From assembly GCA_017857245.1 (NCBI GenBank), contig JAFMDO010000009.1, positions 1 through 38,052 of the forward strand: 38,052 nucleotides of DNA. Reading direction: 5' to 3'. Positions 1 through 38,052 of this stretch are shown piece by piece. The first letter of the stretch is position 1. The number at the start of each line of letters is the position of its first letter. The position numbers and the translations under genes are program-made. The DNA is from Pontimonas sp. (GTDB lineage Bacteria; Actinomycetota; Actinomycetes; Actinomycetales; Microbacteriaceae). The notes below the pieces were generated by a model. It did no database searches, was not told the origin of the DNA, and saw nothing but the letters and a program-made list of their open reading frames with translations.

Positions 1-159
1 GATTCCCCTCGGGGGGCAATAGTCGCGCCGGCTGGGACGGTGGAGACCGCTTTGGCTTTACTCGGAATCCCGAACACCGCTAGGCATCAGCCGTTTTCTC
101 CCGCGGGGGTCGGGGGTGAGCGAATACTGTTTTCACTCCTTCGTGAACAGCATTACTAA
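1..159 (+). CDS. C-terminal fragment of an unidentified protein (5' end outside window)
   Basis: The first base of the window opens a frame that stays open for 52 codons and stops at TAA 157-159. The encoded tail is protein-like, with an Ala/Gly/Pro-rich stretch (APAGTVETALALLGIP) followed by a charged end (LLREQHY). The frame uses mostly G/C-ending codons, as the neighbouring genes do. I do not recognise the family, and the fragment is too short to assign. It converges on egtD, and the two 3' ends would overlap by 27 bases, a pattern seen at several other convergent pairs in this window. It could also be a chance open frame, since only the tail can be seen. Confidence 0.4.
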   Translation, partial: DSPRGAIVAPAGTVETALALLGIPNTARHQPFSPAGVGGERILFSLLREQHY

Positions 160-1077
160 AAAGTCTTCCTTGACGTCTGAGAAGGCCCTCGCCACACTCA
201 GGCTGGACCCCAACACTTCTTGGGTGATTGATTCTCGGGTGAACTTGTGTGAAGTTTCGACCAATACTCGGTCACCAACCCCGAACGACAGCGTGGTATC
301 CAGTGAGGGAATTGTCATCACTGTTGGCTGGTTTGCAACGAGGGACATTTCTACTCTTGACTCTTCGTCTACCCAGCTGGCGTGGTAGTCGAAATGCTCG
401 TCGAACACCGTGGCTCCCCAACGCTTGCGGGCAACGTTCACAATGTTTCTGATGAATTTCTCGGTGACTCCGGAGCGGTCGTAGTAGGCAGCAATGAGTC
501 GGTCGCGGGATTTAATGAGGTCAACGCCGAGAAGGAAAAAGTCTCCCGGCTCGATGGCTGCGCAGACCCGGGCGAGAAACTCCGCTCTCTCTAATCGGTC
601 GAGATTTCCGAGGGTGCCACCGAGAAACAACACGAGTCGAGCAGGCTCCCCTTGCGTGAAGGGCATTCTGTCCGCAAAGTCGGCCTGGATGGGTCGCACC
701 GTGACATGCGGCAGTGTCTTGGCCATGGAGGATTCAATGTGTTCGAGATAGGTCGTGCTGATATCCACGGGGATAAATTCGTGTCCTGAATCACGCATGC
801 CAAGTTCGCGAAGCAGAATGCTGCTCTTTTCCGGGGATCCGGCCCCCAGCTCGATGACTGTCTTCGCCTGTGTCAAATCGGCGATAGCCGCGGCGTGCTC
901 AGTGAGAATTCCGCGCTCCGTCCGGGTGGGGTAGTACTCCGGGAGCCGAGTGATGTGCTCATACAGCTCAGATCCTCGTTGGTCGTAGAGCCATTTTGGT
1001 GGGATTTGCGGGGGTGTGCGTGATAGCCACGACCTGAGCTGGTCACCCTCTGAGAAACTCAGTGGCTCAGCGGGCAA
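133..1077 (-). CDS. egtD: L-histidine N-alpha-methyltransferase EgtD
   Basis: EgtD transfers three methyl groups from SAM to the alpha-amino group of histidine, giving hercynine, the first step of ergothioneine synthesis in the cytoplasm. Visible family features are PPKWLYDQRG followed by EYYPTRTER (about residues 47-55), the SAM-binding ELGAGSPEKS (about 76-85), FLGGTLGN, GVDLIK, the substrate-contacting Asn in FIRN (about 211) and the C-terminal E-T-S-x-K-F (Glu about 274), matching the Glu/Ser pair that binds the histidine amino group in mycobacterial EgtD. The frame is open much further upstream, but that part overlaps the conserved end of egtB. I chose TTG at 1077, which gives 314 residues (about 320 is usual) and overlaps the egtB stop by a few bases; TTG at 1149 is the alternative. 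It is the second gene of an egtB-egtD operon. Function is confident, start is not. Confidence 0.9.
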   Translation of the reverse strand: MPAEPLSFSEGDQLRSWLSRTPPQIPPKWLYDQRGSELYEHITRLPEYYPTRTERGILTEHAAAIADLTQAKTVIELGAGSPEKSSILLRELGMRDSGHEFIPVDISTTYLEHIESSMAKTLPHVTVRPIQADFADRMPFTQGEPARLVLFLGGTLGNLDRLERAEFLARVCAAIEPGDFFLLGVDLIKSRDRLIAAYYDRSGVTEKFIRNIVNVARKRWGATVFDEHFDYHASWVDEESRVEMSLVANQPTVMTIPSLDTTLSFGVGDRVLVETSHKFTRESITQEVLGSSLSVARAFSDVKEDFLVMLFTKE

Positions 1078-2329
1078 GACGAATTCCGGAATAGAGCCAT
1101 CTGCTTTCGGGGGAGAAGAAATTGCGATAGGTGAGGCGTGTGTGACCAACTGGCGTGATGCAGCTTCCGCCACGGAGCACCATTTGGCCCGACATGAATT
1201 TGCCGTTGTACTCCCCAAGCGAGCCGTCCGCAGGGATGAAACCGGGGTAAGGCAGGTAGGCAGATTGGGTCCACTGCCATAACGTGTCAAATGTCTGAAC
1301 CAGAGCCCCAGTCTTCCTTGAAGCCTTGGGAGTGAGTCCGGTGATTCCAAAAGGGTGTTCTGAGGGCAACCCTTCGGGTGGCGGTGTGTGGGTGGCGACA
1401 GCATGTTCCCACTCCGCTTCAGTAGGCAGCCTGGCCCCTTTCCACCGCGCAAAGGCATCTGCTTCGAAGTAGCTGACATGACTAACGGGGTTACCCGGAT
1501 CTACCGACAGATTCCCGTGGTGTGTGTAGTGGTGCCAGCCACCTTCATGATGTGTCCAGTACAGCGGCGCACGCCATTGCTGGTCGTTCACCGCTTTCCA
1601 GCCCGCCGAGAGCCAAAGCTCGTGGCGGTCATACCCGCCATCGTTCATGAACTCTAGCCAGTCACCATTGGTCACAAGGTGGCTAGCAATTTCGAAATCA
1701 TTCAAGAACACCTGATGAGAGGGCTTCTCGTTATCAAACCCAAATTCTTCCCGATGGGGGTCCTGGCCAATTTTGACCACCCCGCCACTCACGGGTACCC
1801 AGGACCCGAGCGAGCGAGGCGGGGTTTTCTCCGCAGGTGGCTCGGGGTAAATCGAGGGATTCAGGGGGTTCAGCGAGAGAGCGTGCTTTATGTCCATTAA
1901 GAGCAGTTCAAGGTGCTGCTGCTCGTGTTCAAGACCAATTTCAACTAGCTCGTGGGGCGCATCAGGTTCGGCGGTAATTAGTTCCAGGACTTTGGCATCG
2001 ATCACCTCTCGATACCGAGTGATGGCTGCAGCATCGGGGCGAGTGATCAGGCCGCGGTGAGAGCGCGGGTGCATAGCCCCCACCGATTCGTAGTAGCTAT
2101 TGAAGAGCACGTCGTAGCCAGCAAACTCGTCGCCAACACGCCGCTTTCCACCTCCGACCACGAAAGTGTCAAAAAACCAGGTGGTGTGAGCTCGGTGCCA
2201 TTTTGTCGGGCTGGCATCGGGCATCGACTGGATCGTCTGGTCGGCCTCACCGAGCGCCGAAGCTGCTCTCTCGGTGCGAGCTCTTACCGCTCGAAAACGC
2301 TCAGCCAAGGGGGTGATGTCTGGGGTCAC
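1067..2329 (-). CDS. egtB: Ergothioneine sulfoxide synthase EgtB (KWHxAHTTWFF type)
   Basis: EgtB is a non-haem iron oxygenase that joins a thiol donor to the imidazole C2 of hercynine. This 420-residue protein has the two usual domains. The first is an N-terminal DinB-like four-helix domain with the iron ligands in KWHRAH (His48) and HEQQHLE (His135, His139). The second is a C-terminal FGE-sulfatase (formylglycine-generating-like) domain from about residue 175, ending in the typical LRGGSC...RLTYRNFF...GIRLAR. The sequences SPTKWHRAHTTWFF and FNSYYESVG resemble the EgtB group found widely outside mycobacteria, some members of which use cysteine directly, rather than the mycobacterial gamma-glutamylcysteine type. 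No egtA or egtC lies beside it, which fits. The start is GTG, with an AGGAC-like site 10-14 bases upstream. egtD follows directly and overlaps it. Confidence 0.92.
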   Translation of the reverse strand: MTPDITPLAERFRAVRARTERAASALGEADQTIQSMPDASPTKWHRAHTTWFFDTFVVGGGKRRVGDEFAGYDVLFNSYYESVGAMHPRSHRGLITRPDAAAITRYREVIDAKVLELITAEPDAPHELVEIGLEHEQQHLELLLMDIKHALSLNPLNPSIYPEPPAEKTPPRSLGSWVPVSGGVVKIGQDPHREEFGFDNEKPSHQVFLNDFEIASHLVTNGDWLEFMNDGGYDRHELWLSAGWKAVNDQQWRAPLYWTHHEGGWHHYTHHGNLSVDPGNPVSHVSYFEADAFARWKGARLPTEAEWEHAVATHTPPPEGLPSEHPFGITGLTPKASRKTGALVQTFDTLWQWTQSAYLPYPGFIPADGSLGEYNGKFMSGQMVLRGGSCITPVGHTRLTYRNFFSPESRWLYSGIRLAR

Positions 2330-2700
2330 GATGTTTTGTCCTGAACCTCTGTAGCGGAATTAAACACCAGGCTACCCGGCATGTGGAGCGAGGCACCTGG
2401 GAGACTCCTTGGAGCCGCATCGCACCCGGTTGTCAATAGGAAATCACTTCCCCGCCTGGCAACAAAGCCCAAACCTCGGGGTACCTAAGAACGCGAGTGG
2501 CTAGGACCTTGGAAAAACCCGTCACTGTGAGCAGATGTGCGGAGGTCACTGCGACACGGTCAAGCCTCAAGAGAAGTGTGCTTCAGACACACTGCGCCCC
2601 CAGAGAGGCTCCTTGGCTCATCTCGAGATTCCTTTCTCCGCTAGGGCGAGTGCGATCGCGCGGCACAACTAAGGTGTATCTCAGACGGGGGAAAATCACC
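2330..2700. other. Intergenic region between egtB and the channel gene
   Basis: This is a 371-base divergent spacer that must hold the promoters of egtBD (minus) and the channel gene (plus). I see no convincing gene in it; the frame that runs into the channel gene from 2497 gives a low-complexity, Arg/Ser-rich translation and is probably not coding. A short inverted repeat, AGTGTG (2575-2580) with CACACT (2588-2593) and a 7-base loop, could be an operator half-site pair or chance. A TTTAAT on the minus strand about 40 bases upstream of egtB is a possible -10 element. Confidence 0.4.
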
Positions 2701-3384
2701 ATGCCAGACACAGCAAAAATAGTATTGAGAGCAGAAAGAATTCGGCGCTTCAGCAAGAAGTCTGAATTTTCTCTCATGGTCCTCGGATTCCTGTATTTAG
2801 CGGTTTACTCCGTGCAAGTGCTGGTTCAGCCCCCGGGAGAGATTATGGGGGTATTGAACCTCACGAACACCGCAATCTACAGTATTTTTTTGCTCGATCT
2901 TCTCTTACGATTCACTGTTGAAATTCCTCAATTTCGCAAATTGTCTGGCTGGGTCACTTTTTTTAAGCACAATTGGTTGAGTATTCTCGCAGCGCTCGGT
3001 CCCCATTTCCGCGGTCTCCGGGTTCTTCAGGTCCTGATTGTGCTTCGTGGCGTTGCCCCCTACATGGTGAATCGCTCCCAACGGGTCGGCCTCATTATCG
3101 GCGTGACACTTCCACTGGTGCTTTACACGGCAGCGCTCTCTGCCCTTGAGGCAGAGCGCGGAGTCGAAGGAAGCAACATCAACACCTTTGGAGATGCGGT
3201 GTGGTGGAGTGTAGTGAGCGTCACTACCGTCGGTTACGGCGATTCTTATCCGGTCACGACAGACGGACGCGTAGTAGCCGGTTTGTTGATGTTTTTGGGA
3301 ATCGCGCTGTTTTCTTCTCTCACTGCTCTTATTGCGGCGTGGGTTGTTGAGGGGCACAACGAATCCAAAGATTCCCCAAAGTAG
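2701..3384 (+). CDS. Voltage-gated-like potassium channel
   Basis: This is a 227-residue membrane protein with the K+ selectivity filter TTVGYGD (filter core residues 176-180), preceded by a pore helix (AVWWSVVSV) and followed by a hydrophobic last helix (about 192-215). The N-terminal half has about four hydrophobic segments (roughly 24-43, 53-72, 92-100 with 105-117, and 130-148), so it resembles a 6-TM Kv-type subunit that would form a tetramer in the plasma membrane. The region where S4 should lie (about 103-117) has only three arginines, so voltage sensing may be weak or absent. The start ATG at 2701 is preceded by GGGGGAAAA as a Shine-Dalgarno-like run. The short C-terminus carries no visible RCK/TrkA domain. 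It is divergent from egtB and convergent with the GNAT gene. Confidence 0.85.
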   Translation: MPDTAKIVLRAERIRRFSKKSEFSLMVLGFLYLAVYSVQVLVQPPGEIMGVLNLTNTAIYSIFLLDLLLRFTVEIPQFRKLSGWVTFFKHNWLSILAALGPHFRGLRVLQVLIVLRGVAPYMVNRSQRVGLIIGVTLPLVLYTAALSALEAERGVEGSNINTFGDAVWWSVVSVTTVGYGDSYPVTTDGRVVAGLLMFLGIALFSSLTALIAAWVVEGHNESKDSPK

Positions 3385-3402
3385 TCACGATAAGCAGCAT
3401 CA

Positions 3403-3425
3403 GGGCCCCGCAGGAAGCGCGGGCC
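3403..3425. terminator. GC-rich hairpin between convergent genes
   Basis: GGCCCCGC pairs with GCGGGCC, with one bulged C and a short loop. It lies in the 52-base gap between the 3' ends of the channel gene and the GNAT gene, where a bidirectional terminator would be expected. It has no clear T tract, so intrinsic termination is only suggested. Confidence 0.35.
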
Positions 3426-3436
3426 ATGCCACATCT

Positions 3437-4495
3437 TTAGTGGTTCGCGCCCGTCCTTGTGAGATCGCCGACTACGTATTCTAAAAGTGAGCGCCCAAAA
3501 TCTGATCCCGTAGCGATGTCGTCTTGATGAATATCGATGTTGTGCAACGACTGAAGTCGCATCACATCTCCACCCATGTGTCGGTTAGGAAAAACACCAG
3601 CAAACCCAAACGGTAACTCCGTATCCATCGCCTCGAGAGCTATTTCGGTTCGTGGGTCTTCGAGGGAGAAGTCAATGTACACCGCGTCTCGGTGGTCCTG
3701 GAAAACTAGCCGGTCTCGTGTCGTGGCTAGTACCTCGGCCAGGTCCTCGCCTGATTCGAGCACCGACACCGTAGCGAGATTGTGGTCGGCTATTTCATGC
3801 ACCACGATGCGTGATGAACGCGCTACGTGGGCGGTGGAGGGTAGAGCTTGGATAATTCCGTGGATGCCAGTGGCGTCAACTATTGCGGAGATAACCTCGC
3901 GATGGCGATCCGGCGCGTATAGAGGCCGGTCGGGGCCGTCATTAGTTTTTAGATAAAAGAGCGCTACCGATTCACGGTGAGCAGTTCGGCTGGCTGCCGC
4001 ACTGTTGCTAACGCTCTTGGGAATCCATCCGAGCAGAAAACCAGACTCAACCGCGCCCAAGTCGATATTGGCTTTTTGGCTATAGGGATGTGCCGCGGTG
4101 GCTTCACTGAAAATCCCGAGAAAATCAGCTGATTGGGCCCAATCAGCTCCGTATTTTTTCATCCGAGTGAAGAGGTGCTGGCCCCGGGCCCTCTCGGTCA
4201 CGACAGCAACACCTGCGTGAAGTACCGGCGTTCTCTGCTCTCCCATCATCAACGCCATATGGCCCAGGGGGGTCCCATCTGTGAGGCGCGCAATGATGCT
4301 CTTCGTCTCTCCTGCCACTATTCGGCGGGCAATTTCGTCTTCTTCGTATACCCACGGCGAATCGTAGGAGTCGCCGTAGACCTCTTTTACGAGGTGAACC
4401 AACAGGTGGGAGTCTTCTGGATCTAGAAACAGAATTTCTACCCCCTGTTGGCCTTCCACCTGTGCCTGGATGTCATGTACGTTTCGGGAGGCCAC
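3437..4495 (-). CDS. GNAT-family N-acetyltransferase
   Basis: This is a 352-residue cytoplasmic protein. The N-terminal half has a GNAT fold signature: LGHMALMM (beta4), then AGVAVVTERARGQHLFTRM, where R-A-R-G-Q-H matches the acetyl-CoA pyrophosphate-binding Q/R-x-x-G-x-G/A loop. The C-terminal half may be a second, degenerate GNAT-like domain (IDFSLEDPRTEIALEAM, FGFAGVFPN). The substrate is unknown. An open frame extends to GTG 4519, but I place the start at GTG 4495, because TATCAT ends exactly six bases before it, the arrangement seen at a dozen other genes here. It is divergent from the racemase/OCD-family pair and shares a 290-base regulatory region with it, so it may act in the same imino-acid pathway; that is inference. 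Confidence 0.75.
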   Translation of the reverse strand: MASRNVHDIQAQVEGQQGVEILFLDPEDSHLLVHLVKEVYGDSYDSPWVYEEDEIARRIVAGETKSIIARLTDGTPLGHMALMMGEQRTPVLHAGVAVVTERARGQHLFTRMKKYGADWAQSADFLGIFSEATAAHPYSQKANIDLGAVESGFLLGWIPKSVSNSAAASRTAHRESVALFYLKTNDGPDRPLYAPDRHREVISAIVDATGIHGIIQALPSTAHVARSSRIVVHEIADHNLATVSVLESGEDLAEVLATTRDRLVFQDHRDAVYIDFSLEDPRTEIALEAMDTELPFGFAGVFPNRHMGGDVMRLQSLHNIDIHQDDIATGSDFGRSLLEYVVGDLTRTGANH

Positions 4496-4501
4496 GTCCC
4501 G

Positions 4502-4507
4502 ATGATA
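4502..4507 (-). promoter_or_regulatory. -10 element TATCAT of the GNAT gene (leaderless)
   Basis: TATCAT ends six bases before GTG 4495. With transcription starting about seven bases downstream of the -10 box, the mRNA would begin at the start codon. No clear -35 is visible. This site supports 4495 over the upstream GTG at 4519. Confidence 0.6.
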
Positions 4508-4773
4508 CGCGTCTCTCACAGGGCCACACGCCGCAAAAAATCATCGCACCCACAATTCGGGCCAGCTAGTGGCAGACCCTGAGCATCCCCAGCGCTGTGG
4601 GCAATCAAATGTCAAAAATTGTTAAGTGGACAAAGCGTTACCAATCTGGAGGTTGGGGGTTGAATGTCTCTGGGCGTGCAATTCACAGTGAGCGGCGACT
4701 TACCTGAAACGCCCTCTTCAAGCCAGCTTATTTTCTCTCATAAGCCGCAGCTGCGTTCCTATTGCGCGGCGAT

Positions 4774-4779
4774 TAGACT
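4774..4779 (+). promoter_or_regulatory. -10 element TAGACT of the racemase-family gene (leaderless)
   Basis: TAGACT is followed by six bases (AACCAA) and then ATG 4786. No Shine-Dalgarno sequence precedes this ATG, so a leaderless mRNA is likely. Confidence 0.6.
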
Positions 4780-4785
4780 AACCAA

Positions 4786-5811
4786 ATGCCAGGTCCCCTT
4801 GCAAGCGTGTCCGCGACGGATTACCACACGGCTGGCGAGCCTTTCCGCATCGTGAGCAAAAATTTGCCCTCTTTACTGGGGCGCACCGTTCTTGATAAGC
4901 GAGCCCATGCGTTGGCCAACGAAAAACTCGAGGCAATACGGAAACTTTTGGTAAATGAACCGCGTGGACACGCGGATATGTACGGTGGCTTCATTGTCGA
5001 GCCAAACGATGAGGGTGCCCATTTTGGGGTGCTGTTCTGGCATGGTGACGGATATTCCACGGCATGCGGGCATGGGACCATTGCCCTCGGCGCATGGGCT
5101 ATTGATGCAGGGATTGTCCCAGCAAATCCTGACGGGGACACCACGGTCACGATCGACGTTCCCTCGGGCAGGGTGCACGCCCTGGTGAAGCAGAAAGAGG
5201 GGATAATCCGGGAGATTTCCTTTAAAAACGTGTTTTCGCATGTGGTTGCGACAGAAGTGCCGATCACTTTAGATTCCGGGAGGGAGATAACGGTTGACAT
5301 TGCTTATGGTGGAGCCAATTACGCCAGTGTCGCGGCCGCGACCATAGGAACTTCGCTTGATCCGAAAAACCTGGACGAGCTGATCCGCGCGGGCAGGGAA
5401 ATCAAGCAGAAACTCCAACTAGCGCCGGAGTCTCACTCGCATGCTGACGAGAGACTCAATGGAATTTACGGCACCATCATCTACGAAGAGGTTGCGGCTT
5501 CTGCCACGGAAATTCACCAGAAGAATGTCACCATTTATGCCGATGGGAGAGTAGACCGATCACCTTGTGGCTCGGGCACCGCGGCGCGAATCGCGCAGCT
5601 GGAAAGTATGGGGTCCCTCAAAATGGGAATGGCACTAACTCACGACTCAATCGTGGGAACCAGGTTTCGGGGTTATATTGAATCGCTTCACACCGAAGCC
5701 AGCCAGCGTGGGGTTTTCCCCGTAATTTCGGGCCTCGCTTCGAAAACGTCAGATTCAGTATTTCAACTATTCCCTGACGATGAACTTCCTGAAGGGTTCT
5801 CGCTCCGTTGA
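4786..5811 (+). CDS. Proline racemase-family protein (likely hydroxyproline epimerase or proline racemase)
   Basis: This 341-residue member of the proline racemase superfamily has DYHTAGEP near the start and both catalytic loops: STACGHG with Cys94 and DRSPCGSGTAAR with Cys261. Characterised superfamily members with Cys at both sites are proline racemases or 4-hydroxyproline 2-epimerases, while trans-3-hydroxyproline dehydratases carry Thr at the second site. The residues therefore favour 1,1-proton-transfer racemase or epimerase activity on an imino acid. The downstream ornithine-cyclodeaminase-family gene, however, is the usual partner of the dehydratase, so the assignment is open. Start is ATG 4786, supported by a -10 box six bases upstream; GTG 4807 is an alternative. 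The stop TGA overlaps the TTG start of the next gene (TTGA), so the two are translationally coupled. Confidence 0.85.
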   Translation: MPGPLASVSATDYHTAGEPFRIVSKNLPSLLGRTVLDKRAHALANEKLEAIRKLLVNEPRGHADMYGGFIVEPNDEGAHFGVLFWHGDGYSTACGHGTIALGAWAIDAGIVPANPDGDTTVTIDVPSGRVHALVKQKEGIIREISFKNVFSHVVATEVPITLDSGREITVDIAYGGANYASVAAATIGTSLDPKNLDELIRAGREIKQKLQLAPESHSHADERLNGIYGTIIYEEVAASATEIHQKNVTIYADGRVDRSPCGSGTAARIAQLESMGSLKMGMALTHDSIVGTRFRGYIESLHTEASQRGVFPVISGLASKTSDSVFQLFPDDELPEGFSLR

Positions 5812-6731
5812 GTGCCATTCGTTGGGTTACGGAAACTGAACTCCTCGATGCTTTTGGTTACGCACGGGGAATCGATGCAATCAACCAAACCCTGTCGCGA
5901 GGGTTTGATCCAGCCCAGGATAAGAAGAGAATGATTTTGGACTTTTCCTCCGGCCAAGGGCTGGTCATGCCCAGTGAAGAAGGAAAATTTGCAGGCCTGA
6001 AATTTGTCACCGTCACTCCCGGAAATCGAGACCGGAATTTGCCCCGAATCCAGGGAATTTACACCTTGTTGGATTCAGCAACGCTGACCCCTCTTGCGCA
6101 ATGTGACGGAGCAGCCCTCACCCTCCTTCGTACATCCTGCGTAACGACCGCAACGCTGAGCAAAATTGGGACCAAGAATTTACCGCGGGTTTTTGTTTTT
6201 GGGTCTGGCCCCCAGGCTTTGGCCCATATCCTCGCTCTGTCAGAAATAAGTACTCCTCGTGAAGTGTTCGTTCGTGCCCGGAACGTGGGGGGCGTAGGGC
6301 TTTTTCTGGAAGAACTGACATCGCGAGGCTTCTCAGCGCGCGCAGGCTCGGACAAAGATTTGGCAACATCTGACATTGTCATCCTGGCAACAACCGCTCG
6401 TCAGCCACTACTCTCACCGTCGCAACTCAAGAAAGACGCAGTTGTCGCGGCAGTGGGTTCACACGAATCAGACGCACGAGAACTACCCGGTGAACTTTTC
6501 GCCGACAGCCAGGTCTTCGTGGAGGATATCGATGTGGCCCTGCGTGAAGCAGGGGACGTAATTATGGCAATGGACGAGGGCTACATCACGCGTGAGGGTA
6601 TCGTTGAAATGAAAGCCCTCTTTAGTGGTGGAGTGCACCCTACTCTCCACTCACGGCGGGTCTATAAATCTGTGGGCATGCCATGGCAGGACTTGTCAGT
6701 GTTCGGCGCAGCATACGAATTTTTGTCCTGA
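5808..6731 (+). CDS. Ornithine cyclodeaminase/mu-crystallin-family protein
   Basis: This 307-residue OCD/mu-crystallin-family enzyme has a Rossmann NAD(P)-binding loop GSGPQA (residues 132-137). Other family-typical segments are GLKFVTVTPGN (about 63-73), a ring-contact region ALTLLRTSCVTTATLS (about 103-118) and the C-terminal SVGMPWQDLSV. Family members include ornithine cyclodeaminase, ketimine reductase, alanine dehydrogenase and delta1-pyrroline-2-carboxylate reductase. Next to a proline racemase-family gene the last is the most likely role (pyrroline-2-carboxylate to L-proline), though this is from context. The start is TTG 5808, overlapping the upstream stop codon by a TTGA junction; no other start fits this frame without losing the conserved N-terminus. 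It converges on the interrupted lipoprotein frame downstream. Confidence 0.85.
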   Translation: MSAIRWVTETELLDAFGYARGIDAINQTLSRGFDPAQDKKRMILDFSSGQGLVMPSEEGKFAGLKFVTVTPGNRDRNLPRIQGIYTLLDSATLTPLAQCDGAALTLLRTSCVTTATLSKIGTKNLPRVFVFGSGPQALAHILALSEISTPREVFVRARNVGGVGLFLEELTSRGFSARAGSDKDLATSDIVILATTARQPLLSPSQLKKDAVVAAVGSHESDARELPGELFADSQVFVEDIDVALREAGDVIMAMDEGYITREGIVEMKALFSGGVHPTLHSRRVYKSVGMPWQDLSVFGAAYEFLS

Positions 6732-6822
6732 GTGGCGCAGTCCAAACCGCCTGCGGGTTGAGCTGGGCACCCTTTAGCGGTAACGACCCAGACAAGGCGC
6801 AAATCATGACGCAATGCCCTGT

Positions 6823-7323
6823 TTACAGGAGCAGGAAGCCGATGCGCCATGCATCGAGATTGGCTCTCGGAAGAATAGCTTTCACCCCGACAATCACGCC
6901 AGTCACCGGGGCAGTATCGTCTGCAAAGTCGGGCGGTTCGGGAGCGGCATACTGACTGGCTCCCATCACAAAAATTTGACCATCGTCGAGATTGAACACC
7001 AGTTTTCAGAGCCGGTCTTCTTCGTCCACACCGTCGAGTGTGAAATCCAGCGTGGTCACCTGCACGAAAAGTTCGCCGACGATGTTTCCCTCTGCGTTGC
7101 GAATCTTGGCAGCAAAAAATGGAACGGGACCATTGGTGTTGGGTTTGAAATCGGGGTCAGGGTCGGTCGCGAGATCTGGACCATCTTGGGGAAAAGTAAA
7201 GGAAGCGATTGAAGTGCCGCTCACACACCCAGCCACCAGCAACACCGCGATAGCGGCTATGGCCATCACAGTTGAAACCCGTCGTGACACTCACCGCACC
7301 ACTTTTTTGCCCGTGTACTTCAT
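6823..7323 (-). pseudogene. Lipoprotein with two in-frame TGA codons; possible AOC/dirigent-like barrel
   Basis: The frame starts at ATG 7323, nine bases after a strong GAAAGG site, and reaches TAA at 6823-6825. It contains TGA at codon 11 (7291-7293) and again at 7006-7008, with no frameshift. GTG 7288-7290, right after the first TGA, could restart translation and gives a 94-residue piece with a lipoprotein signal (hydrophobic run, then LLVAGC lipobox). The 60 codons after the second TGA read as protein (LVFNLDDGQIFVMGASQY, then TGVIVGVKAILPR). The pattern EGNIVGELF ... LDDGQI ... VTGVIVG resembles allene-oxide-cyclase/dirigent-like beta barrels common in actinobacteria, at low confidence. 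Nonsense mutations, read-through, or sequencing errors at Trp or Cys codons are all possible. Other genes here use TGA as a normal stop, so this is not a general recoding. Confidence 0.6.
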
Positions 7324-7672
7324 CAGTTGGGGCCTTTCAATTCTGTGGTCACGGTGACGGGCACCACGAACGCTCAGGAGAAATCTTTAGTCCGTGCGGG
7401 CGCAGGCTGCGAAGTCCGCAACCTTTGCCCTTCCTTTGGCAGCGCACCATATTCTTCTCCAGGCTTTGGGTCCCTTTTTGTTCGTCTCAGACGCGCGAAC
7501 CTGGGGAAAATAGCCCGCTTCACCGCAGTGCTCCGCTTTTATCCCCCGGTGCTGATTTGGCACGTGACTGTTCGCGGCACGACAAAATCAAGAGTGGGGA
7601 AAGTCAGGAATCAGAGGCTTCGAGCGCAGAGAAAAGAGGCACAACGAGTACTCCGAGTGAATCACGCCAGCT
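7324..7672. other. Intergenic region upstream of the interrupted lipoprotein frame
   Basis: This is a 349-base stretch between the 3' end of the dehydrogenase gene and the start of the lipoprotein frame, both on the minus strand. The only site I can support is the GAAAGG ribosome binding site (plus-strand CCTTTC at 7333-7338) before ATG 7323. Plus-strand open frames here give Arg/Ser-rich translations without family features. TAAAGA on the minus strand, roughly 60 bases upstream of the ATG, is a possible -10 element. Confidence 0.4.
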
Positions 7673-8707
7673 CTACAAGGACTCGTTGACGGCGCAACTT
7701 GCGGCCAACAGAGCAGAGCGTTCATCATTTTCAATTTCCTCATTAATGGCCATGGACCAGCCCATTGTGTCCGCTACGACGGGCACGGCAAGCGGGCCGG
7801 TAAGGCCACCCATCTCACCCGCCAAAACTATCTGGGCCGGAATTACTACTTGGTGCCCGTGTGCGAGAAATTCCACTACGTCGACCACGGCGTGGGCAGT
7901 TGCAAGCTCAGTGGTGCGGCCCGCTGTGAAGTGGGTAAAGAAGGGCTTAACCGCTGCGCGGATGTCCGGGGGGTGACCCTCAATGAACTCGTAGGCACCG
8001 GCGACGTCTTCGGCATAAACCAATTTCAGCATTTCACTTCTGGCCGCCCGTATTTCCTCGGGCAGTTGCGCCAATTTGCGTCCCTCGCGCGCAACTCCAA
8101 CAACGTCAGCCAGCATCTGATCACTCACGCCGCGAGCGCTGATGCGACTCCAAATGGGGACCAAGTGGTCACCGTGCTGTCCCCACATCTGGGCAGATAC
8201 TGCTGGCCGGCGCAGGCCGAGGTCGCGCGCTAGTTCACGCCTGAACCTGAGCGAGTCTGACCACGCGGCTGCCCCTATGACCCGTTGGCGCGGTAGCCAT
8301 TGAGTGAAAGCTTGCACCGCCAATTCGATGGGGTTTGATTGCACAACCACAGTGACCGGGTTCGGCATTTGCCCGACAGCTGATGCTGCGGCTTCAAATA
8401 TTTTTCGGTTGGTTTCAGCAAGTGCCGCACGATCTTTAGTTTCCCTTGTCACGGTCGCGCCGGCCATCATCACCACTAAATCGGCACCGGAGGTGGCTAC
8501 GTCGGTCCCAATTACGACTTTTGGCGCTTTATCAGCGAAGGCATCCTGAAGGTCCGCACGCAACCCCCAGAGCTCGGATTGGTGGGGCCCACCTTCGTGA
8601 CCTATGAGGTGAAGCGTTGCGGTCTCGGGGAGCAGCGCCCGCTCCAGCAGCTGCGCAGCCACTTGTCGGCCACAACTGCCAGTAGCCCCCAAGATTGCGA
8701 TGTTCAC
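7673..8707 (-). CDS. Lactate/malate dehydrogenase-family protein
   Basis: This 344-residue NAD-dependent 2-hydroxyacid dehydrogenase homologue has an N-terminal dinucleotide loop GATGSCG (residues 7-13), VVMMAGATVTRE (about 79-90), SNPIEL (125-130), SDSLRFR (151-157, substrate and proton-relay side chains) and GQHGD containing the catalytic His179. The expected reaction is interconversion of a 2-hydroxy acid and a 2-oxo acid using NAD(H). The loop residues do not let me choose malate over lactate, and the sequence is divergent enough that it could use another substrate. The start is GTG 8707, with TAGGGT ending six bases upstream, so a leaderless mRNA is likely. It appears to be monocistronic. 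Confidence 0.8.
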   Translation of the reverse strand: MNIAILGATGSCGRQVAAQLLERALLPETATLHLIGHEGGPHQSELWGLRADLQDAFADKAPKVVIGTDVATSGADLVVMMAGATVTRETKDRAALAETNRKIFEAAASAVGQMPNPVTVVVQSNPIELAVQAFTQWLPRQRVIGAAAWSDSLRFRRELARDLGLRRPAVSAQMWGQHGDHLVPIWSRISARGVSDQMLADVVGVAREGRKLAQLPEEIRAARSEMLKLVYAEDVAGAYEFIEGHPPDIRAAVKPFFTHFTAGRTTELATAHAVVDVVEFLAHGHQVVIPAQIVLAGEMGGLTGPLAVPVVADTMGWSMAINEEIENDERSALLAASCAVNESL

Positions 8708-8713
8708 TGCCCA

Positions 8714-8719
8714 ACCCTA
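8714..8719 (-). promoter_or_regulatory. -10 element TAGGGT of the dehydrogenase gene (leaderless)
   Basis: TAGGGT, six bases (TGGGCA), then GTG 8707. It shows the same geometry as the other leaderless starts in the window. Confidence 0.55.
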
Positions 8720-8866
8720 CAAGGAAAGCGCGGTGACACATCCGGAGGCTGTGCATCCAAAAAGTCGGTGAGACCTGAAGTATGTTCGGGAAGGGGGCTT
8801 CTGCGCTTCCTCCATTTCTCTTCGGAGAACCCCTCGATATCCGCCGTCACGCTGCTGCTCCGGCCC

Positions 8867-8887
8867 CGGTCGCCCTTTAGGGCACCG
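8867..8887. terminator. Hairpin CGGT-C-GCCC / GGGC-ACCG
   Basis: An eight-pair stem with one bulged C and a TTTA loop lies 99 bases downstream of the stop of the small membrane protein gene (minus strand). There is no T tract, so it may be a terminator helper or an mRNA 3' stabiliser. Confidence 0.35.
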
Positions 8888-8985
8888 ACTGTTTCTCTGC
8901 CTGCGGGGCAAAGCAGCCTGGGATTACCACTTTCGTTCTCTCGGAAAAACGCCGAATCACATGAGGCCGTGCGGCTTTGGCTTTG

Positions 8986-9342
8986 TTACAAAAGAATCAG
9001 GGAAAACCCAACATTCAGGCCGATAACCACAAAGACGCTTATTCCCATCATCAGAGACCAGGGCTGAGACTGAAACCATTCGCTGAACGGAGTCCCTTTC
9101 ACTTCCTCGGGGATGCTCTTGGAGATAAATTTGAGGCGGGTTACCGTCGCGGTGAGGACCGATAACACAAAAATTGAGATTGACACAGACGCAATCAGTA
9201 TCCCGAGACCAGCGCTCTCATCAGATAATGCGCCCGCAATGGGAACCCCCACCCCGAGGATGGCTAGGACCATGGCGCTGCGGGTTGTGAAATGCACTTG
9301 GTCTCGCAAAATACTCGTGTACCACACCATTTTTTCGGACAA
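8986..9342 (-). CDS. Small membrane protein, function unknown
   Basis: This is a 118-residue protein with three hydrophobic segments: about residues 22-40 (AMVLAILGVGVPIAG), 44-65 (GLGILIASVSISIFVLSVL) and 98-118 at the C-terminus. A basic stretch (TRLKFISKSIPEEVKG) lies between the second and third. I do not recognise a family. I chose TTG 9342 because AAGGAG sits nine bases before it. TTG 9378 and ATG 9330 are alternatives, but neither has as good a site. It stands alone, with long spacers on both sides. A regulator-like or accessory membrane role cannot be told from the sequence. Confidence 0.6.
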   Translation of the reverse strand: MSEKMVWYTSILRDQVHFTTRSAMVLAILGVGVPIAGALSDESAGLGILIASVSISIFVLSVLTATVTRLKFISKSIPEEVKGTPFSEWFQSQPWSLMMGISVFVVIGLNVGFSLILL

Positions 9343-9817
9343 ACCGACCAGCTCCTTATTTTTCCAGGCGAAAGGCAACGCTACAGGGCCTAATTTTTTG
9401 GGGATTATTCGAAAATCCTTTGCCCAACCTGACAGAGCCTAACAGCCCACTTCATTCGCACACATGGCCGATTGCGCTCACCCGTGGTGCTGATGTCAGT
9501 GGGTACTTCAGTCACCAGCAGGGTGTTCCTGACATCTCCTGACTCTCCGTGGTGCCTCAACTTTCCCAAAATCGGGAAAAATAGCTCGTTTCAGGCGTTT
9601 TAGGTAACTACGGCTCAGTTGCTGAGCGGTTCGAATCAATTTGGGCGCCGCCGGGGGTATTGCCATCGGCTAATGGGTGGTGCGTTTCGTGTTGTCGGCG
9701 CATTCGTAGAGTTCGTTCGCCTCCGCGGGCTCACACGATTCTGCTTTCCGAGGCTGCAACCGCTCAGAGGACAGAGTAGAGTGCACTGCATATTCAGATA
9801 ATCGAAAGGTTGTCCCA
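9343..9817. other. Intergenic region with two hairpins
   Basis: This is a 475-base divergent spacer between the small membrane protein and the propeller lipoprotein, with no gene I can support. It has two clean inverted repeats: TTTCCC (9562-9567) with GGGAAA (9574-9579), and GCTCAG (9613-9618) with CTGAGC (9622-9627) around a TTG loop. The sequence GGTTCGAATC just after the second is like a tRNA T-loop but lacks a pairing stem. Near the right end, TAGAGT (9776-9781) or GATAAT are possible -10 elements for the lipoprotein gene, which has a GAAAGG ribosome binding site. Confidence 0.4.
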
Positions 9818-10792
9818 ATGCTGAAAGCCTCCTCGATAGCGCTTTCCGCGTCACTGTTCCTTGCTCTTCTCGGAGGGTGCCAAGCAACGGACCCAGGTCT
9901 TGAAGCACCAATCCCCGTCGCTACCGAAGACTCACCCCAGGTGGAGGCAGTCGCGAATGCTTTCACCTTTGAGTTGGGTTCCAGTATCGGAATTGAGGGA
10001 GTTTCTCCTGAGTTGATAGCGCTTCCCGAGGGTGGGTATCTCTTGTTTGTGACCGGCCTCGGAGAAGACAGGGTCTATCGCTCCGATGACGCAATCACCT
10101 TTGCCCCTGAGCCGAGTGTGCAGGTTCCTATGGGGAGTGATTACTCGCTTCTCCAAAAACCCGATGGAACCTGGTTGCTTTACTACGTGATGATGGAAGG
10201 TGCGCCGGGTGAACCGGGTGAACCGGGCGAACCGATGGATCCAGCCACGGCGAAGAAGGCCGTAATGGTGTCTGCCTCACAGGACCTGCGAACCTTCGCG
10301 CAGGGCTCATCCACTGGGATTAGTCAACAGACTGCGGACCGTGCCTGGGGCGTCCCTGACACATATATCGGACCCGATGGAACATATCGAATGATGTGGG
10401 TTGACAAAGCAGTAGGCCAAAACTGGGAGGTGTTGCGCACCGCATCATCTTCCGATGGGCTTTCTTTCACCGCTGATGAGGACTTTGTGATTTCGGATGG
10501 TTATGTGGACCCATTCATGATGAGAGCCGAGGAAGGTGACTGGCTTTTGCTGTTATCGACCACACCGGGGAGGCTTCCGCAAAAGATTTTTGTGGCAACA
10601 TCGCCAGATGGCATCACGTGGGATATTCCAAAATCACCACTCCTAGAAGCATCGGATCGAAACTATCTCGACCCTACTGCTGTTGAAACCTCTGAAGGGG
10701 TGTGGCAGGTGATTTTAAGTACGGTGCCGCTGGCCGACGCACTATCCGGACCCTACGAGTACGTCTCGGGTGTTTTCACCGAAACTCCCTAA
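9818..10792 (+). CDS. Lipoprotein with sialidase/GH43-like beta-propeller repeats
   Basis: This 324-residue predicted lipoprotein has a signal peptide ending in the lipobox LLGGC (Cys21), so it is probably anchored on the outer face of the membrane. The mature part has repeated strand-turn motifs of the S-x-D-G-x-x-F/W type (YRSDDAITF, VSASQDLRTF, SSSDGLSF, TSPDGITW) typical of sialidase, BNR or GH43-like propellers. A short collagen-like run (GAPGEPGEPGEP) sits near residues 128-139. I see no catalytic triad I can name with confidence, so sugar binding or a structural role is as likely as glycosidase activity. The start is ATG 9818 with GAAAGG upstream. It converges on another propeller lipoprotein, and the pairing suggests related cell-surface roles. 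Confidence 0.7.
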   Translation: MLKASSIALSASLFLALLGGCQATDPGLEAPIPVATEDSPQVEAVANAFTFELGSSIGIEGVSPELIALPEGGYLLFVTGLGEDRVYRSDDAITFAPEPSVQVPMGSDYSLLQKPDGTWLLYYVMMEGAPGEPGEPGEPMDPATAKKAVMVSASQDLRTFAQGSSTGISQQTADRAWGVPDTYIGPDGTYRMMWVDKAVGQNWEVLRTASSSDGLSFTADEDFVISDGYVDPFMMRAEEGDWLLLLSTTPGRLPQKIFVATSPDGITWDIPKSPLLEASDRNYLDPTAVETSEGVWQVILSTVPLADALSGPYEYVSGVFTETP

Positions 10793-10861
10793 GCCAAATC
10801 ACCGCTGGGCCGCGCTCACGGGAAGGGGCACTGGCGCACATTCTTGAGAGCGGAATAGAAG

Positions 10862-10878
10862 CTCCTCAACACGAGGAG
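10862..10878. terminator. Hairpin CTCCTC / GAGGAG between convergent lipoprotein genes
   Basis: CTCCTC (10862-10867) pairs with GAGGAG (10873-10878) around AACAC, in the 99-base gap between two convergent genes. It has no T tract, so it is a weak candidate for bidirectional termination. Confidence 0.3.
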
Positions 10879-10891
10879 TCCGCAAGGGAGG

Positions 10892-13105
10892 CTAACCCCC
10901 GTAGGCAAGAATCCGATTGGAGAACTTGAACTCTCCGACGTAGAGGTTTCCTGCGACTACCTCCACAGAGGCAGGAAAATAGAGTCCGTCAGCGGTAGTT
11001 TGCGGCCGATCACCTATCTCGCCGCCGATGATGCTAGCCGGTTCCTTGCCCGCTTGAGCATCGGCGAGGCTATCCCAAAGCTGGACGCGGTGAAAAGACG
11101 TGTCCGCAACCGCGAAACCAAAGGGTAAGAATTTTGCTTGTTGAGGGAGATTTGCTCGTATTGGCAGGGTTTGAGGACTGCCCCCGGCCTTGATGTCGGC
11201 CGTGAGCACCGCTGCACCCTCCTTGGGCGCGATGACTAAAACGCCATCTTTCATGTCGAGCCGGCCAGGGCCTTGAATCGAGTATGACCTGACGGGTTCA
11301 CCCGACTCATCTGGCAGTCCTTCGAAGACAGAAACCGTATTGGTTTGGCCATCGGAAATAGCGAGGTAAGTGCCGTCGTAGGCGACACCCTTAAGGTCCG
11401 AGAGCACCACGCTGCCGAGACTGCCCCGGTAAACGCTGGTGGGCAGGTCTCCGGGTGCAAAATTTTCCCATATAGCGAGGGAGTCTCGCCCGGCAATGAT
11501 GAGAGTGCCATCAGCGAACGTGTTATCCCAGGCTGGGAATCCCGTGAGGTAAATGTAGTCCGCTCCGGCGCCGTCTTCTCCTGGTGCCTCGTTCCACATA
11601 TATATTCGACGGTCATAGTCGCTCGTGGCCACGAGGGCGCCATTCGCGTTGACAAGCACAGGATTTTGAATGAATCCATCTCTCAGCAGAGTGGACACAT
11701 CAGGATCGGCATCAAAAACGGAGAAATCGGGAACTTTTCCGACAACGTCATCGGGGAGAGAGGTCCACCCCGTGACTCGGTTTCCGTTGTATTCGATGAA
11801 GTAGATTGCCTCCTCGGTGATGACGACGTCCCCTCCGTCGCCACCTAAGTAGCTGTGCGAGGTTGTGCTCATCAATGCCACGGTGTTTCTTACCTCTGAT
11901 TGAGCCGAGGGTTGCGAAGGATTCTGCGGTTGCGGGTCACCAGGTTGAGGGTCTCCCGGGGTGGGGGGTTCCCCTGGTGAGGCCGGGCCAGGCTGGTCTC
12001 CCTCTGGAGGAGGCCCACTCATTTCAGCGCCGGTTTGAAACTTACTCATCGCGGTTTGGTTGTCGGAAGGAAAATCTGGCCAATAGTGGGCATCTTGACC
12101 CCCGGCAGCGAGGGCAATCAGACCGTCGGGTCCGACATCACCCTGGTACCAATCCCAGATACATCCATCGGGATCACCGATAGGGAGACGATTGACCCAT
12201 ATGTGGGACTGCCGATTACGGTTTCCTAGCGCTTCGCCCCAACACTCTGCCTGGGATCCGTTCTCGTCACCGATAAGAAAGTTTGTTCCATCCGAGGTGA
12301 TGTTCCTCGGTGTGCCCACTCCTTGGGGTTTAGAAGTAAACGTTGGTCGGGAGTTTCCATCCAGCGGGAATGAATCCCACACCAAAATCGCTCCTCGCCT
12401 GGTATCCGTCACCACCAGGTTGGTGCCATCAGACCAAATTCCCCATGGCCATCCTTCCGCGTCACCCATCCCCGCGAAATCGATGGCAAAGTCGGCTTCA
12501 GCACCGTTTTCTGTCGGCACACTGCGATAGACCAGGATGCGGCCGTTCTCTGTGTCGGCGATCAAGAGTTTCCCATCAGGGGTCATCTCTACTGCGCCAG
12601 GCCAGTTCAAATCGGCCATTCCCGAACCTGGTGTTGTGTCGGTGAAGTTTGGCTGCCCCACTACTACGTCAGGTTCCGCGGGACCGGTCGGAAGGGTCGC
12701 AAAGATCAGGACTCGGTTGTTGAATCGGTCTGCCACGGCAAGGTGCTTTCCATCGGAAGCCCCGGACGCGGGGTGATTAAGTGTTGTTCCCGACTGTGTG
12801 GCGCCCACACCGTAGACCGAGAGGCCAAAATCTGCTGAGGTGGACGGGGCGGAGGTGAGCGATCCTGTTGATGCCTGATACGTGGCCGCCATCGGACAGA
12901 CTTCAAAATCGCCATCGTTTACCTGGATGATGTAACCGGCGGCAACCTGATCGCAGAGACCCAGTTCATCAACCTCAAGGGCCGAGTCTTGCGCCTGTTC
13001 AGAAGCGAGATCGTTCTTCCCCTCGACGTTTTCGGCGGTGCAGGCAGAGACAAAGAGCACCGCACTCGCGAAAACAACAAGAAGCCGCTGAGAAAGCCTC
13101 ACCAT
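10892..13105 (-). CDS. Large NHL-repeat-like beta-propeller lipoprotein
   Basis: This is a 737-residue predicted surface lipoprotein with a signal peptide ending at the lipobox FVSAC. It has at least five NHL-like repeats of the form L-x-V-A-D-x-x-N-x-R-V-L (LAVADRFNNRVLIF, LLIADTENGRILVY, LVVTDTRRGAILVW, LAISDGQTNTVSVF, and LYVGEFKFSNRILAY at the end). A Pro/Gly/Gln-rich linker (about residues 365-400) splits the repeats into two groups, so two propellers joined by a flexible link are likely. NHL propellers usually bind proteins or polymers; the ligand is unknown. ATG 13105 is preceded by TACACT with a six-base spacer, and an upstream extension of the frame to 13171 lacks a signal sequence, so I reject it. 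It ends in the convergent gap with the other propeller lipoprotein. Confidence 0.75.
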   Translation of the reverse strand: MVRLSQRLLVVFASAVLFVSACTAENVEGKNDLASEQAQDSALEVDELGLCDQVAAGYIIQVNDGDFEVCPMAATYQASTGSLTSAPSTSADFGLSVYGVGATQSGTTLNHPASGASDGKHLAVADRFNNRVLIFATLPTGPAEPDVVVGQPNFTDTTPGSGMADLNWPGAVEMTPDGKLLIADTENGRILVYRSVPTENGAEADFAIDFAGMGDAEGWPWGIWSDGTNLVVTDTRRGAILVWDSFPLDGNSRPTFTSKPQGVGTPRNITSDGTNFLIGDENGSQAECWGEALGNRNRQSHIWVNRLPIGDPDGCIWDWYQGDVGPDGLIALAAGGQDAHYWPDFPSDNQTAMSKFQTGAEMSGPPPEGDQPGPASPGEPPTPGDPQPGDPQPQNPSQPSAQSEVRNTVALMSTTSHSYLGGDGGDVVITEEAIYFIEYNGNRVTGWTSLPDDVVGKVPDFSVFDADPDVSTLLRDGFIQNPVLVNANGALVATSDYDRRIYMWNEAPGEDGAGADYIYLTGFPAWDNTFADGTLIIAGRDSLAIWENFAPGDLPTSVYRGSLGSVVLSDLKGVAYDGTYLAISDGQTNTVSVFEGLPDESGEPVRSYSIQGPGRLDMKDGVLVIAPKEGAAVLTADIKAGGSPQTLPIRANLPQQAKFLPFGFAVADTSFHRVQLWDSLADAQAGKEPASIIGGEIGDRPQTTADGLYFPASVEVVAGNLYVGEFKFSNRILAYGG

Positions 13106-13111
13106 GACCCG

Positions 13112-13117
13112 AGTGTA
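13112..13117 (-). promoter_or_regulatory. -10 element TACACT of the NHL lipoprotein (leaderless)
   Basis: TACACT, six bases (CGGGTC), then ATG 13105. It lies in the 37-base gap after the hydrolase gene, so the lipoprotein can be transcribed on its own. Confidence 0.55.
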
Positions 13118-13142
13118 CCTTCCCACGCGGTCTAGGCGGCGG

Positions 13143-14156
13143 TTATTTGGACTTCCGCAAAGCGCCATCAAAAAAATCGATCAAAGCCGCCGCATAGCGG
13201 TCAGTTTCTCTCAGCATTCCCTCGGTATGGTCTGATCCTTCGAACGTCTCAAGGGTCACGTTAACACCCACTGATTCCGCATAGTCACGAAACTTCACAG
13301 CGCCTTCATACGCGAGGCGCTGGTCGAGGGTTCCATGGAGCAGCAGGAGAGGCCTCTCACCCGCTGCGTCGATTCCCGCGGGAATCGACGTTTTGTTGAG
13401 ATTAATCCCGCGGATTCTGGCGGCAATATCAGCCAGAGTCCACAGGCTTGGCGGAAAACCCTGGAACTCGACTTCTTTCCTGGCCGTTTCCGCGAAGTCG
13501 AAGACCGTGGCTTCCATCGCGAAAGCACTCACGTCTTGTGTCTTTGCCGGGAGAATTGCCGCGGCAATGGCGCCGCCTGAGACCCCGAACATACCAATCT
13601 CTGAGGGATCGAGCCCTTTTTCTGCGGTCAGCCAAGCTGCGACCTCTGCGAAATCGTCAGATTCCTCTTGGCCAGCTGAATGGCGGCCATCCACACAGGT
13701 CGAATTACCGGTATCCCGTTGATCAACCAACAACACGTTGAACCCTGCTTTGGCCAGCATCGCGGAGGGAAGCAGCGCGTTATAGTCTCGCCTAGATGAG
13801 CCATAGCCGTGGGTGACGATCACGGTTTCGTTGGTCATCGGGTAGCCACCTTTAATCCACCATGCTTCGAGAGTGACTCCTTCTGCAACCGAAATCATCA
13901 CCGTTTCTACCGGGATATCAGTGATCCACCAGGCGGAGAGGTCGTAGTCAATCCACTTTGTCCAGCCATCACCGGGGAAGGGCCCATCCTCCGGAGAGTA
14001 AAAGGCAGCAGGTGAGTTGTTCAGGTCGTCGTCATTAATCCCACAGGGGACCGACGTTCCCTCCCGGTACACATAGTCACCAGCTGCTAGCCCACCTGCC
14101 GCCACGAGAGCGACGACCGCAAAGGAAGCAATCTTTAGGGCAGAGCGAATAGACAC
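13143..14156 (-). CDS. Membrane-anchored or secreted alpha/beta hydrolase
   Basis: This 337-residue protein has one N-terminal hydrophobic helix (IASFAVVALVAAGGLAAG), so the enzyme probably faces outside the membrane. Alpha/beta-hydrolase features are the oxyanion loop THGYGSSR, LLVDQRDTGNS, the nucleophile elbow GVSGG, an acid in LHGTLDQR and the catalytic His in GSDHTEG. It resembles the esterase/peptidase-like lineage with an S9-type core; the substrate is unknown. The start is GTG 14156, with TAGCAT ending six bases upstream. It is followed after 37 bases by the NHL lipoprotein on the same strand, so the two could be co-transcribed and may act together at the cell surface (inference). Confidence 0.8.
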   Translation of the reverse strand: MSIRSALKIASFAVVALVAAGGLAAGDYVYREGTSVPCGINDDDLNNSPAAFYSPEDGPFPGDGWTKWIDYDLSAWWITDIPVETVMISVAEGVTLEAWWIKGGYPMTNETVIVTHGYGSSRRDYNALLPSAMLAKAGFNVLLVDQRDTGNSTCVDGRHSAGQEESDDFAEVAAWLTAEKGLDPSEIGMFGVSGGAIAAAILPAKTQDVSAFAMEATVFDFAETARKEVEFQGFPPSLWTLADIAARIRGINLNKTSIPAGIDAAGERPLLLLHGTLDQRLAYEGAVKFRDYAESVGVNVTLETFEGSDHTEGMLRETDRYAAALIDFFDGALRKSK

Positions 14157-14405
14157 CCAAAAATGCTACCAGCTCACTGTCACGTGGTCGCGGACCGCAC
14201 GGGACCTCAACACGTATGTGAGAAGTTGGCGGCGACATCGACTCGTGTAGGTTCCTTTAACTTACCTTTTCCTCTGGCTATGTGGATCTTCACACTCCAG
14301 TGCGTTGTCCGCTCGAAAGGTTGGCCGTGAATACGCCGCATCATCCTGCCGAACTGCGCGACTTGGTCTCTGACTTGGTCAGAACCGATTGTCAGTGGTA
14401 TCCAG
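14157..14405. other. Spacer between hydrolase and alkA with a possible small ORF
   Basis: This 249-base gap holds the hydrolase promoter. On the minus strand a frame ending in TGA at 14207 reads as plausible protein (start perhaps ATG near 14344, about 44 residues, Arg/Lys-rich), but it has no good ribosome binding site and no family features. I do not annotate it as a gene. Confidence 0.25.
14163..14168 (-). promoter_or_regulatory. -10 element TAGCAT of the hydrolase (leaderless)
   Basis: TAGCAT, six bases (TTTTGG), then GTG 14156. Confidence 0.6.
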
Positions 14406-15041
14406 CTAGTTGGTGGGGTTTCCCTGAGCGGCTGCCTTGGGGGTCTTGGGTCTTTCATCCCAAAACTTCCATAAATAGAGGGATGCATACGACCGGTAGG
14501 GTGCCCAGTCGTTGCTGGTTTCCGTGAGGTCAGCGTCCTCGCCAAAGAGGGCCCACAGTGCTTTCCGAAGCCCTAAATCTCCGGGCGACCAAACGTCAGG
14601 GCGCCCCATCCCAAAAATCATGAACATCTCTGCCGTCCACAGCCCAATGCCCTTGACCGCAGTCAAAGATGCTGTGATGTCAGCTTCCGGCATCGTTTCG
14701 AGTGCATGCGGCTCGAGGGAGCCTTGGTGGAAGGCGTCTGCGAGTGCATGGAGGTAAGAAATCTTGGAATAGGAAAGGCCCTGCTCTCTCATTTCTGGTG
14801 GGCCAAGCTCCAATATCCGCTGGGGATTCAACTCTCCAGCCAATGTGCGGAACCGAGCCTCAATAGTGTCGGCGGCTTTGACGGAGAGCTGCTGGCCGAT
14901 GATGGAGGAAACTAAGACATCGAAGTAGAGTTCGGGTGGCTTGGGATCAATAGGTGGCGGAACAAATCGAGAGATGAGGTCGGCCATCACCTCACTTGAT
15001 GCACTCAGGTGTGCTTGTGCTTGAGCGAGATGCTGACCCAT
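14406..15041 (-). CDS. DNA-3-methyladenine glycosylase, AlkA type
   Basis: This 211-residue HhH-GPD-superfamily glycosylase excises alkylated purines from DNA to start base excision repair. The fold is marked by VSSIIGQQLSVKAAD (about 44-58), the helix-hairpin-helix TAVKGIGLWTAEMF (about 127-140) and the catalytic Asp155 in WSPGDLGL. There is no cysteine-rich 4Fe-4S tail, which separates it from Nth/MutY. It lacks the N-terminal AlkA domain of the E. coli protein, as the short actinobacterial forms do. The start is ATG 15041, supported by TAACCT ending six bases upstream. The C-terminus is rich in Pro, Lys and Ala and probably disordered. Confidence 0.88.
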   Translation of the reverse strand: MGQHLAQAQAHLSASSEVMADLISRFVPPPIDPKPPELYFDVLVSSIIGQQLSVKAADTIEARFRTLAGELNPQRILELGPPEMREQGLSYSKISYLHALADAFHQGSLEPHALETMPEADITASLTAVKGIGLWTAEMFMIFGMGRPDVWSPGDLGLRKALWALFGEDADLTETSNDWAPYRSYASLYLWKFWDERPKTPKAAAQGNPTN

Positions 15042-15047
15042 GTCTTC

Positions 15048-15053
15048 AGGTTA
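15048..15053 (-). promoter_or_regulatory. -10 element TAACCT of the AlkA-type gene (leaderless)
   Basis: TAACCT, six bases (GAAGAC), then ATG 15041. Confidence 0.5.
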
Positions 15054-15195
15054 GGGCAGAGCTGTGGTCATCTAGGGCACACCTCTTGCCGCGCCAGAGA
15101 CGAGCCAGGTTGTCAGTTCCACCGCGCACGCAGGGGGCAGATTCTCCAGCATAAGTGCTCGGTAAAACGGTTGTGATGATTCGCGTTTCGGCGGC

Positions 15196-15822
15196 CTATG
15201 TCTGAGATGCCCAGAGTGGCGTGTAATCGTGACCCAGCTTGCGGATGAGAGATCGGAGCGAGGTGGCAGACATCCCGACGACGGCCCAAGGGTCACCCTC
15301 GACTCGCTCGATGAAGGCAGCACCTTTGGCATCCAATGTAAATGCACCGGCGACTTTCAGGGGCTCCCCGGTCGCGACGTAATCATCAATTTCCGCATCG
15401 GTGATATCACCGCGGAAATGAACCGTGGCGTTCGTTACTTCTCCTATTCCTGCGCGGAATGTGCCCCCGGTGTGGTCGATGACCCACAAGCCTGAATGCA
15501 GGATGCCGCGGTGTCCGCGCATTGCCTTCCAGCGAGAAACAGCCACATCGGGATCATGGGGCTTACCCAGGAATTCACCGTCACATTCAAAAACTGAATC
15601 TCCCCCGAGCACCAACCCATCAATTCCTTCGCTCAGCACACTCTCGGCTTTGAGTTGTGCAAGGTGGAGAGCAATTATTGCGGCATCGTGGGGAGGGGCA
15701 AGGGCTGCAACGGCGGCGTCTTCATCAACGGTGGGAGAGATTACCTGTGCCAAAAGCCCAATATCTCGAAGGATTTGGGCTCTGGCGGGAGAGGTGGAGG
15801 CTAAGTAGAGAGTGGGGGTCAC
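15196..15822 (-). CDS. maf: Maf-family nucleoside triphosphate pyrophosphatase
   Basis: This 208-residue Maf-family protein hydrolyses non-canonical or modified nucleoside triphosphates to monophosphates and is linked to cell-division control in some bacteria. The family motifs are LASTSPARAQIL near the start (S-x-S-P-x-R), VLGGDSVF, LGKPHDPDVA, RGHRGILHSG, EPLKVAGAFTLDAKGAAFI and GDPWAVVGM. The start is GTG 15822, which overlaps the stop of the upstream methyltransferase by four bases (GTGA), so translation is probably coupled. The substitutions around the usual TGT..V motif (here HSGLWVID) may alter specificity compared with MafA/YhdE. Confidence 0.9.
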   Translation of the reverse strand: MTPTLYLASTSPARAQILRDIGLLAQVISPTVDEDAAVAALAPPHDAAIIALHLAQLKAESVLSEGIDGLVLGGDSVFECDGEFLGKPHDPDVAVSRWKAMRGHRGILHSGLWVIDHTGGTFRAGIGEVTNATVHFRGDITDAEIDDYVATGEPLKVAGAFTLDAKGAAFIERVEGDPWAVVGMSATSLRSLIRKLGHDYTPLWASQT

Positions 15823-17048
15823 GCCGGGTCCTTCACAAAAGTTGCCACCGTTTCCATGTGGTGGGTGTGGGGAAAAAGGTCCCAGCTTTCAAGAAAGACC
15901 ATCTCGTATCCGGATTTCATGAGTGCCGACGCGTCCCGGGCGAGAGCGACTGGGTCACACGCGACATACACAATCTGTCCAGCACCGAGCGATGCCAGCG
16001 CCGTGGTGACCTCCGCTTTAGCTCCACTGCGCGGTGGGTCAAGAATGATGGTCGCCCGAGACCACGGGGCTTTTTTCCCGGCCAAGTCGCGTGCTTTCCC
16101 TGAAATCCAACGATCCACTCTTGCCGCGATGGGGTCCACTTCTGCGACATCCGCGAGGTTTCTGCTCACGTAGCTCAGAGCCCGCTCGTCTGACTCCACT
16201 GCGGTGAGAGATATTTCTTGGCCAGCAACTTGCGCCATGGCGTGACCCAACAAACCCACGCCGGAATAGAGGTCAGCGTTGTCGGCATCGGCGTGCAGCC
16301 TGGCTGGGTCAATGGCTCGCGTGACGGCGTCGCTGAGAAGGGCGGGTGCCGACTGGTGGACTTGCCAGAAGGATTGGTCGCTCAGGTGAAACTCAACCTC
16401 ACCTACTCGCTCAAGAATGTCTCCAGCCGCTTGTTCGTCGATGACCAGCCGCACACCAGAGCCGGTGGTGTCGAGTGCTCGGACGGTGTGGGCACCCTCA
16501 AAGGGGGTACTCACGATGCCGGCGGATCTGATTGCATCCGAGGCGAGTGGGAGGTCTTTCACCGGGATTACGGTGTGACTCTTCTCAGCGTAGGGACCCA
16601 GGCGACCCGACTCATCAGCGTGGAGCGTTACGCGGGTGCGCCACCCCAGACCGTTTCGCTCGTCATCTCCTGGAACACCCTGCACCGTGACGCCCTGAAG
16701 CACATCTTCTGAGATTCCCCCGAAACGCATCAGGGAATCCTTCAGGATGTGGGTTTTGAGCTCGCGTTGATGGGGCAAGGCGATGTGGCCATAGTCCGCG
16801 CCACCGGCGCGCTCTGCGGCAGGCCTCGAAATATCTGCTTCTGGCCAAATGTGGGGAACCCGGTGGGGGCTCGGGGTAATGATCGAAAGCGCTTGGGCCC
16901 GCCACAGTGACTTCTTGGAGTCATCCGTGATTTCTGCCCGAACAATGTCGCCAGGGATAACGCCGGGGCAAAAAATGACCCGTCCCTCGAGGCGTCCGAT
17001 TCCAGAACCGCCGTGGGCCATGGCCGTTATTTCAAGTTCGACTATCAC
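15819..17048 (-). CDS. TrmA/RlmD-type class I SAM-dependent RNA methyltransferase
   Basis: This 409-residue RNA (uracil-5)-methyltransferase-family protein has an N-terminal TRAM domain (about residues 1-55, with MAHGGSGIGRLEGRVIFCPGVIPGD) and a C-terminal Rossmann methyltransferase. The SAM motif is LYSGVGLLG (260-268), then DPPRSGA (337-343), the nucleophile Cys364 in VACDPVALARD, and DLFPHTHHMETVA with the general-base Glu399. The [4Fe-4S] cluster site of RlmD is lost: the usual C-G-G-C-D reads A-G-G-A-D (about 81-85) and no other Cys lies nearby. The target (tRNA or rRNA uridine) cannot be told. The start is GTG 17048 with TAGGCT ending six bases upstream. It is the first gene of a two-gene operon with maf. 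Confidence 0.88.
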   Translation of the reverse strand: MIVELEITAMAHGGSGIGRLEGRVIFCPGVIPGDIVRAEITDDSKKSLWRAQALSIITPSPHRVPHIWPEADISRPAAERAGGADYGHIALPHQRELKTHILKDSLMRFGGISEDVLQGVTVQGVPGDDERNGLGWRTRVTLHADESGRLGPYAEKSHTVIPVKDLPLASDAIRSAGIVSTPFEGAHTVRALDTTGSGVRLVIDEQAAGDILERVGEVEFHLSDQSFWQVHQSAPALLSDAVTRAIDPARLHADADNADLYSGVGLLGHAMAQVAGQEISLTAVESDERALSYVSRNLADVAEVDPIAARVDRWISGKARDLAGKKAPWSRATIILDPPRSGAKAEVTTALASLGAGQIVYVACDPVALARDASALMKSGYEMVFLESWDLFPHTHHMETVATFVKDPA

Positions 17049-17054
17049 CGCCCA

Positions 17055-17060
17055 AGCCTA
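17055..17060 (-). promoter_or_regulatory. -10 element TAGGCT of the RNA methyltransferase (leaderless)
   Basis: TAGGCT, six bases (TGGGCG), then GTG 17048. Confidence 0.55.
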
Positions 17061-17108
17061 GGAGCTTTCGGGCAGAATAGATTCAGACCCCAATTCAAGG
17101 AGAACTTC

Positions 17109-18149
17109 ATGGATGTACGCGGTTACGCCGTCATGTCAGAACAAGCACCCCTCACCCCCTGGGCTTTCACCAGGCGAGAGGTTAGGGATGACGATGTCGC
17201 GATCGACATTGAGTTTTCTGGCGTGTGCCATTCGGACATTCACACGGCTCGCAGCGAGTGGGGCCCCATCAGTTTTCCGTGTGTCCCCGGTCACGAAATC
17301 GTCGGTCGGGTATCAGCCATTGGCAGTGCAGTGTCAGGGTTTTCTGTGGGCCAACGAGTAGGCGTAGGCGTCTATGTTGATTCCTGCCGCACCTGCAAGA
17401 ACTGCCTCTCGGGCATGTCCAACTACTGCGAAGAAGGATTCACCGGCACCTACAACACGCCTGAGCGCTCTGGCGAAGGAATCACCCAGGGCGGCTACTC
17501 CACCGGCATCGTGGTGAACGAGGGTTATGTTGTCAACGTTCCGGAGTCTTTAGACCCCGCTGGCGCTGCGCCATTGTTATGTGCAGGAATTACCCTCTAC
17601 TCGCCGCTCAAAGAATTTGGCGCCGGACCCGGAGTGAAGGTAGGCATCGTGGGTTTGGGTGGCTTAGGCCACATGGGTGTCAAATATGCGGTGGCCATGG
17701 GAGCAGAGGTGACAGTCTTTTCTCACTCTGAGAGCAAGAGAGACGATGCACTGGCAATGGGCGCACACCACTTCGTGGTGACCAATGACGAAACGGTGTT
17801 CCAAACCCACGCTAAGCAGTTCGCGCTGATTATCAACACCGTGTCAGCATCAATTGACTTGAATCTATATCTCGAGTTGCTGGGACTGGATGGAACCTTG
17901 GTGATGGTGGGCCTCGCCGCTGAGCCCTATCCCATCAAGCCTTTCTCCATGGCGCCACAGCGCAGAAGGATTGCCGGAAGCACGATTGGTCCGGTGTCCG
18001 AGTTGCAAGAAATGTTGGACTTCTCAGCCGAGCACAACATCGTTTCGGATGTTGAAGTGATTGATGCTGATTACGTGAACACGTCGTGGGATCGCGTGGT
18101 GGAAAGCGATGTGCGCTACCGCTTCGTGATTGACGTCTCCACGATCTAG
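17109..18149 (+). CDS. Zinc-dependent NAD(P) alcohol dehydrogenase
   Basis: This is a 346-residue medium-chain dehydrogenase/reductase of the YahK/cinnamyl-alcohol-dehydrogenase-like group, probably reducing aldehydes with NADPH in the cytoplasm. The catalytic zinc ligands are Cys40 (GVCHSDIH), His62 (PGHE) and Cys158 (LLCAGIT). The structural zinc site is C93-C96-C99-C107 (CRTCKNCLSGMSNYC). The cofactor loop is GLGGLGHMG (182-190), and the TVFSHSESKRDDA segment (Ser-Lys-Arg) is typical of NADP preference. The start is ATG 17109 with AAGGAG eight bases upstream; a longer frame from 17013 lacks a site. The stop at 18149 abuts the stop of the convergent glutamine amidotransferase gene with no gap. 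Confidence 0.92.
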   Translation: MDVRGYAVMSEQAPLTPWAFTRREVRDDDVAIDIEFSGVCHSDIHTARSEWGPISFPCVPGHEIVGRVSAIGSAVSGFSVGQRVGVGVYVDSCRTCKNCLSGMSNYCEEGFTGTYNTPERSGEGITQGGYSTGIVVNEGYVVNVPESLDPAGAAPLLCAGITLYSPLKEFGAGPGVKVGIVGLGGLGHMGVKYAVAMGAEVTVFSHSESKRDDALAMGAHHFVVTNDETVFQTHAKQFALIINTVSASIDLNLYLELLGLDGTLVMVGLAAEPYPIKPFSMAPQRRRIAGSTIGPVSELQEMLDFSAEHNIVSDVEVIDADYVNTSWDRVVESDVRYRFVIDVSTI

Positions 18150-18866
18150 TTACGAGGGGGAGGCGGCCTCTATCAGGCCGCTAAACACTCGAAGGTCCGA
18201 AAGATTTTCCTCAGGGTGCCATTGGACAGCGACACAAAAGCTGGAACCGGGAAGTTCAACACCTTGAATCGTGCCGTCAAAACCGCGGGCACTCACGGTG
18301 AGCGAGGGTGCCACCTCGTCGATGGCTTGATGGTGATACACGTGTCCCTGAACGCTCGAGTGACCGTCAAAGAGCCCGTGTAAACGGGTGCCTTCGGTGA
18401 GGGTCATTTCCTCAGGGTGGAAAACCCCATCCCCCACGCGGTAGCGGTCATGGCCCACTACCTCCGGCAGGTGCTGGTGGAGGGTTCCCCCTAAATGGAC
18501 GTTCAGCATTTGTGCGCCGCGACAAATGCCGAGAACCGGAAGCCCTGTTTTCAGAGCCTGGGTGAGGAGTGCATCTTCAAAGCCATCGCGCAGATCCTCG
18601 GAATCTTGGGTGTGGGCGTTTTTGTCCTGCCCGTATCGAGCCGGATTGATATCTGCACCACCGGTGACCAGCAACCCGTCGAGGCGTCCGATAATCCTGG
18701 CAGCCTCCCCACCCGTGGCAACCTGCGGAGGCAACAAGACCGCAATGCCTCCAGCTTGCGTGATCGCTTCCACATATTGGGCAGGAAGCACGGCGAGTTC
18801 ACCGTCGTAGATGGTCATCTGACCGGGAGTCAAATATGTTGTGAGACCGATGATGGGGGAAGGCAT
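18150..18866 (-). CDS. Class I glutamine amidotransferase, gamma-glutamyl-GABA hydrolase (PuuD) type
   Basis: This 238-residue peptidase C26-family protein has the nucleophile Cys115 in GICRGAQ and the His217/Glu219 pair in QWHPE. Other family features are VTGGADINPARYG (residues 68-79) and HVYHHQAID. PuuD-type enzymes cleave gamma-glutamyl amides such as gamma-glutamyl-GABA in putrescine breakdown, but no other putrescine genes are present here, so the substrate is uncertain. The start is ATG 18866. CACAAT ends seven bases upstream, and an AGGAG also lies close to the ATG. It is divergent from the ABC exporter genes and directly abuts the alcohol dehydrogenase at its 3' end. Confidence 0.85.
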   Translation of the reverse strand: MPSPIIGLTTYLTPGQMTIYDGELAVLPAQYVEAITQAGGIAVLLPPQVATGGEAARIIGRLDGLLVTGGADINPARYGQDKNAHTQDSEDLRDGFEDALLTQALKTGLPVLGICRGAQMLNVHLGGTLHQHLPEVVGHDRYRVGDGVFHPEEMTLTEGTRLHGLFDGHSSVQGHVYHHQAIDEVAPSLTVSARGFDGTIQGVELPGSSFCVAVQWHPEENLSDLRVFSGLIEAASPS

Positions 18867-18873
18867 AGCTCCT

Positions 18874-18879
18874 ATTGTG
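18874..18879 (-). promoter_or_regulatory. Possible -10 element CACAAT of the amidotransferase gene
   Basis: CACAAT, seven bases, then ATG 18866. It fits the leaderless pattern with one extra base, but the first base differs from the consensus T. Confidence 0.35.
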
Positions 18880-18965
18880 GGGGATTGATTCAGTGCTTGC
18901 TAACACCTTCCCGCCAGGCGTGGTGGGCTAGCGTTAGTCAAGATTTGGCCAGAAAAGGACATTCC

Positions 18966-19934
18966 GTGAGTGCAGCATTTATTGAGGCCCAGAACCTCGT
19001 CAAGACATACCAAGCGGGCAAAAAGACGGTCATTGCTTTGGACGATCTCTCCCTGAGTGTGCCCAAGGGTAGTGTCCAAGCGCTGCTGGGTCCCAACGGT
19101 GCGGGGAAGACAACGACCGTCAAAGTGCTCACCACTTTGACCACGCCCGATTCGGGCCAGGCAAGAATTGATGGGATCGATGTTTTAGAACACCCCGAAC
19201 AGATTCGACGGATGATCGGCGTGAGTGGGCAATATGCGGCGGTGGATGAAAACCTGACGGGGTTTGAAAACCTGGATATGGTCGGCAGGCTTTATCACCT
19301 CAGCCCTGCAGCATCGAGGGCTAGAGCGCGAGAGCTCATTGAGATGTTTGACTTGGTGGAGGCTGGGGACCGAGTGGTGAAGGGTTTTTCCGGGGGGATG
19401 CGGCGACGCATTGACCTCGCAGGCGCTTTGGTGGTGAATCCTCCCGTGCTGTTTCTTGATGAACCAACGACGGGTCTTGACCCGAGAAGCCGCCTAGCGC
19501 TGTGGGATGTCATCAAGAAACTGGTTGGAGAAGGAACGACAGTCCTCCTCACCACCCAATACCTGGAAGAAGCCGACCAATTGGCGGACAACATCGCTGT
19601 GATTGATGAAGGCAAAGTGATTGCCCAAGGAACCAGCGACGAATTGAAGCTGTTGGTGGGCGGTCAACGCGTGGAAATCACGATTCAACACCTGGAAGAT
19701 CGAAGCGCAGCAATTTCTGTCCTCGAGCGCCATGTGAACGGTGACATCACCTTCGCTGCGGATGAGCGCACGCTGGTCGGGCCTGTCGACAATGCAGCCA
19801 AGACCCTGCAAGCGGTCCTCAAGGGTTTGGCGGATGCCGGAGTTGAACTCAACGACGCGGGAATGCGGCGCCCCACCCTCGATGATGTTTTCCTCCAACT
19901 CACCGGTCACGCAGCGGAAGAAGTCACAGCATGA
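18966..19934 (+). CDS. ABC exporter ATP-binding protein, DrrA type
   Basis: This is a 322-residue ATPase subunit. It has Walker A GPNGAGKT (42-49), Q-loop GVSGQYAAVDENLTG, signature FSGGMRRR (141-148), Walker B VLFLDEPTTGLD (161-172) and TTQYLEEAD, where Gln replaces the H-loop His, as is usual in the daunorubicin-resistance DrrA subfamily. The C-terminal 90 residues form the DrrA-associated domain. GTG 18966 follows AAGGA closely; a much longer upstream frame is unlikely to be coding because it runs antisense through the amidotransferase gene. The stop overlaps the permease start (ATGA). The substrate is unknown; the family exports drugs, lipids or polymers. TAGCGT at 18929-18934 is a possible -10 element, giving a short leader. 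Confidence 0.9.
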   Translation: MSAAFIEAQNLVKTYQAGKKTVIALDDLSLSVPKGSVQALLGPNGAGKTTTVKVLTTLTTPDSGQARIDGIDVLEHPEQIRRMIGVSGQYAAVDENLTGFENLDMVGRLYHLSPAASRARARELIEMFDLVEAGDRVVKGFSGGMRRRIDLAGALVVNPPVLFLDEPTTGLDPRSRLALWDVIKKLVGEGTTVLLTTQYLEEADQLADNIAVIDEGKVIAQGTSDELKLLVGGQRVEITIQHLEDRSAAISVLERHVNGDITFAADERTLVGPVDNAAKTLQAVLKGLADAGVELNDAGMRRPTLDDVFLQLTGHAAEEVTA

Positions 19935-20758
19935 GCCAGATTACGGTCGCTCCGGGCACGCCGCTTTCTCGTTTTCTTTCCGATGGCTGGGTGACCACCA
20001 GGCGAAACCTTCTCAAAATCAGACGCGTTCCCGACATTTTGGTTTTTACGCTGATTCAGCCGATTATGTTCGTGCTGCTCTTTACCTACGTCTATGGCGG
20101 CGTGATTGATATTCCCGGTAGCTCCTATGTGGAGTTCCTGATGGCAGGAATTTTCGCCCAAACCGTCGTGTTTGGCTCGACCTACTCAGGCTCTGCGATG
20201 GCGCAAGACCTGAAGGACGGAATTATTGACAGGTTCCGCACCCTCCCGATGAGCCCTGCTGCCGTCTTGGTGGGGCGCACGAACGGAGACATGCTGATCA
20301 ACGCAAGCTCCATGGCCGTCATGATGCTGACCGGGTTCATTGTGGGCTGGCGAATCCGCTCCAGCCCCACGGAGGCTCTGTTTGCTGTGGTGTTGCTTCT
20401 TCTCTTTGCTTATTCGTTCTCCTGGGTGATGGCGTTCATCGGGATGAGTGTTCGAAGCCCTGAAGTGATCAACAACGTGTCGTTCCTGATTTTGTTTCCC
20501 CTCACCTTCATTTCCAACGCTTTTGTTCCCTCCGACACTCTTCCCACCCCCTTGCGGGTCTTTGCGGAATGGAATCCTGTGTCCGCTCTGGTTCAAGCAG
20601 CGAGGGAGCTCTTTGGCAACGTTCCCCCAGGTATCCCCGTGGGAGATACCTGGACAGCTCAGAATCCTGTTGCCACAGTGTTAATCGGTATGGCGGTCAT
20701 GTTGGCAATCTTTGTGCCGCTCTCCATAAGAAAATTCCAATCGATTAGCTCGCGATAA
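19931..20758 (+). CDS. ABC-2 type permease, DrrB type
   Basis: This is the 275-residue membrane subunit of the exporter. About six hydrophobic segments are visible: the first near residues 34-55 ([21 protein letters not shown]), others around 66-84, 112-135, 143-165, 173-190 and the last at 249-265. The region [16 protein letters not shown] matches the ABC-2 coupling region. The ATG overlaps the DrrA-type stop by four bases, so the two subunits are co-translated in fixed ratio. Together they should form an inner-membrane exporter. No regulator or resistance enzyme is next to it, so the cargo is not known. Confidence 0.9.
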
Positions 20759-20775
20759 CCAGGACGTACTGCGCC

Positions 20776-20922
20776 ATGATGCGAGTTGCACAAACAAAGA
20801 ATGGCTTCCCGCCCAAAACGTGTGAGTCGTGCGGTCGGGACTTTGAATGGCGCAAGAAGTGGGAACGCGACTGGGAGAACGTTCGCTACTGCTCCAGCAA
20901 GTGTCGAAGCGAAGGAAAATAG
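20776..20922 (+). CDS. DUF2256 small zinc-ribbon-like protein
   Basis: This is a 48-residue protein with two cysteine pairs, [16 protein letters not shown] and RYCSSKC, the signature of DUF2256 (C-x2-C-G-R-x-F-x-W-R-K-K-W...Y-C-S-x-x-C). The four Cys are likely to bind zinc; the biological role is unknown. Two consecutive ATG codons (20776 and 20779) are possible starts, and neither has a clear ribosome binding site. It lies 17 bases after the ABC permease stop on the same strand, so it may be carried on the same transcript, and it is followed within 5 bases by another small gene. Confidence 0.8.
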
Positions 20923-20927
20923 TCTCC

Positions 20928-21215
20928 ATGGCAACCCTCACCCTGGTCACGTCCGTTCATCTTTCGAAAGCAGAAGCACTGGACGTGCTCTCGAACACCC
21001 TTTCCGCCCCGTGGGTCATTGATGACCCCTCCGAGGTAACCCTCGCTCTTCCTCAGGGAGTGGTCCTCTCCATTGAGGTGCCAAAGTTTGGCGAAGATTT
21101 GCCGCTCACCCTCGATTGCCATCATGAGGACAGTACGATTTTGTCACGGGTCGTTGACGATGTTGCTGCGACCATAACGTCCACGCTGGGGTGGAGAGTG
21201 GACCGTATTCGCTAG
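20928..21215 (+). CDS. Small conserved-looking protein of unknown function
   Basis: This is a 95-residue soluble, acidic protein without signal peptide or membrane segment. The ATG lies 5 bases after the DUF2256 stop, close behind a GAAGGAAA run that would serve as ribosome binding site, so the two are probably co-translated. I do not recognise a family; the pattern of alternating hydrophobic strands (VTLALPQGVVLSIEVPKFG) and a C-terminal helix suggests a compact alpha/beta fold. Its stop overlaps the convergent aspartyl-tRNA synthetase stop by four bases. Confidence 0.65.
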   Translation: MATLTLVTSVHLSKAEALDVLSNTLSAPWVIDDPSEVTLALPQGVVLSIEVPKFGEDLPLTLDCHHEDSTILSRVVDDVAATITSTLGWRVDRIR

Positions 21216-22555
21216 GGAGTCAGCCGGTTGGGGCCCCTAAAGAGAAACGTGGTCTCGCGAATACTGGACTGGTTCAGCATCAGCATCATCACCCGGGCAA
21301 GGCCCATGCCAAAACCACCGTGTGGTGGCACTCCATGGCGGAAGAAGTCGAGGTAAGTGCCCAGCTCGTCGAGGTCCATTCCCCGCTCTGTGGCTTGTGC
21401 CACCAAAACGTCGATTCGGTGCTCGCGTTGTGCTCCCGTGGAAATTTCTGTTCCTCGATACAGCAGGTCGTAAGACTTGGTCAGTGCTTGATTGTCATCG
21501 TGGCGCATGTGGTAAAACGGGCGAATGGAGCTGTCGTAGTCGGTGACAAACACAAAGGGATGCCCGGTGGTTTCTTCGATGTGGGAACACAGGCGCCGCT
21601 CCGCTTCAGGATCGAGATCCCCATCGGCGCGCGGAATCTCGTATCCGGTTCCAGAAACAATGTCCCGGGCTTGGGCAAGAGTCACCTTCGGGAACTCAGC
21701 GTCAGGGATGGTGATGTCTACCTCAAGTTGTCGAGTGATGGCCTCGCCCAGGCGGGCGGATACTTCCGCTAACCCCGCTCGCAAGACACTTTCCTGCATG
21801 GCCATAACGTCGTGGTGGGATTCCACCCAACTCATTTCGGCATCGACACTGGTGAATTCTGTGGCGTGGCGGGCGGTGAAAGACGGATCTGCCCGGAAGG
21901 CAGGGGCAATCTCGAACACGGCGCCAAAGCCCGCGGGCTGAGCCATTTGCTTGAACAGCTGGGGGCTCTGGGCCAGGTAAGCGGTGGTGTCGAAATACTC
22001 CACCTCAAACAACTCGGCGCGGGATTCACTAGGGCTGGCCATCAGTTTGGGGGTGTGGATTTCGATCCAGTCGTTACCCACCCACCAGCCACGCATGCCG
22101 TGCTCGAAGGCCGTTTGGGCCCGGAAAATAAGGTTTGCCTCAGGCCTGCGCAAATCAAGGAAGCGCCAGTCCATTCGTTTGTCGACAGAAGAGTCCTCCG
22201 CGATAGGAGGCTCTTGTTCGGCAACCCCCGCCAACTCAAGCGAGGCAATTTTGACCTCGAGGCCACCCAATTTGACCCGTTCATCTAGCTTCAATGCACC
22301 CTCAACGAGGACAAAGGTGCCACCGGTGAGTGCAGAAATTGAGTCGGTCAGTGCTCGACGATCGGGTTGAGCAGCCGCGTCTTCGTCCTCAGCGCGCAGT
22401 GCTGGATTGACTAATTGCACCGAGCCCGTTTCATCGCGAAGGATGATAAATTGCACCTTTTTTTGATCTCGGACCGTCTCCACGAACCCTCCGACCACCA
22501 CGGTCGATCCATCGGTTGTTGCAGGCAGGTCGCTAATTCGAGTTCGTGAGGTCAT
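21212..22555 (-). CDS. aspS: Aspartyl-tRNA synthetase, archaeal/eukaryotic type
   Basis: This 447-residue class II synthetase charges tRNA with aspartate. It has an N-terminal OB-fold anticodon domain (about 1-105), FLDLRRPEANLIFRAQT, motif 2 FEIAPAFRADPSFTARHATEFTS, FYHMRHDD, YRGTEISTGAQREHR and motif 3 GGFGMGLARV. It lacks the GAD insertion of the usual bacterial AspRS (about 590 residues) and reads like the archaeal enzyme, the type often annotated aspartate--tRNA(Asn) ligase in actinobacteria. Of two residues tied to tRNA(Asp) discrimination in Thermococcus, the Trp26 position is Glu here, while the Lys85 position is kept as Lys95. A non-discriminating enzyme that also makes Asp-tRNA(Asn) for GatCAB is therefore possible but unproven. 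ATG 22555 has TAGACT eight bases upstream. Confidence 0.92.
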   Translation of the reverse strand: MTSRTRISDLPATTDGSTVVVGGFVETVRDQKKVQFIILRDETGSVQLVNPALRAEDEDAAAQPDRRALTDSISALTGGTFVLVEGALKLDERVKLGGLEVKIASLELAGVAEQEPPIAEDSSVDKRMDWRFLDLRRPEANLIFRAQTAFEHGMRGWWVGNDWIEIHTPKLMASPSESRAELFEVEYFDTTAYLAQSPQLFKQMAQPAGFGAVFEIAPAFRADPSFTARHATEFTSVDAEMSWVESHHDVMAMQESVLRAGLAEVSARLGEAITRQLEVDITIPDAEFPKVTLAQARDIVSGTGYEIPRADGDLDPEAERRLCSHIEETTGHPFVFVTDYDSSIRPFYHMRHDDNQALTKSYDLLYRGTEISTGAQREHRIDVLVAQATERGMDLDELGTYLDFFRHGVPPHGGFGMGLARVMMLMLNQSSIRETTFLFRGPNRLTP

Positions 22556-22563
22556 GAGAACTG

Positions 22564-22569
22564 AGTCTA
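22564..22569 (-). promoter_or_regulatory. -10 element TAGACT of aspS
   Basis: TAGACT followed by eight bases and ATG 22555, giving a leader of at most a couple of bases. It lies in the 60-base divergent gap shared with the histidine phosphatase gene. Confidence 0.45.
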
Positions 22570-22603
22570 TCGCCAGCACCAGCTTCCGCCCGGGCGAGCC
22601 TCG

Positions 22604-22609
22604 TAGAAT
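22604..22609 (+). promoter_or_regulatory. -10 element TAGAAT of the phosphatase/ccs operon (leaderless)
   Basis: TAGAAT, six bases (AAGGGG), then GTG 22616. It probably drives the histidine phosphatase and the four cytochrome c maturation genes behind it. An AAGGGG touches the start codon but is too close to act as a ribosome binding site. Confidence 0.6.
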
Positions 22610-22615
22610 AAGGGG

Positions 22616-23251
22616 GTGCCAGCAGACCTTCTTCACTTTGTCCGCCACGGGGAAGTTCATAACCCCGAGGGAATTCTGTATGGACGCTTGGAGGGCTTTG
22701 GGCTGTCTGCTCGGGGGCAAGAAATGGCAGGCAGGGCCTCGACAGTTTTGGCGACCCGACCCGTGGAGCGCATCCTTTCCAGTCCCCTTCAGCGGGCTGG
22801 GGAGTCAGCTACTCCTTTGTCTCTCGCAACGGATGTGCCTATCGATATTGATGAGCGCCTTACGGAAGGCCACAATGATTTCCAGGGCTCCACGCTTAAT
22901 CTGAAACGAATCGTTTCTGACCCGGCGGTATGGAAAATGCTCTACAACCCATGGCGGCCAAGCTGGGGAGAGCCCTATCGAGAGATTGCCGCTCGGATGC
23001 TCGAGGTGGCTGAGGATGCAAGAAACTCTGTCGACAAGGGCGAAGTGGTCTTAGTCACCCACCAAGTCGCTATTTGGATTCTTCATCGCGCTGTTGCCGG
23101 CATTCCCCTGCCCCACTTGCCTCATCACCGTCGATGCTCACTTTCCAGCATCACCACCATTAAAAAGGTCGGCGAAAAATGGAGGGAAGAAAGCTACCGG
23201 GAGCCGGCAGCAGATCTTTTGGAAGACGCCATCGATTTGGGGGCTGTGTAG
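22616..23251 (+). CDS. Histidine phosphatase-family protein
   Basis: This 211-residue phosphoglycerate-mutase-like phosphatase has the phospho-acceptor VRHGEVHNPEG (RHG at about 10-12), LSSPLQRAGESA, a Glu in LTEGHNDFQG and the second histidine in LVTHQVAIW. The substrate is not determined by sequence; such proteins act on small phosphates or phosphoproteins. The start GTG 22616 fits a leaderless transcript. The stop is followed with no gap by the GTG of the ResA-type gene, so it is the first gene of an operon with cytochrome c maturation genes, an arrangement that suggests a shared promoter more than a shared function. Confidence 0.88.
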   Translation: MPADLLHFVRHGEVHNPEGILYGRLEGFGLSARGQEMAGRASTVLATRPVERILSSPLQRAGESATPLSLATDVPIDIDERLTEGHNDFQGSTLNLKRIVSDPAVWKMLYNPWRPSWGEPYREIAARMLEVAEDARNSVDKGEVVLVTHQVAIWILHRAVAGIPLPHLPHHRRCSLSSITTIKKVGEKWREESYREPAADLLEDAIDLGAV

Positions 23252-23845
23252 GTGAAGGCGCCTGCTGCAGCCGCAATCCTCGCCCTTGCTCTGATCCTCA
23301 CTGCGTGCGCGTCCGGGGCAGACGCCCTCGCCGAGCAGTACCGTTCGGGTAGCGGCCAAAACTACATCTCCGGTGATGGCGCCATTACGGTGATTGCAGC
23401 GGAGTCGAGAAGTGAACCTGTCACCTTTGGAGGCGAGCTCGATAGCGGCGGCACATTCGCCTCGGGTGAGTATGCGGGTTCGGTGCTGGTGGTCAATTTT
23501 TGGTATGCCGGGTGCCCACCGTGCCGGCTAGAAGCCCACGATTTGGAAGAAATTTCGCAGGAGTACAAGGACCGAGATGTGGTCTTTGTGGGCATCAACA
23601 TTCTTGACCAAGCCCCCACAGCCCTGGCGTTTGCGCAGGAATTCGGTGTGACCTACCCCTCGATCATGGATGTTAATTCCGGGGATGTGCGACTTGCTTT
23701 CTCGGGGGAGGTATCTCCCAATGCTGTTCCCACAACGCTTGTAGTCGATAGTCAAGGGCGCGTTGCGACGCGAATTTCTGGTCTGTTGAGCGAGCCAGGG
23801 ATCCTGCGGGGCATGATCGATGATGTTTTGGGCGAAGGTCTCTAA
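23252..23845 (+). CDS. resA: ResA/TlpA-type thiol-disulfide lipoprotein
   Basis: This is a 197-residue thioredoxin-fold protein anchored outside the membrane: a hydrophobic signal ends at the lipobox LTAC (Cys19), and the active site is WYAGCPPCRLE with Cys88 and Cys91. ResA-like proteins reduce the CxxCH motif of apocytochrome c so that haem can be attached. The cis-proline region is VSPNAVPTTLVVD. GTG 23252 immediately follows the upstream stop, and the ATG of ccdA follows its own stop with no gap, so the genes are tightly coupled. It should receive electrons from the CcdA protein encoded next. Confidence 0.9.
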   Translation: MKAPAAAAILALALILTACASGADALAEQYRSGSGQNYISGDGAITVIAAESRSEPVTFGGELDSGGTFASGEYAGSVLVVNFWYAGCPPCRLEAHDLEEISQEYKDRDVVFVGINILDQAPTALAFAQEFGVTYPSIMDVNSGDVRLAFSGEVSPNAVPTTLVVDSQGRVATRISGLLSEPGILRGMIDDVLGEGL

Positions 23846-24589
23846 ATGGGCAGCGTGGGAGAGATTGTCTTTTCTGGTCCGCTCCTTGCCGCGTTACCTC
23901 TTGCCCTGGCTGCTGGTTTCCTCGCCTTTGCCTCCCCTTGCGTCCTACCCCTGGTTCCCGGCTACCTCGGCTACGTCAGTGGGTTTCGAGGCGGGGTGGA
24001 AACCAAGCGACCAACGAGACGGCTGGTCATTGGTGTGCTGCTGTTTATTGCAGGTTTTTCGACCGTGTTCATCAGTTTCTCCATCGCTTTTGCCTCTCTC
24101 GGGGCATTACTGATCGGTTGGTTCGACGTCATCCTTCGGGTTGCGGGGTTGCTGGTGATCCTGATGGGTTTCGTATTCATCGGCCAGGTGTCTTTCTTGC
24201 AACGCGCGGTGACTCTGCCCCTTGCTGGAACAAGCGGACTTGTGGGAGCACCATTCTTGGGAATGGTGTTTGGGTTGGGCTGGACACCCTGTATTGGGCC
24301 CACACTGGTGGCCATCAATACCTTGGCTCTGACCGTGGGGGATGTCCCACGAGCCGTAATTTTGGCCACGGCATACTGCCTCGGATTGGGTGTCCCCTTC
24401 TTGCTGATTGCCTTGGGCTTTAGTTGGGTGACCGGCGGGGTTTCGTGGTTGAAACGCCACATCCGTGCCATCAACATCACCGGTGGAGTGATGCTCATGG
24501 CCATTGGGGCTGCCATGGTCTCGGGTGTGTGGCAAATGTGGATGTCGAGCCTGCAGGCGGTGATCGGTGGAACCACTACGCCCCTCTGA
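23846..24589 (+). CDS. ccdA: CcdA-type cytochrome c biogenesis membrane protein
   Basis: This 247-residue protein has six hydrophobic segments and the two conserved membrane cysteines of CcdA/DsbD-beta: Cys32 in FASPCVLPLVPGY and Cys149 in GLGWTPCIGP. It passes electrons from cytoplasmic thioredoxin across the membrane to ResA. It overlaps the start of resB by 23 bases, which suggests coupled translation. The length and motifs are as expected for an actinobacterial CcdA. Confidence 0.93.
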   Translation: MGSVGEIVFSGPLLAALPLALAAGFLAFASPCVLPLVPGYLGYVSGFRGGVETKRPTRRLVIGVLLFIAGFSTVFISFSIAFASLGALLIGWFDVILRVAGLLVILMGFVFIGQVSFLQRAVTLPLAGTSGLVGAPFLGMVFGLGWTPCIGPTLVAINTLALTVGDVPRAVILATAYCLGLGVPFLLIALGFSWVTGGVSWLKRHIRAINITGGVMLMAIGAAMVSGVWQMWMSSLQAVIGGTTTPL

Positions 24590-26159
24590 TTTTCACGACA
24601 GTGAACCCGAGCGCCAGATAGAACAGCCGCGTTTAGGCCTTTCTGGGTGGGGAAGATTCTTCTGGCGCCAACTCACCAGCATGCGAACGGCTCTGGTATT
24701 GCTGTTGTTGCTGGCGTTGGCAGCAATCCCCGGTTCTTTAGTGCCCCAGCGCTCGAGCAACCCCAACGGGGTTATCCAATTCAAACGCGAAGATCCAGAC
24801 CTTTTCGCTGTTCTTGATTCACTTCAGCTTTTTGACACTTTTTCTTCGGTGTGGTTTTCCTCGATCTATTTGTTGCTCTTCATTTCCCTGATCGGGTGCA
24901 TTTTGCCGCGGACGAACCATCACCTCAAAGCGCTGCGCCAACCACCCCCAGCGACACCTCGAAATTTGCAACGACTGGAGCATTTTTACTCAGAAACGCT
25001 CTCTGGCGACCCCGCAGTGTTGCGAGCGCGCGCAGCACAGGTGTTGAAATCCTCCGGGTATCGCACACTGGAGCAATCCGATGGCGCCGCGGGGGAGCGC
25101 GGATATTTGAGGGAAACAGCCAACTTGGTGTTCCACTTTGCCCTGGTGGGAATTTTGGTGGCAGTGGGGCTCGGAACAGGATTCAAATATCAAGGCCAAC
25201 GGGTCATCGTGGAAGGCCAAAGTTTTACCAACCAACTCACGAGTTATGACAGCTTCAACCCGGGTCGATTCTTTAGCGAGACGGCTTTGGCGCCCTACTC
25301 TCTGACGCTTAACCGTTTCACTCCGACCTATCAGTTTGACCTCACCAGCGGGCGGGCAAACCCGTTGGATTTTGCCGCCGATGTGACCATCACAGAAGCC
25401 GAGGGGTCAGTCACGGAGTCCATTCGCGTGAACTCGCCGCTGTCGGTGGGTGGCACATCGGTGTATCTGTTGGGGAATGGTTTTGCTCCCTGGGTGACAG
25501 TAACCTCCCCGTCTGGCGATGTGGTGTTTAGCCAGCCCGTGGCATTCCTCCCTCAGGATTCGAATCTGACAAGTCTTGGGATCGTGAAAATTCCCGATGG
25601 CTTGTCCCAGCAGATGGGTCTTGTGGGTTTCTTTTACCCCTCTGCCGTCGTTTTGGAGTCCGGCGCTTTCACTTCTGTGTATCCCGAGCCGGAACAGCCA
25701 CTGTTAACGTTCAACGTGTTCTCAGGGGACCTGGGGCTCGATGAGGGGGTTCCCCGTAACGCGTATTCCCTCGACACGGAGGAGCTCACCCAGCAAACCG
25801 GTGGCGAAACCGGAGTGGAATCGCTCGTGATGAATCTTGGCGAAAGTGCCGAATTGCCCGGCGGGCTGGGGAGTGTTGAATTCACCGCCCTGCCACGTTT
25901 TGTGAGCGTTGATATCCACCGCGACCCCACCCAGCTGCCTGTGGGGATATCCTCGGTGCTGATCATGGCGGGGCTTGTCGTCTCACTTTTTGTTACCCGG
26001 CGACGGGCGTGGATTCGCATCGTGCCGGGTAAGACGAACGAATCGGCGGTGGAGTTTGCGGTGTTGTCCAGGGGTGATGATCCCGGGTTAGAGCAGGCGC
26101 TGAAGCAATTGGTAGCCGATTTCTCACAGGATGCAGAATCTACACTGAAGCCATCATGA
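24567..26159 (+). CDS. resB: ResB-type cytochrome c biogenesis protein
   Basis: This 530-residue ResB/Ccs1 homologue has hydrophobic segments near residues 40-58 (TALVLLLLLALAAIPGSLVP), 94-110 (IYLLLFISLIGCILP), 185-205 (LVFHFALVGILVAVGLGTGF) and 462-480, and a large extracytoplasmic domain between the third and fourth. With CcsA it forms the system II haem lyase that exports haem and attaches it to apocytochrome c. The start is GTG 24567, inside ccdA, and the stop overlaps the CcsA-type start (ATGA). A charged tail of about 50 residues lies in the cytoplasm. Confidence 0.92.
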   Translation: MEPLRPSDFHDSEPERQIEQPRLGLSGWGRFFWRQLTSMRTALVLLLLLALAAIPGSLVPQRSSNPNGVIQFKREDPDLFAVLDSLQLFDTFSSVWFSSIYLLLFISLIGCILPRTNHHLKALRQPPPATPRNLQRLEHFYSETLSGDPAVLRARAAQVLKSSGYRTLEQSDGAAGERGYLRETANLVFHFALVGILVAVGLGTGFKYQGQRVIVEGQSFTNQLTSYDSFNPGRFFSETALAPYSLTLNRFTPTYQFDLTSGRANPLDFAADVTITEAEGSVTESIRVNSPLSVGGTSVYLLGNGFAPWVTVTSPSGDVVFSQPVAFLPQDSNLTSLGIVKIPDGLSQQMGLVGFFYPSAVVLESGAFTSVYPEPEQPLLTFNVFSGDLGLDEGVPRNAYSLDTEELTQQTGGETGVESLVMNLGESAELPGGLGSVEFTALPRFVSVDIHRDPTQLPVGISSVLIMAGLVVSLFVTRRRAWIRIVPGKTNESAVEFAVLSRGDDPGLEQALKQLVADFSQDAESTLKPS

Positions 26160-27082
26160 CCGACTTTGCAGCGTTATCTCTCCTTGGCGTCTACTCCGCC
26201 ATGCTCGTGTACACGGGCTCGTTTCTTTTCTTTACCTTTGATTTAGCTAAACGGTCCGTCTCCGCCCCGGCGTTAGTGTCTGTCAGCGGCGGAACGATCG
26301 AGCCTGAAAGTGATCGAGCCCTCCCACGCGCCGGTCGCACGGGATATCAGCGCATCGCTGTCACCCTTCTTGTTCTGGGTTTCGTATTCCACCTCTTGGC
26401 AACATTGGGGCGCGGAATTGCTGCTGGTCGGGTCCCGTGGGCCAACATGTTTGAGTTTGGCCTCACCGCGAGCGCGCTCATCGTTGCAGTATTTTTGGGC
26501 TCTCTCCTCTGGCGCGATCTGGGCTATCTGGGCTCCTTCGTGTCGGGATTTGTTTTGCTGGCACTAGGAATCGTGACCGTCAACTTCTATGTTGACGTCG
26601 TACCTTTGCCACCAGCCCTACAGTCAGGATGGCTCGTCATCCACGTCTTTGTGGCCAGTCTTGCCACGGCGTTCTTCGCTCTTGGTGCGGGGTTATCGAT
26701 TTTCCAGCTGATTCGAGCGCGCTTTGAGGCGCGCGGTATGGCCAAAGCCAAGTTGCTGAAGACATTGCCTGATTCAGGAGCGCTCGAATCTCTGGCTTAC
26801 CGCCTCAACGTGATTGGGTTCGTTCTGTGGAGTTTCACTCTGATCGCCGGAGCCATTTGGGCGGAGCGAGCATGGGGTCGCTACTGGGGTTGGGACACCA
26901 AAGAAGTGTGGACGTTTATTATTTGGGTGCTCTTCGCCGGCTATATTCACGCCCGCGCGACGAGAGGATGGCGCGGTTCACGCTCCGCCATTCTGGCCAT
27001 CGTAGGATTTGGCGCGGTGTTGTTCAACTACACGGTGGTGAATATCGCTTTCACCGGGTTGCACTCCTACTCAGGACTCTAA
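26156..27082 (+). CDS. ccsA: CcsA/CcsB-type cytochrome c haem lyase subunit
   Basis: This is a 308-residue membrane protein with about eight hydrophobic segments and the WWD haem-handling motif WGRYWGWDTKEVW (about 240-252). Possible haem-ligand histidines are in FVFHLLAT (His79), VIHVFVAS (His163) and near the end in LHSYSGL. With ResB it completes system II. Actinobacterial annotations often call it CcsB. The ATG overlaps the resB stop by four bases. It is the last gene of the operon, and its 3' end overlaps the convergent menC by 12 bases. Confidence 0.93.
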   Translation: MTDFAALSLLGVYSAMLVYTGSFLFFTFDLAKRSVSAPALVSVSGGTIEPESDRALPRAGRTGYQRIAVTLLVLGFVFHLLATLGRGIAAGRVPWANMFEFGLTASALIVAVFLGSLLWRDLGYLGSFVSGFVLLALGIVTVNFYVDVVPLPPALQSGWLVIHVFVASLATAFFALGAGLSIFQLIRARFEARGMAKAKLLKTLPDSGALESLAYRLNVIGFVLWSFTLIAGAIWAERAWGRYWGWDTKEVWTFIIWVLFAGYIHARATRGWRGSRSAILAIVGFGAVLFNYTVVNIAFTGLHSYSGL

Positions 27083-28078
27083 GAGAGCAAAACAGCGCCG
27101 AAGGCGCTCGTGCCACCATTGCGTTCGCTCCGGTGATGCTTGATGGCTCTCCAGTGCTCCGTGATCAAGCACGGGTTCAGCGAGTGTAAGGAGACCGCCG
27201 CGGGCTAGGTGAGGGGCGCGAACAACATCGTGGGCGAGGAAGCTCATGGTTCCTAAGCCGGCGTCCTTCCAGTCTTCTGTGGTTGCCTCCAGGTGGGCTT
27301 GAATGAGCCCTGCTTGGTACAGCCCAACGCTGGTATCCAGTGCGCTGGAAATCACCACCCCAAGTCCTGCTTGGCGGGCGGTGCTCATCAGGGAAAGGGT
27401 TGCGCCGAGCCCACCCAGTGGCTGGACTTTGAGGACAACAAGGTCGCAGGCGTCGGACTCAATCACCTGGTCGAGATCGGCGAAGCGGCGGATGCTTTCA
27501 TCTGCTGCCACCTGGATGCCCAGCCGGGATAGCCGCCTGCGAATCTCTGCCATCTCGGCCAGGGACTCCACCGGTTGCTCGATGTATTCAAGATCGAGAT
27601 GTTCCATCTCCCTGACGGCGTGTTCTGCTTCGTCAAGGTTCCAGGCCCCATTCGCATCCAATCGAATGCGACCGGCGGGTCCCAGGGCCCCTCTGACTGC
27701 TTCAACCCGCTCGATGTCTGCCGCAAGGGTCGTTCCTGGCCCCGCTACTTTCACTTTGATGGTTCGCGGCGATCCCGCCTTCTCGATGAGGGGTGCAACA
27801 AGATCGGCGGGAATTGCAGGGATCGTTCCATTCACATGGATATCGGTGGGAAGCTGCCGACTGATGCCGGGTTCGCCCCAACCCTGTTCGAGTGCGCTTG
27901 AGAGCCAGGTGGACGCCTCACCATCGTCGTATTCCAGGAAGGGGCTCCACTCGGCCGGGGCGGAGGGACCCTCGAAAATAACGGCCTCTCGGTGGGTGAG
28001 ACCGCGAAAAGGTGTCGTGAGGCCAAGCGAAACGACGTGGGCTGTGCCTAGGAGATCTTCTATTGCTGGTTTCCTCAC
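27071..28078 (-). CDS. menC: o-Succinylbenzoate synthase MenC
   Basis: MenC dehydrates SHCHC to o-succinylbenzoate in menaquinone synthesis. This 335-residue enolase-superfamily enzyme has the acid/base lysine in TIKVKVAG (about 106-113), metal ligands in RLDANGAW (Asp141), EYIEQPVE (Glu167) and VAADESIR (Asp193), and the second lysine in LKVQPLGG (Lys217). The frame is open upstream, but alignment with the family favours a start near GTG 28084 or GTG 28078. I chose 28078 because AACACT, close to the window's -10 consensus, ends exactly six bases before it. It is divergent from menB, with only a 41-base shared promoter region. Confidence 0.92.
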   Translation of the reverse strand: MRKPAIEDLLGTAHVVSLGLTTPFRGLTHREAVIFEGPSAPAEWSPFLEYDDGEASTWLSSALEQGWGEPGISRQLPTDIHVNGTIPAIPADLVAPLIEKAGSPRTIKVKVAGPGTTLAADIERVEAVRGALGPAGRIRLDANGAWNLDEAEHAVREMEHLDLEYIEQPVESLAEMAEIRRRLSRLGIQVAADESIRRFADLDQVIESDACDLVVLKVQPLGGLGATLSLMSTARQAGLGVVISSALDTSVGLYQAGLIQAHLEATTEDWKDAGLGTMSFLAHDVVRAPHLARGGLLTLAEPVLDHGALESHQASPERTQWWHERLRRCFALLES

Positions 28079-28084
28079 CCCCAC

Positions 28085-28090
28085 AGTGTT
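28085..28090 (-). promoter_or_regulatory. Possible -10 element AACACT of menC
   Basis: AACACT, six bases (GTGGGG), then GTG 28078. It differs from TANNNT at the first base only. Confidence 0.35.
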
Positions 28091-28107
28091 CCACGCCCGA
28101 GGCGTCG

Positions 28108-28113
28108 TAGGCT
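28108..28113 (+). promoter_or_regulatory. -10 element TAGGCT of menB-menE-menA (leaderless)
   Basis: TAGGCT, six bases (TAGACC), then ATG 28120. There is no Shine-Dalgarno sequence before menB. Confidence 0.6.
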
Positions 28114-28119
28114 TAGACC

Positions 28120-29031
28120 ATGGTTGATAGTCCCTCACCGCTGTTCGATGCCGACTACTGGCGCGCGGTCGAGGGGTGTGAGGATTTCACCGATGTGACC
28201 TATCACCGAAGCGCCGACGAAGGTGTTGTCCGTATCGCCTTCAACCGCCCCGACGTTCGCAATGCCTTCCGACCCCGCACAGTAGATGAGCTTTATCGCG
28301 CCCTTGACCACGCAAGGCTGAGTTCCACGGTGGGGGCCGTAATCCTGACCGGTAACGGCCCCAGCTCCCGGGATGGCGGCTGGTCTTTTTCCTCCGGAGG
28401 CGATCAGCGGGTCCGGGGCAAAGACGGTTACCAGTATTCCTCCACGGACGACGCCTCGGGGGTAGATCCGACCCGCTCTGGCCGCCTCCACATCCTGGAG
28501 GTTCAACGCTTGATTAGGTTTATGCCCAAAGTCGTCATTGCGGCCATCCCTGGGTGGGCGGCCGGCGGTGGACACAGCCTCCACGTGGTGTGCGATCTCA
28601 GCATTGCTAGCGCCGAGCACGCACGATTCAAGCAAACCGATGTTGATGTGGGATCTTTCGATGGTGGTTACGGCAGTGCCTATTTCGCCAAACAGGTGGG
28701 ACAGAAGTTCGCCAGGGAGGTCTTCTTCTTGGGGAGGGAATACGACGCCACCCGGGCCCTCGAAATGGGTGCGGTGAACGCCGTAGTTCCCCACAAAGAT
28801 GTGGAAAAGACCGCTATTGAGTGGGCGCAGACGATCCTGACTAAAAGCCCCACTGCGATTCGCATGGTTAAATTTGCGCTCAACGCCAGCGATGACGGAA
28901 TGGTGGGCCAGCAAATATTTGCGGGCGAAGCAACCCGACTGGCCTATGGCGCTCAAGAAGCTGCCGAAGGCAGAGACGCGTTTTTGGAGAAACGCGCCCC
29001 GGACTGGTCGCCCTTCCCCTGGCATGCCTGA
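28120..29031 (+). CDS. menB: 1,4-Dihydroxy-2-naphthoyl-CoA synthase MenB
   Basis: This 303-residue crotonase-fold enzyme closes the second ring, converting o-succinylbenzoyl-CoA to DHNA-CoA. Diagnostic features are FSSGGDQRVRGKDGY (oxyanion and CoA region), IPGWAAGGGHSLHVVCDLSIAS, TDVDVGSFDGGYGS (with the MenB-specific Asp) and the C-terminal KRAPDWSPFPW. It is a hexamer in known cases and acts in the cytoplasm. It is the first gene of a menB-menE-menA operon starting from a leaderless promoter; menE begins 9 bases after its stop. Confidence 0.96.
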   Translation: MVDSPSPLFDADYWRAVEGCEDFTDVTYHRSADEGVVRIAFNRPDVRNAFRPRTVDELYRALDHARLSSTVGAVILTGNGPSSRDGGWSFSSGGDQRVRGKDGYQYSSTDDASGVDPTRSGRLHILEVQRLIRFMPKVVIAAIPGWAAGGGHSLHVVCDLSIASAEHARFKQTDVDVGSFDGGYGSAYFAKQVGQKFAREVFFLGREYDATRALEMGAVNAVVPHKDVEKTAIEWAQTILTKSPTAIRMVKFALNASDDGMVGQQIFAGEATRLAYGAQEAAEGRDAFLEKRAPDWSPFPWHA

Positions 29032-29040
29032 GTCGGTGGA

Positions 29041-30189
29041 GTGATGCGCCAACTCTCCGTCGTCGATGTGGGCGACCCCCGATCGCTATGGGAGCCACTC
29101 TCGGCAGCTCTGTTTCATGCAGGCCCTGCCGTTCTTCCCAGGCCAGGCGGTGCAAAGGTTTCCCACACCGCTCCGCTGGAAGTTCCTGATGACATTGCAC
29201 TGGTCATCGAAACCAGTGGCACCACCGGTGCTCCCAAGCGGGTCGCACTCACGGCGGAAGCGGTTCTTGCGGGGGCTCGCATCACCAACGATGCCCTCGG
29301 CGAGGGCTCATGGTTTCTTGCCCTGCCCGCCCACTACATCGCTGGTATTCAGGTGTGTGTGAGGGCCCATCTGGGCGGCACGGAACCGCTCTTTCTTCAC
29401 CCCGAGCCTTTTTCTGCCACCGCAGTGGTGAACCGAGTAGACGAGTGGGAGGCCGAGGGCAACGAGGGATCGATTTTTGTCTCTCTGGTTCCCGCGCAAT
29501 TGCAACGCTTAACGGAGGAGGCAGCACACATGCCCCGACTCCACGAAGTAATGCAGCGGTGGGACGCGATTTTGGTGGGCGGGCAGGCGCTTCGCCCAGC
29601 GCTTGCCGAGCAGGCCCGCGAGGCTGGTTACCGGGTGATCAGAACCTATGGGTCCTCCGAAACTGCGGGTGGTTGCGTGTGGGATGGGGTCGCCCTTCCG
29701 GGAGTTGAACTCAGGGACATCGATGGCCGAATTGCTCTGTCTGGCCCCATGCTCGCCAGTGGTTACCTGGAGGACCCAGAAAGAACAGCAGCAAGTTTTC
29801 TCGACCGCGAGGAGAAGCGTTGGTATGTGAGCGACGACTCGGGGGAAATCGATGACGCAGGCCGCCTGAGTGTGCTGGGGCGGGTAGACGATGTCATTAT
29901 TTCTGGTGGGTTGAAAGTGTCTCTCGCTTCTCTCGAGCGCGTTCTTCAGGCCCGGACGGTGGCAACAGACGCCGTGGTGGTCGCGCAACCCGATGACACG
30001 TGGGGTCAGGTTCCGGTGCTGGTCACGATTACTGATCCTGATCTTGCTGAGACTCGGGCTCTCCTCGCCGAGGCTCTGGGGCCTCACGCACGCATTAGTC
30101 GGGTTGTGCAGGTTCGGGAGATTCCATTGCTGTCTTCGGGGAAACCTGACCGGTTGGCGGTTCTTGCTTTGGTCAAGGGAAGGTCATGA
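29041..30189 (+). CDS. menE: o-Succinylbenzoate-CoA ligase MenE
   Basis: This adenylate-forming enzyme activates o-succinylbenzoate with ATP and CoA. It is 382 residues, the short form seen in actinobacteria. Motifs are the phosphate loop TSGTTGAPKRVAL (58-70), RTYGSSETAGG, the YVSDDSGEIDDAGRLSVLGRVDD hinge region and the C-terminal catalytic lysine context LLSSGKPDRLA. The start is GTG 29041 or ATG 29044; GGTGGA lies just upstream, and the ATG has the slightly better spacing. The stop overlaps the menA start (ATGA), so translation is coupled. Confidence 0.92.
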   Translation: MMRQLSVVDVGDPRSLWEPLSAALFHAGPAVLPRPGGAKVSHTAPLEVPDDIALVIETSGTTGAPKRVALTAEAVLAGARITNDALGEGSWFLALPAHYIAGIQVCVRAHLGGTEPLFLHPEPFSATAVVNRVDEWEAEGNEGSIFVSLVPAQLQRLTEEAAHMPRLHEVMQRWDAILVGGQALRPALAEQAREAGYRVIRTYGSSETAGGCVWDGVALPGVELRDIDGRIALSGPMLASGYLEDPERTAASFLDREEKRWYVSDDSGEIDDAGRLSVLGRVDDVIISGGLKVSLASLERVLQARTVATDAVVVAQPDDTWGQVPVLVTITDPDLAETRALLAEALGPHARISRVVQVREIPLLSSGKPDRLAVLALVKGRS

Positions 30190-31115
30190 CTAAGCCTGTT
30201 CGCGTGTCCTGGAGGGACTGGGTGACTGGCGCCAGGGTGCGAACGCTCCCGTTGGCTTTCGTCCCGATTATTTTGGGTTCATCTTCTGCTGTGTGGCGGG
30301 GGGATTTCGATGCAGTCCTCGCCGCATTGGCGCTTATTGTGGCGCTCGCACTCCAAATCGGGGTGAATTTTGCCAACGACTACTCTGACGGGATTCGAGG
30401 CACCGATGATTATCGGGTGGGCCCGACTCGGTTGGTGGCCTCGGGCATGGTAAAGCCCGCGCAGGTCTTACGCGCGGCCCTGGTGTCCTTCGGGGTGGCC
30501 CTGATCTCTGGCTTAGCCCTCTTAGTGCTCGCCCGTTGGGAAGTCTTGAGCGACGATGGTTTCACCGGGTGGCTCGGGGAAGTGTGGGTGGCGCTGGCCT
30601 TAGGAGCGGTGACCGTTATCGCTGCCTGGTTTTATACTGGCGGGTCACAACCCTACGGTTACAGCGGGTGGGGCGAGGTTGTCGTTTTCCTCTTCTTTGG
30701 CCCGGTCGCCACAGTGGGAACCGCGTGGGCGATGATCGGTTCTCTTCCCGCAGACGCCATGATTTCCGGCGCAGGGGCCGGCTTTTTCGCCTCCGCAGTG
30801 TTGCTTATCAACAATATTCGAGACATTGATCAGGACCGAAGCGCGGGGAAGGTGACGCTGTCGGTCAAGCTGGGTCTTCGGAGGTCTCGCATACTGTTTG
30901 TCATTCTGGTGGGGCTGCCCTACGCGATGGTCGGGATTTTATCCTTGGGCTTCGTGTGGGTGCCGGTCACCTACCTCACGGCCCTGGCCACCCTGTGGGT
31001 ATTGATTCAGGTCTTTTTGGCCAGAAAACCGCAGGATCTCATCACAGCTTTGAGTGCCCTGGGCCTGAACGCTGTGGCGTATGCGCTATTTCTTGGTGTT
31101 TCCCTCGCGTGGTAA
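30186..31115 (+). CDS. menA: 1,4-Dihydroxy-2-naphthoate polyprenyltransferase MenA
   Basis: This is a 309-residue UbiA-superfamily membrane prenyltransferase with about eight or nine hydrophobic segments. It attaches the polyprenyl chain to DHNA, giving demethylmenaquinone. The two Asp-rich motifs are NFANDYSDGIRGTDDYR (61-77) and NNIRDIDQDRSAGK (about 210-223). RVGPTRLVASG after the first motif is typical of MenA rather than UbiA. The side-chain donor is probably made by the polyprenyl synthase at 35.6 kb. Its last 30 bases overlap the 3' end of the DUF4229 gene on the other strand. Confidence 0.94.
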   Translation: MTKPVRVSWRDWVTGARVRTLPLAFVPIILGSSSAVWRGDFDAVLAALALIVALALQIGVNFANDYSDGIRGTDDYRVGPTRLVASGMVKPAQVLRAALVSFGVALISGLALLVLARWEVLSDDGFTGWLGEVWVALALGAVTVIAAWFYTGGSQPYGYSGWGEVVVFLFFGPVATVGTAWAMIGSLPADAMISGAGAGFFASAVLLINNIRDIDQDRSAGKVTLSVKLGLRRSRILFVILVGLPYAMVGILSLGFVWVPVTYLTALATLWVLIQVFLARKPQDLITALSALGLNAVAYALFLGVSLAW

Positions 31116-31352
31116 CTCCACCGCATCTTCGCTTTCGGCGTCCACGTCAGTCTTTTTGCGATTCAGGCGGGCGGCGATGTCGCGAGAGAGCTCGTCGCGC
31201 TGATGGGAAAGGAAGATGTAGGACAGCGCAAAGGCGATAGCGGTGGCGAGTAGAGCTGAAAGCCACCAGGTGATCCCCGTGAACGACAGTGCGACCAGCA
31301 CCACGACAAAAATCCCTAGGCGCAAGACGCTGTATCGAATCCATCTGGTCAC
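31086..31352 (-). CDS. DUF4229 small membrane protein
   Basis: This is an 88-residue protein with two hydrophobic helices (about residues 7-22, YSVLRLGIFVVVLVAL, and 27-48, WWLSALLATAIAFALSYIFL). A charged cytoplasmic tail (RDELSRDIAARLNRKK, then Asp/Glu-rich) follows. The layout R-Y-x-x-L-R...S-Y-x-x-L-x-x-Q-R-D fits DUF4229, an actinobacterial family of unknown role often found among menaquinone genes. Of two GTG codons, I chose 31352, because TAGACT ends exactly six bases before it, while for 31358 the same box would touch the start codon. It overlaps menA tail to tail and is divergent from the PLDc_N gene. Confidence 0.8.
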   Translation of the reverse strand: MTRWIRYSVLRLGIFVVVLVALSFTGITWWLSALLATAIAFALSYIFLSHQRDELSRDIAARLNRKKTDVDAESEDAVELPREGNTKK

Positions 31353-31358
31353 CTTCAC

Positions 31359-31364
31359 AGTCTA
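31359..31364 (-). promoter_or_regulatory. -10 element TAGACT of the DUF4229 gene (leaderless)
   Basis: TAGACT, six bases (GTGAAG), then GTG 31352. It lies only six bases from the -10 box of the opposite-strand promoter (31371-31376), so the two promoters must overlap and probably exclude each other. Confidence 0.55.
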
Positions 31365-31370
31365 GGGACG

Positions 31371-31376
31371 TAGGAT
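31371..31376 (+). promoter_or_regulatory. -10 element TAGGAT of the PLDc_N-menD operon (leaderless)
   Basis: TAGGAT, six bases (TAGAGA), then ATG 31383. It is back to back with the minus-strand promoter at 31359-31364. Confidence 0.6.
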
Positions 31377-31382
31377 TAGAGA

Positions 31383-31754
31383 ATGGTTCGCTGGATAGTA
31401 ATTGGTGCCGTGGGGGCGGTAGCCTTCACCATTTATGCACTCGTGGACCTGATTATGACTAAGGCCCCGCGGGTGCGGGCTTTTCCCAAACCGGTATGGA
31501 TCGCCCTCATCGTGTTATTGCCCGTCATTGGGCCCCTGCTCTGGCTGGTGATTGGTAAATCCCAGCCGCGGGGTCCTCAGCGTCGCCCCACCCCCCAAGC
31601 CCCTGATGATGACCCTTTCTTCCTCGGTCAAATCGATGGCGAATCCAGCGATGACCGGATTAAACGCTTAGAGGATGAATTGCGAGCCCTGGACGAGGAA
31701 GACCCTGAAGCAGGGGGCGACAAAGACCAGGACACTAAGCCTCCTTCGTCATGA
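31383..31754 (+). CDS. PLDc_N (phospholipase D-nuclease N-terminal) membrane protein
   Basis: This 123-residue protein has two transmembrane helices (about residues 4-24 and 41-57). The loop and the second helix, FPKPVWIALIVLLPVIGPLLWLVIG, match the PLDc_N module: an aromatic/proline turn, then L-L-P-x-I-G-x-L-x-W-L. The C-terminal 65 residues are charged and rich in Pro, Asp and Glu, with a likely helix (DDRIKRLEDELRALDEED). The HKD catalytic domain of phospholipase D is absent, so this is a stand-alone module of unknown function. Its stop overlaps the menD start (ATGA), so it is co-translated with menD. Confidence 0.85.
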   Translation: MVRWIVIGAVGAVAFTIYALVDLIMTKAPRVRAFPKPVWIALIVLLPVIGPLLWLVIGKSQPRGPQRRPTPQAPDDDPFFLGQIDGESSDDRIKRLEDELRALDEEDPEAGGDKDQDTKPPSS

Positions 31755-33424
31755 TGTCCTCCCCGGCCACCACGTGGTCGAGGGCTTTCTGGGGGGCCCT
31801 CATCGCCCGCGGGGTTACCGATGTCTTTGTCTCCCCGGGATCTCGATCCCAAGCGCTTGCCCTGTCGGCGCTGGAATGGGAACACACGGGCCATCTCAGG
31901 GTTCATGTTGTTATTGACGAGGCAAGTGCTGCCTTTCGCGCTCTAGGGATAGGCCTTGAGTCAGCAATCCCCGCCGTGTGTATTGCTACCTCTGGCTCCG
32001 CCCCCGCACACTTCATGCCTGCGGTGATGGAAGCCCATCACGCAGGTGTTCCCTTGGTTGTGGTGTCGGCAGACCGGCCCCCTGAAGGGTTGGGGGTGGG
32101 GGCCAACCAAACCACCGCGCAGTCCGGGCTCTTTGGTTTTGCCTCCCCCACTTTTGATGCGGTGGCGGAGGACGAGGGCGCCGAAAAATCAGCACTGGAT
32201 GTTGCCGCAGCAGCGTGGAATCAGGCCATTGTCGGAGCCCCCGCCCACGTCAACGTGGCCTTTCGGGAACCACTCAGCAGCTCTGAAGCCGGTGATCTGC
32301 GACTTCGTGCGGTGGGAGAAGAACCGGAAAAACCCTATCGGGGGGAAACGCTGAGCCTTGTTGCTGAGCCTGGAACGCTGGTGATTGCGGGGCATCAAGC
32401 CGGTGACCGGGCAGAGAAACTGGCCTATGAGTTAGGCGCCCCCCTGATCGCCGAAGTAACCAGTGGCGCCAGGTTTGGGCCTCATCTCCTGGTGGCGTAT
32501 CGCGAAGTGTTAGCAGCGAAGGAGCTCCCCGGTCCCCTCAGCAGAATTATCACCGTGGGGCGTCCCACCCTGTCTCGAGAGGTGTGGGGGGTTGTGAGTG
32601 ATGACTCTCTGAGTCATATTGTTCTTCGAGGGCCAGAGCGGGAACCGGCTAATCCCACCCATAAGGCCCATCTGGTCGACGCCATCGAGGTGTCGCAGCC
32701 AGCCACCCAACAGCAGCGCTCGGAGTGGGTAAAGCCCTGGGTAATGGCCTCTCGCCAGCACCACGAGAGCGCACTCTTTGCTGCCCTCCCGACACCGCCT
32801 GACACCGGGATGGGCGAGGCGGATGACCCGGCAACCCGAAGCGCCTTTGCTCAGCAAGAGATGCTTGTCCTGCGTCGCACAGTCACCAGAGCAGAACTTG
32901 CCCTGTCGCTGTGGGAAGCATCGTGGCCCCACGACCGATTAGTTTTGGGTGCTTCGCGCATGATTCGTGAGATGGACAAGATTGTGGGGCCGAAGAACAT
33001 TCCGGTCTTTGCCAATCGGGGGCTCTCCGGAATTGACGGGACCATCGCCACCGCAAGGGGGATTGCCCTCAGTGTTGGAGGATCGGGAGCGAGCGGAGTG
33101 ACGAGGGTTTTGCTGGGGGATCTGGCCTTCCTGCACGACGTTGGATCCCTCATGAGCGAGCCCGGCACCGAGGACACCTCCAGCGTTCACCTGTTTATCG
33201 CAAACGATGGTGGCGGAACAATTTTTGATGGACTCGAAGTGAGCCACAGCGCTGCGCCCGAGTCGAGGGACCGCGTTCTCTATACCCCGCAGAATGTTGA
33301 CATAGAAGCGCTCGCTGGCGCTTATGGCTGGGATTATCGCGCGGTCACCACGATGGGCGAGCTTGCGGATGCCCTCGTCACCAGAGACTTAAAGGTGATT
33401 GTGGATATTGCCCTAGAGCGGTGA
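31751..33424 (+). CDS. menD: SEPHCHC synthase MenD
   Basis: This 557-residue thiamine-diphosphate enzyme joins 2-oxoglutarate (after decarboxylation) to isochorismate. Motifs are VSPGSRSQALALSALE near the start, VVIDEASAAFRALG (with the ThDP-activating Glu), PVVVSADRPPEG-like LVVVSADRPPEG, GLSGIDGTIATARG and LLGDLAFLHDVGSL followed by NDGGGTIF for the ThDP diphosphate and metal. The length is typical. The start is ATG 31751 (a second ATG follows directly), overlapping the PLDc_N stop. Its last 12 bases overlap the menF 3' end on the other strand. Confidence 0.95.
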   Translation: MMSSPATTWSRAFWGALIARGVTDVFVSPGSRSQALALSALEWEHTGHLRVHVVIDEASAAFRALGIGLESAIPAVCIATSGSAPAHFMPAVMEAHHAGVPLVVVSADRPPEGLGVGANQTTAQSGLFGFASPTFDAVAEDEGAEKSALDVAAAAWNQAIVGAPAHVNVAFREPLSSSEAGDLRLRAVGEEPEKPYRGETLSLVAEPGTLVIAGHQAGDRAEKLAYELGAPLIAEVTSGARFGPHLLVAYREVLAAKELPGPLSRIITVGRPTLSREVWGVVSDDSLSHIVLRGPEREPANPTHKAHLVDAIEVSQPATQQQRSEWVKPWVMASRQHHESALFAALPTPPDTGMGEADDPATRSAFAQQEMLVLRRTVTRAELALSLWEASWPHDRLVLGASRMIREMDKIVGPKNIPVFANRGLSGIDGTIATARGIALSVGGSGASGVTRVLLGDLAFLHDVGSLMSEPGTEDTSSVHLFIANDGGGTIFDGLEVSHSAAPESRDRVLYTPQNVDIEALAGAYGWDYRAVTTMGELADALVTRDLKVIVDIALER

Positions 33425-34681
33425 GAGGTGTGAATCACTGCCAAAAGCTTGCACGATAGGCCGGAATTTCAGCCTCGTTTCTAGGAGCTCTCGCTGGGGG
33501 TCCGAATCCTCCACAATCCCGGCACCGGCGTAGGCGGTGAGGTGCCCATCAGGCGACCATTGCGCGCAGCGCAGGGCGATGGACCATTCCCCATCGCCTC
33601 GCTCATCCATCCATCCCACGGGGCCGGAATAGCGACCTCGGTCGAAGGGTTCTAGCTCGCGAATCAACTCCAGGGCCGCGTCTGTGGGGGATCCCGCCAC
33701 GGCAGCACTGGGATGAAGCGCCGCCACTACATCCAAGCTGGATATCCCCTCGGGCAGTGTGGCTTCGATATCCGTGCCAAGGTGCCAGATGTTGGCGAGC
33801 TTGATGGCGGAGGGCTGCTCGTCTGTAGCAACCTGCGAGGTGATGCTTGCAAGGGAGGTGAGGACGTTTTCCACCGCGAAGCGGTGTTCATCGTTGTCTT
33901 TTGTCGAGGTGATCAACTCTTGCGCAAGTGCGCGGTCTTCGCCCGGGCTTTCACCGCGCCTGCTGCTGCCTGCCAGCACGCGAAGGCTGAGACCACCCGC
34001 GCGGACCTTGGCGAGTGTCTCGGGTGTGGAACCCACGAGTCCGTCGATAGCGAAGGTGACGCAGTCGGGGTAGGAATCACTCAGGTGCTCCAATGCGCCT
34101 CGCCAATCATCCACGCCGGGCATGGTGGCCACCAATTCCCGGGCGAGCACCACTTTGTTCGCCTCCCCTTCGCGCAAGCGATCAACCAGCTGCGCTACTC
34201 GGGCGACAAAATCGCCTTCACTAAGAAGCCCTTGGCTCCACCCCACCGAGGGCAGGCTTTGGGGGCTAGAAGCCTTCGGTGGCTTTTCCGTGGTGTGGGA
34301 GCCGGAAAGTGAAATATCGGTTCGCCATGAGACATCCTCCATCACGCCGATAACGACCTGGGGGATGATGAGCACGCTGGTATGGGAAGAGTCATCGGCA
34401 AAAGTGAAGGTTCCCAAACACACCAAGCCGCTGCCAGGTACCTCGAGAGGGTTATCCACTGTTGCGGCTGCGACTATAGAAGCCCAGGCCTTTGAGGCGT
34501 CCTGAAACCGTGTGGGACCGTGGAACTCGAGGCGAAGAGCTTCGCCAAGCCCGACCAAACCGTGTCCAAGACGCTGCATCACAAGGGGCTTCTCGGCGCT
34601 CACCCATTCGATCAAGCTTCCCGGGTGGCTCATCCTGCGGGTGCGGGCCATAAGGGTGGGGGTTGTCAGGGCCGTGGACAT
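33413..34681 (-). CDS. menF: Isochorismate synthase MenF
   Basis: This 422-residue chorismate-binding-family enzyme converts chorismate to isochorismate, the first committed menaquinone step. Features are GEANKVVLAREL, GSTPETLAKVRAG, the VLAGSSRRG segment (G-S-x-x-R-G), DNDEHRFAVENV, the chorismate-site HPSAAVAGSP and EPFDRGRYSGPVGW. No siderophore genes are nearby and all the other men genes are, so menaquinone is the likely use. The start is ATG 34681; TACCCT ends seven bases before it and TGAAAGAA lies just ahead. It is divergent from menG and converges on menD with a 12-base overlap. Confidence 0.92.
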   Translation of the reverse strand: MSTALTTPTLMARTRRMSHPGSLIEWVSAEKPLVMQRLGHGLVGLGEALRLEFHGPTRFQDASKAWASIVAAATVDNPLEVPGSGLVCLGTFTFADDSSHTSVLIIPQVVIGVMEDVSWRTDISLSGSHTTEKPPKASSPQSLPSVGWSQGLLSEGDFVARVAQLVDRLREGEANKVVLARELVATMPGVDDWRGALEHLSDSYPDCVTFAIDGLVGSTPETLAKVRAGGLSLRVLAGSSRRGESPGEDRALAQELITSTKDNDEHRFAVENVLTSLASITSQVATDEQPSAIKLANIWHLGTDIEATLPEGISSLDVVAALHPSAAVAGSPTDAALELIRELEPFDRGRYSGPVGWMDERGDGEWSIALRCAQWSPDGHLTAYAGAGIVEDSDPQRELLETRLKFRPIVQAFGSDSHLSPL

Positions 34682-34688
34682 TCTTTCA

Positions 34689-34694
34689 GGGTAG
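34689..34694 (-). promoter_or_regulatory. -10 element TACCCT of menF
   Basis: TACCCT, seven bases (GAAAGAA), then ATG 34681. It is one base longer than the usual spacing here; the GAAAGAA would be too close to act in a leadered mRNA. Confidence 0.45.
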
Positions 34695-34770
34695 CGAGCT
34701 AGCTATCAGATGGGCTGAATGCTGGCCGGATCAACTCCGATGAGCTCAGGGGATTATCGATTCTGGTGGG

Positions 34771-34776
34771 TAGTGT
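34771..34776 (+). promoter_or_regulatory. -10 element TAGTGT of menG (leaderless)
   Basis: TAGTGT, six bases (TGAAAG), then GTG 34783. Confidence 0.55.
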
Positions 34777-34782
34777 TGAAAG

Positions 34783-35571
34783 GTGACCACGGCAGACTTG
34801 GGCAAGAACCCCTCGGAGGTCTCTGCCATGTTTGACCAGGTGTCGGTCGGTTATGACAGGACAAACGCTCTTCTCTCCGGTGGTAACTCTGTCTTATGGC
34901 GGCTTGCCACGGTGAAAGCACTGCAGCTGAAGCCGGGGGAGCGGGTGTTGGATGTTGCTGCCGGGACAGGCACCTCTGCGAAAGCGCTTGCAAAGACAGG
35001 AGCAGAGGTCGTTGCCCTTGATTTTTCGCCAGGCATGGTGGCGGAGGGCCGCAAACGCAACCCGAACATTGAATTTGTCGAAGGGGACGCTGAAGCGTTG
35101 CCCTTTCCGCCAGCCAGTTTTGACGCGGTCACCATCAGTTTTGGTTTGCGCAATGTGAATAACCCCCATGTGGCGCTCGGCGAAATGTATCGGGTTCTCA
35201 AACCCGGTGGACGAATCCTTATTTGTGAGTTCTCCCACCCCCCAGCACCGCTCATGAAAGCTGGCTATAAGGGGTATATGAAGTATGTGATGCCCGCGGT
35301 GACGGCGTTGTCTTCCACGCATCAGGATGCCTATCGCTACCTGATGGACTCGATATCTGATTGGCCGGAACAATCCGTGCTTTCCCAATGGATGCGGGGT
35401 GCAGGATTCACCCGGGTGGCATACCGTAACCTGAGCGGAGGCATTGTTGCCTTGCATCGCGCCACCAGCCCTGAAGACTCCAAAGTGCGCGAATCGATCG
35501 GGAAGCGCCGACAACGTCCTGCTTCCCCCTCGACGTCGTCAACCCCTCTTCCCGCCACCGACCAGACCTAA
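34783..35571 (+). CDS. menG: Demethylmenaquinone methyltransferase MenG (UbiE family)
   Basis: This 262-residue SAM-dependent methyltransferase carries out the final C-methylation that yields menaquinone. UbiE/MenG features are MFDQVSVGYDRTNALLSGG near the start, SAM motif VLDVAAGTGTSA (about 55-66), DFSPGMVAEG, FVEGDAEALPFP, ISFGLRNVNNP and VLKPGGRILICEFS, then YRYLMDSISDWPEQ. The C-terminal 25 residues are Arg/Pro/Ser-rich and appear to be a local extension. The start is GTG 34783, with a leaderless-type promoter. The polyprenyl synthase begins 15 bases after its stop on the same strand. Confidence 0.95.
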   Translation: MTTADLGKNPSEVSAMFDQVSVGYDRTNALLSGGNSVLWRLATVKALQLKPGERVLDVAAGTGTSAKALAKTGAEVVALDFSPGMVAEGRKRNPNIEFVEGDAEALPFPPASFDAVTISFGLRNVNNPHVALGEMYRVLKPGGRILICEFSHPPAPLMKAGYKGYMKYVMPAVTALSSTHQDAYRYLMDSISDWPEQSVLSQWMRGAGFTRVAYRNLSGGIVALHRATSPEDSKVRESIGKRRQRPASPSTSSTPLPATDQT

Positions 35572-35586
35572 CCCAAAGGATCAATC

Positions 35587-36654
35587 GTGAACCCGACACT
35601 CAAGGCGCCAGCGGCAGCCTCGGGCCGAGGAGCAGCATTCTTGACCGGTGGGTCACTTCTCTTTGCCTCTCGCGAAGAAAAGGCACTCGGTCGCGCCTTG
35701 GACGACGGTTTAGTTGCGGTGGAGAAGGGTCTTGAACGGGAACTGAAGTTCTCTGACGAGATCACTGACGCTGTGTCTCGCCACCTTTTCGATGCGGGGG
35801 GAAAGCGGGTTCGCCCGCTCTTGGCTCTGCTGACATCGCAGTGGGGGTCGGGAATCAACGACCGTGTCCTCATCGCTGCCCAGGTCACCGAACTCACCCA
35901 CCTCGCCACCCTGTATCACGACGACGTCATGGATGATGCGGTTCAGCGCAGGGGGGTCGCCGCAACCCAGACGGTGTGGGGGAACTCCGTGGCGATACTT
36001 GCCGGCGACCTTCTTTTCGCGAGAGCAGGAAGCTTGGGCGGGTCATTGGGCCAACAAGCGATTACTTTGCAAGCGGCAACCTTCGAGAGACTGGTTGTGG
36101 GCCAGATGCAAGAAACCTTAGGCCCCAAGCCTGGGGACGAGCCCATCGCTCATTATCTTCAGGTGCTTTCGGATAAGACGGGGTCGCTGATTGCTTTTGC
36201 CGCTGAAATGGGCATCCGAATGGCGGATGGCCCCGAGGCACTCATTCCAGCGGTCCGCGCGTTCGGGGAGAAAATTGGCATCGCCTTCCAGCTGGTGGAC
36301 GATGTCATCGATCTCTCCGATCGAAGTGCGGGGACGGGCAAGCCTCCGGGGGCCGATGTTCGACACGGCGTGACCACTCTTCCCGTGCTGTATTTGCGCG
36401 AAGCCGCGAAAGTGGACCCTGCTGCCAAAGAGCTTGTGGCAACGTTGGCGCGCGGCGCGACCGGGGACCTGTCTGAGGATGAATTCCAGAAAGCAATCAC
36501 AGAGCTTCGTCACCACGAGGTCACCGAGGCAACCATGCAGACCGCCCGCGATATGGCAGACCAAGCAATTGCCTACCTCGACGATGCCCCGTCTGGCATC
36601 GTGAAAGAGGGTCTGGTGCGATTTGCCCACCACGTTGTGGACCGCAGCTACTAA
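35587..36654 (+). CDS. Long-chain trans-polyprenyl diphosphate synthase
   Basis: This is a 355-residue E-type prenyl synthase that elongates allylic diphosphates with IPP, here probably to supply the menaquinone side chain. It has GGKRVRPLLALL (71-82), the first Asp-rich motif LYHDDVMDDAVQRR (DDVMD 112-116), GDLLFARA, the KTGSLIAFA lysine region and the second motif FQLVDDVIDLS (DDVID 238-242). The fifth residue before the first motif is Ala, a small residue that goes with long chains (seven or more units); the exact length cannot be read. The first 35 residues are an extra, Ala/Gly-rich extension. The start is GTG 35587 with AAAGGA upstream. It is co-transcribed with menG. Confidence 0.92.
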   Translation: MNPTLKAPAAASGRGAAFLTGGSLLFASREEKALGRALDDGLVAVEKGLERELKFSDEITDAVSRHLFDAGGKRVRPLLALLTSQWGSGINDRVLIAAQVTELTHLATLYHDDVMDDAVQRRGVAATQTVWGNSVAILAGDLLFARAGSLGGSLGQQAITLQAATFERLVVGQMQETLGPKPGDEPIAHYLQVLSDKTGSLIAFAAEMGIRMADGPEALIPAVRAFGEKIGIAFQLVDDVIDLSDRSAGTGKPPGADVRHGVTTLPVLYLREAAKVDPAAKELVATLARGATGDLSEDEFQKAITELRHHEVTEATMQTARDMADQAIAYLDDAPSGIVKEGLVRFAHHVVDRSY

Positions 36655-36657
36655 ATT

Positions 36658-36674
36658 GGGAGCGTTCTCCCTTT
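36658..36674 (+). terminator. Short GGGAG/CTCCC hairpin before the reductase gene
   Basis: GGGAG, a CGTT loop and CTCCC followed by TTT, three bases after the polyprenyl synthase stop. The stem is only five pairs, so it would be a weak terminator or attenuator ahead of the ferredoxin reductase gene. Confidence 0.3.
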
Positions 36675-36692
36675 GTGTGGAAAGAGTTTCTT

Positions 36693-38048
36693 ATGTCTAA
36701 GTTGCGCCTAGCAATCGTTGGGGCAGGCCCTGCCGGGATTTACGCGGCTGATATTTTACTTAAACACGAGCGTTCGTTTGACGTTTCAATTGACCTCTTC
36801 GAACGCCTCCCCGCACCGTACGGGTTGGTTCGATACGGGGTTGCCCCCGATCACCCGCGCATCAAAGGAATCGTGAGCGCCCTTCGGGACGTGCTCGATA
36901 GCGGTCAGATTCGCTTGTTTGGCAATGTCAACTTTGGAACTGACATCACCCTCGAGGACCTGAAAAAGCACTACCACGCTGTGATTTTTTCCACCGGCGC
37001 CATTACGGACCAACAGTTGAGCCTGCCCGGCATCGAGGCAGAGGGCAGCTACGGGGCGGCTGACTTTGTCAGTTGGTATGACGGACACCCCGATGTTGCC
37101 AGGACGTGGCCTCTTGAGGCCAAGGAAGTCGCGGTGATTGGTAATGGCAACGTCGCCCTCGATGTTGCTCGCATGTTGGTGAAGCACCCTGAGGACTTGT
37201 TACCCACCGAAGTTCCTGACAACGTCTATGAGGGACTTGTCAGCTCCCCCGTGACAGACGTCCACGTCTTCGGCCGCCGAGGTCCCATGCAGGTTAAGTT
37301 CACACCCTTGGAGCTTCGGGAGCTGGGCGACATGCGCGATGTTGACATCGTTATTCACGACGAAGATTTTGTGATTGACGAAAGTTCGCAGCGCGCCATC
37401 GATTCGAACAAACAGATTTTTGTCATCAACAAAATATTTAGCACCTGGCGCGAGCGCGAAGCAGCCACTGCCAGCAGGCGGTTGCACCTGCACTTCTATG
37501 CCAAACCTCTCGAGGTCCTCTCTGATTTTCACGTGAAGGGGTTTAGGTATGAGCGGACTGAGCCCGATGGCGAAGGCGGGGTCAGAGGAACCGGGGAGAT
37601 CCGTGAGATTCCCGTGCAGGCGGTGTATCGAGCAGTGGGGTATTTCGGGACCGCGTTGCGCGGTATTCCTTTTGATTCACGACGCGGCATCATCCCTAAT
37701 CACGAGGGCCAAGTGATGAATGATGACAACCAGATTGTCCCTGGTGTCTACGCCACGGGCTGGATTAAGCGCGGGCCCGTGGGCCTCATCGGTCACACCA
37801 AGAGTGATGCGATGGAAACCATCCAGCACGTGGTGAAAGACCAAGCATCCTGGTGGAGCCCGGAATCACCCGAGGACGAGGCCGTCAGTGCACTTCTGGA
37901 ATCTCGGGGGGTTGCCTTCACCGACCTTGGCGGCTGGCACCGACTGGATGAGAAGGAACTCTCCCGTGGTGCTGAACGTGGGCGCGAGCGCGTGAAAGTG
38001 GTCGATCGCGAAGAGATGATGGCCGCTTCGCGCGGCGAATCTCACTGA
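36693..38048 (+). CDS. FAD-dependent ferredoxin--NADP reductase (adrenodoxin-reductase/FprA type)
   Basis: This 451-residue flavoprotein transfers electrons between NADPH and a ferredoxin. The FAD loop is VGAGPAGIYAAD (9-20), followed by the family signature LPAPYGLVRYGVAPDHPRIK. The NADP-binding loop is VIGNGNVALDVARM, then FGRRGPMQVKFTPLELREL, and the C-terminal FAD contact is GVYATGWIKRGPVGLIGHTK. It matches the mycobacterial FprA layout without the extra ferredoxin domain of FprB. The start is ATG 36693 with GGAAAGAG 6-13 bases upstream; GTG 36675 in the same frame lacks a site. The gene ends four bases before the window edge. Its redox partner is not in the window. Confidence 0.9.
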   Translation: MSKLRLAIVGAGPAGIYAADILLKHERSFDVSIDLFERLPAPYGLVRYGVAPDHPRIKGIVSALRDVLDSGQIRLFGNVNFGTDITLEDLKKHYHAVIFSTGAITDQQLSLPGIEAEGSYGAADFVSWYDGHPDVARTWPLEAKEVAVIGNGNVALDVARMLVKHPEDLLPTEVPDNVYEGLVSSPVTDVHVFGRRGPMQVKFTPLELRELGDMRDVDIVIHDEDFVIDESSQRAIDSNKQIFVINKIFSTWREREAATASRRLHLHFYAKPLEVLSDFHVKGFRYERTEPDGEGGVRGTGEIREIPVQAVYRAVGYFGTALRGIPFDSRRGIIPNHEGQVMNDDNQIVPGVYATGWIKRGPVGLIGHTKSDAMETIQHVVKDQASWWSPESPEDEAVSALLESRGVAFTDLGGWHRLDEKELSRGAERGRERVKVVDREEMMAASRGESH

Positions 38049-38052
38049 ACGG

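Follow-up and report, generated by a model that had tools for sequence, protein, structure and literature searches.

A lipoprotein gene of the AOC_like barrel family in Pontimonas, probably interrupted by a recent nonsense change

In a survey of pseudogenes with a single nonsense change, in-frame stops without other decay were reported to be common, to be partly under purifying selection, and possibly to be subject to read-through more frequently than annotations take for granted (PMC7918605). The case for read-through in that survey was built on a conserved stop together with dN/dS downstream of it. Programmed recoding of UGA, as selenocysteine or as Trp, also places a UGA within a homologous frame, and the form of tRNA-Trp that reads UGA has a 4-bp anticodon stem (PMC13092985). 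The protein families closest to the gene described below are the allene-oxide-cyclase-like (AOC_like, PF18678) and bacterial dirigent-like (PF03018) proteins. Their DG-x-I-x-x-x-G strand is also present in this gene, and a GGTG motif shows remarkable conservation among plant dirigents as well as bacterial dirigent-like proteins (PMC9344732).

The DNA analysed here (the window, 38,052 nt) is a whole contig of the 1.28-Mb draft genome, in 77 contigs and 97.7% complete, of a marine-type actinobacterium of the genus Pontimonas. Like the surveyed pseudogenes, the minus-strand gene at 6823-7323 has a homologous frame that is open except for a single in-frame stop, but this stop is found in no relative. 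In contrast to the programmed recoding systems no SelA was found, there is no tRNA change, the homologues have neither Cys nor Trp, and TGA is a normal stop. Unlike the AOC_like and dirigent-like proteins, the gene product has no Pfam match and no GGTG-x-Y, and its frame holds an in-frame TGA. We consider it likely that a nonsense change has recently interrupted an accessory AOC_like-barrel lipoprotein gene, at codon 95 if GTG 7290 is codon 1.

Reading frame and family assignment

Retranslation of the minus strand from ATG 7323 to TAA 6823 gave 164 sense codons and two in-frame TGA codons, at 7291-7293 and 7006-7008, exactly as in the original prediction, and these two are the only stops within the frame. 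A Shine-Dalgarno-like GAAAGG (7333-7338) lies 9 nt before ATG 7323. The first TGA ends a ten-codon ORF (MKYTGKKVVR, 7291-7323) that abuts GTG 7290. From this GTG, 94 codons (7009-7290) encode a lipoprotein signal, VSRRVSTVMAIAAIAVLLVAGC, and the first half of an AOC_like barrel, as supported by profile, codon usage and homologue N-termini. After the second TGA the domain continues in the same frame for 60 codons (6826-7005), a half that contains LVFNLDDGQIFVMGASQY and is supported by profile and codon usage. The TAA at 6823-6825 closes the read-through frame, and the coding signal ends there.

Codon usage was scored with a model trained on 32 window genes. Upstream of TGA 7006-7008 the score was 0.308 bits per codon (94 codons), downstream of it 0.387 bits per codon (60 codons), values reached by none of 341 and none of 849 open off-frame stretches of equal length, respectively. 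The downstream value corresponds to the 97.5th percentile among real coding stretches, the median of which is 0.24, and directly past the TAA the score drops to about -0.28. The reading frame from GTG 7290 to TAA 6823 is real, with coding-like codon usage both before and after TGA 7006-7008. Two antisense ORFs on the plus strand (6814-7212 and 6992-7357) were rejected, since their codon signal falls below that of the minus frame and homology lends them no support.

A family-wide search with the window protein, the TGA being entered as X, returned distant relatives of 161-173 residues, free of stops, in Microbacteriaceae, and a profile-style scan added further homologues. Most family-level matches outside G211, G412 and G342 were discarded as signal peptide alone or unrelated proteins (L019 is a sugar-binding protein). 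Six distinct uninterrupted homologues were used: L032, L033 (on the contig of L010), L034 (on the contig of L009), L035, L036 and L012. Their profile matched the read-through frame with 50.9 bits in an alignment that crosses TGA 7006-7008 without a gap. Scored separately, the parts before and after this TGA obtained 18.4 and 19.7 bits, so that each half matches the same family independently, in agreement with the earlier proposal of a single protein across the second TGA.

The homologues in the collections searched were remote, none exceeding about 35% identity, and no relative of the window protein was found in plasmids, in viral contigs, in genome contigs (single-sequence query) or, by sequence, in the PDB. 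The protein matched no Pfam family, PF18678 included, and received no name from NCBIfam, where its sole match was a sub-threshold signal peptide. Among the homologues, L012 matches PF18678 with 33.3 bits, above the cut-off of 25.9, and L010 and L009 score below the cut-off. L036 is predicted to fold as a barrel, and the solved structures that resemble it best are those of pyocyanin demethylase, Diels-Alderases and plant allene oxide cyclases. Four of the six homologues, like the window gene, have a lipoprotein signal that includes a lipobox Cys. In the window gene the lipobox is LVAGC with Cys as residue 22 from GTG 7290; L009/L034, L032, L033 and L035 have an LTGC lipobox at residues 20-22. 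Homology thus assigns the window gene to a lipoprotein branch of the AOC_like beta-barrel. The lipobox Cys and the 50.9-bit match bear out the lipoprotein with a barrel-like domain that had been proposed from the sequence.

The closely similar AOC_like lipoproteins of L032 and L035 come from metagenome-assembled genomes with a proteobacterial label, pointing to either lateral transfer or misbinning in this small family. In an uncultured member of the Microbacteriaceae (L009, 14-1970) the intact AOC_like lipoprotein gene comes after a two-gene ABC exporter. The exporter proteins closely resemble those encoded at 18939-20758 of the window, where the lipoprotein gene lies 11 kb from the exporter.

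The window gene departs from the family at its C-terminus, where the alignment shows VIVGVKAILPRANLDAWRIGFLLL (6826-6897) in place of I-V-G-G-T-G-x-Y-x-G-x-R-G-E and the last strands. After VIVG the family continues with G-G-T-G-x-Y-x-G-x-R-G-E and two closing strands and the window gene with VKAILPRANLDAWRIGFLLL, so that VIVGVKAILPR occupies the place of the GGTG-x-Y-x-G motif, of which GGTG-x-Y is near-invariant. When the tail was compared with the homologue tails, none of the three frames matched above shuffled controls. The last 20 codons before the TAA score 0.336 bits per codon in frame 0, a value equalled by 0.85% of open off-frame 20-codon stretches. Since the other two frames match no homologue tail and codon usage stays in frame 0 up to the TAA, a frameshift near VIVG was rejected and we read the departure as an in-frame deletion or as divergence. 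AlphaFold confidence at the C-terminus was about 30 for the read-through protein versus 70-86 for the intact homologue L036, in both cases to be read with the very shallow alignments in mind. Because GGTG-x-Y-x-G and the closing strands are missing, with no frame matching them, we have filed the window gene as a divergent or damaged AOC_like relative rather than a functional member.

The first TGA and the start of the protein

In the alignment the homologue N-termini fall near GTG 7290, their lipobox Cys being residue 20-22. Since the homologues begin at about this position, TGA 7291-7293 probably lies just upstream of the protein, which would start at GTG 7290. The original prediction had placed both TGA codons inside one protein, and for the first of them this is not supported.

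The ribosome-binding site before ATG 7323 was correctly described as strong, and it is rare: of the 1013 ATGs in the window, only 11 are preceded by a strict Shine-Dalgarno match at such spacing. It is also well placed, and for these reasons a leader ORF, or a second lesion, is kept in consideration. Ribosomes that start at ATG 7323 might terminate at the first TGA and then reinitiate on GTG 7290, which adjoins it (TGAGTG); the ten-codon ORF would then encode a leader peptide, the first TGA would be functional and only the second would be a lesion. We regard this as possible, albeit on balance doubtful. It is favoured by the rarity of GAAAGG at 9 nt and by use of the identical hexamer, with 8 nt spacing, at the lipoprotein gene at 9818, by the lack of a comparable strict site at GTG 7290 itself (-4.2 versus -7.2 kcal/mol), and by the homologue N-termini and the distance to Cys-22, which point to GTG 7290 as the protein start. 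On the other hand, most strict Shine-Dalgarno sites of the window precede ORFs that are not genes, and the N-regions of signal peptides are unconserved, so that a former start at ATG 7323 followed by a second nonsense change fits equally well. The ten-codon ORF is too short for a verdict from codon usage, with 10% of open off-frame stretches scoring equally high. The leader concerns the first TGA only and is compatible with nonsense loss at the second.

The second TGA and its interpretation

At the column of TGA 7006-7008 the homologues carry Leu (CTC, four of six) or Arg (CGT, two of six), and none of the six has TGA. With sense codons in the homologues and a gap-free profile alignment, the comparison indicates that this TGA interrupts a genuine homologous frame. 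It had been proposed beforehand that sense codons in homologues would mark a nonsense-mutated gene, and by that reasoning the gene is one.

We propose that a nonsense change at this codon 95 cut the lipoprotein gene recently. Translation from GTG 7290 would then give a product of 94 residues, consisting of the signal peptide and the first half-barrel, which should not fold. The frame downstream would still be coding-like on account of too little time for decay, and the GGTG motif and final strands would have been lost before, or together with, the nonsense change. Nonsense loss is favoured because both halves match one family without a change of frame, with coding-like codon usage up to the TAA, because all six homologues are uninterrupted with Leu or Arg at the TGA column, and because the conserved motif is missing and the C-terminal model is poor next to that of an intact homologue. 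Against it count the finding of neither a frameshift nor another stop type in the frame, a coding signal that downstream of the TGA ranks with the highest normal values, as it also would in a translated gene, the lack of homologues above about 35% identity in the collections searched, and the draft state of the genome. The absence of other stops and frameshifts had been noted at the outset, and it stands for stops and frame; the protein as read is nevertheless not whole, since it has neither the conserved GGTG motif nor the final barrel strands. With this motif lost and no homologue keeping the TGA, the earlier hint that the intact frame speaks against decay is not supported.

One alternative is that the gene is really open, the TGA stemming from an error in assembly or base calling, or from an allele of a minority strain that entered the draft consensus. 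A single base decides the matter in a 77-contig draft genome, and the frame downstream of TGA 7006-7008 is undecayed. However, the 38-kb contig shows no sign of poor quality, the neighbouring genes are open, and one wrong base would leave the C-terminal departure from the family unexplained, and we hold an artefact to be unlikely.

UGA is leaky in bacteria, and near-cognate tRNA-Trp might sometimes decode UGA 7006-7008, so that the lipoprotein would be made both in a short form and at full length. Neither the frame nor the coding signal is damaged on either side of the TGA, as natural read-through of this kind would predict, and in-frame stops without other decay are reported to be common and partly under purifying selection (PMC7918605). 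The TGA is followed by A; a T in this place would, according to PMC5289835, strengthen termination. Yet no homologue has TGA at this position, the residues there are Leu or Arg and not Trp, and the absence of the family's most conserved motif from the C-terminus makes the long form itself doubtful. RNA structure downstream of TGA 7006-7008 was unremarkable (z 0.13), the anticodon stem of tRNA-Trp(CCA) is of the canonical 5-bp and not the 4-bp form, and SelA had no match in the 97.7%-complete genome. These same three findings are a further reason to favour nonsense loss. Nothing supports natural read-through, which we hold to be very unlikely; if it were true, the gene would be a chromosomal example in actinobacteria. 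More improbable still is a combination of the coupled leader ORF with low-level read-through of UGA, giving a signal-bearing half-barrel plus a little full-length barrel.

Selenocysteine was rejected, there being no match to SelA in the genome and only Leu or Arg at the homologue column, and so was reassignment of UGA to Trp, given the ordinary tRNA-Trp and ordinary stop usage, TGA being the stop of 13 among the 32 window genes. The genome is indeed not recoded, as had been stated. Taken as a whole, the original prediction keeps its lipoprotein barrel, its one protein across the second TGA and its unrecoded genome, but finds no support for two TGA codons inside the protein or for the argument against decay.

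Genomic setting

From about 13.1 kb rightwards the contig is syntenic in relatives, and because of these genes we take it to belong to the genome. Positions 1-13100 had no match in eight syntenic relative regions, the rest of the contig being syntenic, and this left third looks like an accessory segment of the species. It carries egtD-like (133-1305) and egtB-like (1067-2329) genes of ergothioneine type, a proline racemase gene (4786-5811) and a gene for an NHL-repeat lipoprotein (10892-13117).

The AOC_like lipoprotein had no homologue at E <= 0.001 in 18 other genomes of the genus, and a looser limit gave weak matches of 0.06 or worse, which is explained if, as synteny indicates, the gene sits in an accessory segment of this Pontimonas species. 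Of the flanking genes, the LDH-like gene (7673-8707) had a weak partial match in one of the 18 genus members and the ornithine cyclodeaminase gene (5850-6731) had none. Absence or near absence of the gene and its flanks from the genus, while the backbone is syntenic, is another reason to favour nonsense loss. If that reading is true, the locus is an ordinary case of a small planktonic actinobacterial genome losing an accessory gene, and it puts on record a lipoprotein branch of the AOC/dirigent-like barrel that is small and scattered.

No Rfam family and no tRNA was found in the window. In three genus members (L060, L061 and L062) the matched stretch of a Maf-like gene includes a single TAG or TAA in frame; a shorter protein may simply end there.
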